From: Defluviitaleaceae bacterium
Lineage (GTDB): Bacteria; Bacillota; Clostridia; Lachnospirales; UBA5962
Direction: 5' to 3'
Assembly (NCBI GenBank): GCA_009787355.1
Contig: WRGD01000152.1
Span: forward strand, 1-64,000
DNA length: 64,000 bases
Shown here: piece by piece, positions 1 through 64,000 of the stretch
How positions within the stretch are numbered: position 1 is the stretch's first letter
How the letters are laid out: every line of letters starts with the position of its first letter
Notes under the pieces: generated by a model
Told to the model about the DNA's origin: nothing
Seen by the model: only the letters and a program-made list of their open reading frames with translations
The model's database searches: none
Made by a program: the position numbers and the translations under genes

Positions 1-384
1 TTTAAGTCTAGTACGAAAAGTTAGATGTTTACGTTCAATCTTTTGTGTATTTTTCTTACCAGTAGTTAATATATTGGAATGAATAATATCGTGATATTCA
101 AAATTATTATCTGAATAAACCATGTTTATATTTAAATTTAAAGTATCTAGTAAATCTAATAATTTCCAAATCATATCATGACCTCTATTTCCTAGAACAA
201 AAGCAATTACATCTCAATTATCATAATTTATAGCGTGCCAAAGCCAAGAAGGTGTCTTATTTGAATTAACACGCATCCACATTTCATCCATTTCTAAATG
301 TATATTAATAGCTTTATTTTTATTTTTGTACTTAGGATTTATATTACTTAGTGTGTTTTTTCTTTTTTTCCCATTTTCAAATAC
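1..384 (-). mobile_element. IS1-family transposase remnant (InsB-like), broken
   Basis: Read on the minus strand, the frame from about 384 to the window edge gives the InsB core of IS1 transposases: LEMDEMWMRV, then TPSWLWHAINYDN, then AFVLGNRGHD, VYSDN and KNTQKIERKHLTFRTRL. These match the DEMW, WIWYAID, YTDG and QKIERxNLTLRTRL blocks known for this family. An in-frame TGA at 214-216 (probably a former TGG) breaks the frame. There is no upstream InsA zinc-finger part. A good ribosome site (AAGGAGG) lies before an ATG at 372-374, but that frame stops after eight codons. A run of seven A on the minus strand (363-369) in that short frame could allow a -1 shift into the InsB frame. I read it as a decayed element; the left end is outside the window. 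Confidence 0.75.
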
Positions 385-454
385 CCTCCTTTTTTAGTAT
401 TTTATCATACTTTACACTTTTTTGCTATTTTAATACATAACCGATTTTATTTTT

Positions 455-472
455 GGTAGTTAGTTGACAACC
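455..472. repeat. Possible IS terminal repeat (imperfect palindrome)
   Basis: The 18 bases GGTAGTTAGTTGACAACC lie about 70 bases upstream of the transposase remnant, where the end of the insertion sequence would be expected. The sequence is nearly palindromic. The partner end is outside the window, so this is only a candidate. Confidence 0.2.
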
Positions 473-486
473 TATAGGAACTGTTT

Positions 487-519
487 AAAGCACCAAATCT
501 TTTAAAGATTTGGTGCTTT
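487..519. terminator. Strong bidirectional intrinsic terminator
   Basis: A near-perfect palindrome of two 16-base arms (487-502 and 504-519), with a core of GCACCAAATC/GATTTGGTGC flanked by A and T runs. It can stop transcription arriving from the mcsB side and separates the IS remnant from the aminopeptidase remnant. Confidence 0.75.
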
Positions 520-561
520 TTAGTGGTTACAATTATTTTAGGTGAATTAACTTTAAATAGC

Positions 562-819
562 TCATTCGCCTTTTTTGAAAATTTGGACTTCTTCTCCGTC
601 CTGAGTTTTTCCTGCTATGTCTAGGTACTCAGAATAAACTATAAAGTCATGGTGGCTTAAACTTTGATTTAATCTTTTTTCTATTTCTCTTCTTCGGATA
701 AGTTTTCCATTTCCGATACTGTGAATGTATAACCACTACCCAAAGCTAGATGACAACTTGCGTTCTCATCGTAAAGAGTATTATACCATAATAAGCCAGA
801 TTTTGAGATAAGTTTTCAT
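562..819 (-). pseudogene. C-terminal remnant of an M29 aminopeptidase, frameshifted
   Basis: The minus strand directly after the mcsB stop encodes SGLLWYNTLYDENASC and CHLALGSGY. After a one-base frame change near GGTTATAC it continues SIGNGKLIRRREIEKRLNQS, SHHDF and GKTQDGEEVQIFKKGE, then a stop. This follows the C-terminus of M29 metallo-aminopeptidases (AmpS/AmpT/PepS type), whose consensus has FDENASCHLALG, then MSEEEL, NDSLIHVDFM and VPVFRNG. Only the last fifth or so of the usual protein of about 400 residues remains, and the catalytic N-terminal part is gone. clpC, the usual neighbour of mcsB, is not here. Confidence 0.75.
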
Positions 820-820
820 A

Positions 821-1840
821 TTACAAATTACTATTCTCAAGGCATTTTCTTATAAAGGTAGCCCTAGCCTCATTTATTTCTTTATCGCTTATATTTCCTG
901 TATTTATTTTTAAATTTCCATATTCTATGTTCATCATTATACTATAGACAGAAGTCTTAATATTATCTTTTAAAGTACCAGAAACAACTCCGAGCCTAAG
1001 TATACTTAAAAGATTTCTTGCCTCTCCTATTTCTATTTGTCTACAATTTTTTAGTACGCCGTATGCTCTATATATATGGTCTTCAAAAAAAATTCTATTT
1101 TTTTGAACATATTTTTCTAAAGTTTCAAGCTCGGTTTCAACTATTTGATTTGTAAGATTTTCTAAAATATTTATAATTTCAGGTTCGGAACGCCCAAGCG
1201 AACATTGGTTAGAAATTTGATAAATACTACCTATAGGCTCGCTACTTTCTCCGTATATTCCTCTTATTGTCATACCAGACCTAGAAAGGTATGTTATTAC
1301 ACTATGAAGTTTTCCAGCTTTTTCGAGCATGGGTAAATGCACCATATACGATGCTCTCATACCTGTACCAATATTACTAGGGCAGCTTGTCAAATATCCA
1401 AGTTTTTCATCAAAAGCATATTTTAAGTTTTTTTCTATTAAGTCATCTACATAATCTGCTGTTGTATATGATTTTTGTATGTTTTTACCTGCTGCTATAC
1501 ACTGTATACGTACATGGTCTTCTTCATTTATCATAATATGAATAGAATCATCTTCACTAGAAATTACAGCCTTTGGTTCTCTACTTTTCAAAAGGTCTAA
1601 ACTTATTTTGTGATGTTCTACTAAACCTAGACTTTCTATATCTGTTTTATTAGATAAATTTATAAATCTGAAATTTATATCTTTTTCACCCAAAAGATTT
1701 TTAGATATTTCTTCTATCATTTCTGTAGCTTCTTTTTGTGTTAGCTTTGAGTAAAAATTATATTTTTCAAAATTTCTAGCAAGTCTAACACGGCAAGAAA
1801 TAATAGGAGAAAAATCTCCTTCCGATGTATACCATTTCAA
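821..1840 (-). CDS. mcsB: Protein-arginine kinase McsB
   Basis: A 339-residue guanidino-kinase-fold enzyme that phosphorylates arginine side chains, marking proteins for ClpCP degradation and controlling CtsR in Firmicutes. Visible family blocks are SCRVRLARNF near residue 15, MINEEDHVRIQ in the middle, LGYLTSCPSNIGTGMRASYM (nucleotide and guanidinium site, near 145-165) and IRGIYGESSEP near 195. Length is normal for McsB (about 350). It starts two bases after the mcsA stop, so the pair is translationally coupled. ctsR and clpC, normally in the same operon, are missing on both sides. An aminopeptidase remnant follows. Confidence 0.95.
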   Translation of the reverse strand: MKWYTSEGDFSPIISCRVRLARNFEKYNFYSKLTQKEATEMIEEISKNLLGEKDINFRFINLSNKTDIESLGLVEHHKISLDLLKSREPKAVISSEDDSIHIMINEEDHVRIQCIAAGKNIQKSYTTADYVDDLIEKNLKYAFDEKLGYLTSCPSNIGTGMRASYMVHLPMLEKAGKLHSVITYLSRSGMTIRGIYGESSEPIGSIYQISNQCSLGRSEPEIINILENLTNQIVETELETLEKYVQKNRIFFEDHIYRAYGVLKNCRQIEIGEARNLLSILRLGVVSGTLKDNIKTSVYSIMMNIEYGNLKINTGNISDKEINEARATFIRKCLENSNL

Positions 1841-1842
1841 AA

Positions 1843-2346
1843 TTAAACACCTCTTTCTATTTCTTTTATTTTATCTCTTATTTTAGCTGCTTCTTCGTAT
1901 TGTTCTAGGTCTATATGATTTTTAAGTTCTTCTTTAAGAGTTTCTATTTCTTTCTTTATTATTAGAGAAGCTGCATTTGTTTTTGGTATTTTACCCTTAT
2001 GTTTTTCACTCCACTGTATTTTTTCTATAATATTATTTATATCTTTTTTAAAAGATTCGTAACATTTACCACAGCCAAGTTTACCAATTTTTTTAAATTC
2101 ATAAAGTGTTAAAGAACAGCCCTCGCAAGAAATGTCATTTACTTCTTTTTCTTTCTCTTTATCAAAAGGATGAAAATTTGTAAAATTAAAAAGTAAATCA
2201 TTTAAAAGACTATTAATAAAAAAATTTTTATCGAAATCTAAAGAACATCTATAACATAGATGAAGTTCTGATTTTTCTTTATCGTATACTTGCTCCAAAT
2301 TTACAGAAACTTCTGCTTCTCTTTTTTTACAATTATCACAAAGCAT
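1843..2346 (-). CDS. mcsA: McsA, zinc-finger and UVR-domain activator of McsB
   Basis: A 167-residue protein with four cysteine pairs: CDNC at residue 3, CYRC near 31, CEGC near 74 and CGKC near 92. A C-terminal UVR motif (LKEELKNHIDLEQYEEAAKI) lies near 137-156. This is the standard McsA architecture: zinc fingers that bind and activate McsB, plus the UVR helix pair that contacts ClpC. It lies between the RNase E/G gene and mcsB on the same strand. A CtsR regulator gene, usual upstream, is absent, so control by CtsR cannot be assumed for this locus. Confidence 0.93.
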   Translation of the reverse strand: MLCDNCKKREAEVSVNLEQVYDKEKSELHLCYRCSLDFDKNFFINSLLNDLLFNFTNFHPFDKEKEKEVNDISCEGCSLTLYEFKKIGKLGCGKCYESFKKDINNIIEKIQWSEKHKGKIPKTNAASLIIKKEIETLKEELKNHIDLEQYEEAAKIRDKIKEIERGV

Positions 2347-2377
2347 TAAATTACCTCTATATTTTATTTTAAAATTT

Positions 2378-3451
2378 TTATACCCTACGTCTTGTTATTT
2401 CCATAAGACCAAGCTTGCTAATACCTACAACTATTACTTTTTGCCTATCTTTAGATATATATTTTTTAAAAATATCCAATAAAATTTCCATATTATTCAT
2501 GTTTATAAAATCTATTATTATTATTCCTGTTATGTTTCTAAGCCTTATTTGATAAGCTATTTCTTCACAAGCCTCTATATTCGTTTTTTGTATGTTATCT
2601 TTTTTCTTGTTGTTAGATTTGCCAGTATTTACATCTATAACAGTAAGTGCAGATGTTTTTTCTATTATTATATATCCACCAGATTTTAGCCATATTTTTT
2701 TATTGTTTAATTCTTTTAGCTTGTGGTTTATTTCGTATTCTTCAAAAATATCTTTTTCCATAAGTACAGGCAAAATGTTGTACACTTCTGCTATTTCTTT
2801 TATATTTTCAAACTCATCTTTGCTATTTGTTATTATTCTTTCAATACCACAAGAAAGTAAAGATAGTAAAGATGATTTATAAAATATATTTTCATCTTCA
2901 TTATACATTAATCCAAAATCTAAAAATTTTTCATGTAAAATTTTTTCTGCTTTTTTAATCAACTCTTCTATTTCACATTGTATTTCTTCTTTTTTAGCCG
3001 ATACACATTCTGTTCTTATTACAAGTGAAAAATTATTTGGACACAATTCATTTGCAAGATTAAAAAAATAATCTTTTTTTGATTTGTCTATTTTATCCGA
3101 AACAAAAACACCATTTTTAAAAGGAGATTTTAAAAGAATTATATATTTTCCAACGAAATTTATGTCTTGTACAAGAGTTGGTCCTTTGCCATCTATAGAA
3201 TCTTTTTTTACTTGCACTATTAGACTATCCCCATATTTTAGATTTTGATTATTTTTTAATTGTAAAAATCCATTTTTACCTGTTCCTATATCCAAAAAAG
3301 CAAATTCTTTACCAACATTTACAACTTTAGCTTTATAAATGTTTCCTATTATACTATCTTCTTTCGTATAGATAACTTCAATTAACCTTGTTCCATCCAA
3401 AAAAGCTAATTTTCCATGTTCTTTTTGTATATCTATTAATAAAGTTTTCAT
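2378..3451 (-). CDS. Ribonuclease E/G family protein, short form
   Basis: A 357-residue endoribonuclease of the Rne/Rng family, acting in RNA maturation and decay. An S1-type RNA-binding segment lies near residues 35-100 (IIGNIYKAKVVNV, AFLDIGTGKNGFLQL). The catalytic metal site is represented by LTVIDVNTGK near 270 and GIIIIDFINM near 310. The chain ends at LGLMEITRRRV, exactly where family members normally continue into the zinc-link (CPxCxG) and a C-terminal region. The Zn-dependent oligomerisation part is therefore missing. No shifted continuation is visible downstream. It shares the strand with mcsA, 31 bases upstream. Confidence 0.85.
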   Translation of the reverse strand: MKTLLIDIQKEHGKLAFLDGTRLIEVIYTKEDSIIGNIYKAKVVNVGKEFAFLDIGTGKNGFLQLKNNQNLKYGDSLIVQVKKDSIDGKGPTLVQDINFVGKYIILLKSPFKNGVFVSDKIDKSKKDYFFNLANELCPNNFSLVIRTECVSAKKEEIQCEIEELIKKAEKILHEKFLDFGLMYNEDENIFYKSSLLSLLSCGIERIITNSKDEFENIKEIAEVYNILPVLMEKDIFEEYEINHKLKELNNKKIWLKSGGYIIIEKTSALTVIDVNTGKSNNKKKDNIQKTNIEACEEIAYQIRLRNITGIIIIDFINMNNMEILLDIFKKYISKDRQKVIVVGISKLGLMEITRRRV

Positions 3452-3554
3452 TTTGTACCTGCATTACTATTAAAATTCAAGATATTTTACAACTTCTACT
3501 ATATCATTTTTTTGTGAAAAATAAAAATAAAAAATATTTTTCAAACTAGTTTTT

Positions 3555-3585
3555 TTGTAAAGTGTTATAAAAAATACGATATAAT
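3555..3585 (+). promoter_or_regulatory. Possible sigma-A promoter for pheST
   Basis: TATAAT at 3580-3585 with TTGTAA at 3555-3560, 19 bases apart, in the AT-rich gap between the divergent RNase gene and pheS. Spacing is longer than ideal. I looked for a T-box leader here (conserved GGGTGGNACCGCG) and did not see one. Confidence 0.35.
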
Positions 3586-3721
3586 AAAATATAAATTCGT
3601 TATTTTTACAAACTTACTTAACTAATTTTTGTTATTTTTTCAAATGAAAACTTGTATTTTTTATATTTTTGATGTATCATAATTTGTAAAAACGATAGTT
3701 TTAACAGAAGGATAAGATAAA

Positions 3722-4747
3722 GTGATAGATGACATAGAACAAATAAGATTAAAAACTAAAAATAAAATAGAAAATATAAATAATCTAAAAGACTTTGAAG
3801 ATTTTAAAGTAAGTATTTTTGGGAAAAAAGGGAAACTTACTGATTTAATGAAAAATCTTTCTATACTACCTAAAGAAGAAAGACCATCATTTGGACAAAC
3901 AGTAAATATACTTAGAGATGAACTTGAAAATATTTTTTTTTTAAAACAACAAAGTTTAAAGCAATCTCTTATAAAAGAAGCATTTGAAAAAGAAACTATA
4001 GATGTTACAATTTCTAAAAAAAATCATCATTTAGGTACAAAGCATCCACTAATTACTGTAATGGATGAAATAAAAAATATATTTTTAGGAATGGGATACC
4101 AAATTGTAGAGGGTCCAGATATAGAAACATCTTATTATAATTTTGATGCTTTAAATATACCAAAAGTGCATCCTGCACGTGATGGTCAAGATACATTTTA
4201 TATTGGAACTGATTTTTTATTAAGAAGCCAAACTTCACCAGTACAAGTTAGGACAATGGAGCGTGGAGAGCTACCTATAAAAATAATAGCACCTGGCAGA
4301 GTATATAGGCCAGATGAAATAGATGCTACTCACAGCCCTATTTTTCATCAAATAGAAGGTTTAGTTGTAGATAAAGGTATAAATATGTCCAATTTAAAAG
4401 GTGCTTTGCTTTCTTTTGTTCGTGAATTTTTCGGTAAAGACGTAAAAATACGATTAAGACCTCATCATTTTCCTTTTACAGAACCTAGTGCAGAAATGGA
4501 TATTTCTTGTTTTTCTTGTATAAATAATGACCCAAGTTGTAAAGTTTGTAGAGGAGAGGGATATATAGAGCTTTTGGGTTGTGGAATGGTACATCCAAAT
4601 GTTCTAAAAATGAGTGGTATAAACCCAAATGTATATTCTGGCTTTGCTTTCGGTATGGGACTTGAAAGAATAGCCATGCAAAAATACAATATAGAAGATT
4701 TACGTCTTTTTTATGAAAATGATATAAGATTTTTAAAGCAATTTTAA
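3722..4747 (+). CDS. pheS: Phenylalanine-tRNA ligase alpha subunit
   Basis: A 341-residue class II aminoacyl-tRNA synthetase subunit that charges tRNA-Phe as an alpha2-beta2 complex with PheT. The N-terminal coiled-coil arm (1-90) is followed by the catalytic core. Motif 1 falls around HPLITVMDEIKNIFLGMGY (near 107), motif 2 around RSQTSPVQVRTME and PGRVYRPDEIDATHSP (170-205), and motif 3 is FGMGLERIAMQKY near 310. Length fits the family. The start is GTG at 3722, preceded by GAAGGA. It is followed ten bases later by pheT in one operon. Confidence 0.96.
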   Translation: MIDDIEQIRLKTKNKIENINNLKDFEDFKVSIFGKKGKLTDLMKNLSILPKEERPSFGQTVNILRDELENIFFLKQQSLKQSLIKEAFEKETIDVTISKKNHHLGTKHPLITVMDEIKNIFLGMGYQIVEGPDIETSYYNFDALNIPKVHPARDGQDTFYIGTDFLLRSQTSPVQVRTMERGELPIKIIAPGRVYRPDEIDATHSPIFHQIEGLVVDKGINMSNLKGALLSFVREFFGKDVKIRLRPHHFPFTEPSAEMDISCFSCINNDPSCKVCRGEGYIELLGCGMVHPNVLKMSGINPNVYSGFAFGMGLERIAMQKYNIEDLRLFYENDIRFLKQF

Positions 4748-4757
4748 GGAGACAAAC

Positions 4758-7166
4758 ATGAATATACCTGTATCATGGATAAAAGAATATTTTGAAATAG
4801 AAGATTTAAAAGAGCTTATCGAAAAATTGACCATGAGTGGAACAAAAGTAGAAACAATACATTCAATAGGAAAAGAACTAGATAAAATAGTAACAGGAAG
4901 AATAGTAAATATAGAAAAACATCCAAATGCTGAAAAATTACTTGTTACAAATGTAGATATTGGAAGAAATAAAATAGTAAACATTGTTACAGCAGCAAAA
5001 AATTTAAAAAAAGATGATATTGTACCTGTAGCACTACCTGATTCTACTATTTATGGTGGTATAACTATAAATGAGAGAGATTTTTTTGGTATAAAATCAT
5101 ATGGAATGTTATGTTCTATTACCGAGCTTGGTTATGATTCTACCGACTTTCCAGAAAATCTTGAATATGGTATTTATGTATTTGAAAATAAAAATTTAAA
5201 GTTAGGTGAAGATGTTTGTGATATTTTGCACCTAAAAGATGATGTAATAGAGCTAGAGCTTACAACAAATAGACCAGACTGTTATAGTGTACACGGAATA
5301 TTTAGAGAAATAAAGGCACTTGGCTACAAAGAAAAAAATATTAAAAAAAATAAAGAATATTCAAATAAAAGCATTACAGAACACACAAAAGATTTAATAA
5401 ATATAAAAATAGAAAATCCAGACGAATGTTATAGATATGTAGCAAGAGTTGTAAAAAATGTAAAAATAGCACCATCTCCAAATTGGATTAGAAGAAGACT
5501 AATATTAAGTGGAATAAGACCAAAAAACAATATAGTTGATATAACAAACTACGTAATGCTAGAATATGGTCAGCCTTTACATGCTTTCGATTTAAGAAAG
5601 GTAGCTGAAAATAATAATAAAAAAGAAATAGTAGTTCGATTTGCAAAAAATGATGAAAATATTACAACCTTAGATGCTTCTAAACATATACTTCAAAAAT
5701 CTAATTTAGTAATAGCAGATAATGAAAAAGCTCTTGCAATTGCTGGTGTTATTGGTGGGTTAGATAGCTCTATAACAGATTCTACAACAGATGTTATTTT
5801 CGAATCAGCAAATTTTTTAGGCTCTAGCATAAGAAAAACTTCAAAAGAAATAGGAATTCGTACAGATGCATCTACTAAATATGAAAAAGGTATAGATCCA
5901 AATTTATCTCTTTTTGTGATAAATAGATGTATGGAACTTATAGAAGAGCTTTGTATAGGAGAAGTAGTAGAAGGATGGGTAGATAATTACCCTACAAAAA
6001 TAGAAAGTCATACTTTTAAATGTTCGTTTGAAAATGTAAATAAAATTCTCGGTACAAATATACCAAAGAAAGAAATGATAAATATCTTGCAAAAATTAGA
6101 AATACAAGCAAAAGACGATATTTTATATATTCCAACATTTAGAAAAGATATTACAAACGATGCAGATATAGCTGAAGAAATAGTACGTATATACGGATTT
6201 GAAAATATAGAACCTACTTTAGACAATGTTGTTGCAATTGGTAGAAAAACAAAAAAACAAATTGTAGAAGAAAATATAATAGATATATTAAAATCCCTTG
6301 GTCTTAATCAAATAATGACTTATTCTTTTGAAAATCCAAAAGTTTTTGAAAAATTGAATATAGAGTTAAATAACTTATTAAGAGATACTGTAAATATATC
6401 AAATCCTCTAGGTGAAAGTTCTATAATGCGTTCTACTACTATTAGTTCTATGTTAAATACTATTAGTTTGAACTATAATAGAAGAAATAATGATATATAT
6501 TTATTCGAAATAGGCAAAATATATAAAAATTCTAAATTTAGTGAAAATAAAGATAACAAACCAATAGAAAAATTAATGCTTACAATTGGTATTATGCCAA
6601 ATAAAAATTTTGACTTTTATGAGCTAAAATCGATAACAGATGAACTTTTTAGAAACTTATCTTTAAATGTAGATTATCGCCCTTATAAAGAATGTAGCTA
6701 TACTCACCCAGGACGCACTGCGAATATTTTAATAGATAAGAAAGAAATAGGAATAATAGGACAAGTAAATCCTCTTGTTTTAGAAAATTTTGAAATAAAA
6801 GAAAATGTATATATATGTATAGTTGATATGGATGAAATAATAAGTTTTATAGATTTAGATAAAACATATATTCCAATAATAAAATATCCAAAAGTAACAA
6901 GAGATATATCTATAAAAGTAAAATCAGATATATGGGCGTACCAAATAGAAGAAATAATAAAAAACTGCTCTGGAAAGCTTATAGAAAATTTAAATTTATT
7001 TGATATATATCAAGGAAACCAAATAGAAGATGGATATAAATCTATGGCATATAGCCTAACTTTTAGAGATAAAGAAAAAACTCTTTCTGATAAAGAAATA
7101 AATATTATAATGGAAAAAATAATAAATACTTTAAAAGAAAATTTGGGTGTAATGTTACGTGTCTAA
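4758..7166 (+). CDS. pheT: Phenylalanine-tRNA ligase beta subunit
   Basis: An 802-residue beta subunit, standard length. A tRNA-binding (OBD) domain spans about 40-150 (VTGRIVNIEKHPNAEKLLVT). The B3/B4 editing domain lies around 210-400. B5 and the catalytic-like core follow, with IVRIYGFENIEP near 476. The C-terminal ferredoxin-like anticodon-binding domain (FDIYQGNQIEDGYKSMAYSL) ends the protein. The start ATG has AAGGAG eight bases upstream. It forms the tetrameric enzyme with PheS and supplies proofreading of mischarged Tyr-tRNA-Phe. Confidence 0.96.
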   Translation: MNIPVSWIKEYFEIEDLKELIEKLTMSGTKVETIHSIGKELDKIVTGRIVNIEKHPNAEKLLVTNVDIGRNKIVNIVTAAKNLKKDDIVPVALPDSTIYGGITINERDFFGIKSYGMLCSITELGYDSTDFPENLEYGIYVFENKNLKLGEDVCDILHLKDDVIELELTTNRPDCYSVHGIFREIKALGYKEKNIKKNKEYSNKSITEHTKDLINIKIENPDECYRYVARVVKNVKIAPSPNWIRRRLILSGIRPKNNIVDITNYVMLEYGQPLHAFDLRKVAENNNKKEIVVRFAKNDENITTLDASKHILQKSNLVIADNEKALAIAGVIGGLDSSITDSTTDVIFESANFLGSSIRKTSKEIGIRTDASTKYEKGIDPNLSLFVINRCMELIEELCIGEVVEGWVDNYPTKIESHTFKCSFENVNKILGTNIPKKEMINILQKLEIQAKDDILYIPTFRKDITNDADIAEEIVRIYGFENIEPTLDNVVAIGRKTKKQIVEENIIDILKSLGLNQIMTYSFENPKVFEKLNIELNNLLRDTVNISNPLGESSIMRSTTISSMLNTISLNYNRRNNDIYLFEIGKIYKNSKFSENKDNKPIEKLMLTIGIMPNKNFDFYELKSITDELFRNLSLNVDYRPYKECSYTHPGRTANILIDKKEIGIIGQVNPLVLENFEIKENVYICIVDMDEIISFIDLDKTYIPIIKYPKVTRDISIKVKSDIWAYQIEEIIKNCSGKLIENLNLFDIYQGNQIEDGYKSMAYSLTFRDKEKTLSDKEINIIMEKIINTLKENLGVMLRV

Positions 7167-7225
7167 AAGAAATTATATAAAATTGTTATATCGTTTTTCT
7201 AAAAACTAACTTTGAAAGGAGATTT

Positions 7226-9853
7226 ATGAAAGTAAACGAAATACGAGAGCTATATCTTAGTTTTTTTGAAAAAAAACAGCATCTACGATTACAAAGTTCA
7301 TCTTTGATACCCTATAATGATAATAGCTTACTTCTTATCAATTCTGGAATGGCACCTCTTAAACCATATTTTGTAGGATTAAAAACACCACCAAATAATA
7401 GAATAACAACTTGTCAAAAATGTATTCGAACAGGTGATATAGAAAATGTGGGTAAAACAGCTAGACACGGTACTTTTTTTGAAATGCTCGGTAATTTTTC
7501 TTTTAATGATTACTTTAAAATAGAGGCTATAGAGTGGGCATTTGAATTTTGTACAGAAATTTTGAAATTGCCAAAAGAAAAAATATATGTTTCTATTTAT
7601 GAAGAAGATAATGAGACATATGATATTTGGCAAAATCATATGAATATACCTAAAAATCGTATTGTTAAATTAGGTAAAAATGATAATTTTTGGGAAGTGG
7701 GAACTGGTCCATGTGGTCCATGTAGTGAATTTTATTTTGATCGTGGTGAAAAATATGGGTGTGGTCTTGAAATTTGTTCTCCAGGTTGCGATTGCGACCG
7801 TTTTATGGAATTTTGGAATCTTGTATTCACACAGTTCAATAAAGAAGATGATGGGAGTTACTCAAAGCTAGATAGAGTAAATATAGATACAGGTATGGGT
7901 CTTGAACGTATGGCTGTTATAATGCAAGAAGTAGATAGTATTTTTGATATAGATACTATTTCTAATATTATAAAAAAAATATCTCAGTTATCGAACAAGA
8001 AATATAAAAAAGATGAAGAAATTGATATTTCCATAAGAAAAATAACAGACCATGTTAGGTCTATTACTTTCATGATTGCAGATGGTATATTGCCAAGTAA
8101 TGAGGGACGTGGATATGTACTTAGAAGACTTCTTCGTGTTGCTGTTAGACATGGTAAAAAAATCGGTATGATGAATTTTATTAAGGAAATATCAGAAGTT
8201 GTGATAAACGATGGGTGTTATGCTTATCCAGAATTATTAGAACAAAAAGAACATATTTTTAATATTTTAAATTCTGAAGAAATTAATTTTTATAAAACAT
8301 TAGATAGTGGAAATGAAATTTTAGAAAAAATAATAAAAGAAGCAAAATTAAATGAAATAAATACTATAGATGGTTCAGACGCTTTTAAAATGTACGATAC
8401 CTATGGTTTTCCAATTGAGCTAATGGAAGAAATTTTATTGGAATCTGGACTTAAAATAGATAAAAAAGAATATGAAAACCAAATGAACTTGCAAAAACAA
8501 AGGGCAAGAAATGCTAGAGAAAATACAAATTATCTTGGTACAGAAAATTCTATATATACCAGTATAATGAATATAGATACAAAATTTGTAGGTTACGATA
8601 AACATACAGTAGAAACAACTGTAAAAGCAATTATCAAAGACAATGAGTTTGTACAAGAAGCAAATGCAGGAGATAAAGTAGCTATTATTATAGAAGAAAC
8701 TACCATATACCCAGAAAGTGGTGGTCAAAAAAGTGATGTTGGATTTATAGGCTCTGATAGTGTTTCTGTAAATATTTCAAATTGTAAAAAAATATATGGA
8801 AAAATAGTTCATTTAGGTGAAGTTATAGAAGGTATATTGAAAACGAACGACAAAGTAACAACTAGATATGAAGATACAATTAGAGATGAAATATCTAGAA
8901 ATCATACAGCTACACATTTGTTACACGCCTCCTTAAAAAAAGTTCTAGGAAACCATGTAAACCAAAGTGGAACAGAAAAATCTCCACAAAAATTACGTTT
9001 TGATTTCAATCATATTGAACCTGTAAAACAAGAAGATTTGGAATATATAGAGCAGATAGTAAATGAAAAAATATTAGAAAATTTACCAGTTAATATATAT
9101 TATAAATCGATTGAAGAGGCCAAAAAAGATGGAGCAATGGCACTATTTGGAGAAAAATATGATGAAATTGTAAGAGTTGTAAATATAGGTTTTGAACCAA
9201 ATATAAATTCTTTTAGTATGGAGCTATGTGGTGGTACTCATGTAAAAAATACAGGCAATATTGGTTTTTTCAAGATAATATCGGAAAGTGGTGTAGCACA
9301 GGGAATAAGAAGAATAGAAGCTATTACTGGATATAATACGATAGATTATGTAAAAATGGAAGAGAATCTACTTGAAAAATTGTTTATAACTTTAAAATCT
9401 AACAAAGACAATGTGCTTGACAAAGCAAATTCGTTAATATTAGAAAACAAAGAACTAAAAAAGCAAATAGAAATTTTAAATTCTAAAATAAATTCTGTAG
9501 AAAAAATAATGGAACAAGCCAATGTAGAAATTATTTCTGGAAAAAATACTTTTATTTGTAGAATAGATAATTCTAATCAAGATGTATTAAAATCTATCGC
9601 AGATAAAATAAAAGACAAGTTAAAATCTTGTATAGTAGTATTGATAGGAGCTAATAACGGTACTGTACCTATTGTAGTTACTATAACAGATGATATTGTA
9701 AAATTAGGTTTTAAAGCTGGAGATATAGTAAAAAAACTTGCTAAATTTTTAGATGGGAATGGTGGAGGAAGACCAAATATGGCTACAGCTCAAGGTAAAA
9801 ATATCGATAAGATAGACGAAGCACTCTTACTTTTAAAAGATTTAGTCAATTAA
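7226..9853 (+). CDS. alaS: Alanine-tRNA ligase
   Basis: An 875-residue alanyl-tRNA synthetase, full length. The class II catalytic core is N-terminal (FFEMLGNFSFNDYFK near 87, GMGLERMAVIMQ near 225). The editing domain carries the zinc-binding HTATHLLHASL (near 565) and CGGTHVKNTGN (near 670) motifs. A C-Ala domain with GGGGRPNMATAQG-like residues (NGGGRPNMATAQG near 845) closes it. A good ribosome site AAAGGAG precedes the ATG. It follows pheT by 59 bases and is closed by a terminator. No T-box leader is visible in the short gap. Confidence 0.97.
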   Translation: MKVNEIRELYLSFFEKKQHLRLQSSSLIPYNDNSLLLINSGMAPLKPYFVGLKTPPNNRITTCQKCIRTGDIENVGKTARHGTFFEMLGNFSFNDYFKIEAIEWAFEFCTEILKLPKEKIYVSIYEEDNETYDIWQNHMNIPKNRIVKLGKNDNFWEVGTGPCGPCSEFYFDRGEKYGCGLEICSPGCDCDRFMEFWNLVFTQFNKEDDGSYSKLDRVNIDTGMGLERMAVIMQEVDSIFDIDTISNIIKKISQLSNKKYKKDEEIDISIRKITDHVRSITFMIADGILPSNEGRGYVLRRLLRVAVRHGKKIGMMNFIKEISEVVINDGCYAYPELLEQKEHIFNILNSEEINFYKTLDSGNEILEKIIKEAKLNEINTIDGSDAFKMYDTYGFPIELMEEILLESGLKIDKKEYENQMNLQKQRARNARENTNYLGTENSIYTSIMNIDTKFVGYDKHTVETTVKAIIKDNEFVQEANAGDKVAIIIEETTIYPESGGQKSDVGFIGSDSVSVNISNCKKIYGKIVHLGEVIEGILKTNDKVTTRYEDTIRDEISRNHTATHLLHASLKKVLGNHVNQSGTEKSPQKLRFDFNHIEPVKQEDLEYIEQIVNEKILENLPVNIYYKSIEEAKKDGAMALFGEKYDEIVRVVNIGFEPNINSFSMELCGGTHVKNTGNIGFFKIISESGVAQGIRRIEAITGYNTIDYVKMEENLLEKLFITLKSNKDNVLDKANSLILENKELKKQIEILNSKINSVEKIMEQANVEIISGKNTFICRIDNSNQDVLKSIADKIKDKLKSCIVVLIGANNGTVPIVVTITDDIVKLGFKAGDIVKKLAKFLDGNGGGRPNMATAQGKNIDKIDEALLLLKDLVN

Positions 9854-9860
9854 TATTTAA

Positions 9861-9890
9861 AAACGTCGACTACTTTGTCGGCGTTTTTCT
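9861..9890 (+). terminator. Intrinsic terminator after alaS
   Basis: Stem ACGTCGAC (9863-9870) pairs with GTCGGCGT (9877-9884) over a six-base loop and runs into a T tract. It closes the pheS-pheT-alaS unit. Confidence 0.8.
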
Positions 9891-9933
9891 ATTATGTTAT
9901 AATTACATAAAAATATATGTTAAAGGCAAAGTT

Positions 9934-11763
9934 ATGTTTAATATTTCAGAAGAATTAAAAAAATTGCCAGAAAAATCTGGCGTGTATATAATGAAAGATA
10001 AGGATGAAAATATTATTTACATTGGAAAAAGTGTAAATTTGAAAAATCGTGTAAGGCAGTATTTTCAAGAATCTTCAAAAGAAAATTTAAAAACAAAAAT
10101 GTTATCTTCACAAATAAATAGCTTTGAATATATAATAACAACAAATGAAATAGAAGCTCTTGTTTTAGAAAATAATTTAATAAAAACAAATAAACCTAAA
10201 TACAATATAGCATTAAAAGATGATAAAACATATCCATATATAAAAATAACAAATGAAATGTTTCCATGTATTATAAAGGTACGTATCGTAAAAAAAGATG
10301 GTGCTGTTTATTTTGGACCGTATAGTGATTTTGTAGCTAACGAAACAATAAATATTATCCATAATATTTGGCAAATACGTTCTAGCAAAAAAAAACTTCC
10401 TAGAGATTTAAATAAAAGTAGAGCTTGTTTAAATTATCATATTGGCAGATGTAAGGCACCCTGTATATCTCTTGTATCTGAATATGAATATTCTATTATA
10501 ATAAAAGAAGTAATAAATTTTTTAAATTCTAATTATGATGAGCTTATAAAAAAATTAACAGATGATATGTTAAATGCTGCAGATAATCTAAATTTTGAAT
10601 ATGCAAAAGTAATAAGAAATAAAATAGAAGCTATAAATAATTTAAAACAAAAACAAAATTTAGAAAATGTAAGTTCTAATAATCAAGATGTTATTGCTCT
10701 TGCAAAAAATGAAAATGATGCTCTTATTCAAATATTTTTTATAAGAGGCGGAAAAATGACTGGTCGTGAAAGTATTTTTCTTGAAGGAAATATGGAGCTT
10801 TTAAATTCTGAAATTATTACATCTTTTATAAAACAATTTTATTCAGAAATTAGTTTTATTCCAGAAGAAATACTTTTAGGAGAAAAAATAGAAGATAAAG
10901 AGATTATAACAAATTGGCTTAAAAGTATATCGAATCATAACGTTAAAATATTAAATCCAAAAAAAGGTAACAAAAATAAATTAGTAGAACTTGCAGAGAA
11001 TAATGCACAAATAACATTAAATCAATTTGGAAAAGAATTGAAAAGACAAAAAGATAAAACAATAGGAGCTGTAGAAGATATAAGATTAGCACTTGGAATT
11101 TCTGATATTAAAAGAATTGAAGCATACGATATATCAAATATACAAGGTTTTGAATCTGTGGGTTCTATGGTTGTATTTGAAAATGGAAGACCAAAACATA
11201 GTGATTATAGAAAATTTAAAATAAAAACTGTAAAAGGTTCAGACGATTACGCAAGTATATCAGAAATTTTGGATAGAAGATTTAAGAGATATTTAAAAAG
11301 CAAAGAAGAAAATACTGAAAATTTTTCCAAATTGCCAGATATTATATTTGTAGATGGTGCAGCTGGACAAATTAATGCTGTTAAAAAAGTGCTAAATACA
11401 CTATGTATAAATATACCTATTGCTGGAATGGTAAAGGATGAGAATCATAAAACAAAATGTTTGTTATATAATGAAAAAGAAATTTTTTTTCCAAAAAATT
11501 CAGATACATTTAAATTAATAACTAGAATCCAAGATGAAGTTCATAGGTTTGCAATAGAGTATCACAGAAAACTAAGAAAAGATACTTTAATAAAATCGGA
11601 ACTAGATGATATAGAAGGAATAGGAAAAAAAAGAAAAAATGCTTTATTTTCAAAATTTGGGTCTATAGAAAAAATCAAAAGTGCAACATTAAAAGAACTT
11701 GAAGAAACAAAAGGATTTAATAGTAAAGTAGCACAGAAATTATATGATTTTTTTAATAGTTAA
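9934..11763 (+). CDS. uvrC: UvrABC system protein C
   Basis: A 609-residue excinuclease subunit that makes the dual incisions in nucleotide excision repair after UvrA and UvrB recognise a lesion. The GIY-YIG nuclease domain is at the N-terminus (SGVYIMKDKDENIIYIGKS, near 15-33). The CLNYHIGRCKAPC cysteine cluster lies near 163, and the UVR helix pair near 200-235. The RNase-H-like second nuclease domain is around 385-540 (YDISNIQG, FVDGAAGQINA). The C-terminal helix-hairpin-helix pair (LDDIEGIGKKRKNALFSKFG) ends the chain. Length is typical. The gene stands alone between two terminators. Confidence 0.96.
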   Translation: MFNISEELKKLPEKSGVYIMKDKDENIIYIGKSVNLKNRVRQYFQESSKENLKTKMLSSQINSFEYIITTNEIEALVLENNLIKTNKPKYNIALKDDKTYPYIKITNEMFPCIIKVRIVKKDGAVYFGPYSDFVANETINIIHNIWQIRSSKKKLPRDLNKSRACLNYHIGRCKAPCISLVSEYEYSIIIKEVINFLNSNYDELIKKLTDDMLNAADNLNFEYAKVIRNKIEAINNLKQKQNLENVSSNNQDVIALAKNENDALIQIFFIRGGKMTGRESIFLEGNMELLNSEIITSFIKQFYSEISFIPEEILLGEKIEDKEIITNWLKSISNHNVKILNPKKGNKNKLVELAENNAQITLNQFGKELKRQKDKTIGAVEDIRLALGISDIKRIEAYDISNIQGFESVGSMVVFENGRPKHSDYRKFKIKTVKGSDDYASISEILDRRFKRYLKSKEENTENFSKLPDIIFVDGAAGQINAVKKVLNTLCINIPIAGMVKDENHKTKCLLYNEKEIFFPKNSDTFKLITRIQDEVHRFAIEYHRKLRKDTLIKSELDDIEGIGKKRKNALFSKFGSIEKIKSATLKELEETKGFNSKVAQKLYDFFNS

Positions 11764-11769
11764 TTAAAT

Positions 11770-11825
11770 TATACATCATGCTGTCTTTATTAGTTTATAG
11801 GTGTGATGTATACTTTTAATCTTTT
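11770..11825 (+). terminator. Likely terminator after uvrC
   Basis: Arms TATACATCA (11770-11778) and TGATGTATA (11804-11812) pair over a 25-base loop. Two short T-rich stretches follow. The long loop makes this weaker than the other terminators in the window. Confidence 0.45.
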
Positions 11826-12013
11826 TATAAACATACTAATATTCATTATACAAAACATTTTCACATATAAATAGATATTAATTTTAATTTGATATATACT
11901 AATAGCTAAAAATGTTTTTTGAAAGTTTCAATAATTTTTTAGTCGTGAATAATCTTAAATTATATCGAAAATCGAATTTAATTTCGATTTAGAGCAACTT
12001 TGGAGTTTTGCTT

Positions 12014-12292
12014 ATGAAAGAGAAAAATAAAGAAAAAAATCTAAAAAAAAATATAGCAGCTATGTTCGAACTTCCAAAAGATATAATGCTAAATTTACCG
12101 TATGTATCTATAATAGGTAACGAGGAAATATTATTACAAAATCACAAAGGATTGATAGAATATAGTAAAAATGTAGTACGTATAAAAACAACTATAGGAA
12201 TATTTACAGCTAATGGTGAAGACTTATACATATCTAAAATGACTAATGAGTACATAAATATTTTAGGAAAAATAAAAAATTGTGGATATTAG
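12014..12292 (+). CDS. yqfC: Sporulation protein YqfC family
   Basis: A 92-residue protein of the YqfC/YabP family: LPKDIMLNLPYVSIIGN followed by ENHKGLIEYS-like residues (LLQNHKGLIEY) and a hydrophobic tail. In Bacillus the yqfCD operon is expressed in the mother cell under sigma-E. I place the start at ATG 12014, not at TTG 12008, because GGAG at 12002-12005 is well spaced only for the ATG. It heads the run yqfC-yqfD-phoH-yqfF-ybeY-era, which is conserved in Firmicutes. Its presence points to a spore-forming lineage. Confidence 0.85.
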   Translation: MKEKNKEKNLKKNIAAMFELPKDIMLNLPYVSIIGNEEILLQNHKGLIEYSKNVVRIKTTIGIFTANGEDLYISKMTNEYINILGKIKNCGY

Positions 12293-12320
12293 TATAAAAT
12301 CAAAGGGGGTAATTTGAAGA

Positions 12321-13538
12321 TTGATAAAATTATTTTGGTATTTTTTAAAAGGATATGTTACTATAGAAATTAAAGGGGCTACAAAAGAGCGATTTTTTAA
12401 TATGGCAAGTTATAAGAACATATTTTTTTGGGATATTAAACATATAAAAAATAGTATACAAGCAAAAATAAGCATACAAGATTTTAGAAAATTAAAAGAA
12501 ATATCAAAAAAAACAAATTGTAAATATAAAATATTATATAAAGAGGGTCTTCCTTTTTTAATATTTAGATATAGAAAAAGAAAAATATTGTTTCTTGGAA
12601 TACCATTTTTTTTATTTACTCTTTATTTTCTTACATCTTTTGTATGGGCTATAGATATTGTAGGATACAATGATATAAGTTATCATGTATTAATAAATGC
12701 TTTGGATGAAAACGGTTTATCTTTTGGTACTTTTAAACATACAATAAACAAATTAGAAATAGAAGAGCAGATGTTAAACACATTTGAAAATATGTCTTTT
12801 ATAAATATAAATTTGTACGGTACAAGAGCTACAGTAACAATATCAGAAAATATAAAACAAGTAGATATAATAGATAGAGATACGCCAACAAATTTAGTAT
12901 CGAGCCATGCAGCTATAATACATAGTTTAAATGTTAGATACGGAGATGCCATTGTTACTCCTGGTGATGTAGTTTTTTCTGGTGATTTACTTGTTTCTGC
13001 ATTAGTTATACCAGATGATACAAATCCAGATTTTTTTAATTATGTACATGCTACGGCAGAAATTTACGGATATGTTTATTATAATCTTGATTTTTTAGTG
13101 TCAAATAAAGATATCGAAAAAGAATTTACAGGAAGAATAAGGTCCATTTACACTATTAATATTATAAATAGATACGTAAATTTACCAAATGCTATGCAAA
13201 ATTTTCAAAATTATGATACAATAATATCAAGAACAATTTTAAATTTTGGCGAAAACTACCCTCTTCCTTTTGTTTTGATTGTTAAAACCCAAAAAGAATA
13301 CATAGAACATATAATTCAAAGGGATAGACAAACAATGGAACAATTAGCATATAGAAAAATAAATGAAACTATATTGAATTTTTTTGATTTTGATGTAGAT
13401 ATAGTAAGAAAAAATATAAATTTGGAAGAAATATCAGAAGGACTTTCTGTGAGTGTTTCTCTAACAACATTACAAAATATAGCTATAGAACAAAATGTGG
13501 TTTTTTACGAAAATATAGATGACGAAGTAATAAACTAA
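12321..13538 (+). CDS. yqfD: Sporulation protein YqfD
   Basis: A 405-residue YqfD family protein. The N-terminal cytosolic part carries CKYKILYKEGLPFLIFRYRKR near 75-95. One transmembrane segment follows at about 95-115 (LFLGIPFFLFTLYFLTSF). A long extracytoplasmic domain has VWAIDIVGYNDISYHVLINA and GTRATVTISE, both typical of the family. In Bacillus it is made in the mother cell during engulfment and affects spore formation. The start is TTG at 12321 with AGGGGG about 11 bases upstream. phoH follows after 47 bases. Confidence 0.85.
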   Translation: MIKLFWYFLKGYVTIEIKGATKERFFNMASYKNIFFWDIKHIKNSIQAKISIQDFRKLKEISKKTNCKYKILYKEGLPFLIFRYRKRKILFLGIPFFLFTLYFLTSFVWAIDIVGYNDISYHVLINALDENGLSFGTFKHTINKLEIEEQMLNTFENMSFININLYGTRATVTISENIKQVDIIDRDTPTNLVSSHAAIIHSLNVRYGDAIVTPGDVVFSGDLLVSALVIPDDTNPDFFNYVHATAEIYGYVYYNLDFLVSNKDIEKEFTGRIRSIYTINIINRYVNLPNAMQNFQNYDTIISRTILNFGENYPLPFVLIVKTQKEYIEHIIQRDRQTMEQLAYRKINETILNFFDFDVDIVRKNINLEEISEGLSVSVSLTTLQNIAIEQNVVFYENIDDEVIN

Positions 13539-13585
13539 ATAAAATAACAAAAAAGGAGAATATTATTATAAAACTAAAATTAAAC

Positions 13586-14557
13586 TTGGATAATAAAGGA
13601 ATTATTAATCTTTTCGGTGAATTAGATAGTAATATTGTTTTAATAGAAAATTCCTTTGATGTAAAAATAATAAATAGAGATGGAGATATAACAATAACAG
13701 GAGATGAGGAGAAAACTCATAAAGCATATTTAGCTATAGAAAAATTAATTTCTATAGCTAAAAAAGAAGAACTTATAACAGAGCAATCGGTAACATATAC
13801 AATTAATAGTATCGGTGCAAGTCATTTTTCACAAATAGATAAACTTGGAGAAAAAATAATATGTATTACACAAGCTGGAAAAAGAATTTCTCCAAAAACT
13901 ATAAACCAAAAAAAATATATACAAAAAATAAAAGATAATACAATTACTTTTGGTGTGGGACCAGCTGGTACTGGTAAAACATATTTGGGAATGGCAATGG
14001 CTATTACTTCTTTTAAAGAGGGTAGTGTAAATCGTATTATATTAACAAGACCTGCAATAGAAGCAGGAGAAAACTTGGGATTTTTACCCGGGGACTTGCA
14101 ACAAAAAATAGATCCATATCTTAGACCACTATACGATGCTTTAAATGAAATAATGGGTCAAGAATCTTTCAAAAAACATCAAGAAAAAGATTTAATAGAA
14201 GTAGCACCTTTGGCATATATGAGAGGTAGAACGCTAAACAATTCTTTTATATTTTTAGATGAAGCACAGAACACAACTCCTGAACAGATGAAAATGTTTC
14301 TTACACGTATTGGTTTTGGTTCTAAAGCTATTGTAACTGGTGATATTACACAAATAGATTTACCATTTGGCAAAAAAAGTGGTTTGGTAGAAGCTATAAA
14401 AATAGTGGAAAAAATAGATGATATAGCAATTGTTAATTTTAATAAAGATGATGTCGTAAGACATCCATTAGTACAAAAAATAATAGATGCTTACGAAAAA
14501 CACGAGAAAAAAGAATTACCTAAAAACAATTTCAAAAGGCAACGATACCAAAAATAA
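13586..14557 (+). CDS. phoH: PhoH family ATPase
   Basis: A cytoplasmic PhoH-like P-loop ATPase. Walker A is GPAGTGKT near 129-136. LTRPAIEAGENLGFLPGDL and Walker B FIFLDEAQN near 226 are diagnostic, and TGDITQIDLP follows. An N-terminal KH-like part precedes the ATPase domain. The listed start is TTG 13586, but the ribosome site GGAG (13555-13558) is 27 bases away from it. The same frame is open further up through ATT 13565 and ATA 13568, where spacing is 6-9 bases. The true start is therefore probably a rare AUU or AUA codon, adding six or seven residues (IKLKLN). Confidence 0.93.
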   Translation: MDNKGIINLFGELDSNIVLIENSFDVKIINRDGDITITGDEEKTHKAYLAIEKLISIAKKEELITEQSVTYTINSIGASHFSQIDKLGEKIICITQAGKRISPKTINQKKYIQKIKDNTITFGVGPAGTGKTYLGMAMAITSFKEGSVNRIILTRPAIEAGENLGFLPGDLQQKIDPYLRPLYDALNEIMGQESFKKHQEKDLIEVAPLAYMRGRTLNNSFIFLDEAQNTTPEQMKMFLTRIGFGSKAIVTGDITQIDLPFGKKSGLVEAIKIVEKIDDIAIVNFNKDDVVRHPLVQKIIDAYEKHEKKELPKNNFKRQRYQK

Positions 14558-14566
14558 AAGGACTTT

Positions 14567-16783
14567 ATGAAAAAAATTTCAAAATTTAAATTAAATTGGC
14601 TTTTGATAACAATATCATTGTTATTTACAATAGCTAGTGTAACATTTGGTTCGTATATACAACAAGGATATAGTCTAAATATTGGAGATGTGTCTCCCAG
14701 AACTTTTATAGCAACACATCAAGTAGAAAATAGAATAGCTACCGAGAGACTAAGGTCTGAGGCAAGAGAAACAGGAATAACGATAATAATACAAGATTCA
14801 GAAGTAGAAGATTTGGTTCGTACAAAATTAGAAGAGTTATTTTATTCTATTTCTGTTTTACGGGATTCCTATTTATTAAAAAGACAAGCCTTATTAAATT
14901 TAGATTCCAATATACAATTAGAAGAATTTAATTCAGATGAAAGTTCGGAAAATGTAAATAATGAAAACGAAAATTTATTTCTAGAAAATACTATAATTTT
15001 AGAACATAAAAATTTAGTTTTATCTGTTTTAGAAAATTTTCCTGAACTTAGTAATATAGATTCTAATTATTTTGATGTTCTAATTTCTACAGAACAAGGA
15101 CTTTTTAACCATTTTAGACTAACTATTTTTGAAATATTTACAACATTAATGTCTAGAGGTGTGATAGAAAATAGTCCACGCTTAGAGGAAGAGATATACA
15201 GTATGCTTTCCATGCGTGCAATACCATATCCACTAAATAGCATTGGATTTTTTATATTAGACAATTATATAGTTCCAAACAATTTGATAGATGAAGAGGC
15301 AACGAATACACTTAGAGAAGATAGGGCAGCTAGTGTAGAGCCAGTATTATTCATACAAAACCAAAATATAGTAAATGATGGTGAAATAATAACAGAAGAA
15401 ATTTATCATGCACTTTTAGATTTAGGTTATATTTCAGAAGGATATACTATAAATTATATTCCTCTTATTGGCTCTACACTTCTTATTATTACTATGTTTA
15501 CTATAGGGCTTTTTTATATACATTTATTTGTTCCTAATCTTTGTAAAAACAAAAATCAACAAATTTTATTATTTAGCCTTTATATTGTTTTAATAACATC
15601 AATTTTATTTTTTAGAAATTTACAGCATATTTTTATGCCAAATCTTATTTTTATAATGCTTATTGGAATGCTTATAAGTTTTAGATTTTCAACTGTTTTA
15701 AATATTATAATATCTATAATAACGTTTCTAGTTTACGATGGGAATTTAAGCTATTTACTTTATTTCTTTATTACTGGAACAGTTGTATCAATTGTAACAA
15801 GGTATACTCTCGAACGTAGTAAAATTATTATATTTAGCCTTTTTGTTAGCTTTATAAGTGGTTTTGTATCTTTTTCTTTAAATTTACTGTTAGATAGAAC
15901 TTTTTCTATTTTAAATCTTTATAATTTTGGTTTTAGTGCTCTATCTGGTTTTTTTTCTGTTGTTATAGCTGTTGGTACATTGCCTCTTTGGGAAAGTTTA
16001 TTTGGAGTAATAACCCCTATAAAACTTATGGATTTAACAAACCCTTCAAATCCACTTCTTAGAAAGTTAAGTATAGAGGCTCCTGGCACATATCATCATA
16101 GTATTATTGTTGCAAATTTAGCAGAGGCTGCAGCACATGATATATCTGCAGATACTATAATAGCTAGAGTTGGAGCTTTTTTTCACGATATAGGGAAATT
16201 AAGACACCCTATGTTTTTTATAGAAAATCAAGTTGGAGTAAATTTACACGACCAAATTTATCCTATTGATAGTGCCGAGATTATAATAGATCATGTAAAC
16301 TACGGTAAAGAGCTTGCAGATGAATATAAACTTCCTCTTGTTCTTCGTGATATAATAGTACAACATCACGGTACAACTGTTCTTAAATTCTTTTATGATA
16401 AAGAAAAAACAAGAATGGAAGAAATAGATTATGAAAATACAAAGGAAGTGGATATAAATATTTTTACGTATCCAGGTCCAATACCACAGTTTAAAGAAGC
16501 AGCAATAGTAATGCTTTCTGATACTGTAGAAGCAGCGATTCGTGCCATGCAGCAAAGTTCTAAGAACAAAATTGATATTAATAAAAAAGTAAAAGAACTA
16601 ATAAATAATAAATTAATGGAAGGACAGCTCTTGGACAGTGGTCTAACTTTAAAAGATATAGACATGATAGAAAAAGCTTTTATACGAGTTTTTAGTGGAA
16701 TGTATCATGAAAGAATACCATATCCAGTTTCAAAAAATGACAAATATACGGATAACAAACGAAACAAATCAAAATCTCGATGA
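14567..16783 (+). CDS. 7TM-HD membrane phosphohydrolase (YqfF/PgpH type)
   Basis: A 738-residue membrane protein of the YqfF/PgpH family, known in Listeria and Bacillus as cyclic di-AMP phosphodiesterase. An N-terminal membrane segment is near 10-30, and a large extracytoplasmic 7TMR-HDED domain covers about 35-300. Seven transmembrane helices lie between about 305 and 480. The cytosolic HD domain starts with EAPGTYHHSIIVANLAEAAA, then FFHDIGKLRHPMFF (the HD pair), HVNYG and VQHHGTT. A full-length family member is 700 residues or more. Its last 47 bases overlap ybeY. Confidence 0.93.
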   Translation: MKKISKFKLNWLLITISLLFTIASVTFGSYIQQGYSLNIGDVSPRTFIATHQVENRIATERLRSEARETGITIIIQDSEVEDLVRTKLEELFYSISVLRDSYLLKRQALLNLDSNIQLEEFNSDESSENVNNENENLFLENTIILEHKNLVLSVLENFPELSNIDSNYFDVLISTEQGLFNHFRLTIFEIFTTLMSRGVIENSPRLEEEIYSMLSMRAIPYPLNSIGFFILDNYIVPNNLIDEEATNTLREDRAASVEPVLFIQNQNIVNDGEIITEEIYHALLDLGYISEGYTINYIPLIGSTLLIITMFTIGLFYIHLFVPNLCKNKNQQILLFSLYIVLITSILFFRNLQHIFMPNLIFIMLIGMLISFRFSTVLNIIISIITFLVYDGNLSYLLYFFITGTVVSIVTRYTLERSKIIIFSLFVSFISGFVSFSLNLLLDRTFSILNLYNFGFSALSGFFSVVIAVGTLPLWESLFGVITPIKLMDLTNPSNPLLRKLSIEAPGTYHHSIIVANLAEAAAHDISADTIIARVGAFFHDIGKLRHPMFFIENQVGVNLHDQIYPIDSAEIIIDHVNYGKELADEYKLPLVLRDIIVQHHGTTVLKFFYDKEKTRMEEIDYENTKEVDINIFTYPGPIPQFKEAAIVMLSDTVEAAIRAMQQSSKNKIDINKKVKELINNKLMEGQLLDSGLTLKDIDMIEKAFIRVFSGMYHERIPYPVSKNDKYTDNKRNKSKSR

Positions 16784-17195
16784 TTTTGAAGATTTAATAA
16801 AATCTATAGTAATATTAGCACTAAAAAAAGAAAATCAAAATGAAAATGCAGAAGTAGATATAACAATTGTTACAGATGAAACAATACGAGAGATAAATGC
16901 AAAGTATAGAAATAAAGATACTGTAACAGACGTTTTATCTTTTCCTATGTTTGATTTTGAAACGTCTTCAATACCAAAAATCGGCATATATATGTTGGGT
17001 GATATTATGTTTTCTATAGATGCTGCGAAGAGACAATCATTAGAATATAATCACAGTTTAAAAAGAGAAATAGGATTTTTTATTGCTCATAGTATGCTAC
17101 ATCTTTTGGGGTACGACCATGAGACAAAAGAGGATGAAGATATTATGACAAAAAAACAAGAAGAAATATTATCAGAAATAAAACTTTTTAGATAA
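16737..17195 (+). CDS. ybeY: Endoribonuclease YbeY
   Basis: A 152-residue metal-dependent RNase that acts in 16S rRNA 3'-end maturation and ribosome quality control. The zinc motif H-G-x-L-H-L-x-GYDH appears here as FIAHSMLHLLGYDHETKED, with the first glycine replaced by serine. TVTDVLSFPMFD is the second family block. I start it at ATG 16737 (MTNIRITNETNQ) because family members begin with such a strand. Longer forms from 16695 would be entirely inside yqfF. Overlap with yqfF suggests coupled translation, and era follows. Confidence 0.93.
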   Translation: MTNIRITNETNQNLDDFEDLIKSIVILALKKENQNENAEVDITIVTDETIREINAKYRNKDTVTDVLSFPMFDFETSSIPKIGIYMLGDIMFSIDAAKRQSLEYNHSLKREIGFFIAHSMLHLLGYDHETKEDEDIMTKKQEEILSEIKLFR

Positions 17196-17245
17196 AAATT
17201 TATAAACAGTTATAGCACAATAATACAATTTCTGAAAGGTAATAA

Positions 17246-18136
17246 ATGGAGTTTAAATCAGGATTCGTTACAATAATAGGTAGACCAAATGTAGGTAAAT
17301 CTACACTTGTAAATTCTCTAGTTGGAGAAAAATTAACAATAACATCGAGTAAAGCACAAACAACAAGAAATCAAATTAGGTGTATAATTAATACAGAAAA
17401 TAGTCAAATAGTATTAATAGATACTCCCGGTATTGTGGATAAAGTAGAAAATAAACTCGGCAACTTTATGGATAAATATTCAAAAATTGATGTAAATAGT
17501 ATAGATATAACTCTTTTTGTTATAGAACCAGATAAAACAATAGGAAAGATGGACAAAGAAATAATAAAAAGATTGCAAGGAGATGTTTTTTTAATTATAA
17601 ATAAGATTGATAAAATAGCTAAGGAAGAAGTATTACAAGTGATAGATATTTATAAAAATACTTATCCTTTTAAAGAAATATTACCGATAAGTGCTCTTAA
17701 AAATGAAACATACAATTTAGTAGACTTAATAGAAAATTATTTACAAGATGGGCCTAAATATTTCTCGGATAATATGATAACAGACCAACCAGAAAGACAG
17801 ATAGCAGCAGAGTTTATAAGAGAAAAACTACTTAGAAATTTAGAAGAAGAAATACCTCATGGTGTAGCGGTAGAAATTTTAAAAATGAAAAAAAGAGATA
17901 ACAAAAATTTAGTAGATATAGATGCTACTATATACTGTGAACAAGATTCTCATAAAGGTATAATAATTGGAAAAAATGGTGATTTGATAAAAAAAATAGG
18001 TACAGAGGCTAGAAGAGATATTGAAAATCTTTTAGGTTCTAAAATATTTTTGCAAACAAAAGTAAAAACAAAAAAAAATTGGAGAAATAATGATATTATT
18101 TTAAAAAATTTAGGATATGCTGATAACTTGAATTAA
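17246..18136 (+). CDS. era: GTPase Era
   Basis: A 296-residue small GTPase that binds 16S rRNA and assists 30S assembly. G1 is GRPNVGKST near residue 12, G3 is DTPGIV near 60 and G4 is NKID near 119. The C-terminal KH domain carries IIIGKNGDLIKKIGTEAR near 240-257. Length is normal. The ATG at 17246 follows a short gap after ybeY. The last codons of era (AACTTGAATTAA) are also the left boundary of the sequence copied into the scar at 24153. Confidence 0.96.
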   Translation: MEFKSGFVTIIGRPNVGKSTLVNSLVGEKLTITSSKAQTTRNQIRCIINTENSQIVLIDTPGIVDKVENKLGNFMDKYSKIDVNSIDITLFVIEPDKTIGKMDKEIIKRLQGDVFLIINKIDKIAKEEVLQVIDIYKNTYPFKEILPISALKNETYNLVDLIENYLQDGPKYFSDNMITDQPERQIAAEFIREKLLRNLEEEIPHGVAVEILKMKKRDNKNLVDIDATIYCEQDSHKGIIIGKNGDLIKKIGTEARRDIENLLGSKIFLQTKVKTKKNWRNNDIILKNLGYADNLN

Positions 18137-18200
18137 TTTTGAAAAATGTTATAATTTCTTAAATGTGTTCATGAGAAACAAGAGAAGAGAGAAATAAAAA

Positions 18201-18635
18201 ATGGATAAAAGGACGGAAAGAAAACATATATTTTCTTTAGTTTTTATTATAGAATTTGAAAAGGATATAAATTTGGAAAATATTTTTTTGGGATATATCG
18301 AAAGCCTAGAAACAAAAAGTAAAGAAGAATTAAATAACGGTAATAAAAGTTTTGTTTTTTCTTCTTTTGAAAAAATTTTTTTGAATTTAAAAAAAATAGA
18401 CAAAATAATATCAGAAAATTTAATAAAAAGAGAAATAGAACGTCTAAACAAAGTAGACTTAGCAATTCTTAGATTTGCTGTATATGAAATAATTTTAACA
18501 GATACACCTAAAAAAATTATAATAAACGAAGCAATAGAAATTGCAAAAGAGTTTTCTTCTGAAAATAGTCCAAAATTTATAAATGGAGTATTAGCAACTT
18601 TTGTTAATAGTGGACAGAATAATAAGGAATTATAA
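18201..18635 (+). CDS. nusB: Transcription antitermination protein NusB
   Basis: A 144-residue all-helical NusB that forms part of the rRNA antitermination complex with NusE (S10). Family features are the N-terminal R-T-x-R-K/E-x-x-F stretch (RTERKHIFSLVFIIEF) and the C-terminal LAILRFAVYEI, IIINEAIEIAKEFSSENSPKFINGVL blocks. The ATG follows a weak purine-rich site. The stop overlaps the xseA start by one base. A decayed second copy of its leader and first codons is found at 24153-24258. Confidence 0.93.
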   Translation: MDKRTERKHIFSLVFIIEFEKDINLENIFLGYIESLETKSKEELNNGNKSFVFSSFEKIFLNLKKIDKIISENLIKREIERLNKVDLAILRFAVYEIILTDTPKKIIINEAIEIAKEFSSENSPKFINGVLATFVNSGQNNKEL

Positions 18636-19813
18636 TGAAAAAAATATTATCTGTGTATCAAGTTAATAATTATATAAAAAGAATATTTGAAGAAGATTTT
18701 ATTTTAAGCGAAGTTTTTATACAGGGTGAAATATCAAATTTAAAACATAATAAGCATTTTTATTTCACATTGAAAGGTGATAATTCTGCTATAAATTGTG
18801 TTATGTTTAATAATTATACAAAAAGTTTAGATATAGAATTAAAAGACGGAATGAGTATAATTGTTTTTGGTCGTATTTCTGTTTACGAAAAAACAGGAAA
18901 TTATCAAATTTATGTAGAATTAATACAACCTATAGGTGTTGGTATAATTCATTTTTCTTTTTTGCAACTAAAAGAAAAATTAGAAAAAGAAGGACTTTTT
19001 GATTTAATATATAAAAAAGATATACCTAAAGACTCTAAAAATATAGCATTTATAACATCTTTAACTGGTGCTGTTGTATATGATATGATACGAATTTTAA
19101 AAAGACGAAATCCTAGTATAAATATATTAATTGTACCTGTTCAGGTTCAAGGGAAAGATGCCCCAATATCTATTATAAATGCTCTTAAAACTTTAGAAGA
19201 ATACAGAAATGTAGATTTTGCTATTTTAGCACGTGGTGGTGGCTCTATTGAAGATTTGTGGGCATTTAACGATGAAAATGTTGCACGTGCTATTTTTAAT
19301 TTTAAAATACCCATAATATCTGCAATTGGACATGAAACAGATTTTACAATTGCAGATTTTGTAAGTGATTTAAGAGCATCCACACCATCTTCTGCTATAG
19401 AAGTTTCTGTTTCCCAAAAAGAAGATATACTAAAAACTATTAAAATCAAAATCTCAAGATTAAATAATATTATATCTATGAAGATTAATATGGAAAAAAG
19501 ATTATTTTTAAATTTTTTAGAAAGGTGTAAGGCTTTAAATCCTGAACATAAAGTTTTAAGAGAAAAAAAATATGTATCAGAAATAGTAAAAAATATAGAT
19601 ACAATTATAAATAACGATTTTGAAAAACATAAAAACAAACTAGCGTTTAATATAAGTATTTTGAAAGCAATCTCACCATTAAATATTTTGTCCAAAGGCT
19701 ATACAATCGTATATAAAGATGAAAAAATAGTTAAAAGTGCTGAAAATTTAAAAAAAGATGATGAAATAATAATAAAATTTGAAAATGAAGAGAAACATGC
19801 AAAAATAATTTAA
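18635..19813 (+). CDS. xseA: Exodeoxyribonuclease VII large subunit
   Basis: A 392-residue large subunit of exonuclease VII, which degrades single-stranded DNA to oligonucleotides with XseB. An N-terminal OB fold (VFIQGEISNLKHNKHFYFTL) is near residues 25-45. The core has AFITSLTGAVVYDMI, LARGGGSIEDLWAFND and ISAIGHETDFTIADFVSDLR, then ASTPSSAIE, all strongly conserved. The coiled C-terminal part is shorter than in E. coli, as is usual in Clostridia. It starts on the last base of the nusB stop. Confidence 0.95.
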   Translation: MKKILSVYQVNNYIKRIFEEDFILSEVFIQGEISNLKHNKHFYFTLKGDNSAINCVMFNNYTKSLDIELKDGMSIIVFGRISVYEKTGNYQIYVELIQPIGVGIIHFSFLQLKEKLEKEGLFDLIYKKDIPKDSKNIAFITSLTGAVVYDMIRILKRRNPSINILIVPVQVQGKDAPISIINALKTLEEYRNVDFAILARGGGSIEDLWAFNDENVARAIFNFKIPIISAIGHETDFTIADFVSDLRASTPSSAIEVSVSQKEDILKTIKIKISRLNNIISMKINMEKRLFLNFLERCKALNPEHKVLREKKYVSEIVKNIDTIINNDFEKHKNKLAFNISILKAISPLNILSKGYTIVYKDEKIVKSAENLKKDDEIIIKFENEEKHAKII

Positions 19814-19833
19814 ACATATAAAGGTCGTATAAA

Positions 19834-20061
19834 ATGCCAAAAAAAATAAATTATGAACAATTTATAGAAAAATTAGAAGAAATAGTTAATAAATTAGAAA
19901 ATCCAGATACATCTCTTGAAGATTCTATAAACTTGTATAAAGAGGGAATAGACATAGCAAAATTTTGTAATGAAAAATTAGATAGTATGGAAGGTGAAAT
20001 TAAAATTCTAAAAAAATCTGTAGATGATATTTTTACAAAAGAGGACTGGGTAGAAAATTAG
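19834..20061 (+). CDS. xseB: Exodeoxyribonuclease VII small subunit
   Basis: A 75-residue small helical subunit. The family signature is FIEKLEEIVNKLENPDTSLEDSINLYKEG-like; here FIEKLEEIVNKLENPD then SLEDSINLYKEGI. Several XseB chains wrap the long XseA helices. It lies 20 bases after xseA with AAGG upstream, and its stop overlaps the GTG start of ispA by one base. Confidence 0.94.
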   Translation: MPKKINYEQFIEKLEEIVNKLENPDTSLEDSINLYKEGIDIAKFCNEKLDSMEGEIKILKKSVDDIFTKEDWVEN

Positions 20062-20912
20062 TGGAAAAAAATTTTGAAAAATACAAAAACATAATCGATA
20101 AAAATTTAGAAAAATATGTAAATATAAAATCAGATAAACTCAAAGATTCTGTTATATACTCTTTAACTAGTGAAGGCAAAAGAATTAGAGGAATTTTACT
20201 TTTACTTGTGTTTGAGAGTATAACGAACAGTAGTGATTATAAAAATATTTTGCCATTTGCCGTATCGCTTGAAATGATTCATACTTATTCTTTAATACAT
20301 GATGATTTGCCGAGCATGGACAACGATGAATATAGAAGAGGAAAATCCTCTAATCATATTGTTTTTGGTGAAGATATAGCTATTTTGGCAGGAGATGCAC
20401 TTTTAAATTTGGCATATGAAAATATGGTAAATCACATATATAAATACCCTGCAAAACAAAATATAAAAGCTATGAGAATAATATCGAAAGCAGCAGGGCT
20501 TATGGTATCTGGTCAAGCACTCGACATTACACATAATACTTTAAATGTAGATGGAAAAATTCTTTTTGACATACAAAAATATAAGACAGCATATCTAATA
20601 CATTCAGCGTTATATACTGGTGCTATTCTTGCCACTAAAAACAAAAAAATCTTATCTGACTTTTATACCGCAGGGTTTTATATAGGTCTTTCTTTTCAAA
20701 TAAAAGATGATTATAATGATTATTTAGAGTATAAAAAATCTAGTAAAAAAACAAGTGATATAATAAACGACAAGGCAACTTATGTTTCTATTTTTGGCGA
20801 AAATAAAGCAAAGGAAGATATACAAATTTTGAAATCTAAAATTTTGATTATTTTTAACAAATATAATTTTAAAAATAATAATTTGAGTGATTTTGTTGAA
20901 TGGTTATTTTAG
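20061..20912 (+). CDS. ispA: Farnesyl/geranyl diphosphate synthase (polyprenyl synthetase)
   Basis: A 283-residue trans-prenyltransferase that condenses isopentenyl diphosphate with allylic diphosphates. The first aspartate-rich motif is DDLPSMDNDEYRRGKSSNH near residue 80. The second is FQIKDDYNDYLE near 212. GKRIRG near 40 binds substrate. Length is typical. The start is GTG, coupled to xseB. dxs, often next in other clostridia, is absent. Its 3' end (20889-20927, including bases past the stop) is repeated exactly at 24271-24309, which is evidence of a past rearrangement. Confidence 0.93.
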   Translation: MEKNFEKYKNIIDKNLEKYVNIKSDKLKDSVIYSLTSEGKRIRGILLLLVFESITNSSDYKNILPFAVSLEMIHTYSLIHDDLPSMDNDEYRRGKSSNHIVFGEDIAILAGDALLNLAYENMVNHIYKYPAKQNIKAMRIISKAAGLMVSGQALDITHNTLNVDGKILFDIQKYKTAYLIHSALYTGAILATKNKKILSDFYTAGFYIGLSFQIKDDYNDYLEYKKSSKKTSDIINDKATYVSIFGENKAKEDIQILKSKILIIFNKYNFKNNNLSDFVEWLF

Positions 20913-20927
20913 TTAAGGATATAATAA
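20889..20927 (+). repeat. Left copy of 39-bp direct repeat (end of ispA)
   Basis: Thirty-nine bases covering the last codons of ispA, its stop and 15 bases beyond are identical to 24271-24309. The right copy supplies the ribosome site of the gene at 24314. The sequence after ispA was therefore once joined directly to that gene. Confidence 0.9.
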
Positions 20928-20931
20928 CACA

Positions 20932-20971
20932 AAAACTCAACACCGTATTATATCTTAGGTGTTGGGTTTTG
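20932..20971. terminator. Bidirectional terminator between ispA and the peptide island
   Basis: Stem ACTCAACACC (about 20935-20944) pairs with GGTGTTGGGT (20958-20967) and is flanked by A and T runs on both sides. It can end transcription from both the nusB-ispA operon and the oppositely oriented island. Confidence 0.8.
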
Positions 20972-20989
20972 AATTAAGTTTTGCAAGTA

Positions 20990-21358
20990 TTAGAATATTG
21001 GAGTTACTTTTATAATTCCATATCCCGGGTCTGATACTATAATTTTATTTTTGGTTATGCTGTGTATCACAATATAATGTTCTAATCTATTATCTACAAC
21101 AACATGAGCAATGCAGGGTAATGGAAAATGTAAATAAAAAGCCTCTTTAGTAACTTTTACAGCTTTTACTACAAATCCAAAAAATTCTAATGTTTTGATT
21201 ATATCTTTTGCAGTTGTGCCTTCTTTACTTATATTTGTTATTTCTCGTATTTTTGAAATATCAATATTTATACCATTTTGTTTTAATACTGTTGATATAC
21301 AAGCTATGGCACAGTCATTTTCATTTTCTTGTAATACGGTATGATATTTTTTAAACAT
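20990..21358 (-). CDS. Free-standing C39 double-glycine leader peptidase
   Basis: A 122-residue papain-fold C39 peptidase domain with no transporter part. QENENDCAIAC near residues 10-20 carries the catalytic cysteine (family form QxxxxDCGxAC, with Ala in place of Gly). HYIVIHSI near 94 carries the histidine, and VSDPGYG near 110 the aspartate. In most bacteriocin exporters this domain is the N-terminus of the ABC protein and cuts after a GG leader. Here it is separate. It stops slightly earlier than the usual 130-150 residues. It is the last gene of the island, one base after a permease gene, in a row with a GG-leader peptide 2.4 kb upstream. Confidence 0.85.
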   Translation of the reverse strand: MFKKYHTVLQENENDCAIACISTVLKQNGINIDISKIREITNISKEGTTAKDIIKTLEFFGFVVKAVKVTKEAFYLHFPLPCIAHVVVDNRLEHYIVIHSITKNKIIVSDPGYGIIKVTPIF

Positions 21359-21359
21359 A

Positions 21360-22073
21360 TTAAAAGTCCCTTTTGTTATAAATTTTCAATGATAAGAATA
21401 ATGATATTAAAAAAGGTATAGTTAAAAATAAAACAAATAATAATATTGTAATTATTATTTGTGTAACAAAGCTACTAACATTTAAAAATAACAATTCTAC
21501 AAAATTTATTAAACTATATAAAGGTACAGTAGAAATATCGTTTTCATTTGTAGGTCTAAGGGCGAAAATAACAATAAGCATTACAACAGAAGGTATTAAA
21601 GAATTTAATAACATTAACTTTTTAAATCCAAATTTAAAAAATAATGGAAATTCAATAATACTTATAATCATAGAAATAAAAGAAGCAAACATTGTTACAG
21701 CTACTATTTCTACTATACTTACACCATGGTTTAAAATATTTCTTACAATTACAGCAAACAAAAAGTATGTAATACTAGCTAAAATTGAAAATATAATTAA
21801 AAAAATATATCTACCAAAAACAATAGTTTTTCTTTCTATACAAAGCATTGCATATAACTTATCAAGTCCATTTTTATCACCAGCAGAAAAAGGAAGAGAA
21901 GCAAGTCTAGAACCTGTTGTAACAACTCCTATAGAAGCTCCCAAAATCCCCGCAAAATTATAACCCATTGCTAAAAACACCATAAAAACAATACCACCAA
22001 CAGCTACCACTCTTGGACTTATAGCAAAAAAATCTGACTTTATAAATCTAATTATCTTTTTCGTATTTGACAT
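21360..22073 (-). CDS. ABC-2-type permease, second island copy
   Basis: A 237-residue membrane protein with about six hydrophobic segments. It is a clear paralogue of the island's other permease (22953-23666): both begin with a short helix carrying IKSDF or IHSDF, then GGxxFxxxxxxxGY, and share KNGLDKLYAMLCIERKT or KNGLDRLYAMLCIERKT near residues 68-85. This fits ABC exporters built from one ATPase and two different permeases. Substrate cannot be read from sequence, but the neighbouring C39 peptidase and GG peptide suggest peptide export or immunity. Confidence 0.8.
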   Translation of the reverse strand: MSNTKKIIRFIKSDFFAISPRVVAVGGIVFMVFLAMGYNFAGILGASIGVVTTGSRLASLPFSAGDKNGLDKLYAMLCIERKTIVFGRYIFLIIFSILASITYFLFAVIVRNILNHGVSIVEIVAVTMFASFISMIISIIEFPLFFKFGFKKLMLLNSLIPSVVMLIVIFALRPTNENDISTVPLYSLINFVELLFLNVSSFVTQIIITILLFVLFLTIPFLISLFLSLKIYNKRDF

Positions 22074-22074
22074 A

Positions 22075-22923
22075 TTAAATCACCGTATTTTGTTCATTGT
22101 TAAAGCAAATTGCTAAATCACTCAAATTTGCGTTTGAAATATCTAGACCATTTGCAATTTTACTTAAATTTTCTTTGTGTATAATAGCTTTAAATCTATC
22201 CGAATATCGTTTAGAACCTATAATAATATTTAAAAAGTCGCCTGTTATTTTGTCTAAACTACCTTCAATATTCAAATAATTTGTAAGTAGTGATTCTTTA
22301 GTATCTGATATAACTATACTACCATTTGCAATATATGTAACATCATTCGCTATTTTTTCTATATCTTCTACTATATGTGTAGAAAACAATACACTACGTC
22401 CTCCTATTTTCACATAATCTAATAGTAAATTACATATCTCATCTCTTGCGGTTATATCTAACCCACTTGTTGGTTCGTCTAGTATTAATATTTTTGCATT
22501 GTGAGAGAGAGCAACAGCAAGCATTAGTTTTACACTCATACCACGGCTTAATTCTTTTACTTTTTTACTCTTGTCTATGCTAAATTGTTTTAATAAATTA
22601 TCAAAACGAGAGGCATCCCAATTTTCATGGTAAGGTTTTACAAATTTCTCAACTCCTGATACTTTCCAACGTTCTTCATATACTACAAAATCCATAACAG
22701 AACCTACATCAGAATTGATGTATTTTGTATCATTTCCAAAAAATTTTATAGTACCAGAATCGTATTTACTTATACCAAGTATAGATTTTAAAAGTGTTGT
22801 TTTTCCAGCACCATTTGGTCCTACAAAACCCATTATAGTATTTTTAGGAATTGTCATATTTATATTTTTTATACTGAAATTTTTGTATGATTTTGTTAAA
22901 TTAATTATTTCTAATGTGTTCAT
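22075..22923 (-). CDS. ABC transporter ATP-binding protein of the island
   Basis: A 282-residue ATPase. Walker A is GPNGAGKTT near residue 34, the signature is LSRGMSVKLMLAVAL near 128, Walker B is ILILDEPTSGLD near 150, and the switch histidine is STHIVEDIEKIA near 187. After the ATPase core there is a C-terminal extension of roughly 60 residues, as in YtrB/BcrA-like subunits. It lies between the two related permease genes, one base from the downstream one, so a heteromeric exporter is likely. Confidence 0.88.
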   Translation of the reverse strand: MNTLEIINLTKSYKNFSIKNINMTIPKNTIMGFVGPNGAGKTTLLKSILGISKYDSGTIKFFGNDTKYINSDVGSVMDFVVYEERWKVSGVEKFVKPYHENWDASRFDNLLKQFSIDKSKKVKELSRGMSVKLMLAVALSHNAKILILDEPTSGLDITARDEICNLLLDYVKIGGRSVLFSTHIVEDIEKIANDVTYIANGSIVISDTKESLLTNYLNIEGSLDKITGDFLNIIIGSKRYSDRFKAIIHKENLSKIANGLDISNANLSDLAICFNNEQNTVI

Positions 22924-22952
22924 AAAATTTCCTTTATAAAATTTTTAAATTT

Positions 22953-23666
22953 TCAAAAATCTTTATTGTTGTAAATTTTTAAGGATAATAGAAAAGATAA
23001 AATTAATGAAATAAGCCAGAACGTAATAAATATTAAGTCTGGTAATAAAATATTTATAAACAGTGTATTTTGATTATTTGTATATTCCAAAAAGTTTACA
23101 AATCTATATATAGGTGTTGGAGAGCTATCATCTATAGACCTAATAAAAAGCATTATAAATAGAACTAATAATGATGGTACTGCAGAAGTATATCGCTTTA
23201 GCTTATATCCTCCAAATTTAAAGCTTAATGGAAAGTGTAGTATATTTATTGTCGTTGATGCAAAAAAGCATACAAAGGTTATTATTGTTATTTCAATTGT
23301 ACTTACATCATAATTAAAAAGTTTTTGCATTATTGTAGCGAATAAAAAATATATTATGCTAGATATTAAAGACAATAAAACAAAAAAGGTATATCTACCT
23401 AAAACAACAGTTTTGCGTTCGATACATAACATTGCGTATAATCTATCTAAACCGTTTTTACCTTCTCCAGCTTCAAAAGCAATATTAGGTAAAGCAGCTC
23501 CTATATTTATTATGCCCATAGATACACCTAAAACGCCTCCAAAATAATATCCAAAAATGCTTACAATCATAACAAAAGCAAAAATACCACCTTTAAAAAA
23601 TAATTTTGGCATTACAGCTAAAAAATCAGAGTGTATAAATTTAATTAAATCTCGGCTATTTGTCAT
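22953..23666 (-). CDS. ABC-2-type permease, first island copy
   Basis: A 237-residue, six-segment integral membrane protein, same length as and homologous to the permease at 21360-22073. The conserved cytosolic block GLDRLYAMLCIERKTVVLGRY lies near residues 71-91 (here described by its key residues Y-A-M-L-C and E-R-K-T). It is the first transporter gene after the GG-leader peptide, separated from it by a 13-bp hairpin. A role in exporting the peptide or protecting the producer is inferred from context only. Confidence 0.8.
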   Translation of the reverse strand: MTNSRDLIKFIHSDFLAVMPKLFFKGGIFAFVMIVSIFGYYFGGVLGVSMGIINIGAALPNIAFEAGEGKNGLDRLYAMLCIERKTVVLGRYTFFVLLSLISSIIYFLFATIMQKLFNYDVSTIEITIITFVCFFASTTINILHFPLSFKFGGYKLKRYTSAVPSLLVLFIMLFIRSIDDSSPTPIYRFVNFLEYTNNQNTLFINILLPDLIFITFWLISLILSFLLSLKIYNNKDF

Positions 23667-23740
23667 TTTTAAACCACTTTTCTAATTTATTATCAAAATA
23701 TTTAATTACAAGTAAATGATAAAAAATATTTCAAAAGACA

Positions 23741-23780
23741 TTACCTTAAATACCTGATATATTTATAGTATTTAAGGTAA
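23741..23780 (-). terminator. Hairpin between peptide gene and transporter genes
   Basis: Perfect 13-bp arms TTACCTTAAATAC (23741-23753) and GTATTTAAGGTAA (23768-23780). On the minus strand only weak T runs follow. It lies 25 bases after the peptide stop, so it probably gives much peptide mRNA and limited read-through into the ABC genes, or protects the 3' end of the short transcript. Confidence 0.6.
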
Positions 23781-23805
23781 CATTTTTAGATTAAATTACG
23801 AAAAA

Positions 23806-23937
23806 CTACATAAGATTCCAAACGGTATAAAGAGCGTATGCAGCACAAACAGCTATGTCGAACCAACCACCTGTAATTTCTTCAGTTTCTGCTTCTGTCA
23901 ACTCTGTAAAACCGTCTAAATTTAATATATCTTCCAT
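23806..23937 (-). CDS. Double-glycine leader peptide, putative bacteriocin or signal precursor
   Basis: A 43-residue ORF. The leader ends LTEAETEEITGG, matching the double-glycine consensus with Leu at -12, Glu at -8, Ile at -4 and Gly-Gly at -2/-1. Predicted cleavage leaves the 19-residue hydrophobic product WFDIAVCAAYALYTVWNLM, with one cysteine and several aromatics. AAGGA lies about eight bases before the ATG. It has its own promoter at 24056-24084 and lies upstream, on the same strand, of an ABC exporter and a C39 peptidase, the enzyme class that cuts such leaders. I do not recognise the core peptide from any described bacteriocin. It could equally be a signalling peptide. Confidence 0.85.
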   Translation of the reverse strand: MEDILNLDGFTELTEAETEEITGGWFDIAVCAAYALYTVWNLM

Positions 23938-24055
23938 ATTTATTATCCTTGTCTGTATAAGATAAATTTTTTATTGCCAAATAACATTTACTATGTAATT
24001 TAGATTTAAAGTTTCGTTTTTCTTTCTTCATAAGTAAATATTAGTTGATAATTAC

Positions 24056-24084
24056 TTTATAACAAATAAAATTGCATTTTTCAA
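24056..24084 (-). promoter_or_regulatory. Sigma-A promoter of the GG-peptide gene
   Basis: On the minus strand, TTGAAA (24079-24084) and TATAAA (24056-24061) are separated by exactly 17 bases. The predicted transcript has an untranslated leader of roughly 110 bases before the peptide ATG, long enough for extra control. Confidence 0.6.
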
Positions 24085-24124
24085 TACAGTTTAGCGGTTT
24101 TTATGCAGGTAATTTCTGTTAATT

Positions 24125-24143
24125 TGCGTTGTACCTCAACGCA
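24125..24143. terminator. Short hairpin at the right edge of the island
   Basis: TGCGTTG (24125-24131) pairs with CAACGCA (24137-24143), followed by TATATTTT. It lies between the island promoter and the nusB scar and may be a weak terminator. Confidence 0.4.
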
Positions 24144-24152
24144 TATATTTTG

Positions 24153-24258
24153 ACTTGAATTAATTCTGAAAAATGTTATAATTTCTTAAATATGTTCACG
24201 AGAAACAATAATAAAAAGTGAATAAAATAACATAAAGAAAACATATATTTTCTTTAGT
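24153..24258 (+). pseudogene. Decayed 5' end of a second nusB copy, with leader
   Basis: This stretch aligns with 18126-18240, from the last codons of era through the nusB leader to the first codons of nusB. Shared blocks include ACTTGAATTAATT, GAAAAATGTTATAATTTC and AAAGAAAACATATATTTTC. The copy has substitutions and small deletions. The start is now GTG and a TAA appears five codons later. It breaks off near 24258, and the 3' end of ispA follows directly. Confidence 0.85.
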
Positions 24259-24309
24259 TTTAATTTAAATGATTTTGTTGAATGGTTATTTTAGTTAAGG
24301 ATATAATAA
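24259..24309 (+). repeat. Right copy of ispA 3' end (scar)
   Basis: Bases 24271-24309 are identical to 20889-20927 and the preceding dozen bases are similar to ispA. Together with the nusB fragment just before it, this is what remains of a duplicated nusB-xseA-xseB-ispA block whose middle was lost. It now provides AAGGA for the gene at 24314. Confidence 0.88.
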
Positions 24310-24313
24310 ATAA

Positions 24314-24745
24314 ATGAATGGAATTTTAAAAAATGATATATTAATTTCTGCTATAATAGCTTGGTTTATAGCACAACTTATAAAACTTATTATAAGTATA
24401 TTACATCACAAAAAATTTGATATGAGTCTTCTTGTTAGTTCTGGTGGTATGCCAAGTTCTCACACTTCACTTACTGTATCTATGGCAACAAAAATAGGAA
24501 TAATAGAGGGTTTTAGCTCTACTTTTTTTGCTATTGCTGCTGTTTTTTGTATGGTTGTTATGTACGATGCAATGGGAGTAAGAAGGCAAGCAGGAAAACA
24601 CGCACAAATACTTAATATTCTTATACTTAATAATCTTGCACAAAATATTAAAGATTTTGGAAAATTAAAAGAACTTGTTGGTCATAGACCTATAGAAGTT
24701 TTTTTTGGTATGGTCTTAGGCATTACAGTTGCTTTTTTATTTTGA
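24314..24745 (+). CDS. Divergent PAP2 family membrane protein
   Basis: A 143-residue membrane protein of the divergent PAP2 (DUF212, YuiD-like) family. GGMPSSHTSLT near residue 45 is the conserved block that corresponds to the PAP2 phosphatase SxxxSxH site. VMYDAMGVRRQAGKHA near 82-97 and LVGHRPIEVFFGMVLG near 117-132 are family hallmarks. Three or four membrane helices are visible. The substrate of this family is not established. It was once directly behind ispA, since its ribosome site is the copied post-ispA sequence. Confidence 0.85.
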   Translation: MNGILKNDILISAIIAWFIAQLIKLIISILHHKKFDMSLLVSSGGMPSSHTSLTVSMATKIGIIEGFSSTFFAIAAVFCMVVMYDAMGVRRQAGKHAQILNILILNNLAQNIKDFGKLKELVGHRPIEVFFGMVLGITVAFLF

Positions 24746-24769
24746 TTGTTATGTTAGGGGATTGTAATA

Positions 24770-25495
24770 ATGGAACGTTTTGATGTATTATTATCAAAAG
24801 AAATAAATATTTCTCGTGAAAAAGCAAAAGAGTTAATAATTTCGGGAAGAGTAAATTTAGATGGAACAGTATTAAAAAAGCCAAGTAAACTTTTAAATAG
24901 TCTTGGAAAAGTGTATATATCAGAATTAAATACGAAATATGTTAGTCGTGGTGGATACAAATTAGAGCAAGCTATAAAGAATTTCAAAATAGATGTAAAA
25001 GATAAAATATGTTTAGATATAGGTGCCAGTACAGGAGGTTTTACAGATTGTTTACTTAAACATAATGCAAAGTTAGTTTATGGAATAGATGTTGGTACTA
25101 ATCAGTTAAATAAGGAACTTTTGAATAATAAAAGGGTTATTAGCATGGAAAATACTAATATAAGAAATTTAGATATAGTATCGAAGTTACCTAAATTTGA
25201 TATTGTAGTAGTAGATGTTTCTTTTATATCTATATCTTTAGTTCTACCTATTATTTATAAACTATTGCTTCAAAATGGAATATGTATATCGCTTATAAAA
25301 CCACAGTTTGAAGTTGGTAAAAAATTTTTAAACAAAAAAGGTGTTGTAAATGACAAAAAAGCAATTGATACTTGTTTGAAAAATATATATATCATTGCTA
25401 GTTCACTAAATTTTAATGTTAGTATACCGATAGAATCAAGTCTTCTTGGCAAAAATGGAAACAAAGAATATTTTTATAAATTAGAAAAAAGGTAA
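24770..25495 (+). CDS. tlyA: TlyA family rRNA methyltransferase / hemolysin-like protein
   Basis: A 241-residue protein with an N-terminal S4 RNA-binding domain (RFDVLLSKEINISREKAKEL, residues 3-22) and an FtsJ-like Rossmann methyltransferase domain (CLDIGASTGGFTDCLLKHNA near 83, the SAM site). DVSFIS near 148 and SLIKPQFEVGK near 180 match TlyA. In Mycobacterium TlyA 2'-O-methylates 16S and 23S rRNA; the same activity is inferred. The clostridial order tlyA-nadK-recN is kept, though argR, often between nadK and recN, is missing. Confidence 0.92.
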   Translation: MERFDVLLSKEINISREKAKELIISGRVNLDGTVLKKPSKLLNSLGKVYISELNTKYVSRGGYKLEQAIKNFKIDVKDKICLDIGASTGGFTDCLLKHNAKLVYGIDVGTNQLNKELLNNKRVISMENTNIRNLDIVSKLPKFDIVVVDVSFISISLVLPIIYKLLLQNGICISLIKPQFEVGKKFLNKKGVVNDKKAIDTCLKNIYIIASSLNFNVSIPIESSLLGKNGNKEYFYKLEKR

Positions 25496-25499
25496 CAAA

Positions 25500-26315
25500 A
25501 TGTTTAACATTGGGATATTTCCGAACACAACTAGAGATATAAATTTAGAATATACAAGAAATTTAATATCTTGGCTTATTATTAATAAATGTAATATTTA
25601 TGTAACAGAATGTAATCAAGATTTAGAAAATGTAGTATTCACAACTATAGATATTATTTGTAAAAAATGCGATTTTGTTATTTTTTTGGGTGGAGATGGT
25701 ACAATACTTCAAAAAGCCCCCATATGTGCAAAGTTTAATATACCTCTTATCGGTATAAATTTGGGTTCTGTTGGATATCTTACAGATGTCGATAAAGAAG
25801 ATGGTACTTTAGCTATAGGTAAAGTTTTACAAAAAAATTATAGAATAGAAAAAAGGATGTTGATAGAAACAAAGGTAAAAGGAGAGACTAAAACAGCTCT
25901 AAATGATATATGTATAACAAAAAAGGACCAAACAAAATTAATTACACTAACAATAAAAGTTAATGGAGAATACATAGATACTTATAGAGGAGATGGTATT
26001 ATAGTTAGCACTCCAACGGGTTCTACTGCCTATAATTTAGCAGCAGGTGGACCAATTGTAAAGCCAGATATTTGTGCCATTATAGTAACTCCTATTTGTC
26101 CTTATAAAATATATTCAAGACCTTTGGTATTATCTGGTGATGATATTGTAACAATATCATCTAATGATTACTTTTGTACTTCTGTTTCTGTAGATGGATA
26201 TATGGATAATTTGACAGAAGAAATAACAATAAAAAAATCGATAAATAAAGCCAGTATAATACGAACACATAAACAAAATTTTTACGACGTATTAAGAAAA
26301 AAGTTTTTCATCTAG
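25500..26315 (+). CDS. nadK: NAD kinase
   Basis: A 271-residue ATP-NAD kinase making NADP. The GGDG motif is FLGGDGTILQKA near residue 63. NLGSVGYLTDV near 90 and DGIIVSTPTGSTAYNLAAGGPIV near 165 (key residues T-P-T-G-S-T-A-Y) are the NAD-binding signatures. Length fits. The ATG lies four bases after tlyA, with AAAGG inside the tlyA end. recN follows 11 bases later. Confidence 0.95.
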   Translation: MFNIGIFPNTTRDINLEYTRNLISWLIINKCNIYVTECNQDLENVVFTTIDIICKKCDFVIFLGGDGTILQKAPICAKFNIPLIGINLGSVGYLTDVDKEDGTLAIGKVLQKNYRIEKRMLIETKVKGETKTALNDICITKKDQTKLITLTIKVNGEYIDTYRGDGIIVSTPTGSTAYNLAAGGPIVKPDICAIIVTPICPYKIYSRPLVLSGDDIVTISSNDYFCTSVSVDGYMDNLTEEITIKKSINKASIIRTHKQNFYDVLRKKFFI

Positions 26316-26326
26316 GAGTATCGATT

Positions 26327-27985
26327 ATGATAGAAGAATTATCAATTAAAAATATGGCACTGATAAAAGAAGTTATTATTAATTTTTCAAAAAATCTTAA
26401 TATACTTTCTGGAGAAACAGGCTCAGGTAAATCTATAATAATAGATAGTATAAATTTTGTATTTGGAGGTAAAATTGGAGGAGATTTTATTAGGTCTGGT
26501 GAGGATTTTGCTATTGTTAGTATTTTGATAAGTATTTCTTCTTTTTCTAGTATAGAATTTTTAAAAGAAAATGGTATACCTATAGAAACAGATAACAAAA
26601 TTTTGATAACAAGAAAAATATGGATAACCGGAAAGTCTAGTATAAAAATAAATGGAAAATCTGTTACAATATCTTTACTTAGAGAATTTTCATCTTATTT
26701 TATAGATATATATGGTCAATTTGAACATAATTATTTATTGAATGAAAAGGAACATATAAATTTACTAGATAAATTTTGTAATTCTTCTCTTGAACAACTT
26801 AAAATAGGACTTTCTGATTCAATTGAAAATTATAAAGATATAAACACAAAAATTTTGAAAATGGAAAATGAAACAAAGAATATAGATACGTTGGCAGAAG
26901 AAATAGAAGAATTACAAACTTTAGATTTAAAAGATAATGAAGAAGATGAAATATTAAAAAAAATTAAATATCTTAACAATTTTAGAGAACTTTCGGAAGG
27001 TATAAATAAATCAATATCTATGATATATCCGGAGGGTGGAGCTATTGATAAAATTGCAAAAGCAACTAAATTTTTAAAAAATATATCTAATATAATGGAA
27101 AATACAGAAGTAATAGAAAATTTAGAAAATATATTATTACAATTACAAGATATAAATCATGTTTTAAAACATACTGTTACAGACTTTGACCAAAAAAAGC
27201 TAAATGCTTTAGAAGATAGGCTTGCTACTATCCATACAGTAAAAAGAAAATATAAAAAAGAAATAAAAGATGTAATATTATACTTTGAAAATTTAAAAAC
27301 TTTGCTAGATGAGATAGAAAATAAAGCTTTTATAATAGAGAATTTGAAAAATGAACGAAAATTTTTTAAAGAAAAAATTGTATATTTTTGTGCAGAAATA
27401 AGCAAATTAAGATGGGAAGCTAAAATATTTTTAGAATCTAAAATAATAGAAAGTCTGAAAGATTTGGGTATGAAAAATGTAGATTTTCAAATCAGCATAG
27501 AAAAAAAAGAAACATTTAGTATAAATGGAAATGATATAATAAAATTTATGATAACAGCAAATCTTGGTGAACCTTTAAAACCATTATCTAAAATAGCATC
27601 TGGAGGAGAGATGAGTCGTATAATGTTATCTTTAAAAATAGTTTTGTCAAGTGGAAACAATGTAGAAACATTTATATTTGACGAAATAGATACAGGTGTA
27701 AGTGGAAGAACAGCACAGAGAGTTGCAGATAAATTATATAAATTTTCTAAAAACAAACAAATAATATGTATTACACATTTACCACAAATAGCATCTATGG
27801 CAGACAGACACTTTTTGATAGAAAAAGTAAATTATAATAATGAAACAATAACAAATATAAATAAGCTAAAAAATAATGAAATAACAGAAGAAATAGCAAG
27901 ACTTATAGGTGGTACAAAAATAACAGAAAACACAATAAAAGCTGCAAAAGAAATGAAAGAGTTGGCTACTTTATGGAAAGTATAA
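26327..27985 (+). CDS. recN: DNA repair protein RecN
   Basis: A 552-residue SMC-like ATPase in double-strand-break repair. Walker A is LSGETGSGKSIIID near residue 28. A long coiled-coil middle covers about 150-360. The signature IASGGEMSRIMLSLKIVLS lies near 423, Walker B FIFDEIDTGVSG near 445 and the H-loop CITHLPQIAS near 482. Length is typical. Same operon as nadK. Confidence 0.95.
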   Translation: MIEELSIKNMALIKEVIINFSKNLNILSGETGSGKSIIIDSINFVFGGKIGGDFIRSGEDFAIVSILISISSFSSIEFLKENGIPIETDNKILITRKIWITGKSSIKINGKSVTISLLREFSSYFIDIYGQFEHNYLLNEKEHINLLDKFCNSSLEQLKIGLSDSIENYKDINTKILKMENETKNIDTLAEEIEELQTLDLKDNEEDEILKKIKYLNNFRELSEGINKSISMIYPEGGAIDKIAKATKFLKNISNIMENTEVIENLENILLQLQDINHVLKHTVTDFDQKKLNALEDRLATIHTVKRKYKKEIKDVILYFENLKTLLDEIENKAFIIENLKNERKFFKEKIVYFCAEISKLRWEAKIFLESKIIESLKDLGMKNVDFQISIEKKETFSINGNDIIKFMITANLGEPLKPLSKIASGGEMSRIMLSLKIVLSSGNNVETFIFDEIDTGVSGRTAQRVADKLYKFSKNKQIICITHLPQIASMADRHFLIEKVNYNNETITNINKLKNNEITEEIARLIGGTKITENTIKAAKEMKELATLWKV

Positions 27986-28032
27986 AATTTAATAAATAAT
28001 TTTAATCTATAATTTTTAGGAGAATGTAAAAA

Positions 28033-28725
28033 ATGGTACAAAAAATGTCTTTGCCGGGATTTAGAACAATAAAAACTGGTATAGCTGTTTTATTATGTTT
28101 GTTTATATACAATGTAATAGGCAGAGATGGAGCTATATTTGCTATTATGGCTGTTCTTATTTGTATGCAAGATAGTGTAGAAAAGTCTATAAAAGAGGGA
28201 ATAAATAGAACAATAGGGACAATTATAGGAGCAACATTTGGTACTATATTTGTATTTACAAATTTATATTTTTTAAATATTTTTTTATATGATGCTATAA
28301 TTGTTATTGTTCTAATACTTCTTATTCATATATGCCATTTAATAGGAATAAGAAAATCTATTGTAATTGCTACAATAGTATATATGGTTATAATGTTAGG
28401 TGCAGATGAAAATCCTATAATGTATTCTATAGATAGAACAATCGATACTCTTTTTGGTATAATAATTGCAGTTATTATAAATATATCTTTGTTTAGACCA
28501 AATAGGGCTAAGCAAGTTGTTCATTTAATTATAAAAAATGGTGATGAAAATTTTGAAATAGATTTTAAAAATTATATTACAGAAGAAACGAGAAGTAAAA
28601 TAACGTACAAAATAAATTTAGAAGATATACAAAACGAAACTTTGAAAAATATTATCTTATGTAATGAAAATAAAAAAGATATAATAGAAGATAAAACACT
28701 AGAGGAAAACAATAATGAATTTTAA
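28033..28725 (+). CDS. Aromatic acid exporter (FUSC/ArAE) family membrane protein
   Basis: A 230-residue integral membrane protein with about five or six helices in residues 15-150 and a charged cytosolic tail. LPGFRTIKTGIAVLLCL at the start, AIFAIMAVLICMQDSVEKS and INRTIGTIIGATFGTIF are characteristic of the FUSC/ArAE_1 group. Family members are small half-size FUSC proteins; a substrate cannot be inferred. AGGAG precedes the ATG. The end overlaps folC by 11 bases. Confidence 0.75.
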   Translation: MVQKMSLPGFRTIKTGIAVLLCLFIYNVIGRDGAIFAIMAVLICMQDSVEKSIKEGINRTIGTIIGATFGTIFVFTNLYFLNIFLYDAIIVIVLILLIHICHLIGIRKSIVIATIVYMVIMLGADENPIMYSIDRTIDTLFGIIIAVIINISLFRPNRAKQVVHLIIKNGDENFEIDFKNYITEETRSKITYKINLEDIQNETLKNIILCNENKKDIIEDKTLEENNNEF

Positions 28726-29995
28726 CGAGTCTTTAGAATATCTTAACAGCTTTAGAGCATATGGAAGTAAACTAGGTCTTGATAGACTTAGAAAACTACT
28801 GAATTTTTTGAATAATCCACAAAAAAAACTAAAATATGTACATATAGCTGGTACAAATGGTAAAGGCTCTACATCTTCATTTATTTTTCATATTTTAAAA
28901 GAAGCTGGTTTTAGAGCGGGTCTTTTTACATCTCCATATATACAAAAATTTAATGAAAGAATACAAGTAGGGAATCAACAAGTCTCAGATGATGAAGTTT
29001 GTAGTATAATAGCAAATATAAAATTTATACTTGAAAATAAGTGGAAAGATACAGAATTTCCAACATGGTTTGAAATACTTACTGCAATGTGTTTTGTATT
29101 TTTTGAAAATCAAAATTGTGATATTGTAGTTTTGGAGGTTGGTATGGGCGGAGATTTGGATTCTACTAATGTAATAGATGATTCATTAGTATCTGTAATA
29201 ACATCTATAAGCTATGACCATATGGAGGTACTAGGCAATACACTAGAAGAAATATCAAGCAAAAAAGCAGGAATAATAAAACAAAATGGAAGAGCTATAA
29301 TATATCCACAAGGAGAAAACGTAATAAATGTAATAAAAAATTACGCAAAAGAAAAAAATGCAATTACAACTGTACTAAATGTTAAAGATATTAAGCATAA
29401 TAAAAATACACTTGATGGGCAAGTTTTTGACTATAAAGAATTTAAGAATTTAAATATAAAAATGCTCGGCACATATCAGGTTACAAATGCTTGTGTTGCT
29501 GTGGAAACTATTTTAACTTTGATAAAAATGGGATTTAAAATAACAGAAAAAAACATAAGAGATGGGCTATATAATACGACATGGCCTGGCAGACTAGAAA
29601 TAGTAAATAAGAATCCTTTATTTTTATTAGATGGAGCCCATAATGTGGGAGGTGCTACAAATTTGGCACATAATCTTAAATTACTATGCCCTAATGATAA
29701 ATTTATATTTATAGTTGGTGTACTACAAAGTAAAGATTATAAAAATATGTTAGAAGACTTTTTTCCACTTGCTAATAGTTTTATTACAGTTACTCCAGAT
29801 AATAAAGATAAAGCCCTTTCTGGAGAAGATTTGCATAATTTTTTAAAAGAAAAAGGAGCAATAACAACTTATAAAAATAGCGTATCTGAAGCTATTTCAT
29901 ATGCATTAAATATTTCTGATGAAAAAATAAAAATATGTTCTTTTGGTTCTTTGTATTACATTGGTCAAGTACGTGATTATTTTGGTTTGTATTAA
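28715..29995 (+). CDS. folC: Folylpolyglutamate synthase / dihydrofolate synthase
   Basis: A 426-residue Mur-ligase-type enzyme adding glutamate to folates. The P-loop is HIAGTNGKGSTSSFI near residue 43. LEVGMGGDLDSTNVI near 143 and ITSISYDHMEVLG near 166 are diagnostic FolC blocks. LLDGAHNVGGATNLA near 307 marks the C-terminal domain. Start is ATG 28715 inside the previous gene, indicating coupled translation. Confidence 0.94.
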   Translation: MNFNESLEYLNSFRAYGSKLGLDRLRKLLNFLNNPQKKLKYVHIAGTNGKGSTSSFIFHILKEAGFRAGLFTSPYIQKFNERIQVGNQQVSDDEVCSIIANIKFILENKWKDTEFPTWFEILTAMCFVFFENQNCDIVVLEVGMGGDLDSTNVIDDSLVSVITSISYDHMEVLGNTLEEISSKKAGIIKQNGRAIIYPQGENVINVIKNYAKEKNAITTVLNVKDIKHNKNTLDGQVFDYKEFKNLNIKMLGTYQVTNACVAVETILTLIKMGFKITEKNIRDGLYNTTWPGRLEIVNKNPLFLLDGAHNVGGATNLAHNLKLLCPNDKFIFIVGVLQSKDYKNMLEDFFPLANSFITVTPDNKDKALSGEDLHNFLKEKGAITTYKNSVSEAISYALNISDEKIKICSFGSLYYIGQVRDYFGLY

Positions 29996-30091
29996 TTTAG
30001 ATTAAGTTCTTTCGAGAAAAGAACTCAAAAAAAATATAAAGTAAATTGAAGTAAAAATATTTTTATTTTATTTACTAATGAGGAGGTTTTT

Positions 30092-31417
30092 TTGGAAATA
30101 GTATATTTATTTGGTGGAATAAAAAGTTATGATACTTATTTAACAAAAGTAACAAATTTGGTATCTGCTACCATGCTAGAGCTTGGAATAAATGTAAAAG
30201 AAATAAATTTAGGTCCCCCAGTGGATATACCTTATTATGCTGGAATTAAAAATTCTGTTGTAACAGAATTTTTAAATATTATTAATAATGCTGATGGGGT
30301 AATATTTGCTACAAATTGTAGTTTTACTGGATTATCTCCTGTTTTTCATACTTTTTTTGAATATATAGAGGCAGATACAGATATTATAAAAGATAAAAAT
30401 TGTATGACAATAGTTGTTTCTAAAAAAAATATAATTTCTTATGATTTACCAAATGCAATAAAAAACTTAGGTGCTTTTGATAGTGTTCGTTCTATCATAG
30501 ATGAATATTTTTTTGATATAGAGAGTAATAAAGAAATATTAGAAAAACAAGTCGAAGATTTTTATAGAATAATTAGACAAAAAAGGAAATTTTATAATAT
30601 TAAATCTCAAGAAAATGCTTTTTTTTCTAATAACTATAAAAAAGACCCAAAACCTTTTTCACCACCAGTTTTTGAAAGTAAACCTTTAGTAACACAAGGG
30701 CAGGTTTATAAAACGAAACCAGATAATTTTGAAAATCAGGTATTTAAAAGTAACCAAAATATTCAAAATACAAGTTTTGCAAGTAATCAAAATACTTTTG
30801 ATAATAATAAAAAAACGCAAAATATAATTCAAAATTATAATACTTTGAATGAACAAAAAAATAAAGAATCTAAAAAAGAACCAAAAATTGATAAAAATCA
30901 AAGTGAAACAAATATAAATAATGTTATAGATAGTTTTAATCAAAAACAAAATGAAGATATAATGGAGATAACAAATTTCTTTACTTCGAGAGATTTTTTT
31001 AGTAGTAATTCAATAAATAGTACAAATATGGATACTAAAAATAATAATAACACATGGGATACAGTATCACAAAACAATGATGTACAAAAAACACCGAGAC
31101 AACTTACTAAAGGTCTTGTGCATTATTATCAGCCACAACTCTCAAATAATTTAATATGTGCTATACAATTAAATGTAGAAGGAATAAATGGTTTTGATGG
31201 TTATTTTCTTATAAATAATAAAGATTGTGAGTATTATGATGGTGTTTTTGAAAACCCTAGTGTTACAATTATTAGCAATGAAATAAATTGGTTAAATATA
31301 GTAACGGGTAAAATAAGTGCCCAAAAATCTTTTATGACAGGTAATATAAAAATAAAAGGTAATTTTGTTCTTATTACTAAATTTGACCAAATGTTTAATA
31401 TTTCAAAGAATTATTAA
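30092..31417 (+). CDS. Flavodoxin-like domain fused to SCP2 sterol-carrier-like domain
   Basis: A 441-residue three-part protein. Residues 1-165 look like an NADPH-dependent FMN reductase or flavodoxin fold (IVYLFGGIKSYDTYLTKV, then NNADGVIFATNCSFTGLSP). Residues 170-345 are a low-complexity Asn/Gln/Lys linker. Residues 350-441 resemble the SCP2 lipid-carrier domain (ICAIQLNVEGINGFDGYFLI, PSVTIISNEINWLNIVTGKI, SFMTGNIKIKGN). The start is TTG with a strong GAGGAGG six bases upstream. Function is unknown; handling of a hydrophobic ligand near a flavin is a guess. recJ follows ten bases later. Confidence 0.65.
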   Translation: MEIVYLFGGIKSYDTYLTKVTNLVSATMLELGINVKEINLGPPVDIPYYAGIKNSVVTEFLNIINNADGVIFATNCSFTGLSPVFHTFFEYIEADTDIIKDKNCMTIVVSKKNIISYDLPNAIKNLGAFDSVRSIIDEYFFDIESNKEILEKQVEDFYRIIRQKRKFYNIKSQENAFFSNNYKKDPKPFSPPVFESKPLVTQGQVYKTKPDNFENQVFKSNQNIQNTSFASNQNTFDNNKKTQNIIQNYNTLNEQKNKESKKEPKIDKNQSETNINNVIDSFNQKQNEDIMEITNFFTSRDFFSSNSINSTNMDTKNNNNTWDTVSQNNDVQKTPRQLTKGLVHYYQPQLSNNLICAIQLNVEGINGFDGYFLINNKDCEYYDGVFENPSVTIISNEINWLNIVTGKISAQKSFMTGNIKIKGNFVLITKFDQMFNISKNY

Positions 31418-31426
31418 TATTTAAAA

Positions 31427-33178
31427 ATGGCAGAATGGATACTAAAAAACACACAAGTAAATTTAGAGCTAATGTCTAAAACCTTGGGTACTTCAAAAAT
31501 AATTTCAAAAATAATTTCAAACAGAAATATGGTAACAAAAAAGACTGCAATAAGATTTTTAAACTCTGACACAAAGTATTTTTGTAATAACAAAGATTTT
31601 TTAAATATAAATAATGCTATAAAAACTTTATTAGAATATAAAGACAAAAAAATAGTAATATATGGAGATTATGATGTAGATGGTGTTATGAGTACAACTA
31701 TACTTTACAAGGGATTATATTCTATATTTAAAAATCTTGTATATTATATACCTCATAGAGAAAAAGATGGATATGGATTAAATATTAAATTGATAAAAAA
31801 ATTCAAAAACAAAAATATAGATTTGATATTGTGTTGTGATAATGGAATATCTGCTATAGAAGAAGTAGAACTTGCTAATGAATTAGGTATGGAAGTAATA
31901 ATCTTAGACCATCACGAGCCAGTTATAAAAGATAATATGGAAATTTTGCCAAATGCTATTATAGTAAATCCAAAACAGAGTAATTGCACATATCCATTTA
32001 AAGAGTTATGTGCTGCAGGTATTTGCTATAAATTTATATTAGAACTTTATATACATTTAAATATTGAAATAGAAAAAACGTTTCATGATGAGCTTTTAAT
32101 ATTTGCAGCGATAGGTACATTATGCGATGTTGTAAATTTGAAAGATGAAAATAGAATAATTGTAAAAAAAGGACTAAATCTTTTACAAAATCCTATAAAA
32201 AATTTCGGTCTTATGACTTTAGTAAAAGAAAAAGAGCTATTAAATATAAATGAAGAATCAATAGGCTTTGTAATAGGACCTTGTATAAATGCAGCTGGAA
32301 GACTAGATACTGCTATGCTTGCAGCTTCGATATTTATTAGTGAAGACAAAGAATATATAGAAAAAGCTACCAAAAAAGTTGTAGAATTAAACGAAGAAAG
32401 AAAAAAACTTACAAAAAATGCAATAGATAATATAGCAAATGAAATATATAAAGATGACAATGTAATAGTAATATACAAACAAGATATACACGAAAGTATT
32501 GCGGGAATTGTTGCAGGACGTATAAAAGATAAAATATATAAACCGACAATTATAATAACAAAAGGTGAAAAATTTGCAAAAGGAAGTGGCAGGTCTGTAG
32601 AAGGATATAATTTATATGAAAATTTATCTAAATATCGTCATCTATTTTATAGATTTGGTGGTCACGAAATGGCAGCAGGTTTATCTATGGATGAGTCAAA
32701 AATAGAAGAGCTTAAAATTTCTTTAAATAATGATTTTAAAAATTTAGATATAGAATTAAAGCAAATATTAGAAATAGATGCAAATATAAATTTAGATATG
32801 GCTACATACAATTTTGTAAAAGAAATTGACGTACTTAGACCTTTTGGAAAAGGGAACAATGCACCTCTATTTTTAACTAAAAATGTTCGTACTGAGAGTT
32901 TGAATTTAAAGTCAGAAAAAAATACTTTAATTTTTGATTTTTTAACTGAGAGTGAAAGACGAATAAAAGGTATTTGTTTTAACAAAATAGAAAAATTTGT
33001 AGACTTAATAAATAATAATTACAATAGCTATGAGGCAAACAAAATTTTAGGAGGAATACTTAGGACAGCAAATTTAAAACTTGATATTGTATACAGTATA
33101 GAATTTAATAATTATAGAGGTTTAACATCTGTACAGCTTAATATTGTAGATTTTGATATCGGTAGATTTAGAGATTAA
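31427..33178 (+). CDS. recJ: Single-stranded-DNA-specific exonuclease RecJ
   Basis: A 583-residue 5'-3' exonuclease of the DHH superfamily, used in recombination and mismatch or base excision repair. DHH motifs appear as IYGDYDVDGVMST near residue 78, CDNGIS near 146 and LDHHEP near 169. The DHHA1 domain carries YRFGGHEMAAGLSM near 413. An OB-like C-terminal domain follows. Length is at the short end of the family. A terminator follows. Confidence 0.94.
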   Translation: MAEWILKNTQVNLELMSKTLGTSKIISKIISNRNMVTKKTAIRFLNSDTKYFCNNKDFLNINNAIKTLLEYKDKKIVIYGDYDVDGVMSTTILYKGLYSIFKNLVYYIPHREKDGYGLNIKLIKKFKNKNIDLILCCDNGISAIEEVELANELGMEVIILDHHEPVIKDNMEILPNAIIVNPKQSNCTYPFKELCAAGICYKFILELYIHLNIEIEKTFHDELLIFAAIGTLCDVVNLKDENRIIVKKGLNLLQNPIKNFGLMTLVKEKELLNINEESIGFVIGPCINAAGRLDTAMLAASIFISEDKEYIEKATKKVVELNEERKKLTKNAIDNIANEIYKDDNVIVIYKQDIHESIAGIVAGRIKDKIYKPTIIITKGEKFAKGSGRSVEGYNLYENLSKYRHLFYRFGGHEMAAGLSMDESKIEELKISLNNDFKNLDIELKQILEIDANINLDMATYNFVKEIDVLRPFGKGNNAPLFLTKNVRTESLNLKSEKNTLIFDFLTESERRIKGICFNKIEKFVDLINNNYNSYEANKILGGILRTANLKLDIVYSIEFNNYRGLTSVQLNIVDFDIGRFRD

Positions 33179-33224
33179 TTTAATATATTTTTCGTATTCG
33201 TTTATAACGTTTGAAAAGTGTACT

Positions 33225-33262
33225 AAAAATCACCCGAACTATATGTTTTGGGTGATTTTTTT
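33225..33262 (+). terminator. Intrinsic terminator after recJ
   Basis: AAAAATCACCC (33225-33235) pairs with GGGTGATTTTT (33250-33260), followed by further T. A classic rho-independent terminator. Confidence 0.85.
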
Positions 33263-33267
33263 ATTTT

Positions 33268-33715
33268 CATTAAAAAATGTTGTTCCAGCACTTACTGAAG
33301 CTGAAAAATTCGGAGGTGTAGCAAAAAAGAGAAATGATATAATGATAATAACAGTTAGAAGTTATAGAAAAATACAAAAAACATTTAAAAAAAGAAGTTA
33401 TTTCAAGTCCTTCTGCTTCGTTTTCTTCTGTTGTTTGATTTTGATTTTCTACATTTCTATTATCTCTCGTATCGTTATCCATTTTGCTTGTTTGCTTATG
33501 TACTTCAGTTCCTATATCGTGGTTTGTATTCCTGTAGATAATCTAGCCTCATTGTTCCCAATTGGTTCAATTGTTTGGTCATGTATCACTTTATGTGAGT
33601 CGAGAAAATTTGTTATTCTAAATCTTTGGAGATGCACATTAATACGGTTTCTCTTCTTATTAATTTTCTTGAATTTGACCTTCACTTGTTTTGATACAGG
33701 CCCCTTTTGTTATAA
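33268..33715. other. Gene-poor stretch with degraded coding fragments
   Basis: No intact gene is recognised. The plus strand near 33280-33390 reads like a protein piece (ALTEAEKFGGVAKKRNDIMI). The minus strand near 33430-33700 reads like another (IEPIGNNEARLSTGIQ, then a stop, then a charged tail rich in Asn, Asp and Gln). Neither has a clear start, ribosome site or family match that I can name. The most likely reading is remnants of mobile or accessory genes next to a tRNA gene. Confidence 0.4.
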
Positions 33716-33719
33716 AAAT

Positions 33720-33748
33720 TTGACAAACAAAAAAATATAATGTATAAT
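33720..33748 (+). promoter_or_regulatory. Consensus sigma-A promoter of tRNA-Leu
   Basis: TTGACA (33720-33725), 17 bases, TATAAT (33743-33748): a perfect match to the vegetative consensus in boxes and spacing. The tRNA 5' end is 18 bases downstream. Confidence 0.85.
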
Positions 33749-33765
33749 AATTGAACATTGGAGTT

Positions 33766-33849
33766 GCAGTAGTGGCGGAATTGGCATACGCGCAAGACTA
33801 AGGATCTTGTGGAGGTTACTCTGTGCAGGTTCAAGTCCTGTTTACTGCA
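33766..33849 (+). tRNA. tRNA-Leu (anticodon AAG)
   Basis: An 84-base class II tRNA. Acceptor arms are GCAGTAG and TTACTGC with discriminator A. The D-stem is GCG/CGC, the anticodon stem CAAGA/TCTTG with loop CTAAGGA, the variable arm is long (about 15 bases), and the T arm is GCAGG-TTCAAGT-CCTGT. With T33 fixed, the anticodon is A34-A35-G36, reading the leucine codon CUU. G37 and A73 also fit leucine. CCA is not encoded. A34 outside tRNA-Arg is unusual in bacteria and implies deamination to inosine. Confidence 0.9.
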
Positions 33850-33864
33850 TTATATTTTTTAACC

Positions 33865-33897
33865 AAATGTGTATACTTTTGTATACACATTTTTTTA
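33865..33897 (+). terminator. Terminator after tRNA-Leu
   Basis: AAATGTGTATAC (33865-33876) and GTATACACATTT (33881-33892) form a 12-bp stem over TTTT, running into T6. Confidence 0.85.
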
Positions 33898-33978
33898 TAC
33901 TAAAAAATTTGCAAATTGTAACTACTTAATATAAAATAGCAGTATATAGAGAACAGGGAAGAAAGGGATAAAAGCATA

Positions 33979-35316
33979 ATGATAGAGATAAAAAATCCCA
34001 AAATAGCTTTTATATCTTTAGGATGTGATAAAAACCTTGTAGATAGTGAAGTTATGCTTGGACTTATAAATAAGGAAGGTTACGAAATATCAAGTGAGGA
34101 AAACTCAGATATTATTATAATAAATACTTGTGGTTTTATAATGGATGCTACAAACGAGGGGATACAAACAATACTTAGACTTGCGGAATACAAGAAAATA
34201 GGTTCTTGCAAAGCACTAATTGTAACAGGTTGTATGGCTCAAAGATACGAACAGGAAATTTTCAAAGAACTACCAGAGGTAGATGCTGTAATAGGTACAA
34301 CTCAATTTCAAAAATTACCAAAAGTTTTAAAGGAAGTAATGGCAGGTAAACAAGTATCATATCTTGCTAGTATAAATACACCATTACCAGAAGACCTTTT
34401 CCTCTTGAGAAAACCTACAAATAAACATTTTGCATATCTAAAAATTTCTGAAGGTTGCGACAAGAATTGTACTTACTGTACAATACCTAGCATAAGAGGC
34501 TCTTATAGAAGCAGAACAATTGAAAGTCTTTTAAAAGAAGCTACACTTCTTGCAAATGCAGGGGTAAAGGAACTCATATTAGTTGCACAAGATTCTGCTT
34601 TATACGGAACAGATTTATATAATGAAAATATGCTACACATTTTATTGCAAGAACTTTCAAAAATAGATGGTATAAAATGGTTACGTATATTATATGCTTA
34701 TCCTGAACATATAACAGAAGAAACAATTGCAGAAATATCAAATAACCCTAAAGTTTTACCATATTTAGATATGCCCATACAACATAGCCACGATTATATT
34801 CTGAAGCGTATGGGAAGAAGAATGAGTGGTAGTAGACTTCGTGAAATTATAGCAAACCTAAGAGCTAAAATACCAAATATAACAATTAGGACAACATTAA
34901 TAGTTGGTTTTCCTGGTGAAGAAGAGATACATTTTTTAAATCTTGTAGAATTTATAAAAGATATAAAATTTGATAGACTAGGTGTTTTTGCATATTCTAA
35001 GGAAGAAAATACACCAGCTGCCAAACTTAATAATCAAGTTGAAGATTATGTTAAACAATTTAGAAAAAGTTTCATAATGAAAACTCAAGAAAAAATATCA
35101 AAAGAGAAGTTGCAAAGCAAAGTAGGTGAAACTATGGAAGCAGTAGTAGAAAAAAAATGGGGTGAAAAATCATATATTGCAAGAACATATATGGATTGTT
35201 ATGAAATAGATGGATATGTAAATTTTGATAGTAATATTCCATTAAATATTGGTGATTTTGTAAACGTTAAAATAACACATAGCTTAGACCACGATTTATC
35301 TGGAGAAATAATATGA
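33979..35316 (+). CDS. rimO: Ribosomal protein S12 methylthiotransferase RimO
   Basis: A 445-residue radical-SAM methylthiotransferase modifying an aspartate of S12. The N-terminal UPF0004 domain has LGCDKNLVDSEVMLG near residue 14, NTCGFI near 51 and TGCMAQRY near 83, giving the three cluster cysteines. The radical SAM motif is SEGCDKNCTYCTIPSIRGSY near 155-174. A TRAM domain closes the C-terminus. The pair SLGCDKN/GFI favours RimO over MiaB. Its end overlaps pgsA by four bases. Confidence 0.94.
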   Translation: MIEIKNPKIAFISLGCDKNLVDSEVMLGLINKEGYEISSEENSDIIIINTCGFIMDATNEGIQTILRLAEYKKIGSCKALIVTGCMAQRYEQEIFKELPEVDAVIGTTQFQKLPKVLKEVMAGKQVSYLASINTPLPEDLFLLRKPTNKHFAYLKISEGCDKNCTYCTIPSIRGSYRSRTIESLLKEATLLANAGVKELILVAQDSALYGTDLYNENMLHILLQELSKIDGIKWLRILYAYPEHITEETIAEISNNPKVLPYLDMPIQHSHDYILKRMGRRMSGSRLREIIANLRAKIPNITIRTTLIVGFPGEEEIHFLNLVEFIKDIKFDRLGVFAYSKEENTPAAKLNNQVEDYVKQFRKSFIMKTQEKISKEKLQSKVGETMEAVVEKKWGEKSYIARTYMDCYEIDGYVNFDSNIPLNIGDFVNVKITHSLDHDLSGEII

Positions 35317-35849
35317 ATATAGCTAATAAAATTACAATTTTTAGGATATTGATGATTCCTGTATTTTTATTTTTCCTCTTATGGGATATATTTCTGTTTA
35401 GTCGTTATATCTCAATATCAATATTTATTTTGCTTGCACTTACAGATGCACTAGATGGTTATTTGGCAAGAAGTTTAAATCTTATAACAAATTTCGGTAA
35501 ATTTTTAGACCCTGTTGCAGATAAAATACTTGTTTGTGCTGCTTTGGTAGCCCTGGTAGAATTAAATATATTACCATCTTGGGTTGTTATTATCATAATA
35601 AGTCGTGATTTTATAATTATGACTTTTAGAATGATAGCCTCTTCTTCAAATATTGTTATTGCAGCAGATAAATTAGGGAAAATTAAAACTATTTTACAAA
35701 TGATTATGATTATACACTTACTTTTTAGTTTCGATAATGATTTGTTAATTTTGGCTGGAAATATTTTAGTTTGGACTGTTGTCGGTTTAACTGTTTTTTC
35801 GGCTACCAGGTATATTTTTAAAAATATATCTGTACTAAAATTTGATTAA
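35313..35849 (+). CDS. pgsA: CDP-diacylglycerol-glycerol-3-phosphate phosphatidyltransferase
   Basis: A 178-residue membrane enzyme making phosphatidylglycerol phosphate. The CDP-alcohol phosphotransferase motif D-x2-D-G-x2-A-R-x8-G-x3-D-x3-D is seen as DALDGYLARS...GKFLDPVADK near residues 43-70. Four to six membrane helices. The start overlaps the rimO stop (ATGA). cinA follows 10 bases later. Confidence 0.94.
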   Translation: MNIANKITIFRILMIPVFLFFLLWDIFLFSRYISISIFILLALTDALDGYLARSLNLITNFGKFLDPVADKILVCAALVALVELNILPSWVVIIIISRDFIIMTFRMIASSSNIVIAADKLGKIKTILQMIMIIHLLFSFDNDLLILAGNILVWTVVGLTVFSATRYIFKNISVLKFD

Positions 35850-35859
35850 AGGTGAATAT

Positions 35860-37086
35860 ATGAAAGCTGAAATAATAGCAATAGGAACAGAAATTTTAAT
35901 TGGTGATACACTAAACACAAATTCACAATTTATCTCTAAAAAATTAAAAGAACTTGGTATATCTGTATATTACCATTCTACAGTTGGAGATAACAAAAAA
36001 AGATTATATGACATTTTAAAAAATTCTTTAAATAGGTCAGATATAGTAATTACAACAGGTGGTCTTGGTCCAACAGATGATGATATAACAGTAGAAATAG
36101 CTGCAAATATTTTTGATAAAAAAGTTGTTACACATGACGAGAGTTTGAAAAAAGCAATAGATTTTTTTAAAAAAAGAGGTATTCAAAATACTGAAAATGC
36201 TTTATCTCAATCACAAGTTATTTCGGATTCAAAAGTTTTGATAAATGAAAATGGTTTAGCGCCGGGCAGTATAGTAGAAAAAAACGATAAAATATTAATA
36301 ATATTGCCAGGACCTCCAGAAGAACTAAAAAATATGTGGAAAAATGTACACTTGTATTTACAAAGTAAATCTGATGGGGTTATATTATCTAAAATTATTC
36401 ATATGGCTGGAATTGGTGAAAGTAGTGCAGAAAATATTTTAAAAGACTTAATAAATGCCCAAGAAAATCCAACTATTGCACCATATGCAAAAAGCATTGG
36501 AGGTGTTTCTTTTCGTATTACTGCAAAAGCAAAAACAGAAAATGAAGCAAATAATTTAATAGAACCAATGAAAAAAGAAGTATATAAAAAATTAGGAAAA
36601 TATATATTTGCAGAAGATGATAGTACACTAGAAAATGAAATAATAAAACTTTTAAAAGAAAATAACCTCACAATATCTATAGCAGAATCTATAACAGGTG
36701 GAAAAGTTGTAAGTAGGCTTATAGATGTAGCTGGAGCTTCTGAAGTTTTAAAAGAAGGTATTGTTGCTTACTCAAATGAAGCAAAATTGCGACATAATCT
36801 TACAAATTATAAGAATTTAGAAAAGTATACAGCAGTAAGCGAACAAGTTTCAAAAGATATGGCAAAAAATATTGCAATATCTAGCGGTTCAAATATTGGA
36901 ATATCTACAACAGGTTATGCTCAAAAAGAAAAAAACGAAGGAATGTCATTTTTATCTATATATTTTAAGTATGAAACTCATACTTTTAACTTTAATACTG
37001 TAGGAAATAGAGAAAGAGTTAGAAATCAAGCCACTACTGCTATTTTGTGGCATCTATATTCTATCATCAAAAATAATATAAATTAA
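35860..37086 (+). CDS. cinA: CinA-family competence/damage protein
   Basis: A 408-residue protein with an N-terminal MoCF (molybdopterin-binding-like) domain (IIAIGTEILIGDTLNTNSQF near 4-23, TTGGLGPTDDDIT near 66) and a C-terminal CinA nicotinamide-nucleotide amidase domain (SIAESITGGKVVSRLIDV near 275). I start it at ATG 35860, seven bases after AGGTGA, not at the earlier in-frame codon 35842, which lies inside pgsA. The order pgsA-cinA-recA is conserved in Firmicutes. Confidence 0.92.
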   Translation: MKAEIIAIGTEILIGDTLNTNSQFISKKLKELGISVYYHSTVGDNKKRLYDILKNSLNRSDIVITTGGLGPTDDDITVEIAANIFDKKVVTHDESLKKAIDFFKKRGIQNTENALSQSQVISDSKVLINENGLAPGSIVEKNDKILIILPGPPEELKNMWKNVHLYLQSKSDGVILSKIIHMAGIGESSAENILKDLINAQENPTIAPYAKSIGGVSFRITAKAKTENEANNLIEPMKKEVYKKLGKYIFAEDDSTLENEIIKLLKENNLTISIAESITGGKVVSRLIDVAGASEVLKEGIVAYSNEAKLRHNLTNYKNLEKYTAVSEQVSKDMAKNIAISSGSNIGISTTGYAQKEKNEGMSFLSIYFKYETHTFNFNTVGNRERVRNQATTAILWHLYSIIKNNIN

Positions 37087-37147
37087 AAAGAAACAATAAA
37101 AAATCAAATTGAAACATTTTTATTTTTTATTACTCAGAGGTAATTTT

Positions 37148-38323
37148 ATGGCAAAGAAAGATTCCAAAAATCAAATCAATTATTCTAGCTTATCGGATGA
37201 AGAAAAATCTAAAGCATTAGAAACGGCAATTGCTAGCATAGAAAAAAACTTTGGCAAAGGTGCAGTAATGAAACTTGGTGAAAGCCAAAAAAATACAGAT
37301 ATTAGGGTTACTCCTACAGGTTGCCTTGGACTAGATATAGCTCTTGGTGTTGGTGGTATTCCGGGTGGTCGTATAATAGAAATATATGGTCCCGAATCTT
37401 CTGGAAAAACTACTATAGCTTTACATGTTGTTTCAGAAATTCAAAAAAGAGGTGGTATAGCAAGTTACATAGATGCAGAGCATGCTCTAGACCCTGTTTA
37501 TGCAAAAAAACTAGGTGTTAATATAGACGAACTTTACATATCTCAACCAGACGATGGAGAACAAGCACTTGAAATAGCTGAATCTATGGTTAGGTCTGGT
37601 GCAATAGATATTGTTGTTGTGGATTCTGTTGCAGCACTTGTACCACGTGCAGAAATAGATGGGGAAATGGGAGATAGTCATATGGGACTGCAAGCTAGGC
37701 TTATGAGTCAAGCACTTCGTAAACTTGTTGGTATTACAAAAAAAACAAATTGTACAGTTATATTTATAAATCAATTGCGTGAAAAAATTGGTGGTGGTGG
37801 ATATGGTCCAAGTGAAACTACAACTGGTGGTCGTGCTCTTAAATTTTATGCATCTATTCGTATAGACATAAGAAGAATAGAAACAATAAAAGGCAGTGAT
37901 GAACTTTTAGGTAATAAAACACGTGCAAAAATAGCAAAAAACAAACTTGCACCACCTTTCAAAACTCACGAATTTGATATAATGTTTGGAAAAGGAATAT
38001 CTAGAGAAGGAGATATTTTAGATATTGGTGTAGAGTTAAATCTTGTCGGAAAAGCCGGCTCTTGGTATTCACTTGGAGAGAAAAAAATAGGGCAAGGTCG
38101 TGAAGCGGCAAAAAAATATTTTGAAGAAAATCCAGATGTATGTCTTGAAATAGAAAATAAAATACGTGTACATTATGAATTACCAGAAATAGATGGTTTT
38201 ACTATTATACCAGATACTTCTGTAGAAAATCTAGAAGAAGAGACAAAAGAAGAAAAGAAACCAAGAACTAAAAAACAGAAACAAGAAATAGAACAAGAGT
38301 TAGTTATTTCTTTTGATGACTAA
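37148..38323 (+). CDS. recA: Recombinase RecA
   Basis: A 391-residue strand-exchange protein. Walker A is GPESSGKTT near residue 72, [11 protein letters not shown] near 97, [20 protein letters not shown] near 147 and the DNA loop [13 protein letters not shown] near 200. The acidic C-terminal tail is rich in Glu and Lys. The start is ATG 37148 with AGAGG about eight bases upstream; the longer reading from 37109 adds a hydrophobic stretch atypical of RecA. I saw no clear LexA box in the 60-base upstream gap. Confidence 0.97.
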
Positions 38324-38358
38324 AATAAAAATTACAAAAAATAATAGGAGTTTTTAAA

Positions 38359-39465
38359 ATGGCAACTTTCAAAAAAAAGGGTTATTCATTCGATGATGTT
38401 TTATTAGTGCCTAGAGAATCGAAAGTTTTACCAAGTATGGTAAGTCTAAAAACAAATCTAACAAACAATATAATTTTAAATATACCTCTTATAAGTGCAG
38501 CAATGGATACTGTAACAGAATATAAGATGGCAGTAGCTATGTCATTATATGGTGGTGTTGGTGTTATTCATAAAAATATGCCTATAGAAACGCAAGCAGA
38601 ACAAGTAAAGTTAGTTAAAAATAAGAAAATAGATTTTGATGAGTATCCAAATGCAGTTACAGACAAAAATGATAAATTACTTGTATGTGCAGGAATAGGT
38701 GTTTCTAAAGATATGGAAGAACGTGCAGCAGCTTTAATAGATGCTAAAGTAGATGTTCTTGTAATAGATAGTGCTCATGGACATTCTGAAAATGTAATAA
38801 ATGCTGTAAAAAAAATCAAATCCAAATATACTGTAGATGTAATAGCAGGAAATGTTGCAACAGAAAAAGGTACATTAGCACTTATAGATGCAGGTGTAGA
38901 TTGTGTAAAAGTTGGTATAGGACCTGGGTCTATTTGTACAACACGCATTATATCTGGTGTTGGCGTACCACAAATAACAGCCATATCTGATGCTGCAGAA
39001 GCTGCAAATAGATACAATATACCAATAATAGGTGATGGCGGTATAAAATATAGTGGAGACATTACAAAAGCAATTGCAGCAGGTTCTAGTGTTTGTATGC
39101 TTGGTAGTCTTTTGGCTGGTCATAGCGAGTGTCCTGCAGAATTGGTTTCTCAAAATGGAATAAAATATATGGCATACCGTGGTATGGGTTCATTAGGTGC
39201 TATGTACAAAGGTAGTGGAGATAGATATTCACAAGAGGGTGCAACAAAATTTGTACCAGAGGGAGTAGAGGCATTAACACCTTTTAAAGGTCCTGTACAT
39301 GATACATTATATCAATTATTAGGTGGCTTACGTTCTGGCATGGGTTATTGTGGTTTTGATACGATAGGACAACTTAGGACAGAAAGTGAATTTATAATTA
39401 TAACATCAGCTGGGATGGTAGAGAGTAAACCACATAGTGTTACTAGTATAGAGCATAAGCACTAA
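38359..39465 (+). CDS. guaB: IMP dehydrogenase lacking the CBS (Bateman) domain
   Basis: A 368-residue inosine-5'-monophosphate dehydrogenase, the rate-setting step to GMP. The TIM barrel is complete: YSFDDVLLVP near 9, ISAAMDTVTEYKMA near 45, IDSAHGHS near 137, the catalytic loop VGIGPGSICTTR near 188, IGDGGIKYSGDI near 225 and the flap GMGSLGAMYKGSGDRYSQEG near 273-295. The usual 485-residue enzyme has two CBS repeats of about 120 residues inserted after KNMPIE. Here a short linker (LVKNKKIDFDEYPNAVTDKND) joins the barrel halves. The enzyme should be active but without nucleotide control through the Bateman module. A terminator follows. Confidence 0.93.
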   Translation: MATFKKKGYSFDDVLLVPRESKVLPSMVSLKTNLTNNIILNIPLISAAMDTVTEYKMAVAMSLYGGVGVIHKNMPIETQAEQVKLVKNKKIDFDEYPNAVTDKNDKLLVCAGIGVSKDMEERAAALIDAKVDVLVIDSAHGHSENVINAVKKIKSKYTVDVIAGNVATEKGTLALIDAGVDCVKVGIGPGSICTTRIISGVGVPQITAISDAAEAANRYNIPIIGDGGIKYSGDITKAIAAGSSVCMLGSLLAGHSECPAELVSQNGIKYMAYRGMGSLGAMYKGSGDRYSQEGATKFVPEGVEALTPFKGPVHDTLYQLLGGLRSGMGYCGFDTIGQLRTESEFIIITSAGMVESKPHSVTSIEHKH

Positions 39466-39467
39466 TT

Positions 39468-39503
39468 AAAAAAAGTAGGAGATTTTACTTCCCCTACTTT
39501 TTT
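39468..39503 (+). terminator. Intrinsic terminator after guaB
   Basis: AAAAGTAGG (39471-39479) pairs with CCTACTTTT (39493-39501), running into T. It separates the plus-strand core from the minus-strand accessory third. Confidence 0.8.
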
Positions 39504-39560
39504 ATTTAATAACAACTATAAATAATCCTTATATAAGTATTAATTTATCAAATTCAGCTT

Positions 39561-39638
39561 TTACTTCTTATTTATTAATCTTTCTAAATATTTTACTAAA
39601 ACTTTTTCTCCGTAACCTCCGATAATAAAAGATAACAT
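39561..39638 (-). CDS. Possible 25-residue ORF or C-terminal remnant
   Basis: Just after the DUF6465-like gene on the same strand, ATG 39638 opens 25 codons including FIIGGYGEKVLVKYLERL. The composition looks like a protein (hydrophobic start, basic end), but no ribosome site of note and no family match. It may be the tail of a lost gene. Confidence 0.2.
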   Translation of the reverse strand: MLSFIIGGYGEKVLVKYLERLINKK

Positions 39639-39650
39639 GAATGAAATATA

Positions 39651-39848
39651 CTACATATGTATTTCACCTTTGTAAGAAGAATTTATTACATAATAACAAA
39701 TATTTTCAAGTGGCTTATAATAAATCTCAATATTTAATATATCTTTTACAAAATTACCATTACTCTTCCATTCATCTTTTATTTTATCTATTATATCTTT
39801 ATGCATTATCCTTTTCTCATTTATTTCTATAAAAAAATCAAATTTCAG
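39651..39848 (-). CDS. Small DUF6465-like protein with probable CTG start
   Basis: A 65-residue frame ending DILNIEIYYKPLENICYYVI, then GEIHM. The pattern of helix, then (I/L)xxxYYKPxxxxxYYVIN, then a glycine strand resembles the DUF6465 family of Lachnospiraceae and relatives (function unknown). The frame is open up to CTG 39848, bounded by a TAG just upstream. GAGGAGG lies nine bases before this CTG (39857-39864). The first ATG in frame (at codon 15) has no such site and would cut off the FIEINEKRI strand. It is too short for routine ORF calling. Confidence 0.6.
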   Translation of the reverse strand: MKFDFFIEINEKRIMHKDIIDKIKDEWKSNGNFVKDILNIEIYYKPLENICYYVINSSYKGEIHM

Positions 39849-39945
39849 CTAAAAACACCTCCTCAAAAGCCTAAGTTTATAATTGTGTACATGATACTAT
39901 TATTAGTATTAAATGTCAAACTTTTTTAATAAATATAATAAAAAA

Positions 39946-41040
39946 TTAAATAACGGTTACAGTAGATAAATCTATCTCCATAGCGGGTCTAATACCACCT
40001 ATTCTATATCCAACAAAATTTATTCCTTTTGAATCTTTGTAAGAATACACACTAGTTTGACCATCAAAGCTAATACTACCATTTGAATAAACAAATGCTG
40101 AGGCATCTGGGCTTTTTCCAGAAGATCTAAGCCACCACCAAGTATTTTCATTATCAATTTTTGCTACTCTTTTTGTATCGTCTCTAAAAAATTTTTTTGC
40201 TTCCTCTATACTAAGAAGAAAAATTTTATCTATAGTTGTTTTTCCACCCTGTGTAAAATATTTCTCATTGAAATAATTGTTCACTTCTTTAGATATTATT
40301 TTTTTCTGTTCCGATACTGTAAATTTTTCATAAAAATTAGAATTAAGATACTTTCTTATATCACTACGTTCCCAAGTAATTGTTGTTTTTCTATTATGAT
40401 ATGCCATTTTAAATAATATATCTTTTGAAATTACAAGTCCTATACCATTTTTATATACTTTTAAAACTATCCATTTGTATTGTCCAAAATATATAATATC
40501 TAAATCTTTAGGATACTGAGTATCGTTTTTAGGTTTTTGAAAATCATCTTCTATTTTAGCGTCTATTTTACTTTTTTGATTTATATTTTCATTTGAAACA
40601 TCATCTATTATTTTATTTATAAAATTTTGTGGTATATCTATTGGATTTGTATATACTTGTGTAAATGTTATTTCTTCTTGCTTTTCTATTTCTTTAATAT
40701 CTACTATCTCATCTTTTTTTAAAGATTCTTGTATTTCTTCCTCTGGCTCATACAAATTATGTAATTTTGCAATACTTCTTATCACAATGTTTGAAGCTTC
40801 TCTCATGATTTCATATTCAGAAGTCATTTCAGATACAAGAGTGTTTATATTTATAGTAAGAAGTTTTGTGAAAACTTTCATTTCACATATTGCAAGCGTT
40901 AACAAAAATCTAATTTTTTTCGCATTCGTTTCAATTTTTTCATCCAAAATAGCAGCTCTGAATCTATTGGAATCTTTAAAAATATCAGAGCCAAAATTTT
41001 TCATCAAATTTTCAAGAACTTTGTCTATTTCTTCTTTCAT
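39946..41040 (-). CDS. DUF6273 domain protein, third gene of the VWA-PP2C set
   Basis: A 364-residue protein. Residues 1-105 are helical (LLTLAICEMKVFTKLLTI). Residues 110-175 are a charged linker. Residues 180-360 form a DUF6273 domain: IIYFGQYKWIVLKV, ERSDIRKYLNSNFYEKFT, then WWWLRSSGKSPDASAFV and VGYRIGGIRPAMEID. This domain is a C-type-lectin/formylglycine-enzyme-like fold in bacterial proteins of unknown job. ATG follows AGAGGAT. It is eight bases after the PP2C gene and shares its strand, so one operon. No kinase motif is seen in it. Confidence 0.7.
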   Translation of the reverse strand: MKEEIDKVLENLMKNFGSDIFKDSNRFRAAILDEKIETNAKKIRFLLTLAICEMKVFTKLLTININTLVSEMTSEYEIMREASNIVIRSIAKLHNLYEPEEEIQESLKKDEIVDIKEIEKQEEITFTQVYTNPIDIPQNFINKIIDDVSNENINQKSKIDAKIEDDFQKPKNDTQYPKDLDIIYFGQYKWIVLKVYKNGIGLVISKDILFKMAYHNRKTTITWERSDIRKYLNSNFYEKFTVSEQKKIISKEVNNYFNEKYFTQGGKTTIDKIFLLSIEEAKKFFRDDTKRVAKIDNENTWWWLRSSGKSPDASAFVYSNGSISFDGQTSVYSYKDSKGINFVGYRIGGIRPAMEIDLSTVTVI

Positions 41041-41047
41041 ATATCCT

Positions 41048-41908
41048 CTACCTTATATCAAAATCTTTTTTATAAATTATACCAATACTAACATCATCTC
41101 CAGATCCATTTAAAGTTACTTCTTTTAAAAAATTTTCAAGTTTTTTTTGTATGTTCATGTCTTTTTTTAATTCATTTTTTATTACAATTGGTATTTTGTA
41201 AAATTGGCTTATTTCTTCATGCACTTTATCATTATAAGAATTTTTTATACCATCTGTAGAAAGCATAATAAGATTTGGTATTTCTTCATTTGTAAAAATT
41301 TTATGTTTTATTGAAGAAGCATCTGCAATGCTAGCTATGGAGAGAGTAGACCCTCCAAAATTTCTATCATCTGATTCCATAATATCCATAACTTTATCAA
41401 TATCTTTATTTTGGTAAACTCCTAGTATATCTCCATCTCCATATTTTAATACTAAAACAAAATCAATATATACAACGGCACATAAAAAAGTAGTACCAAA
41501 AATTATTTTCGGATTATTTTCTATACTCAATATTTCAGAATTCGTTAAATTATTTTCTAAAAAAACAATTTCATCTTCATTAAGAGGATTGTTTTTTAAA
41601 TCATTTAATACACTTTGTTGCCATAATAGTAAAAAACGCATTTTCATATGACGTATTAATTCTTCTAAATCTTTCGAATTTATGTTTATATTATTGTATA
41701 TCGGAAAATGTTCTATTATAACTTGCTCAATTGCTTTTGTAGCCGCAAAAGCACCAAAAGAAGAGCGTATATATTTTTTAGAGCCATGCCCATCTGCAAG
41801 AGCAACAAAAGGAGGACTATTTCCAAAATTCACACTATCTTGATTTTCTTTATTAATTTTACTATGGGATGCACCTGTAACACTAAGGGCAAATGTAAAT
41901 AATTCCAT
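41048..41908 (-). CDS. PP2C-family protein phosphatase
   Basis: A 286-residue metal-dependent Ser/Thr phosphatase. Motifs: NKENQDSVNF near 19 (first metal aspartate), VALADGHGSKKY near 34, LSTDGIKNSY near 225 and GSGDDVSIGII near 272. I use ATG 41908 rather than TTG 41920, because the ribosome site GAGGA overlaps that TTG. It sits 20 bases after the VWA gene. VWA plus PP2C plus a protein kinase make up the TerY-P triad described in predicted phosphorylation systems; the kinase is not present here. Confidence 0.85.
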   Translation of the reverse strand: MELFTFALSVTGASHSKINKENQDSVNFGNSPPFVALADGHGSKKYIRSSFGAFAATKAIEQVIIEHFPIYNNININSKDLEELIRHMKMRFLLLWQQSVLNDLKNNPLNEDEIVFLENNLTNSEILSIENNPKIIFGTTFLCAVVYIDFVLVLKYGDGDILGVYQNKDIDKVMDIMESDDRNFGGSTLSIASIADASSIKHKIFTNEEIPNLIMLSTDGIKNSYNDKVHEEISQFYKIPIVIKNELKKDMNIQKKLENFLKEVTLNGSGDDVSIGIIYKKDFDIR

Positions 41909-41928
41909 CTTTGTCCTCAAAATTATTT

Positions 41929-42636
41929 TTAAAAAATTTCATCTTCACTATCATCTGCAGAACCAATCATAACTTGATTATCTGGGATAGGAGGCAATTT
42001 TACATTACTATTAGAATTATCTCCAATAATAGAATGACTAACACTTTTACTTACTTCTATACTTGCCCACTTTATATATTTTACTAAATCTGAAGCTTTA
42101 TCTGCAACAAGAGGAGGATTTTCAAGTGGATTAGAACAAAATTTTGCAAGCTCTTTTATATTTGCATCATTACCAATTGCTATAGCAATACGTACTGATT
42201 TCTGACCCCACCTTTGACTAAGAAGTTTAGAAAGTCCAGCCTCGTAGTCATCTGTTGCTTCCCCATCACTAAGTAATATTATAACAGGAGGTAAAGCTCT
42301 ATTTCCCATTTTTTCCATAGTTAATTCATCTGCCATAAGTTTAAGAGCAGCTCCAGTATCTGTATATCCATTTGTTTCTAAATCGTACCAAACAAAATCT
42401 TCTATAGGTGTTTCTATTGTATGCCATATTGCACCTACAGAAAATTTCATCGCACGAACACACATTTTTGCTTCTGGATTGTCGTAAGATGCATCTTTTA
42501 AAGGACCGATACAAGCTTTTATTGCTCTATTTACTGTTGCTATTTTTTCTCCACTCATAGAATATGAAACATCTACAAGCCAATATATTTTCAAATCTCT
42601 TTTACTAACAGCACTTCCTATTTCATCAAAACCCAT
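41929..42636 (-). CDS. VWA domain protein (TerY-like)
   Basis: A 235-residue von Willebrand A domain with a complete MIDAS metal site: VDVSYSMSG near residue 22 (DxSxS), GYTDTGAALKL near 91 and LLSDGEATDD near 124. TerY-type proteins of this length are partners of PP2C phosphatases and kinases. It is the first gene of the three-gene operon. The last 25 residues are acidic. Target unknown. Confidence 0.85.
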   Translation of the reverse strand: MGFDEIGSAVSKRDLKIYWLVDVSYSMSGEKIATVNRAIKACIGPLKDASYDNPEAKMCVRAMKFSVGAIWHTIETPIEDFVWYDLETNGYTDTGAALKLMADELTMEKMGNRALPPVIILLSDGEATDDYEAGLSKLLSQRWGQKSVRIAIAIGNDANIKELAKFCSNPLENPPLVADKASDLVKYIKWASIEVSKSVSHSIIGDNSNSNVKLPPIPDNQVMIGSADDSEDEIF

Positions 42637-42703
42637 TTGCTTACTCCTACGTTTTATTTTATAATATCTTATATATTTATCGGAAATTTTAAAATTTCTT
42701 GTA

Positions 42704-42730
42704 ATAAAAAAGGAATGCTTAACATCCCTT
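42704..42730 (-). terminator. Terminator after the DUF3284 gene
   Basis: On the minus strand AAGGGATG (42723-42730) pairs with CATTCCTT (42710-42717), followed by T6. It lies just downstream of the ROK/DUF3284 pair and separates it from the VWA operon. Confidence 0.75.
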
Positions 42731-42737
42731 AATCATT

Positions 42738-43175
42738 TCAAGATTTTTTACTTATTATATATTCTTCCATTATTTTTAACATTTGTGATAATCTTCTTTT
42801 GTTTGATTTTTTAAAAAAAATATTCATTATAGAAAAGTTTAAATTTGACATACTAGATAATCCTTTATATTCTTCTTCTATAGTTACTTCACAATAGTCC
42901 CCATTTTGATTTACAATGTATCTCAAATAATTTATACTTTTTTCTGTTGTAAATTTAGCAAAATAAAATAAAGGTTTTTCGAATTTTTCAATTTCAACTT
43001 TAGATATTATTTGTTTTCCCAACTTATTTGTTATTTTTTTTTCATATATATATCCAGCTTTTAAATCTTCTTTATTAAAACTTTCAACATTGCTTTTTAT
43101 ATCATTTAGTAGAGAATTTTCCAAAAGTTCAAAAAATTCATCAGATGTCACTTTTATATTTTTAGATACTGTCAT
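42738..43175 (-). CDS. DUF3284 family protein
   Basis: A 145-residue soluble protein with a START/SRPBCC-like alternation of strands: SKNIKVTSDEFFELLENSLL at the N-terminus, GDYCEVTIEEEYKG near 92 and a C-terminal helix. It resembles DUF3284, a family found next to beta-glucoside PTS and glycosidase genes in Firmicutes. Here its start overlaps the stop of a ROK kinase by four bases, consistent with a sugar-related role, which remains unproven. Confidence 0.6.
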   Translation of the reverse strand: MTVSKNIKVTSDEFFELLENSLLNDIKSNVESFNKEDLKAGYIYEKKITNKLGKQIISKVEIEKFEKPLFYFAKFTTEKSINYLRYIVNQNGDYCEVTIEEEYKGLSSMSNLNFSIMNIFFKKSNKRRLSQMLKIMEEYIISKKS

Positions 43176-44047
43176 TTTACTATACCTTCTTGCTTTAGCA
43201 AATTGTAAACAGCACCTATTTTCCCAGAATTATTAAAAAACAAACAAGGCTCTACAACAAAATGATACTTAAAATTTGAAAAACTGTCCAAATATTTTTT
43301 TATTTCTGGATATATTATTTGTCTACTACTGACACCACCACCAATTAATATTTTGTCTGGGTCAAGAGATATTCCTATGTTGAAAATACCCATAGATAGT
43401 CCATGTATCCATTCATCGTATAAATTTTTTATTTCTTCTCTATGAAGATTTTCGAAAAAATCTTCACCATTTTTTATATTTTCATCTATTTTAGCTGCTC
43501 TTTTAATAAGCTGTATAGAAGAATTATAACCGTATGATGTATAGGTACTATGTCCAATTGGCTTTGTTATCATTATACCAAATTCTCCAGAAAAATTATG
43601 ACTACCATGATATAATTCTTTATTTATTATTATACCACCACCTATTCCTGTACCAATTGTTATAACTGCTATATTGGAACATTCATTTCCATTTCCAATC
43701 CAAAATTCCGCTAATGTAGCACAATTTGCATCATTTTCTATTGCTACTGGCAAATTGTATATTTCATTTAAAGTATGTTTTAAATTTATATTATTAAAGC
43801 AGGGTATAGCACTTATTTGAGATATAATACCTTCTTTAGAATTTATGTTTCCGGGCATTGCTATGGCTATTCCATCTATTTTTCTATAATGTTTTATTAT
43901 TTTTTCTATATTTTTCAATATTTCAGATAGAGAAATATATCTCTCTATTTGTAAACTATCTTCTGTTCCTATCAAATCTCCTTTACTATCATAAAGTCCA
44001 TATTTTATACTTGTTCCACCAAAATCTAATGCTAAAATATTATTCAT
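43172..44047 (-). CDS. ROK family sugar kinase
   Basis: A 291-residue ROK kinase. The ATP site is LALDFGGTSIKYG near residue 5, and IENDANCATLAEFWIGNG near 101 and ITIGTGIGGGIIIN near 125 are the sugar and phosphate loops. The usual zinc motif CxCGxxGCxE is missing, as in several clostridial beta-glucoside kinases. Start is ATG 44047, eight bases after GAGGAG, seven codons inside the longer reading. With DUF3284 it suggests phosphorylation of an imported or phosphorolytic sugar. Confidence 0.85.
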   Translation of the reverse strand: MNNILALDFGGTSIKYGLYDSKGDLIGTEDSLQIERYISLSEILKNIEKIIKHYRKIDGIAIAMPGNINSKEGIISQISAIPCFNNINLKHTLNEIYNLPVAIENDANCATLAEFWIGNGNECSNIAVITIGTGIGGGIIINKELYHGSHNFSGEFGIMITKPIGHSTYTSYGYNSSIQLIKRAAKIDENIKNGEDFFENLHREEIKNLYDEWIHGLSMGIFNIGISLDPDKILIGGGVSSRQIIYPEIKKYLDSFSNFKYHFVVEPCLFFNNSGKIGAVYNLLKQEGIVK

Positions 44048-44060
44048 AAAATAACTCCTC

Positions 44061-45922
44061 TTATTCATTTCTAATCAAAGCTTTTATATGCTCAAGAATT
44101 GGGTCAACGTTGTTTACCCAATGCTCTAACGTGTACGGTATTAATACGTGCGGGGTTAGCGTTTCAAGTTCTATAACTATACTTTGTGCCATTTCGGCTG
44201 TCCAAGCAAATGCCTTTTCGATTTTCACCGGGGTTTATTAAATTTGTTAAAAAATTCGGTATTGTTATAAAAAGCTCGCTATTAGTTAGTATATGTGTTA
44301 AAGGTGGCAAGTCTTCGTTTTCAGACACTTGCCCGTAAAAAACTGCTCTTTGGTCTAGCGGTTCGCCAATAATTACTGCACCTTTGTATTCAAAAATATG
44401 CCCGCCGATACGTGTTGCAGACGCAGAACGTGGACTTATAGCGTAAAAAACCATACCTTCTTGTAAAGACGGCGACATTTCAAACAAAGCCTGTATAAGT
44501 GGCATTGCGTAAGCTGTGCTACCACCGCCGTTTTCCCTTACGTCAAAAAGTATTGCGTTTACTTCATAGTTTTCTAAAATGTTTGTAATAACTGGGCTTG
44601 GAACAAATAAGTTACTTCCCTGCTCTGCTGCGTCTACAACTTGTTGTAATGTGTAGCCTTCTGGTACGTCAACTAAAATTTCATTTAACAAATGGGCGTT
44701 TCCTTCTTCGTCTACCATTAATGAAGGCATCCACGCCTCTACGATTATGTGTAAAATGCCGTATTCTTCTATGAAAAAGTGGCGGTTGTTAGATACTTCA
44801 CTAGGAACGGCAAAAGCAGGAATTTCACCGTCTGCTCTGTTGTCAACAAAGACTTCATTAGCTTCAAATATGTCTAATTCGTGGTTTTCATTTAAAGTTA
44901 TGCTTTCACCATTTGCAAAAGTATACGTTACTTCTCTACCTTCGTACAAGCCTAGGTAATAAAGAACGGCTACATTTGACATTCTTCTTGCTGAAACGTC
45001 CAGTGCGGCAAGTGGCGTTTCTACGTTAATCGTAGCCCTAAAGTCGTCTAAAAGTTGTTCTACAGGCACGCCGCTTATTGAAACTAACCTTTGGTTAAGT
45101 ACGTGTTCAAATTGCGGTGTACTTCTTCTTGCGTAAAAACCACTAGGAAAATAATAAAATTGTATAGAAGTAGTAACATTATTTATCCAAAATGGTAAAA
45201 CACTAATGTGATTATCGTTAAAAGTGGCTACTAGTCGTTGAATACCGAATATTATTTGCAAGTCAGTAAGTTGTGGCACTCTGTTTATAAGGTCGTCTAC
45301 AGCGGTGTTTACGTATTCACGAAGTTGTATGTTTTCTTCTAAGTCCTTTATAGTTTCTTCCCAAAATCTAGGGTGGCTTATAAATAAACTTTCTCTAAAC
45401 TGTTCTAAGTCCGCTAACCACATAGCGTTACGTTTTGGGTTGTCTTCACCCATTATATTTAAGTTAAATGGGTCGGCACTAGGTAGCTGTGCAGAAAGCA
45501 TAAAATAAAGGTTTTCAAGTGTAATGCCCATTGCGTTTTCAAAGAAAAGGGGAACTACGTAAGTCGTACCGTTTATAATAACTGGTGGGTGTTCAAGTGT
45601 AACAGTTCTTTGTTCACCTGTAGCCTCTGTAACTTGTATGGCTGTTTCACCTATAGTAAGTTGTACTATTAAGTCTGACTGTAGGTTCATTGTAATAGTA
45701 ACGGTTTGTGCCCCAGAGTTCCAGTCAATACTAACCCACAAAGCTGCGTCCCTTATTGTATCTCTAAGGGGCTGAAATGTAGTTCCTTCGTGAATATAGT
45801 GTTTTCAAATTGTATTGCTTGCTCTGTAGCGTTTATTGTTGTACGTAAAACTAAACGAAAACGCAAATACAGCTATTAAACCAAATTAGGTAGTTAGACA
45901 TTTGTTTGTTGTTTACTTTCAT
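44061..45922 (-). pseudogene. Frameshifted S41-type exported peptidase with PF07833-like domain
   Basis: A close paralogue of the gene at 45988-47841 that has lost its frame several times. The start region (ATG 45922, MKVNNKQMSNYLI) continues in another frame as LIAVFAFSFSFT, then as ATEQAIQFENTIFTK, then as EGTTFQPLRDTIRDAALW, requiring three frame changes in 150 bases. The long middle (45741 to about 44225) is intact and has AILFDVRENGGGSTAYAM and RSASATRIGG. Near 44225 a further shift moves the tail (AEMAQSIVIELETLTPHVLI, EHWVNNVDPILEHIKALIRN) out of frame; it ends at 44061. Either recently dead or a victim of sequencing indels. Confidence 0.8.
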
Positions 45923-45952
45923 TAATAAGTACCTTACAAATTATTTTTTATT

Positions 45953-45984
45953 TTTATGCCCCCCTAGTTATAGGAGGGCATAAA
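45953..45984. repeat. Inverted repeat between S41 paralogues
   Basis: TTTATGCCC (45953-45961) and GGGCATAAA (45976-45984) form a 9-bp stem just after the stop of the intact S41 gene. On the minus strand an A-rich, not T-rich, tail follows, so it is not a standard terminator; an mRNA 3'-end structure is possible. Confidence 0.45.
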
Positions 45985-45987
45985 GTT

Positions 45988-47841
45988 CTACTGCGTAGCT
46001 CTAATTAATGCTTTTATGTGTTCAAGAACTGGGTCAACGTTGTTTGCCCAATGTTCTATACGGTACGGTATTAATACGTGTGGGTTTAACGTTTCAAACT
46101 CTACAACTATGCTTTGTGCCATTTCTGGTGTGTAACCAAACCCTTGTGCGTCGTCTGAAGTTGGGTTCGTTAAGTCTACTAAAGAGTTCGGCACCATAAA
46201 CCAAATTTGACTATTTGTAAGTGTATAGTTTAACGGTGGTAAGCCCGGGTGGTCGGTCGCTTGGCTGTAAAAAATTGCTCTTTGGTCTAGCGGTTCACCG
46301 ATAATTACTGCACCGAGTGCTTCAAAAATTTGCCCTCCGATACGGCTTGCAGAGGCTGAACGTGGGCTTATAGCGTAAAAAAGCATACCTTCATCTAAAG
46401 TTTCTGCCCTTTCAAATAAAGTTTCTATAAGCGGTATTGCAAAACCTGTGTTTCCACCCGGGTTTTCTCTAACGTCAAAAAGTATTGCGTTTAGTTCATA
46501 GTTTTCTAGTATATTTGTTATAGCGGGGTTTGCTCTCCACAGTCTAAGTGTTGGGTCTGCCTCTGTTTCTTCTAAAAGCTGTTCTATCGTGTAGCCTTCT
46601 GGCATAGCAAATACTGTGTCTCCTATATAGTGCGGTTCTCCAACTTCATTTGTGAAAAATGAAGGCATCCATTGTTCAAGATTTATATGAAGAATGCCGT
46701 ATTCCTCTATAAAAGTATGGCTATTTTGCGACATTTCTGACAACGGTATATCAATTAATCGGTTTTGAACCAAAATGTCGTTAAAGTCAGACCTTGTTGT
46801 TTCGTGGTTTTGGTCAAGCGTTATAGATTGCCCATTTTCAAAAGTAAACGTTACCTCTCTACCATCGTAAAATCCTAAGTAGTATAGAACAACTACATTT
46901 GATATTCTTCTTGCTGCAACGTTTAATTGACCAAGTGGTGTTTCAGAACTAATTGTATCTTTAAGCCTTGGCAAAATCTCTTCTAAGGGTGTGTCGTTTA
47001 TATGTGTTAACCTTTCGTTTAAAACGTGTGCAAACTCTGGAAGTGTGCGAATTAAATAAACGCCGTCAAACCACCTAAACTCTGCTGACGTAACAGGTTC
47101 AGTAATCCAGCTAGGAAGTACTCCAAAGTGGTTGTCGTTAAACTGTGATACTAGTCTTTGCATACTAAAGATTATTTGTAAGTCTGTAAGGTTTGAAACG
47201 TCTTGTATAAGTTCGGTAATACTTTCGTCAAATTGTTCACGAAGTCTTAAATTTTCGGCTGTTTGGTTTACACGGCTGTCTACAAATTTTGGGTGTGAAG
47301 TAAATGCGGCTGTTCTAAACTCTTCTAAGTCTGCTACCCACATAGCATTACGCTCGGGGTTGTCTTCACCCATTATTTGTAAATTGAAAGGGTCTATTCT
47401 TTGCGGAGCATTGAACAGTTGTAAAAATGTGTCCATAGAAATATCAAGGAAGTTAGAAAAGAACTCCGGTGTTATGTGCGTACTACCGCCTATAATAACA
47501 GGCGGTGCTAACAAAGTTACATTTCTTTCGTCTCCGATTATTGGTACAATGTTTACAACTGTGTTACCTATAAAAAAAGTTGCTTGTCTTGAAAATTCTC
47601 CGTGTTCTTGGGTTACAATAATTTTTGAAAGTTCTTCGTTCCATTGTATAGTACCCGGGAAACCTAGTTCTTCCATTGTGTCCCTAAGTGGTAAAAGCTC
47701 TAACCCGTCTACAATGACTGCATTTGGAAAAGTTATTTGCGTCCCAGTAGTATTTTCTGCTGCATAAGTGGGTATGCTAACTACATTAGTTATAACTAAT
47801 GTAGTTGCAAGGGAAAGTGCTATCAATTTTTTGTTTTTCAT
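45988..47841 (-). CDS. Exported S41-type peptidase with N-terminal PF07833-like domain
   Basis: A 617-residue secreted protein. The signal peptide is residues 1-28 (KKLIALSLATTLVITNVV, cut near TYAA-EN). A copper-amine-oxidase N-like domain lies at about 35-135 (VDGLELLPLRDTMEELG, LAPPVIIGGSTHI). The S41 core lies at about 200-560: AILFDVRENPGGNTGFAI, then SPRSASASRIGGQIFEALGA with the presumed serine, then VIIGEPLDQRAIFY. The dyad lysine expected after GEP is Arg here. Start ATG 47841 has GAGGAGG nine bases upstream; the longer reading to 47919 overlaps the previous gene. Likely digests extracellular peptides or acts on the wall. Confidence 0.8.
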   Translation of the reverse strand: MKNKKLIALSLATTLVITNVVSIPTYAAENTTGTQITFPNAVIVDGLELLPLRDTMEELGFPGTIQWNEELSKIIVTQEHGEFSRQATFFIGNTVVNIVPIIGDERNVTLLAPPVIIGGSTHITPEFFSNFLDISMDTFLQLFNAPQRIDPFNLQIMGEDNPERNAMWVADLEEFRTAAFTSHPKFVDSRVNQTAENLRLREQFDESITELIQDVSNLTDLQIIFSMQRLVSQFNDNHFGVLPSWITEPVTSAEFRWFDGVYLIRTLPEFAHVLNERLTHINDTPLEEILPRLKDTISSETPLGQLNVAARRISNVVVLYYLGFYDGREVTFTFENGQSITLDQNHETTRSDFNDILVQNRLIDIPLSEMSQNSHTFIEEYGILHINLEQWMPSFFTNEVGEPHYIGDTVFAMPEGYTIEQLLEETEADPTLRLWRANPAITNILENYELNAILFDVRENPGGNTGFAIPLIETLFERAETLDEGMLFYAISPRSASASRIGGQIFEALGAVIIGEPLDQRAIFYSQATDHPGLPPLNYTLTNSQIWFMVPNSLVDLTNPTSDDAQGFGYTPEMAQSIVVEFETLNPHVLIPYRIEHWANNVDPVLEHIKALIRATQ

Positions 47842-47855
47842 AATAAATGCCTCCT

Positions 47856-47880
47856 CAATTGAACAATTGAACAATTGAAC
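47856..47880. repeat. Three tandem copies of CAATTGAA in a leader
   Basis: Three exact 8-base units fill the space just upstream of the ribosome site of the S41 gene. Each unit has a CAATTG palindrome. Copy-number slippage could alter spacing or mRNA folding. Confidence 0.7.
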
Positions 47881-47905
47881 GAATAATATTTGAACGAATA
47901 CTGTT

Positions 47906-49423
47906 TTAGTTAAACTCAAAGTATACGCCTAGTACGTTTTCAAAAAATTCTTGTGTTAAATATGTTCTACCGTTTATAACTATTGGTGCTTGCGGTAGTT
48001 CAAAAGTTTGTGTAGCACCGTCTAATGTTTTCGTTATAGAGCTGTTGCCTATTTGTAGTAAAATCTCTCTTCCAGCTACGTTTAAAGTTATTTGGGAAGT
48101 TGCCCCGTACCAAACAATATCATTTCCAAAACCTACGTAGTTTACAGTTTCTCTAAACGGAAGCAAGTATATGCCGCCTTCGTTTCTTCTATCAACGCCA
48201 GAAATGTCGTGTACGTTTAGTGTTAATATTTCATTTAAGAAAATGCCGTATGCTCTTAAAGCACGTTCAACAAGCCCCGGGTGGTTTTCTTGCAAAAATG
48301 CTAAGTTGTCATTCGGGGAGTGTAGCACAAGTCCCATTTGAACAGCGTAGCCTTGGTCGTCCTCTTCGGAAGGTTGTACAGGCGGCCCGGGGTTTTCTAT
48401 CATATCAATTCTAACATTAATTTGTGTAGATAGCGTGTTGTACAAAATTTCGTTGTTCATTGCTCTTACAGTTTCTAAAATGGTATTTAACTGTTCTGCG
48501 TCGTTTGCGTCTGCTGCTGCGTCAATTTGGTCTTGAAAGTCAAGCACAAGGTCAAAGTCTGCTGGTGCTGGAATAGGCATTAAAATTGCGTAAAGCACAG
48601 CTACTGTAAACCCAGCCTCTTTAAAAGGCACTTGGTCCGTTGGTACATAGATTCCCTCTGGTGCGATTACAAAGTCTAAGTTTAAAGACTCAGCTAATGC
48701 TTTTACCCTTCTTGACTTGTTGTTGTGTGCTGTTCTGTTTGTTTGCGGGTCGTGAAAACCAGTTGCAAAGAACATAGTTTCTGCGTCAAAAATAACGTCT
48801 GCATTTACCATAAGTACAAGATTGTCTATTTCTGTTTGTGTCATGTTGTTAACGAAGTAACGTGAACCTATATAACCTTGCTCTTCTGCACCGAAAAACA
48901 CAAATTGTATTGTGTAGTGCAAGTCTTGCCCGAACAAACGCTCGGCTGCCTCTAACATTAAAACTGTACCCGAACTATTATCGCTTATGCCGGGACCTGC
49001 CACAAAAACAGTGTCGTAGTGTGCCCCAGCTATTATTGTGCGTTCACTTCTACCCGGAATTGTTAAAATTACGTTTTGGCTAGTTGATAATTTTTCAAGC
49101 CCGTCCTGCTCTACAAGCATACGAACCATGTCTGCCATGTCGCCTTCTACAGTAAATTCTTGAAGGCTAATGTCTGAAAGGGGAAAACCTATTTCAACAA
49201 GCCTTTCTACAATCCAGTCTGCCATAATTTTTTCGCCTTGGGTGAAACCTACTCTGTGGTGTAAATTTTCTTCTATATATTCTAAGTGCCTAAAAGCTAT
49301 TTCGCCAAAATTTTGGTTTTCTACTGCTAATGCGGTTTGTGTAAAGTTTAGCGGGGAAAGTATAAAAGCTCCTGTTAATACTGCTGCTAAAATTTTGTTT
49401 GTTTTTTTGCTTTTAATTTTCAT
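47906..49423 (-). CDS. Exported M28 aminopeptidase with C-terminal PF07833-like domain
   Basis: A 505-residue secreted metallopeptidase. The signal peptide is 1-33 (ILAAVLTGAFILSPLNF, cut near ALA-VE). The M28 zinc ligands are seen in order: GAHYD (His135), ISDNSSG (Asp148), FFGAEEQG (catalytic Glu180, ligand Glu181), NADV near 210 and HSPNDNL near 375. The C-terminal 100 residues are a copper-amine-oxidase-type domain (LLPFRETVNYVGFGNDIVWY, APIVINGRTYLTQEFFENVL). Paralogue of the N-terminal half of the 1047-residue protein at 56897. Expected to release N-terminal amino acids outside the cell. Confidence 0.87.
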   Translation of the reverse strand: MKIKSKKTNKILAAVLTGAFILSPLNFTQTALAVENQNFGEIAFRHLEYIEENLHHRVGFTQGEKIMADWIVERLVEIGFPLSDISLQEFTVEGDMADMVRMLVEQDGLEKLSTSQNVILTIPGRSERTIIAGAHYDTVFVAGPGISDNSSGTVLMLEAAERLFGQDLHYTIQFVFFGAEEQGYIGSRYFVNNMTQTEIDNLVLMVNADVIFDAETMFFATGFHDPQTNRTAHNNKSRRVKALAESLNLDFVIAPEGIYVPTDQVPFKEAGFTVAVLYAILMPIPAPADFDLVLDFQDQIDAAADANDAEQLNTILETVRAMNNEILYNTLSTQINVRIDMIENPGPPVQPSEEDDQGYAVQMGLVLHSPNDNLAFLQENHPGLVERALRAYGIFLNEILTLNVHDISGVDRRNEGGIYLLPFRETVNYVGFGNDIVWYGATSQITLNVAGREILLQIGNSSITKTLDGATQTFELPQAPIVINGRTYLTQEFFENVLGVYFEFN

Positions 49424-49486
49424 TGTTTTGTTCTCCTAGTACCACAAATTTAAATTATTTTTTTGGTTTTAAATTTTTGTTTTTAG

Positions 49487-49517
49487 CTGTGCTTTAAACT
49501 TTGAGTTTAAAGCACAG
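49487..49517. terminator. Strong hairpin after the lipoprotein gene
   Basis: A perfect 14-bp stem, CTGTGCTTTAAACT (49487-49500) with AGTTTAAAGCACAG (49504-49517), over a 3-base loop, 14 bases after the lipoprotein stop. On the minus strand it is followed by A-rich sequence, so it is either a terminator without a U tract or a 3'-stabilising structure. Confidence 0.5.
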
Positions 49518-49530
49518 TGTGAAGTTATCT

Positions 49531-50790
49531 TTATCTAAAAGTTGCACGTCTTCTTTCTATTAAGTTTAATGTTTCGTCTATAAAGTCTTGTGTAGCTACA
49601 CTTGGGTTTGGTAAAGACCTACCTGAAAAGTGGTCGTATAGTAAAGAAAGAGAAGTTACGTTGTAGTCGTCCATTATCGTTTGTTGCCACACATCGCTTT
49701 CTACGTATCTGTTAAGTAGCATAGTCGCTAAAGAACCGATATAGTAACCTTCTAAAACTAGCCCTATTGTTAATCGATTTTCATAATCAATATAGGTCAT
49801 CCAATAAGCTAACGCTTCGTCTAACCCTTCCCTAGTTTGTACTTCGTTTGGGAAAAGAATGTTTAATGCTGCAACAAAGTCAAAGTACGTAGCTGTACCT
49901 TCTGATCTGTCTTGGTCTGTAGAGATTAGGTGTTGCTGCGGAAAATTTTCTCTAAAGGCTCTATACGTTGCTAAGGCTGTTAAAGTATAGTCTTCGTTGT
50001 CTCTATTAACAACTGCGAGTCTAAGGTCTCTCATAAGTAAGCGGCGTGCTACTCTTGCGTCTGTTTCTTCTAAAAATTCCTCTCTTTCTGCGTTAACTCT
50101 TATTAAAAATTCTGCAAATTCTTCTTCACTAACTAGCATTTCAAATGTTTCAAAGTCAAACACGGTTCTACTAGCGTTTGCCCATTTTTGACTTTGTTCT
50201 AATACGTGGAAACCTTCGTGAACACCTAGCCTAAAAACCTCTGTAGGAGCAAAGCTTGGGTGTAGCACTTCCCAGTTGTTTAAGTTGTTTACGTCTATTG
50301 GTGTAAAATAACCTCTACCGTCTCCAAGTTGGTGATACATGTCAATGCGTTCTTCATCTAAGCCACGTGCTATAGCATCTTGTAAAGAAATTTCGCTTAC
50401 TGTACCGTCTGAGTAAACAAGCCACAACCTGTCTGGCTCTGAAACTTCCTTAACAATAGCGTACATGTCTAAAACAGAGTTGTTTAGCCAAATTGTCGGT
50501 GCTATTTCGTTGTATGAACTAATTAGCCAGCCTAGAAAATTTAAATGCTCTTCAAGTGTATAAGGCACGTCAAGAAAGTCCATACTAAAACGGGAAAGTT
50601 CAGGTTGTGTTACTTCGTTTGTTACTGGTTCTTGAACTGGTACTTCTTGAACCAATGCTGGTGGTTGTGTTATTTCTTGCGTTGGTTGTGATTCTTGTGC
50701 TGGTGGCGCGTCTGAATATAGCCCGCACGCTGAAAGTGTTAATAAAGCTGCTGTACCAAGTCCTAAAGTTGTTAAATTTTTTATTTTCAT
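49531..50790 (-). CDS. HExxH lipoprotein, putative metallopeptidase (copy 2)
   Basis: A 419-residue lipoprotein: signal with lipobox LSAC (Cys22), then a Pro/Gln/Glu-rich stalk to about residue 62. The globular part has GVHEGFHVLEQ near 190-200, an HExxH zinc site, and RSEGTATYFDF about 100 residues later, whose Glu would be the third ligand of a gluzincin-like enzyme. I do not recognise a named family. Tandem paralogue of 50812-52056, with near-identical stretches such as FAEFL/FAEQL, EETDARVARRLL, NRDNEDYTLTALATYR. Zinc protease activity is inferred from motif order only. Confidence 0.75.
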   Translation of the reverse strand: MKIKNLTTLGLGTAALLTLSACGLYSDAPPAQESQPTQEITQPPALVQEVPVQEPVTNEVTQPELSRFSMDFLDVPYTLEEHLNFLGWLISSYNEIAPTIWLNNSVLDMYAIVKEVSEPDRLWLVYSDGTVSEISLQDAIARGLDEERIDMYHQLGDGRGYFTPIDVNNLNNWEVLHPSFAPTEVFRLGVHEGFHVLEQSQKWANASRTVFDFETFEMLVSEEEFAEFLIRVNAEREEFLEETDARVARRLLMRDLRLAVVNRDNEDYTLTALATYRAFRENFPQQHLISTDQDRSEGTATYFDFVAALNILFPNEVQTREGLDEALAYWMTYIDYENRLTIGLVLEGYYIGSLATMLLNRYVESDVWQQTIMDDYNVTSLSLLYDHFSGRSLPNPSVATQDFIDETLNLIERRRATFR

Positions 50791-50811
50791 TTTTTGTTCC
50801 TCTTTTCATAT

Positions 50812-52056
50812 TTAATTATTTGCGATAGGTTCTAAAAATCGCCTTTCTTCATCACTTAATGATTCATAAGAATATACAAGCTCTGCACGTCTTCTTTCTA
50901 TTAAATCTAATGTTTCGTCTATAAACTCTTGTGTAGCTACGCTTGGGTCTGGTAGTGAAGTTCCTGAAAAATGGTCATATAGCAGAGAAAGAGGCGTTAC
51001 ATTATAGTCATCCATTATCATTTGTTGCCATATATCGTTTTCTACATATCTATTAAGTAACATTGCTGATAAATAGCCAACATGATAACTTTCTAAAATT
51101 AACCCCACCGTTACCAAGCTTTCATACTCAATTAGATTCATAAAATAAGCAAATGCTTCGTCTAGCCCTTCCCTAGTTTGTACTTCGTCTAGGAAAAGTG
51201 TGTGTAAGATTGCAACAAAGTCAAAGTACGTTGCTGTACCTTCTGCTCTGTCGTGTTCTGTAGAGATTAAATGTTGGCGTGGAAAGTTTTCTCTAAAGTC
51301 TCTATACGTTGCTAAGGCTGTTAAAGTATAGTCTTCGTTATCTCTATTAACGACTGCAAGTCTTAAATCTCTTATAAGCAAGCGACGTGCTACCCTTGCG
51401 TCTGTTTCTTCTAAAAACTCTTCTCTTTCAGCGTTAAGCCTTAATAACTGTTCTGCGAATTCTTCTTCACTAACTAATATTTCAAATGTTTCAGGATCTT
51501 GCACAGCATCCATTGCATTTGCCCATTTACTTTGTTCTACTGCATGAAAAGCTTCATGTACAGTCATTTTAAAAGGGGATAACGGTGCAAAGCGAGGATT
51601 ACTAAAATCTCCATAGTTTAGGTTTTCTACGTTCAAGCGATTAAAATGACCTCTACGGTCTTTTTCAAAAAGATGCCAATCAAAAATCATAGATTCTTCA
51701 TCTAAACCAAGTTCTAAGGCATATTCTAAAGTAATTTCACTGATTGAACCTTCAGTGTTAATAAGCCAAAGTTGGTCATTACCATATTCTTGCACAACAG
51801 TATAAATATCTAAAACAGAACTATTAAGCCAAAGTGTTGGTGCTATTTCGTTAAATAAACGAATGTTTTTTGCTAAAAATGCTATGTGTTCTTCAATCGT
51901 ATATGGAACGTCAAGAAAGTCCATACTAAAGCGAGAAAGTTCAGGTTGTGTTATTTCTTGCGTTGGTTGCGGTTCTTCTGCATATAGCCCACAAGCTGAA
52001 AGTGTTAACAAAACTGCTGAACCAACGCCTAAGATTGTTAAATTTTTATTTTTCAT
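50812..52056 (-). CDS. HExxH lipoprotein, putative metallopeptidase (copy 1)
   Basis: A 414-residue lipoprotein with signal MKNKNLTILGVGSAVLLTLS and lipobox LSAC (Cys22). The Pro-rich stalk is much shorter than in copy 2. HEAFHAVEQ near 167 gives a strict HExxH, and RAEGTATYFDF follows about 100 residues later. Start is ATG 52056, eight bases after a GGGGA site; the TTG at 52072-52074 would put that site inside the gene. Six extra codons or so extend the C-terminus. Same operon as copy 2, which starts 22 bases further on. Confidence 0.75.
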   Translation of the reverse strand: MKNKNLTILGVGSAVLLTLSACGLYAEEPQPTQEITQPELSRFSMDFLDVPYTIEEHIAFLAKNIRLFNEIAPTLWLNSSVLDIYTVVQEYGNDQLWLINTEGSISEITLEYALELGLDEESMIFDWHLFEKDRRGHFNRLNVENLNYGDFSNPRFAPLSPFKMTVHEAFHAVEQSKWANAMDAVQDPETFEILVSEEEFAEQLLRLNAEREEFLEETDARVARRLLIRDLRLAVVNRDNEDYTLTALATYRDFRENFPRQHLISTEHDRAEGTATYFDFVAILHTLFLDEVQTREGLDEAFAYFMNLIEYESLVTVGLILESYHVGYLSAMLLNRYVENDIWQQMIMDDYNVTPLSLLYDHFSGTSLPDPSVATQEFIDETLDLIERRRAELVYSYESLSDEERRFLEPIANN

Positions 52057-52132
52057 TTTTTGTTTCCCCGCCAATAGTATACATAAATTTTTGCTGTATA
52101 ACTAATTTTTCTAAATATTAGATTTTATGCCA

Positions 52133-54613
52133 TTACTCAAAAGTTACAAAGCCCCAAAGTCCGTTGTCCTTTTGTACCGCTACTCTGTTTTCTAACGAGT
52201 TTAATATTCTTCTAAATGGCATTTCGGCTGGTATTATTATATTTCCTTGTATATCTACCAAACCCCAGTAACCGCCTCTTATTTCGCTTACGTTGTTACC
52301 TGTTTGCACCCACTCAGTTCCACCACGGTTTACAATACCAAGCCCTTCAGCCGAAAACCAAGAATTTATACTGTCATACTCTACTTTTAATATTACGTTT
52401 CCGTGTCTATCAACCATGCCCCATTTTGCTATATGTGGTTCCCAAATATTTGACGGTCTATCACCAACAGCTACTACAAAAGTATCTCTACTCCAGTCGT
52501 CTGTATTAGTTTGATTTCCACGCTCAACTACGAATACAGCAGCTATAGCGTCATATTCAAACGGAAGTATTACCTCATATCTACTTATAATGCCGTACTT
52601 TTGACCGATAGCTTCATATCCTCCCCAATCCGAAGTGTGCCATTCACCATACATAGTTGCTATAAAAATATCTTCATAAGTCTTCCATATATTATTAAAA
52701 GTCGGTTCTACTAATACTTCACCTGTTTTTGGATTTATTAATCCTGCACGTGTATTTTCTGCTGTTCCTGTTATAACAACTGCATATTCGTCTGAAACCC
52801 TTGTTATACTTTGGTAAATAACGGGTACTATATATTCTCCTGTGCTAATGTCTAAAATACCAAAAAGCATAGTTCGGTCGTAAGTACTGATTCCCCAGTC
52901 TCCAATACCTACAATAGCAATGTTTTCATCTATGACTTGAATAACATTATAAATAAAAGGTATTTTTTCTGTACCGTCTACATAAATAATTCCACTGAAA
53001 TTATCTTTGTCTATAGCTACTAAGAATATATTACCGCTTGTAGTTTTAAAGCTATTATGCGTAGATATATTTCTGAATTTGGGTTCTATAACAATATTGC
53101 CTTGTATATCCATAATACCAAACATATCATTGCCATCCGCTATTAAAATATAGTTTTCACCTATACCCATTGGGTGTTGAATTCTATATACAAACTCTGT
53201 AATAGGATTTCCGCTTGTGTCTAAAAAGCTCCAAATAGGTTCTCTCCAATCACCACTATCTAGTCTTGCAGGTATTAAACCATTTGTCCATGAACCAAAA
53301 GCGTTAAAATAAGGTGTTATTAACTCGCCAGTTTTGAAATTTATTAAAGAGTGTCTATTGCCATCCCAAAAATCCCCTATCCAGACCTGTGCTATGTTAT
53401 GTTCTAAGCTAAAGTTTTGTATACCATGGTATATACCACTTGGAATAATAATTTCGTTAGTTCTAAAATTTTTAAGGCTAATTGTTTCGTCTTCATGAAC
53501 TAATGTTACAAAGTCAGTATTTTGTACAAAAGATATTCTTCTATATTCAAAAGGTATATGAACGTAGCCCGTTATATCTATAGCACCTACATAGCCTTCT
53601 ATATTTCGTACAATAATAAGTTCGTTATTGTTGGACTTATAAAAGGTATCGTCCTCCAAAGAATGTAAATTTGAGTATATACTTAAAAACTGTGGTTCTA
53701 ATATATAATTACCATATATATCTATCAAGCCCCAAAGTGTATCGTCTGTATTTGTTGCAAAGTTCCAGCCCCCTGTTCTTACAAAAGCAACACCGTTCAA
53801 AAAATTTGTTACAGCTGTATATTTTGGTTGTATTATCAACTGCCAATTTGTACCTTGTTGCTGCAAAGGTCTTATGATTTGTTGTGTTACATTATTTACT
53901 TGCATTGTATTAAAACCGCCACCGTCATGACTAACTATAGTGAAATTTGTTGTTGCTATAGTTACATTTTGAAAAACTTTTTCATCATATTCATTAATTG
54001 TGTAGTTGAAATTTTCAAGCAAGGGAATTAAGTCGTTTACGTTAGATATACCGAACCATAACGAACGGCTGTCGTTTACGAACTTTGGGAAATTAACATA
54101 AGCCCAAGTATTAGGTGTTGGTAAAAAGCGTAACTCTGGAAGAGGGTTGCCCGCAATATTGTCTTCTTGTAACAAAATAAGCTCACCTTCTATATCATAA
54201 CCTAGATTAGAAAAAGAGGCAACACCCCAGCCTAGTCGGTAATAGTTATTAGAAAGCATAACTAAGCTAGTTTCAAAATTTTCAAGTGTGTGAATATGAC
54301 GGAAAATGTCCCCGCTACGAATTGCTTGCGGCTCATCTTGCCCTGTTGTGTTTGTTACATACATAAAGTCTACAGTTACAATCCTAGTTTCATCATATTC
54401 TACGTAAAAGTCTGTTACTATACCGTCCCAAAAAGGATAAGTGTATACTGTTTCTTCATAATTATTTGATATTTCGTAAGTTGTCCAGTTTTCATTTCCT
54501 CCTGTTTGTGTTGCTGGGCTTGCAGTTTCTTGAATGTTAATTATATAAATTGCAACTACAGTAATTAAAAAAACTAAAATACAACCTAGTAATAAAATTT
54601 TTCTATGCTTCAT
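52133..54613 (-). CDS. Membrane-anchored WG-repeat protein
   Basis: An 826-residue protein with an N-terminal membrane anchor (ILLLGCILVFLITVVAIYII, residues 6-25) and then a long extracellular chain of WG-type repeats. Examples are DDTLWGLIDIYGNYILEPQF, MFGIMDIQGNIVIEPKF, YGIISRYEVILPFEYDAI, KWGMVDRHGNVILKVEYD and YWGLVDIQGNIIIPAEMPF, spaced about 45-80 residues apart. WG repeats form beta-rich surface proteins of unknown binding role. It is more AT-rich than the hydrolase genes on either side. A truncated copy of its 5' end lies directly upstream. Confidence 0.85.
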   Translation of the reverse strand: MKHRKILLLGCILVFLITVVAIYIINIQETASPATQTGGNENWTTYEISNNYEETVYTYPFWDGIVTDFYVEYDETRIVTVDFMYVTNTTGQDEPQAIRSGDIFRHIHTLENFETSLVMLSNNYYRLGWGVASFSNLGYDIEGELILLQEDNIAGNPLPELRFLPTPNTWAYVNFPKFVNDSRSLWFGISNVNDLIPLLENFNYTINEYDEKVFQNVTIATTNFTIVSHDGGGFNTMQVNNVTQQIIRPLQQQGTNWQLIIQPKYTAVTNFLNGVAFVRTGGWNFATNTDDTLWGLIDIYGNYILEPQFLSIYSNLHSLEDDTFYKSNNNELIIVRNIEGYVGAIDITGYVHIPFEYRRISFVQNTDFVTLVHEDETISLKNFRTNEIIIPSGIYHGIQNFSLEHNIAQVWIGDFWDGNRHSLINFKTGELITPYFNAFGSWTNGLIPARLDSGDWREPIWSFLDTSGNPITEFVYRIQHPMGIGENYILIADGNDMFGIMDIQGNIVIEPKFRNISTHNSFKTTSGNIFLVAIDKDNFSGIIYVDGTEKIPFIYNVIQVIDENIAIVGIGDWGISTYDRTMLFGILDISTGEYIVPVIYQSITRVSDEYAVVITGTAENTRAGLINPKTGEVLVEPTFNNIWKTYEDIFIATMYGEWHTSDWGGYEAIGQKYGIISRYEVILPFEYDAIAAVFVVERGNQTNTDDWSRDTFVVAVGDRPSNIWEPHIAKWGMVDRHGNVILKVEYDSINSWFSAEGLGIVNRGGTEWVQTGNNVSEIRGGYWGLVDIQGNIIIPAEMPFRRILNSLENRVAVQKDNGLWGFVTFE

Positions 54614-54776
54614 TATTCACCTTTGAACAGGAAGTTCTGTTATTTGTGTTCCTTCTTCGCCCGCTGTCAAAATAGTTAGCAGGCAAGTTGACGTTAGTGG
54701 AACGTGCCGTAATTATATAAATTACAACTACGGCAATTAAAGCACAACCCATTAATAAAATTTTTCTGTTTTTCAT
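54603..54776 (-). pseudogene. Truncated duplicate of the WG-protein 5' end
   Basis: ATG 54776 opens MKNRKILLMGCALIAVVVIY, closely matching the first 25 codons of the WG gene (MKHRKILLLGCILVFL), also at base level. After about 30 codons the similarity ends and the frame runs out 57 codons from the start, overlapping the WG gene start. No repeat domain remains. It could still make a small membrane peptide, but a broken tandem copy is more likely. Confidence 0.55.
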
Positions 54777-54898
54777 TTTTATCTATGTTTTCACCGCACT
54801 TTTTCAAAATAATATGAATTTATAACTATTATTTTTTATTTTGAATGCCTCTAAGCTGTCTGACAATTAGTTGAACTCCCATACCATTACAGCTTCTT

Positions 54899-55771
54899 TT
54901 AATTCTCTATCAATAATTTAATTTTATTTTTTAATGCTAATTTTTCACTAGTAGGAAGTTCGTCATATTCTTTTAAAAATTCTATAATAAACTTCCTTAA
55001 AGCATTGTTAAACCAAGGCTCGTTAGATTTTAAACTATTTGCATTTAAGAGTATGTCTACCCAACGCTTAGATAAAACGTCTTGCCAGTCAGAAAGCAAT
55101 TCATATTTTATTAAACTATTTTTGTCTTCTTTAAATTCTAAAACTCCATTTTTGTTTGACCTATATAGCAAATTCCATTTTTTTATTTCATTGAACGATA
55201 CTTGTGGACGTGGACTTCTATCTGGAAATTGCATTTTTGAGTTAATGGCATTTATATATTGTCCAGTTGTAATATCAATATTGTTATCTTTAGAAAATTT
55301 AACAAAAACAACCCATTCATTAGGTGTTATCTGCTGTATACTAGAACCAGGTATAGCATCCGTTTTAGTAGTTTTTAACTCAATGGTTTCATAATATTTA
55401 ATACCATTTAGAATTATCTCCAAACATAAATCGGGTTTTGTGTAAACACCATCTTTTTCATTATATATTAAATTTTTTATATTCGGTGTTATTTCTTCAG
55501 GTAATAAAACATTAGCGATTTCAAATTTATTTATATCGTCTATATTTGTATTTTCAGAATTATCAAAAACAACTCTCACAATATCTGTATTTACAGGCAA
55601 CTTATTAAAACTATGTTCTATAAGTTTTTTTAAATATTCTTTTAAAGGTCTGTCTGTGTTCGCCTCATCTTGCCAAAGAGAAATTTTCAAAATTTCATTT
55701 TTCTTTGTTTGTAAATATTTTTCTAACTCATATAAATACACAGCTGTAAAAGCCTTAATTATTTTTTTCAA
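54899..55771 (-). CDS. Putative type II restriction endonuclease
   Basis: A 290-residue protein encoded 36 bases after a DNA cytosine methyltransferase. KPDLCLEIILNGIKYYETIE followed by LKTTK near residues 112-137 matches the PD-(D/E)xK nuclease core (Asp, then ELK). IPGSSIQQITPNEWVVFVKF and FPDRSPRPQVSF follow, blocks I associate with a group of type II enzymes, but I cannot state the recognition site. The gene is AT-rich like the methyltransferase. Partner methyltransferase and nuclease core make the restriction call reasonable. Confidence 0.75.
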   Translation of the reverse strand: MKKIIKAFTAVYLYELEKYLQTKKNEILKISLWQDEANTDRPLKEYLKKLIEHSFNKLPVNTDIVRVVFDNSENTNIDDINKFEIANVLLPEEITPNIKNLIYNEKDGVYTKPDLCLEIILNGIKYYETIELKTTKTDAIPGSSIQQITPNEWVVFVKFSKDNNIDITTGQYINAINSKMQFPDRSPRPQVSFNEIKKWNLLYRSNKNGVLEFKEDKNSLIKYELLSDWQDVLSKRWVDILLNANSLKSNEPWFNNALRKFIIEFLKEYDELPTSEKLALKNKIKLLIEN

Positions 55772-55807
55772 GTATATATCTCCTTAGTTCAAGCACTTAA
55801 ATAAATT

Positions 55808-56884
55808 CTAATTGTTTAGAGAATTATATAAGGCTCTTGCTATATGCCAAGCCATAACAGGTGGTACGGCATTTCCAATTTGTTTGTAAGCCTCACTAGC
55901 AGAACAATCCCATTCAAAATCATCAGGAAAACTTTGAAGTCTTGCACATTCTCTTACACTTAGTCTCCTCCAATTTAATACATTATCAGGTTCTTTATCA
56001 CACAAGCTACGATAATGACCTTCTATATTGCCATGATGCTCAGCTCTTATTGTGGGTGAAGGACTGTTAGCTTTAATTTTCATATTTCCTTGCATTTTTT
56101 TACCAGGATAAAACTTAGCACGTGAAAAATCTTTCTGTGTATGATTTTTGACATCAAGCGAACCTAATTTAAACCATAAGTCGTCAATTGCCGATTTTGA
56201 AGTTATGTGATTATAAGTTTTATCTGCTCCATGTGTTGGACTTGGATATTTAATTGTCTTATTAATATCTTGTCTTATACCTATTATTATAACTCTAACA
56301 CGATTTTGAGGAACTCCGTAATCAGCAGCATTAAGAACTTTATATTTAACTTTATAACCTATATTTTTAAAATCTTCTACAATAATTTCAAGTGGTGATA
56401 ATTCTAGTGGCAAGTTAGATTTTCTTATACCGTCAACATTTTCTGCGACAAAAGCAATTGGTCTTACATATTCTATTATTTTTTTCATTTCTAAATATAA
56501 TTTACCACGTTCCGAAGAAAGTCCTTTTCTCTTTCCAGCTAAACTAAAATCTTGACAAGGAAAACCGCCTATTATAATGTCTGCTGTTTTAGGTAGTAAA
56601 GAATAGTCTAAGTCTCGTATATCAATACAATAAGAATTGTGTTTAAAATTATGAGTATAAGTATCACAAGCTTTTTGCTTTATATCACTTGCAAAAACAA
56701 TATCATAGGGATTTTTTTCATAACTATTATTTAGAAAATCAAAACCACCTCTAAACCCTAAATCCATTCCACCACAACCACTAAATAAAGATATAACAGA
56801 AAGTTTTTTAATAGATTTTAGTTCTTTAGTAGATATATATATCTCTTGCTTTTGTTCTTCAAGAAATGAAATTTGTCTTGCCAT
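55808..56884 (-). CDS. DNA (cytosine-5) methyltransferase
   Basis: A 358-residue m5C methyltransferase. Motif I is SLFSGCGGMDLGF near 32-44, motif IV GGFPCQDFSLAG with catalytic Cys110, motif VI AFVAENVDG near 145, motif VIII QNRVRVIIIG near 195 and motif X QIGNAVPPVMAWHIA near 335. The target-recognition region between VIII and IX is short. It should protect the host from the neighbouring endonuclease. Specificity is not readable. It starts 12 bases from the stop of the large M28 fusion gene, but its AT-rich composition differs sharply from that gene. Confidence 0.92.
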   Translation of the reverse strand: MARQISFLEEQKQEIYISTKELKSIKKLSVISLFSGCGGMDLGFRGGFDFLNNSYEKNPYDIVFASDIKQKACDTYTHNFKHNSYCIDIRDLDYSLLPKTADIIIGGFPCQDFSLAGKRKGLSSERGKLYLEMKKIIEYVRPIAFVAENVDGIRKSNLPLELSPLEIIVEDFKNIGYKVKYKVLNAADYGVPQNRVRVIIIGIRQDINKTIKYPSPTHGADKTYNHITSKSAIDDLWFKLGSLDVKNHTQKDFSRAKFYPGKKMQGNMKIKANSPSPTIRAEHHGNIEGHYRSLCDKEPDNVLNWRRLSVRECARLQSFPDDFEWDCSASEAYKQIGNAVPPVMAWHIARALYNSLNN

Positions 56885-56896
56885 AATACTTACTCC

Positions 56897-59800
56897 TTAA
56901 TTCAAAAACATACTTTTCAGCATAACTGAGCCACTTTCGGTTTGGTCAAAGCTAAGTGTTATTTGTGCGACGTTAGTTAAGTCCACATTTCTAAAAATAG
57001 ATAGTGGTATGCGTAGTTCGCCAAGGGGCATATAGCCGCTCCACGGGTGTATGTCTTCTGCTTGCAAAACACTTCTGTCTGTAACAAAGTCGGGTAGTTC
57101 ATATTTTGTACCCGGGTGGTACGTAATAGTACTTGTTCCAGCAGGTATTAAAACGGTGTAGCTGTTGCCGTCTGTATCGGTCAAGATGATGCTAAAAGAC
57201 TGGTCTAAGTTTTCTTGGTTAAGCTCGCTTGAACTGTCTACAGACAAATAGATTGATAAAGCTGTGTTTTCAGAAAAATCAGTAACAGCTGGCACGAAAC
57301 TTACTTCCCCGTTACCTTCCCAAGCAATGTTAATAAAATATAAACTTCTCGGGCGTAATGCGTTCGGGTGTATAAAAAAGTCTGGGTTGCCGTAATTTTG
57401 CGGTAGTTGAACGTGCTTTGTTGCCGACACGTTGCCTGTAGATTGTACTGTATTTAATTCAAATGGATAGCTTAAAATAGTCGTAAGCCCTGCAAAATAA
57501 GTTGACGCAGTCATATTAAGTGAACCTATACTTCTTGGCTGTGCAACGCTCGGGTCAAAAATGCCCCACGGCTCACTTGCACCGCTAACGACATTTAAGA
57601 AAGAAACGACATATTTAGTTACAAAAGTTTCTTGCTGCTCTCTCGTTATCCAACGGTCTTCGTTTTGCTGGATAACTGTGAAAAATATGTCGTACCTGTC
57701 GTCGTCGTCAAAACTACGGTTCGTACTGTTGTGGTTACCGCCTCTCAAATACACTAAAGAAACGATAGACGAATGCGTCCCGTCATTTAAGATGTCGTCA
57801 AAAACGGTTTGCCCTAGGTGATTGTTTACGTCTGCGTCAAACTCTGAAAGTAAAATGCCAATGGGAACGTCTGCAAACGTAGTTATTTGTTCGTTTATAT
57901 ATGGGTTTAAAAGCATTATAGATGCTATTTGAAAACTATCTTGTTCTAATTGACGATAAGCGATTTCCGCAACATGCCCACCACCTCTTGAATGCCCAAT
58001 TAAGTGAATTTCGTCAAAATTAATGCGGTTTGCTAAATTAACGCCGTGTGCGGTAGCTTCTCCGTTATTACCTAACACTAATTGTCTCAAATGTTCTTCA
58101 AAAAGCTGGGTAGTTAACTGAATTTCACCTTCATAGTCAATATCAGTTGTTTCGCCTGTCGTGTTATCTACTTCTTGGTGATAAGCCGCTTGCAAACTTA
58201 TACTAAGTGCGACAAAACCTTCGGCAGCTAACTGTTTAACTAAATAATCAAACCCGCTATAAAAGTCTTCCTCAAGCCCAACGTCAGAACGCCCGTGAAA
58301 AAACATTACTAATGGTGAAGGCTCTTCTACAGTAGGAAGTGCGATAATACCATTAAGTGGTGCATTAAGCACACCAAAAGCTTCTGTTTCAAGCGGCAGG
58401 TACCCTAGTGAAAAGGAATGAACCGAAATATTAGAAGAATCTTCTAAAACAACAACCATGTCTTCTAATGGTAAAGTGGAAACGCCCACGTTTTGAGTAG
58501 CTACAGGCGTAGCAAGTGCCGTTTCTATACCATTGGTGTCCAGTGCTAACTGTACACCAAGTACATTTTCAAAAAAGTCTAAAGAAACATACGTTCTATT
58601 GTCTATAATAATAGGCGGTGCCACTAGGGTTACAATTTGAGTTGTGCCGTTTCTTGTGATAGTTACTTCGTTATTCATTATTTGCAAGGTTATTTCTCTA
58701 CCTTGTATGTGTAAAGTTATTTCTCTAGTGGCACCGTCCCAAGTGATGTTATAACTAAGAACTAAATACTCTTTTAAAGCTCTCAGTGGAACAAGTTGCG
58801 TACCGTTATAATTTCTTACCCAGTTTCCAGAAACGTCATGCACGTTCGTATTAAGTATTTCGTTTAAGAAAATGCTATAAGCTCTTAAATTCCTTTCAAC
58901 ACGCCCCGGGAAATTTTCTTGAAAAAACGGTAAATTGTCGTTTTCGGAATGTAAAATAAGGTTTGTAGGGGCTAACCAACTAGCCAAAATGTCTGCAAGG
59001 GCGTAAGAACCTTCACCGTCCCTATCTCTTACTTGTTGTAGTAATTGTTCAAGTCGCTCTGTTTCGTTTGTATCGTGTGCGGCTTGTGCCTCACCAAGCC
59101 AGTCAGAAACTTCTAACTCGTCCCAAGCGTCTAAAACGGCAAAGGCTGCGTCTTGCGAACCCGGTCTTAACGGTTCTTCGTCTGCAAAGAGAACTACAAC
59201 AGGAAAATTATTGTTGTTAAAATAGGTATTATCGGAAGTGTAATAAATACCATAAGGGGAAAATACGAAGTCTAAAGGAAGGCTTTGTGCAAGCTGCATT
59301 ATTCTATTTGTTTTATTATTTTGCACAGGGGCATTTGTTTCAGTGTCGTGAATGCCTGTTCCGAAAAATAACGTGTCCACTTCAAACAAAACGTCCACAT
59401 TTACGTAAAGTAACAAGTTGTCTCTTCCCGCTTGGGTAAGGTTTTCTACAAAATAACGTGAGCCAAAAAAGCCTTGCTCTTCAGCACCGAAAAAGACAAG
59501 CTGAATTGTAAAGTGCGTGTCTGTACCGAACAGGCGCTGCGCCATTTCAAGTACCAAAGCTGTACCCGAAGCGTTGTCAACAGTACCTGCGGTATAGACG
59601 CTGTCGTAGTGGGCACCTACGACAATAGTACGTTCAGTTCTACCATGTATCGTAACGATAATGTTTTGGCTAGTTGGTAATTTTTCAAGCCCATGCCCTT
59701 CTACCGTTTGTGTAACGTCTTCTAAGTCTTGCCCAAAAACTTCAAACGGTTGAACAGTAATGTCGGAAGCGGAATAACCAATTCTTTGCAATTCTGAAAC

Positions 59801-60040
59801 TATCCAGTCCGCTGTATCTCTTTCTCTTTGCGTAAAGCCGATTCTTTGGGTAAAGTTATTTTGCATATGAACGACGTGTCTGTACGCTATTTCACCAAAT
59901 TCACCAAACATTTCCCCAGCTTGTAAGGTGTTTTGGTTAATCGCTTTTGTCGTTTCTGTAGCAAAAATATTTGTGCTAACCAACGGTATAAAAAAGAATA
60001 CACTTGCTAATAATAACGGTATAAGATTTTTGTTTTTCAT
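56897..60040 (-). CDS. Exported M28 peptidase fused to an alpha/beta hydrolase
   Basis: A 1047-residue secreted protein of four parts. Signal peptide 1-28. M28 peptidase about 40-400: GAHYD (His143), TVDNASG (Asp155), FFGAEEQG (Glu187/188), HSENDNL (His364). PF07833-like domain about 412-500 (LVPLRALKEYL, APPIIIDNRTYVSLDFFENV). Alpha/beta hydrolase about 530-830: LVMFFHGRSDVG near 577, and nucleophile elbow IGHSRGGGHVAEIAY with Ser684. A beta-rich C-terminal part about 850-1047 may be a binding domain. The M28 half is a paralogue of 47906-49423. It could process peptides and esters together. GC-rich relative to the core genes. Confidence 0.85.
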   Translation of the reverse strand: MKNKNLIPLLLASVFFFIPLVSTNIFATETTKAINQNTLQAGEMFGEFGEIAYRHVVHMQNNFTQRIGFTQRERDTADWIVSELQRIGYSASDITVQPFEVFGQDLEDVTQTVEGHGLEKLPTSQNIIVTIHGRTERTIVVGAHYDSVYTAGTVDNASGTALVLEMAQRLFGTDTHFTIQLVFFGAEEQGFFGSRYFVENLTQAGRDNLLLYVNVDVLFEVDTLFFGTGIHDTETNAPVQNNKTNRIMQLAQSLPLDFVFSPYGIYYTSDNTYFNNNNFPVVVLFADEEPLRPGSQDAAFAVLDAWDELEVSDWLGEAQAAHDTNETERLEQLLQQVRDRDGEGSYALADILASWLAPTNLILHSENDNLPFFQENFPGRVERNLRAYSIFLNEILNTNVHDVSGNWVRNYNGTQLVPLRALKEYLVLSYNITWDGATREITLHIQGREITLQIMNNEVTITRNGTTQIVTLVAPPIIIDNRTYVSLDFFENVLGVQLALDTNGIETALATPVATQNVGVSTLPLEDMVVVLEDSSNISVHSFSLGYLPLETEAFGVLNAPLNGIIALPTVEEPSPLVMFFHGRSDVGLEEDFYSGFDYLVKQLAAEGFVALSISLQAAYHQEVDNTTGETTDIDYEGEIQLTTQLFEEHLRQLVLGNNGEATAHGVNLANRINFDEIHLIGHSRGGGHVAEIAYRQLEQDSFQIASIMLLNPYINEQITTFADVPIGILLSEFDADVNNHLGQTVFDDILNDGTHSSIVSLVYLRGGNHNSTNRSFDDDDRYDIFFTVIQQNEDRWITREQQETFVTKYVVSFLNVVSGASEPWGIFDPSVAQPRSIGSLNMTASTYFAGLTTILSYPFELNTVQSTGNVSATKHVQLPQNYGNPDFFIHPNALRPRSLYFINIAWEGNGEVSFVPAVTDFSENTALSIYLSVDSSSELNQENLDQSFSIILTDTDGNSYTVLIPAGTSTITYHPGTKYELPDFVTDRSVLQAEDIHPWSGYMPLGELRIPLSIFRNVDLTNVAQITLSFDQTESGSVMLKSMFLN

Positions 60041-60102
60041 TTTCGTGTTTCCTCCTTAATTTAAAACCAATATTGGTAATATAATTTTAACGCCCCTGCC
60101 TT

Positions 60103-61257
60103 TTAAACAAGTCGGGGGTTTGTTTCTTTCGTTTTAATCGTTACGTAATGCGTGTTGCTTAAACGTTCGTAAAAGACGTAGTTCTTTTTAATGCGACTGA
60201 CTACTAGGAAGTGAGTGGCAAGCAAAAGGTGAAACATTAAGTATAAGAGGGCGTATATGCCGTTTTCGTAAGTTGTTTCTATGAAAAAGCGTAAAAGTTG
60301 GCTAATTAACATTAAGAAAACGAACAAGAATGCCCGCAACGTAACGTTGTTAGCACGCCTTTTTGTAGACTTAACCTCAAGTTTAATGTTCACTAACTTT
60401 TCACCAATAGTTGAAGAAAAATAAATTTGAAAAATAGTGTAGTACACGAACAAAAGTGCCACGAATATAAACACGTGAAGTAAATTTGTATTTTCGTGCT
60501 GTGGATTTGCTCCGAGAAGGTGTTCCACTACGCCCGTTAAAACACCTACGATTGTGTAGTCTATTAAAAAGGCGACTGCTCTTCTTGTGTAGCTAACTTT
60601 TAGGCTTTTTTGAAACTGCCTTTCTTCTAATTTACGCCTTGACGGTAAATATTTAGAAAAGCGTTTGTAAACCAAAAAGCCGATAACACCACCAAACGTA
60701 TTTAAAAGTAAGTCGTCTATGTCAAATACTCTGTACGGTCTTTGGTAAAAGCCGTAAAGTCCTGAAAGTTGTGTAAGTTCAAAGAAAAGTGATAACGAAA
60801 ATGAAAACACAACGATTGTTCTTAACTTTAGTTTTTTACCTAGAAACCCCCGCAAGTAGTAAGAAAAGTACATACCGAAAGGGATAGTAAGCACGACGTT
60901 AAAAAACGGCTGAATAAATACGTTGCTTCGTAGTGCTGGGAAAAAGGTGCTTGGGTTAAAAGGGTCAAAACCCGAACGACTGAAAAAATTTATTACAAAG
61001 CTAAACGGTACTAAGTTAACCATGTCCGCATAACTAACGTTTTGCTGTGCAAGCACTTCACGACTTGGAAGTGGTAAAATAACAAGATAATACGCACAAA
61101 GCATATAAAACACGAAAGAGAACAGCAAAAATGCTTTGTAAAACGAAACGGCACCATATTTTTTATATTGGAAAACGGCATATGGTATGGTTAAAAATTG
61201 TGCCAATAAAATAACTGTAATGATAGCCGTTTGAATAGGAAAATAATACGTGTTCAT
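60103..61257 (-). CDS. VanZ-RDD fusion membrane protein
   Basis: A 384-residue integral membrane protein. The N-terminal VanZ-like domain (about 1-205) has NLVPFSFVINFF near 82, NVVLTIPFGMYFSYYL near 122, FELTQLSGLYG near 159 and FDIDDLLLNTFGGVIGFLVY near 178. The C-terminal RDD domain (about 223-375) starts YTRRAVAFLIDYTIVGVL and continues with IGEKLVNIKLE. Such fusions are common in Firmicutes; VanZ members are linked to glycopeptide resistance or polysaccharide-related processes, but function here is open. Composition matches the surrounding exoenzyme genes. Confidence 0.85.
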   Translation of the reverse strand: MNTYYFPIQTAIITVILLAQFLTIPYAVFQYKKYGAVSFYKAFLLFSFVFYMLCAYYLVILPLPSREVLAQQNVSYADMVNLVPFSFVINFFSRSGFDPFNPSTFFPALRSNVFIQPFFNVVLTIPFGMYFSYYLRGFLGKKLKLRTIVVFSFSLSLFFELTQLSGLYGFYQRPYRVFDIDDLLLNTFGGVIGFLVYKRFSKYLPSRRKLEERQFQKSLKVSYTRRAVAFLIDYTIVGVLTGVVEHLLGANPQHENTNLLHVFIFVALLFVYYTIFQIYFSSTIGEKLVNIKLEVKSTKRRANNVTLRAFLFVFLMLISQLLRFFIETTYENGIYALLYLMFHLLLATHFLVVSRIKKNYVFYERLSNTHYVTIKTKETNPRLV

Positions 61258-61369
61258 TTTGACCCCTTTCTTTTAAAATGTGCTGGCGTTTTTTTTACTT
61301 TAAAGGGGCATACTACATGTATACACCCCTTTAGTGTGTTCTAGACTACAACTTCAGAACTACCGACAA

Positions 61370-63433
61370 CTACTGGAGGTCAAGAACGTTTATGCCGAAA
61401 ACTGTTTGGAAAAAGTCCTCTGTTACGTAAGTTCTGCCGTCTCTAATAATAGGGGCGGTGTCCACTGTAATATTTTGTGTAATGCCGTTTTGGCTTGCAT
61501 GGTTTACAACGACTGTCGTACTGCCAATAGTAATTAAAAACTGTGCAGTGTCTGTCGTAACGGTTATTTGAGAAGTTTCGGCATTCCACTGAATGTTCCC
61601 ACCAAAATTTGCATTTTCTGCTACTGTTCTAAAAGGTACTAGCTGTGCATTTTGCTGTGCTTGTGCAGAAACTGCCGTTTGACTTGTCGTAGACAAATTC
61701 AAGCTGTTTATAACGTGGTTCAAAACAGGGTCTTCGTTATTTGCCCAGTGTTCTATTGTGTGTATAACTTGCACGTCTGGTCTAATTGTGTAAAACTCAA
61801 AGTTTGGGCTGTTTTCTATATAATCTGACGCTTGCCCTGTTAGTCCGTACACTTCAAAACCAAAAGTTTCACTTTCTATATGTGCAACGACGTTCGGTAT
61901 TCTAATCGTTAAGTTAGAATTTGTAAGTGTTACATATGGAAAATACGGACTATCAGCACCGTCTGAAGCTATTCCGTAAAAGATTGCGTTTTGCCCGAGC
62001 GGTTCACCGACAATTACTGCTCCCATTTGGCTTATTATCCTAGTGGCAATGCTAGTTGCAGAATATGAATATCCGTTTATAAAGTAAAACAACCTACCTT
62101 CGTCTACACTTTGTGAAAGTGTTTTAAACATGTCAATAAATGCAGCTGGGTCGCCACCGCCGTTGTTTCTTGCGTCAACGACAATTGCTTGTACGTCGTT
62201 TTCTGCTATAACTTGTAGTAAAGCTGGGTGCGTTGTCCAAAGTTGCCTACCGCCTAGTATTCCTTGCTCTGGGTTGCCGTCTCCACCCCAAAAAATAGGG
62301 GATATTTCTTCATTTTGATATGGCGGAACGACTAGGCCTGTAAAGTCCGCCGCTCTTGCCCATTCACGCAAAATAGCTACCACTTCTTGTACCGCTGTAT
62401 TTTCTGGGTCAACCATTTGCTCTATCGTTAAGTCGTTAATATTGATGCCTCTCGCTTCAAATTCTCTATTTGAAAGTTCTTCTAATTGGTTTCCTGCGTT
62501 GGAAATAAACTCCGCTAATACGATATATAGTAACCCGTACTCTTCCAAAAAGTAAAATCTGTTTTCGCCACCTTGGAAAACTCTTGGGACTTCACCTGCG
62601 TTGCGACTACGCACGATATTTACTTCGTCTGAAGTTAGTGCTATATTTGTAAAGTCAAGTTGTGTTTCGTGTTGGGCTGTTAGTGTTATGTCTACGGTGT
62701 TACCGTTGTCGTCTGTGAGGGTAAACACGGTTACGCCATTTTCTCTCAAGCCCATAAAGCTAAGGTATTCTGATGAACTTAAAGCTCTAATGCCGTACGT
62801 TCTTAAAAAGTAAACATTTTCAATTGGCTGAATGTTGGTAATGCGTTCAAAAATGGTGTCCATATCTATACCGTTTATGGACACTAAACGTAAGTTTAGT
62901 GCATTTGAAAATTGATTAGTTGTGGCTACTAAATGCACACCGCCGTTGTTTCCGCCAAAGTGCCTAAAAGTAAGTGGTAAATTAGTGGAAAGTTGTGCCG
63001 CACTACTTAAAGCAGACCAAGAATGCCCCTCTCTTAAATGTGAAAGTGCCGCCTGCATATTAAATAGTATCTCTAGGTCTGTCATTGTTTGGAAGTTCTC
63101 AAGCAAATCATCCATAGTGCTTACGAAACCTTGCCTAGCTTGTTCGTTTCTGGAAAGCTCTATCCAAACGCCACGCCTACCGCCGCCATTGTCCGTAAAT
63201 AAGTCGCTCGGTAAGTATACGTTAACGTCGTCGTGAAACTTGCCGTGCCTAGTCGTAACAGCTTCCTTAAATTGCTCTATGTCTTCACGCCATTTTGTTA
63301 TTCTTTCTTCGGCGGTGTCCGCTGTAATAAACTGTATACTTTGGCTTTGCTCGTTTGCTAAGGCAACTGTGCTAAATAGCGGTGAAAGTGCTAAAGTGAT
63401 TGCTAAAAATAGTGCTTTTGTGTTTTTATTCAT
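61370..63433 (-). CDS. Exported S41-type peptidase with C-terminal PF07833-like domain
   Basis: A 687-residue secreted protein. Signal peptide 1-27 (ALFLAITLALSPLFSTVALA). Helical N-terminal part 35-130. S41 core to about 570: AIVVDARNNGGGDPAAFIDM near 425, INGYSYSATSIATRIISQMG near 462 with the presumed serine, and VIVGEPLGQNAIFYG. The dyad lysine position is Asn. The last 100 residues are the copper-amine-oxidase-type domain (LVPFRTVAENANFGGNIQWN, APIIRDGRTYVTEDFFQTVF), here C-terminal, opposite to the gene at 45988. The next gene upstream is another S41 copy. Confidence 0.8.
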   Translation of the reverse strand: MNKNTKALFLAITLALSPLFSTVALANEQSQSIQFITADTAEERITKWREDIEQFKEAVTTRHGKFHDDVNVYLPSDLFTDNGGGRRGVWIELSRNEQARQGFVSTMDDLLENFQTMTDLEILFNMQAALSHLREGHSWSALSSAAQLSTNLPLTFRHFGGNNGGVHLVATTNQFSNALNLRLVSINGIDMDTIFERITNIQPIENVYFLRTYGIRALSSSEYLSFMGLRENGVTVFTLTDDNGNTVDITLTAQHETQLDFTNIALTSDEVNIVRSRNAGEVPRVFQGGENRFYFLEEYGLLYIVLAEFISNAGNQLEELSNREFEARGININDLTIEQMVDPENTAVQEVVAILREWARAADFTGLVVPPYQNEEISPIFWGGDGNPEQGILGGRQLWTTHPALLQVIAENDVQAIVVDARNNGGGDPAAFIDMFKTLSQSVDEGRLFYFINGYSYSATSIATRIISQMGAVIVGEPLGQNAIFYGIASDGADSPYFPYVTLTNSNLTIRIPNVVAHIESETFGFEVYGLTGQASDYIENSPNFEFYTIRPDVQVIHTIEHWANNEDPVLNHVINSLNLSTTSQTAVSAQAQQNAQLVPFRTVAENANFGGNIQWNAETSQITVTTDTAQFLITIGSTTVVVNHASQNGITQNITVDTAPIIRDGRTYVTEDFFQTVFGINVLDLQ

Positions 63434-63469
63434 TTTGAATACTCCTAATATCTGTGTTAGTATCTAATT

Positions 63470-64000
63470 TTAATTATGAAAATTTAAACTTTCTATTACA
63501 TATTCTAAAAGCGGGTCTTCATTGTTTATGAAGTGCTGTATTGTATGTTCAATTGTTACGTGCGGAAATACCGAGTAAAAATCTAAATTAGGAAATCGTT
63601 CTATAAAACTTTGTATAGAAATGTCTAGAAGGTTAAATATATAACCATCATTTAAATCTTCTAAATGCGTAAGTATATTAGGAACGGTTATAAAAATTCC
63701 AGAGTTCCTAAGTTCATGTTCGCTCTGATATTCTGAACTATAAAGCGTACTATGAAAAATAAGATTTTGACCTGTAGGTTCACCAACAAGTGTAAATCCT
63801 AGATATTGTAAAGAAACGGCTGCAATAGAAGCGGCAGAAAAAGAACCATTGTCTATTAAGTAAAATAACCTATCCTCTTCTATGTTGCTACTTAAAAAAG
63901 TAAACAAATTTGCAAAAGCTCTTATATTTCCACCACCATTTCCACGAGCATCTATAATAACAGTATTTACAGTACCATCTTGTATAGCATTAACAATTGC
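63470..64000 (-). CDS. S41-type peptidase, partial at window edge
   Basis: The C-terminal 176 residues of a fourth S41 paralogue; the 5' part is outside the window. TVIIDARGNGGGNIRAFANL is at the edge, followed by IDNGSFSAASIAAVSLQYLG (serine region) and LVGEPTGQNLIFHS. The end (HVTIEHTIQHFINNEDPLLE) matches the tails of the other copies, and there is no C-terminal PF07833-like domain. This copy is more AT-rich than its neighbour at 61370, suggesting separate origins or different ages. Confidence 0.8.
   Translation of the reverse strand, partial: AIVNAIQDGTVNTVIIDARGNGGGNIRAFANLFTFLSSNIEEDRLFYLIDNGSFSAASIAAVSLQYLGFTLVGEPTGQNLIFHSTLYSSEYQSEHELRNSGIFITVPNILTHLEDLNDGYIFNLLDISIQSFIERFPNLDFYSVFPHVTIEHTIQHFINNEDPLLEYVIESLNFHN

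Follow-up and report, generated by a model that had tools for sequence, protein, structure and literature searches.

A double-glycine peptide cassette with a detached, shortened C39 protein beside a Pmt-like ABC-2 exporter in a Defluviitaleaceae genome

PCATs use their peptidase for two tasks, cutting the leader of the substrate peptide and bringing that substrate to the channel. A locus in a Defluviitaleaceae bacterium, where a double-glycine (GG) leader peptide gene stands with a transporter and a separate C39 peptidase-family gene, raises the question of whether these two functions can be divided between proteins. The window analyzed is a 64,000-nucleotide stretch of contig WRGD01000152.1 (C152, 83.5 kb), part of a 2.25 Mb gut-type clostridial genome assembled in 152 contigs and estimated to be 96.5% complete.

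Layout and genomic setting of the cassette

Reading 5' to 3' on the minus strand from 24084 to 20990, a promoter-like site is followed by a GG-leader peptide gene, a hairpin, a permease, an ATPase, a second permease and a separate C39 ORF. All of the parts named in the original prediction were recovered in this order on one strand and are listed below together with the flanking elements.

24271-24309, plus strand: right copy of a 39-bp direct repeat, comprising the ispA 3' end, stop codon and Shine-Dalgarno region
24056-24084, minus strand: sigma-70-like promoter, TTGAAA (24084-24079), N17, TATAAA (24061-24056)
23806-23937, minus strand: 43-residue precursor, 24-residue GG leader and 19-residue core, with ribosome-binding site AAGGA upstream
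23731-23790, minus strand: hairpin between the peptide and transporter genes (z = -4.2; 0 of 200 shuffles as good)
22953-23666, minus strand: permease A, 237 aa, ABC2_membrane_5 (PF13346; Pfam)
22075-22923, minus strand: ABC ATPase, 282 aa (ABC_tran 7e-27; Walker A, signature, Walker B and H-loop intact)
21360-22073, minus strand: permease B, 237 aa, ABC2_membrane_5 (Pfam)
20990-21358, minus strand: free-standing C39 peptidase-family protein, 122 aa (Pfam C39 1.6e-31)
20930-20970, no strand assigned: terminator-like hairpin with U-run at the end of the cassette operon (z = -3.1)
20889-20927, plus strand: left copy of the repeat (39 bp, direct), which makes up the 3' end of the intact ispA

Each of the cassette genes has a ribosome-binding site or a near-overlap. 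The peptide gene had been credited with its own promoter, with -35 and -10 elements at 17-base spacing. This sequence is present, but AT-rich DNA such as this yields many promoter-like sites by chance (36 observed versus 27.7 +/- 5.2 expected) and the TTGAAA-N17-TATAAA site, being indistinguishable from many of them, is weak evidence for a promoter. A perfect 7-bp inverted repeat (TGCGTTG-TACCT-CAACGCA, 24125-24143) just upstream of it is a possible operator or terminator, and the hairpin at 23790-23731 is a candidate attenuator or mRNA 3'-end. There was no Rfam match between 20000 and 25000, PADLOC matches at the locus represented generic ABC ATPase similarity, and the cassette contained no separate immunity gene.

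The ispA gene and a DUF212/PAP2 gene are adjacent, with gaps of 3-74 bp, in four other genomes (G006, G003, G002 and G005), G006 being a Defluviitaleaceae MAG of the same family. In the window they are separated by 3.38 kb in the opposite orientation, bounded by the two copies of the 39-bp repeat. The repeat is perfect, none is expected by chance and these are its only two copies in the genome; similarity goes on weakly for a further ~33 bp (in the right copy, to 24238). An assembly artefact was considered for the repeats and no sign of one was found in the assembled sequence. Comparison of gene order thus indicates that the cassette is an insertion. The flanking repeats are att-site-like and the arrangement resembles integration at a gene 3' end, yet no integrase, transposase or recombinase lies between them. 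G+C content is 25.6% in the cassette versus 26-27% in its neighbors, and composition gives no foreign mark.

The precursor peptide and its putative exporter

The precursor consists of a leader, MEDILNLDGFTELTEAETEEITGG, and a core, WFDIAVCAAYALYTVWNLM, with the predicted GG cleavage position between them. The leader carries Phe at -15, Leu at -12, Glu at -8, Ile at -4 and the terminal GG, matching the double-glycine pattern except at -7, where Thr replaces the usual hydrophobic residue, Leu. Against a weight matrix built from GG leaders of small ORFs beside PCAT genes in relatives, with the window left out, it scored 26.5 bits, compared with a best of 8.1 and a median of -2.8 for 60 order-2 shuffles of the whole window. 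The GG leader is real, far beyond chance, and the textbook leader originally described is confirmed with Thr at -7 as its one irregularity. Because related leaders vary at -7 too (6 of 16 also lack Leu, Met, Ile or Val, with A, Q, T and C occurring), this Thr is not by itself a defect. The leader is of the same family as those found beside PCATs whose C39 domains are up to 56% identical to the window C39.

The 19-residue core is hydrophobic (GRAVY 1.2), with a mass of 2251, a charge of about -1 and one Cys. It has no family match above cut-off in Pfam or NCBIfam, and no homologue of the peptide was found on plasmids. In its leader the precursor resembles class II bacteriocins and ComC/BlpC GG peptides, but the anionic hydrophobic core matches none of these and all scores fall under curated cut-offs: 13.2 versus 27.1 bits for Class II bacteriocin PF10439, and 18.5 versus 50 and 17.2 versus 70 bits for the ComC/BlpC pheromone models, which are the best leader matches (E 0.001-0.003). 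These pheromone matches and the length of the core would fit a signaling function in place of an antimicrobial one; this concerns only the role of the product and can be reconciled with the mechanism proposed below. However, there is no sensor kinase or response regulator in or beside the cassette, whose neighbors are housekeeping genes, and the core is hydrophobic rather than of the cationic CSP type; a signaling role is considered somewhat unlikely. The cassette was most likely acquired, and most likely serves a small secreted peptide of the GG class, be it antimicrobial or signal.

The two-permease ABC exporter of the original prediction was borne out, and its type can be specified. Permeases A and B are paralogues (44% identical) with ABC2_membrane_5 E-values of 4e-17 and 6e-14 (Pfam). 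The best NCBIfam model for the ATPase is PmtA (1.2e-62), at 211.7 bits against a cut-off of 350, and the predicted fold of permease B comes nearest to PmtCD among PDB structures, though the resemblance is weak (E 0.034, TM 0.5). One ATPase and two permeases are present, compared with two and two in PmtABCD. By its protein families the exporter is Pmt-like and of ABC-2 type, not PCAT-like, and by the curated PmtA cut-off it is not a member of PmtABCD. A PmtA-like ATPase, PF13346 permeases and a PmtCD-like fold are shared with PmtABCD and YtrAB-like GntR-ATPase-permease sets, and the presumed cargo, a small hydrophobic peptide, is a further likeness to Pmt. Unlike these sets, the cassette pairs a single ATPase with two permeases and lacks a GntR regulator; its cargo has a predicted removable GG leader, and it includes a peptidase gene. 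Relatives of the transporter, both class-wide and in Peptoniphilus, Anaerococcus and Ignavigranum loci, are mostly GntR-ATPase-single permease sets; no C39 or GG peptide stood beside them in the loci read, and no permease homologue was found on plasmids. This ABC-2 pump family is not known for GG peptides.

Pmt and lugdunin transporters both export, and protect against, membrane-active peptides (PMC7927808), and Pmt-type export with protection would suit a cassette without an immunity gene. The lack of such a gene is also consistent with the transporter being an immunity pump only, LanFEG/BcrAB-like, with export left to another exporter; the ATPase does resemble lantibiotic-protection ATPases (1.7e-36), and a C39-less exporter of ABC_membrane type lies beside an intact GG bacteriocin gene on contig C47 of the same genome. 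PmtA is, however, a far better model for the ATPase, Pmt pumps combine both activities and no other exporter is linked to the operon, and a pump confined to immunity is regarded as distinctly improbable.

The detached C39 protein and a proposed mechanism

The free C39 peptidase domain that had been predicted is present as a separate ORF with its catalytic residues, but the domain is incomplete. The 122-residue protein scores 109.3 bits against a cut-off of 22 for Peptidase family C39 (PF03412) and retains Q10 (the oxyanion Gln), C16, H94 and D110, whilst the match covers profile positions 1-113 of 133, with no counterpart of the last helix and strand. It ends at TPIF, where PCATs go on with EFFKxWTGVLI, and no similar sequence was found beyond its stop codon. 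By alignment the missing stretch contains the equivalent of PCAT1 G135 (in the WTG strand), which packs against leader residue -4, and an L-7A change in the leader weakened binding to PCAT1 (PMC6959990). The excised C39 domain LahT150 is active in vitro (PMC6363468); no C39 domain known to be active at a length of 122 residues was found in the open literature. AlphaFold modeling, without the missing segment, gave a confident fold (pLDDT 88.4) similar to the PCAT1 C39 domain (TM 0.86, 2.0 A), with fold and active site seemingly intact and one section of the known leader-binding groove missing.

The nearest relatives of the protein are PCAT N-terminal domains (up to 56% identical), and in the C39 tree it is nested among PCATs with 98/98 support, on a branch of 0.88 versus a median of 0.12. 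Phylogeny shows it to derive from PCAT C39 domains. The Q-C-H-D set and the GG leader consensus are shared with PCAT/AMS exporters (ComA, PCAT1 and LahT); unlike these, the window C39 is not fused to a TMD and NBD, lacks the C-terminal strand and has an unrelated ABC-2 exporter as its partner, and no PCAT remainder is present in the cassette. The protein retains each of the eight positions that do not vary among 27 other C39 domains, including the four catalytic residues. Of the columns without variation in 20 close PCATs it keeps 25 and has lost 13, and the AGTD motif at 41-44 accounts for four of the losses. In simulations of substitution-only neutral drift to 70% identity, 18 of 500 runs were free of stop codons; because drift so rarely leaves the ORF open, it was probably under selection for most of the branch.

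The ORF might instead be a remnant that is dead or on its way to decay, having arisen when the cassette edge captured a PCAT gene's 5' end and cut it short, in which case the peptide would be unprocessed or cut by an unassembled PCAT. Consistent with this, the reading frame stops within the C39 domain, at 62 bp from the left repeat and without the WTG strand, and its branch is long. N-terminal C39 relics of 70-100 aa lie beside GG peptides in four genomes (G471/L143, G713/L144, G741/L145 and G1116), an IS-truncated C39 of 124 aa occurs in G962/L154, and the genome that carries the cassette has another C39 relic on contig C47. Unlike such relics, the window C39 spans the whole catalytic set; it has diverged far and yet remains open, abuts permease B directly with an RBS-like AAAAGGG and has a terminator of its own behind it. 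The assembly contains no other intact C39 and no remaining PCAT, although a PCAT may lie within the unassembled 3.5%. On this evidence a remnant is judged unlikely.

The reading preferred here, about evenly balanced between right and wrong, is that the free C39 removes the leader and the Pmt-like pump then exports the core and protects the producer. The 43-residue precursor would be made in excess over the other cassette genes because the hairpin dampens read-through. The soluble C39 derived from a PCAT N-terminal domain would bind the leader and cut after GG in the cytosol, and the 19-residue hydrophobic core would partition into the inner leaflet. The complex of permease A, permease B and ATPase, a relative of phenol-soluble-modulin exporters, would take the core out and, since no immunity gene is present, would also protect the producer. 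Cleavage and export would thus be split between proteins, given the separate C39, the dedicated exporter and the lack of another intact C39. These features and the GG leader agree with the split originally proposed, in which the shortened C39 would be a putative peptidase. The notion of a self-contained working system found no firm support: the C39 lacks its C-terminal strand and has a long branch, there is no separate immunity gene and no second genome with the gene set was found in the searches described below. Also counting against the preferred reading are Thr at -7, occurrence in one genome only, the frequency of N-terminal C39 fragments as relics in GG loci and the absence of GG peptides from the transporter relatives.

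If the free C39 works together with an unrelated pump of the membrane-extraction kind, leader cutting and substrate recruitment would be shown to be separable, and nature would have supplied a test of how large a part of the C39 domain is required. Genome-mining rules would also widen, as tools seeking GG peptides beside PCATs miss such loci. The cassette is of interest mainly because it allows a test of whether GG cleavage and export can be separated, with its single occurrence and truncated C39 weighing against it.

Similar loci and other GG leaders

C39 searches covered 392 genomes of the order, 391 of the class and 398 of the phylum, and transporter neighborhoods were also read. No second genome with the cassette gene set was found in these genomes or neighborhoods, and the data contain no homologous locus in which transporter and C39 might persist without the peptide; conserved co-occurrence of peptide, C39 and both permeases, looked for in support of the original prediction, did not emerge. 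The unfused C39 ORFs that were inspected came from PCATs that had been split, frameshifted or truncated by an IS or had left a 5' relic, or were distant C39 proteins; none of these stood beside an ABC-2 transporter. Candidates for a free C39 in G326, G319, G605, G962 and a Lactococcus plasmid were rejected, being isolated fragments or PCATs broken by a split, a frameshift or an IS, and those in G1077/L157 and G1080/L156 are other, distant C39-type proteins. No free relatives were found by a single-protein pattern scan of genome contigs or by scans of viral contigs, a profile scan of the latter giving two weak C39 loci; C39 domains on plasmids and phages belonged mainly to PCATs, plus relics.

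No description of a C39 with a separate ABC-2 exporter was found in the open-access literature. Systems with leader protease and ABC exporter on separate polypeptides, as in the cassette, do exist (reviewed in PMC10885120); in the passages considered, C39 is described as part of PCATs and the separate cases involve other protease families. Split PCATs (G326/L050; G605/L141 and L142) likewise have C39 as a separate ORF, but their exporter part is a canonical PCAT TMD-NBD next door. Among the data searched, a detached and shortened C39 beside an ABC-2 pump, the shortened protein being a putative peptidase, was seen in this genome only. In L141 (6807-9040) and L142 (4655-6887), two copies in one complete genome, the PCAT is divided where C39 meets the TMD, giving two ORFs that overlap, and in the second copy the C39 is itself broken into two ORFs. 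N-terminal C39 relics between GG peptide genes recur in L143 (5738-11740), L144, L145 and L155, with a spacing in L143 of exactly 3001 bp.

The genome has four GG leaders in total, the three besides the cassette having been found by leader profile on contigs C117, C133 and C47. That on C117 (L052, 2960-3150), directly downstream of leuS, precedes a Gly-zipper core interrupted by an in-frame TAA. The C133 locus (L118, 7279-7473) encodes a bacteriocin-like GG precursor of 64 aa and lies some 210 bp short of the contig end, its partner genes being unassembled. On C47 (L117, 317-3850) there is an intact 79-aa class II bacteriocin GG precursor (Pfam 7.8e-8), together with two small ORFs, a decayed C39, broken pieces of an S41 peptidase and the C39-less ABC exporter, which has an RBS of its own; the decayed C39 reads KYHFVKQKDITDCEAAFLGTIAK, followed by stops and later HYVVIHKIT. 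A single soluble C39 could conceivably serve as an in-trans leader peptidase for several GG peptides, feeding the peptidase-less exporters (the Pmt-like pump and the C47 ABC exporter), and would then uncouple GG processing from PCAT transport, but we consider this quite unlikely. General decay of GG systems in this lineage is a possible alternative for the C47, C117 and C133 loci.

Follow-up and report, generated by a model that had tools for sequence, protein, structure and literature searches.

A 157-base scar upstream of DUF212, probably the remnant of a duplicated nusB-ispA block, in a Defluviitaleaceae bacterium

In the genome of this Defluviitaleaceae bacterium, a 3.2-kb reverse-oriented gene cluster separates ispA from the DUF212 gene, and between the cluster and DUF212 lies a 157-base scar (24153-24309) that consists of two joined copies of sequences found further to the left. 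How did a short sequence with the beginning of one gene and the end of another come to stand at this place, and does it serve the genes that follow it? A single contig of the draft genome (2.25 Mb in 152 contigs, completeness 96.5%, contamination 0.28%) carries the window, i.e. the whole 64,000-nucleotide stretch of DNA that was analysed.

Two partial copies at the edge of a peptide-export cluster

To the left of the cluster, the window encodes in the forward orientation a phoH-like gene, an HD-domain gene, ybeY, era, nusB, xseA, xseB and ispA; to the right of the scar, also in the forward orientation, are DUF212 (divergent PAP2), tlyA, nadK and recN, followed by other genes. The scar, its sources and the neighbouring genes are located as follows:

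18126-18248, + strand: intact source of scar part 1 (end of era, nusB promoter at 18128-18155, leader and 5' end of nusB)
18201-20912, + strand: intact block of nusB, xseA, xseB and ispA (open reading frames; homologous block in relatives)
20879-20927, + strand: source of scar part 2 (end of ispA and 15 nt past its stop)
24153-24265, + strand: scar part 1, covering 11 nt from the end of era, the promoter and leader of nusB and its first 16 or so codons (82.9% identical to 18126-18248, E = 3.9e-31, self-BLAST of the window)
24261-24309, + strand: scar part 2, the 3' end of ispA and 15 nt past its stop, including the DUF212 ribosome site (47/49, 95.9% identical to 20879-20927, E = 2.2e-15, self-BLAST)
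24314-24745, + strand: DUF212 (divergent PAP2) gene, the first of the cut-off half operon (Pfam, 1.9e-49)
24770-27985, + strand: tlyA, nadK and recN, the remainder of the cut-off half operon

The same two sources were recovered by a repeat finder and by a search of the whole genome, which returned no further copies of the scar pieces. The original prediction, made from the letters of the window, had recognized a copy of the era end, nusB leader and first nusB codons at 24153-24258, which is real and extends to 24265, and a perfect 39-base copy of the ispA end at 24271-24309, which is indeed exact (39/39), the match stopping at the right edge and continuing for one more base on the left. The left edge of the copy is sharp (18126/24153), 11 nt inside the end of era, and the two parts overlap at their internal junction by 5 nt, TAATT, an overlap that fits what a microhomology deletion would leave. 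As had also been proposed, parts of the block are duplicated around the cluster: both of its ends are present twice, in the same order and in direct orientation, with the middle missing from the right copy. Because the middle is missing, we infer rather than observe a former full-length second block. The nusB to ispA reading frames are intact on the left, and the right copy has neither the middle nor a start codon. The 39-mer (24271-24309) is absent from the viral contigs searched, a scan of genome contigs for strain-level comparison returned only two distant loci, and the flanks of the cluster gave only weak, chance-like matches elsewhere in their own genome.

The cluster between ispA and the scar (20990-23937) looks, from its predicted products, like a small secreted-peptide, bacteriocin-like locus, with hairpins on both sides:

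20932-20970, both strands: hairpin that probably terminates transcription in both directions, between ispA and the C39 gene (-17.4 kcal/mol, z = -3.96 on the + strand; -13.1 kcal/mol, z = -2.87 on the - strand)
20990-21358, - strand: stand-alone C39 peptidase domain of 122 aa (Pfam PF03412, 1.6e-31)
21360-22073, - strand: ABC-2 permease (ABC2_membrane_5 by Pfam; 44% identical to the second permease by pairwise comparison)
22075-22923, - strand: ABC ATPase, best NCBIfam model PmtA (1.2e-62; 211.7 bits, below the cut-off of 350)
22953-23666, - strand: ABC-2 permease (ABC2_membrane_5 by Pfam)
23806-23937, - strand: 43-aa precursor with double-glycine leader ELTEAETEEITGG and core WFDIAVCAAYALYTVWNLM (weak matches to bacteriocin/ComC leader models)
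24125-24143, + strand: hairpin with U-rich tail, terminator-like, just upstream of the scar (z = -4.16)

Double-glycine leader peptide loci with C39 processing, and the Pmt exporter, are known systems, which the cluster resembles in its double-glycine leader peptide, C39 domain, PmtA-like ATPase and ABC2_membrane_5 permeases. It differs from them in a C39 domain that stands alone instead of being fused to an ABC transporter, in an ATPase below the PmtA cut-off, and in having a single ATPase for two permeases. The C39 domains of relatives are fused, in transporters of about 735 aa, and the cluster permeases have weak matches there (at most 36% identity), none at any of the ispA-DUF212 sites listed. 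Apart from C39, ABC and peptide genes, the interval 20928-24152 contains no integrase, transposase or plasmid gene. It has no tyrosine or serine integrase with att repeats, such as defines an integrase-type genomic island, and it does not have the form of a transposon or insertion sequence, there being no transposase and the flanks being the gutted block instead of a short target duplication.

Other duplicated features occur in the window. The region from 44 to 64 kb contains several duplicated secreted-protein genes, among them two tandem, lipoprotein-like paralogues of about 420 aa (49531-52074, 76% DNA identity). The gene that begins at 54613 (- strand) has its 5' end repeated in truncated form about 170 bp upstream, at 54710-54780 (75% identical); considered as a second scar of the same kind, this short remnant was rejected, being a shortened paralogue of a 5' gene end.

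Gene order in relatives

Comparison with relatives at the family and order level identifies the older arrangement. Of 43 further genomes of the order with DUF212, 36 have ispA directly upstream on the same contig and strand, mostly at a distance of 38 to 213 bases, with a single case of 486; the remaining 7 have the two matches on separate contigs or gave no ispA match. The nearest relative (G006) has nusB-xseA-xseB-ispA-DUF212-tlyA-nadK-recN uninterrupted. Thus, the join of ispA to DUF212 at the 39-mer is old and the cluster interrupts it, in agreement with the earlier expectation that, in genomes free of the cluster, the PAP2-like gene would follow ispA directly. Here (24314-25495) and in the nearest relative, tlyA comes next after DUF212; in most relatives some 2 kb separate the two, with room for a gene such as dxs.

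The gene order is altered on the other side of the block as well. In all seven relatives inspected (G001, G002, G003, G005, G006, G012 and G047), nusB is preceded by asp23, and era is followed in G006 by recO; here, the gene after era is nusB. The era-nusB junction is therefore also derived, and the left edge of the duplicated block coincides with this second derived junction. The recO gene of this genome is on another contig (C121), behind a YibE/F-like gene, and no remnant of the block was seen beside it; a search of the draft genome for asp23, as the missing neighbour of nusB, gave no match, which by itself proves little. The original prediction took the scar to mark how an island entered, a view that finds no support now that the left boundary is at a second derived junction. 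Since era-nusB is derived, the cluster may once have separated era from nusB, with the block later duplicated past it, which would explain the same layout.

A retained promoter sequence and a destroyed translation start

Three elements of the scar are relevant to expression of the genes that follow:

24155-24182, + strand: promoter-like site TTGAAT-16-TATAAT with TG extended -10, a copy of the nusB promoter at 18128-18155
24208-24235, + strand: destroyed nusB translation start (10 nt of the ribosome site deleted, ATG changed to GTG, stop at codon 6)
24297-24301, + strand: DUF212 ribosome site AAGGA (duplex with the anti-SD of -4.9 kcal/mol, similar to nearby genes)

The copied promoter has the layout of the sigma-70 type, for which -35 and -10 boxes 16-18 nt apart are expected, here 16; its -35 box, extended -10 box and spacing are unchanged with respect to the nusB promoter, and there is one change in the spacer. 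The + strand of the window has five sites of this strict type, versus 0.7 expected from Markov sequences matched in dinucleotide composition; of the three sites other than the nusB promoter and its copy, one is just upstream of uvrC.

Relative to its sources, the scar has 3 differences in the 56 nt of the promoter segment, 7 substitutions in 25 nt plus the 10-nt deletion over the nusB ribosome site, start and first codons, 1 difference in the 32 nt of later nusB codons, and 2 differences in the 49 nt of the ispA end. The substitutions are clustered on the nusB translation start (7/25 versus 6/137; Fisher p = 0.0008, for a 25-nt segment chosen after the alignment had been inspected), so that the earlier description of the copy as degraded is apt for the translation start, which is heavily changed, but not for the rest, where changes are few. 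The predicted duplex with the anti-SD weakens from -5.9 kcal/mol at nusB to -3.0 kcal/mol at the scar remnant, compared with the stronger DUF212 site. With the nusB ribosome site and start codon lost, the remnant is now an untranslated leader. A conserved leader structure in the scar RNA was considered and rejected, folding being no better than that of shuffled sequences (z = -1.14). The earlier claim that the gene at 24314 uses a copied ribosome site agrees with the sequence, given AAGGA at 24297-24301 and its duplex energy, but by synteny the site is native to DUF212.

The pattern of changes allows more than one reading. The cluster of changes at the nusB ribosome site could be a single complex mutation instead of the work of selection. 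A 28-nt run of dead nusB codons in the scar is likewise unchanged, and because the dead codons are in part nearly unchanged (the copies differ by about 4% apart from the translation start), the duplication is probably rather recent; for the same reason, conservation of the promoter is by itself no proof of selection, and much of it may be youth. With only about 13 substitutions in 162 aligned bases, the unchanged promoter boxes alone are not significant. Read-through from the first promoter would be expected to be stopped by the hairpin at 20932-20970 together with the opposite-strand cluster, and we infer that the copied nusB promoter may be active and kept by selection.

A second promoter-like site, TTGAAT-18-TATAAT at 24278-24307, is inside the 39-mer and thus in both copies, and it could drive DUF212 in place of the copied nusB promoter. 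The scar would then be inert, with DUF212 transcribed from this site or elsewhere, a reading to which the dead nusB codons, partly as conserved as the promoter, lend some weight. A transcript started from 24278-24307, however, would be almost leaderless and without AAGGA, and the copied nusB promoter offers an extended -10 box and normal spacing, so an inert scar appears doubtful.

Histories of the split operon and their meaning

The sequence comparisons taken together indicate that the 157 bases are probably the remnant of a second promoter-nusB-xseA-xseB-ispA block, gutted by asymmetric loss and serving as a promoter relay for DUF212-tlyA-nadK-recN. Duplication would have placed the block, in direct orientation, on either side of the reverse-oriented peptide-export cluster, so that a full-length second copy would once have been present; the left copy would then have stayed intact and the right copy would have lost about 2.6 kb, from about codon 16 of nusB to the last 12 or so codons of ispA. 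The old operon nusB-xseA-xseB-ispA-DUF212-tlyA-nadK-recN would thereby have been cut in two, a split that would have taken the promoter from DUF212-tlyA-nadK-recN had the second copy of the block not supplied one. The right remnant would have retained the copied nusB promoter together with the native DUF212 ribosome site, which are the two elements required by the downstream half.

The history behind this explanation is plausibly, though by no means assuredly, one of duplication and asymmetric loss (SNAP, or tandem duplication-loss), in which a pre-state era-cluster-nusB..ispA-DUF212 underwent tandem duplication of cluster and block (or gained a copy of the block on the left), and loss of the first cluster and the second block caused the two to swap places. 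Duplication and deletion suffice for such a history, with no exotic circle. The homology of Era to that of the nearest relative stops at LGY, 5 to 6 nt before the start of the copy, although Era C-terminal tails differ in a few residues in any case. In such a pre-state, era and the reverse-oriented C39 gene would naturally be set apart by a two-way terminator, and the nusB promoter would be preceded by a hairpin. The cost is in the number of steps, which is greater than for integration, and in the first copy of the cluster, which left no trace: no second cluster remnant was found in the genome. Campbell-type integration of a circular molecule, in which direct repeats of host DNA come to flank the insert, would be shorter. 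A circle with the block and the cluster would have integrated into an existing era-block-DUF212 arrangement through one crossover within the block; deletion of the middle of the second copy would have followed, giving exactly the present layout from one step and that deletion. Homologous DNA in direct orientation on both sides of the cluster is what the two have in common, but unlike a Campbell integrant, this locus has no plasmid or integration gene (nor a transposase), and its second copy is almost gone. Furthermore, an unexplained circle bearing chromosomal housekeeping genes is required, and the era-nusB junction must exist first, which, that junction being derived, adds an earlier event. 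No replicon or mobility genes are present in the cluster, though they may have been lost later. The circular molecule of the original prediction is unsupported and this route is rather unlikely; we lean towards duplication and loss.

There are two further accounts. In one, the second copy was never full length: template-switching repair at the insertion of the cluster could have taken 113 nt from the nusB leader and 49 nt from the end of ispA directly as filler, a single event with which the TAATT overlap agrees as microhomology; it is an unlikely one, as the order, the orientation and both outer ends match those of a whole gutted block and would have to do so by coincidence. An assembly artefact joining two strains or loci comes to mind for a draft genome in so many contigs, but is very improbable given copies that differ by 4 to 17%, a longest exact repeat of about 40 nt, the low contamination, and the expected halves of the operon on both flanks.

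Duplication with asymmetric loss, the preferred history, has been modelled. The SNAP model consists of duplication followed by asymmetric gene loss (Brandis and Hughes 2020, PMC7055797); the completed process is stated to leave no model-specific feature, and pseudogenes with active copies are suggested as the intermediates to be sought. The scar is an object of this type, a pseudogene with a matching active copy. Genes inserted into operon clusters have likewise been explained by segmental duplication and asymmetric loss (PMC8046335). The locus resembles these cases in the direct duplication of a chromosomal block, the inactivation of one copy, the altered order and the separation of an operon by inserted genes. 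Unlike SNAP, it retains a short remnant of the lost copy, holding a promoter and a ribosome site; moreover, its block is only 2.8 kb, and the dosage selection that is part of SNAP is here hypothetical. Remnants of tandem duplication and random loss are well known in mitochondrial genomes (e.g. PMC5745709), where non-coding remnants of duplicated genes also mark the rearrangement, but the present case differs in being a bacterial operon with a cluster between the copies and regulatory pieces retained. A literature search for operon splits that retain a promoter found no precedent directly on point. Remnants of duplicate genes at points of rearrangement are already known, and the scar is a clear bacterial case in which the regulatory pieces were kept.

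It would go considerably further, and is more speculative than likely, to regard the scar as a readable intermediate of gene-order change in which selection trimmed the copy to promoter and ribosome site, actively removing the translation start, and to take such promoter-relay remnants for a general, searchable signature of a process believed to leave none. Should comparison with related strains settle the order of events, the scar would be a tangible bacterial fossil of duplication with asymmetric loss and would supply a pattern, a copy of a promoter and leader fused to a copy of a gene end, for which whole genomes could be scanned. The locus shows how a conserved housekeeping operon could break without silencing of its downstream genes, by deletion of a redundant copy save for its regulatory pieces.
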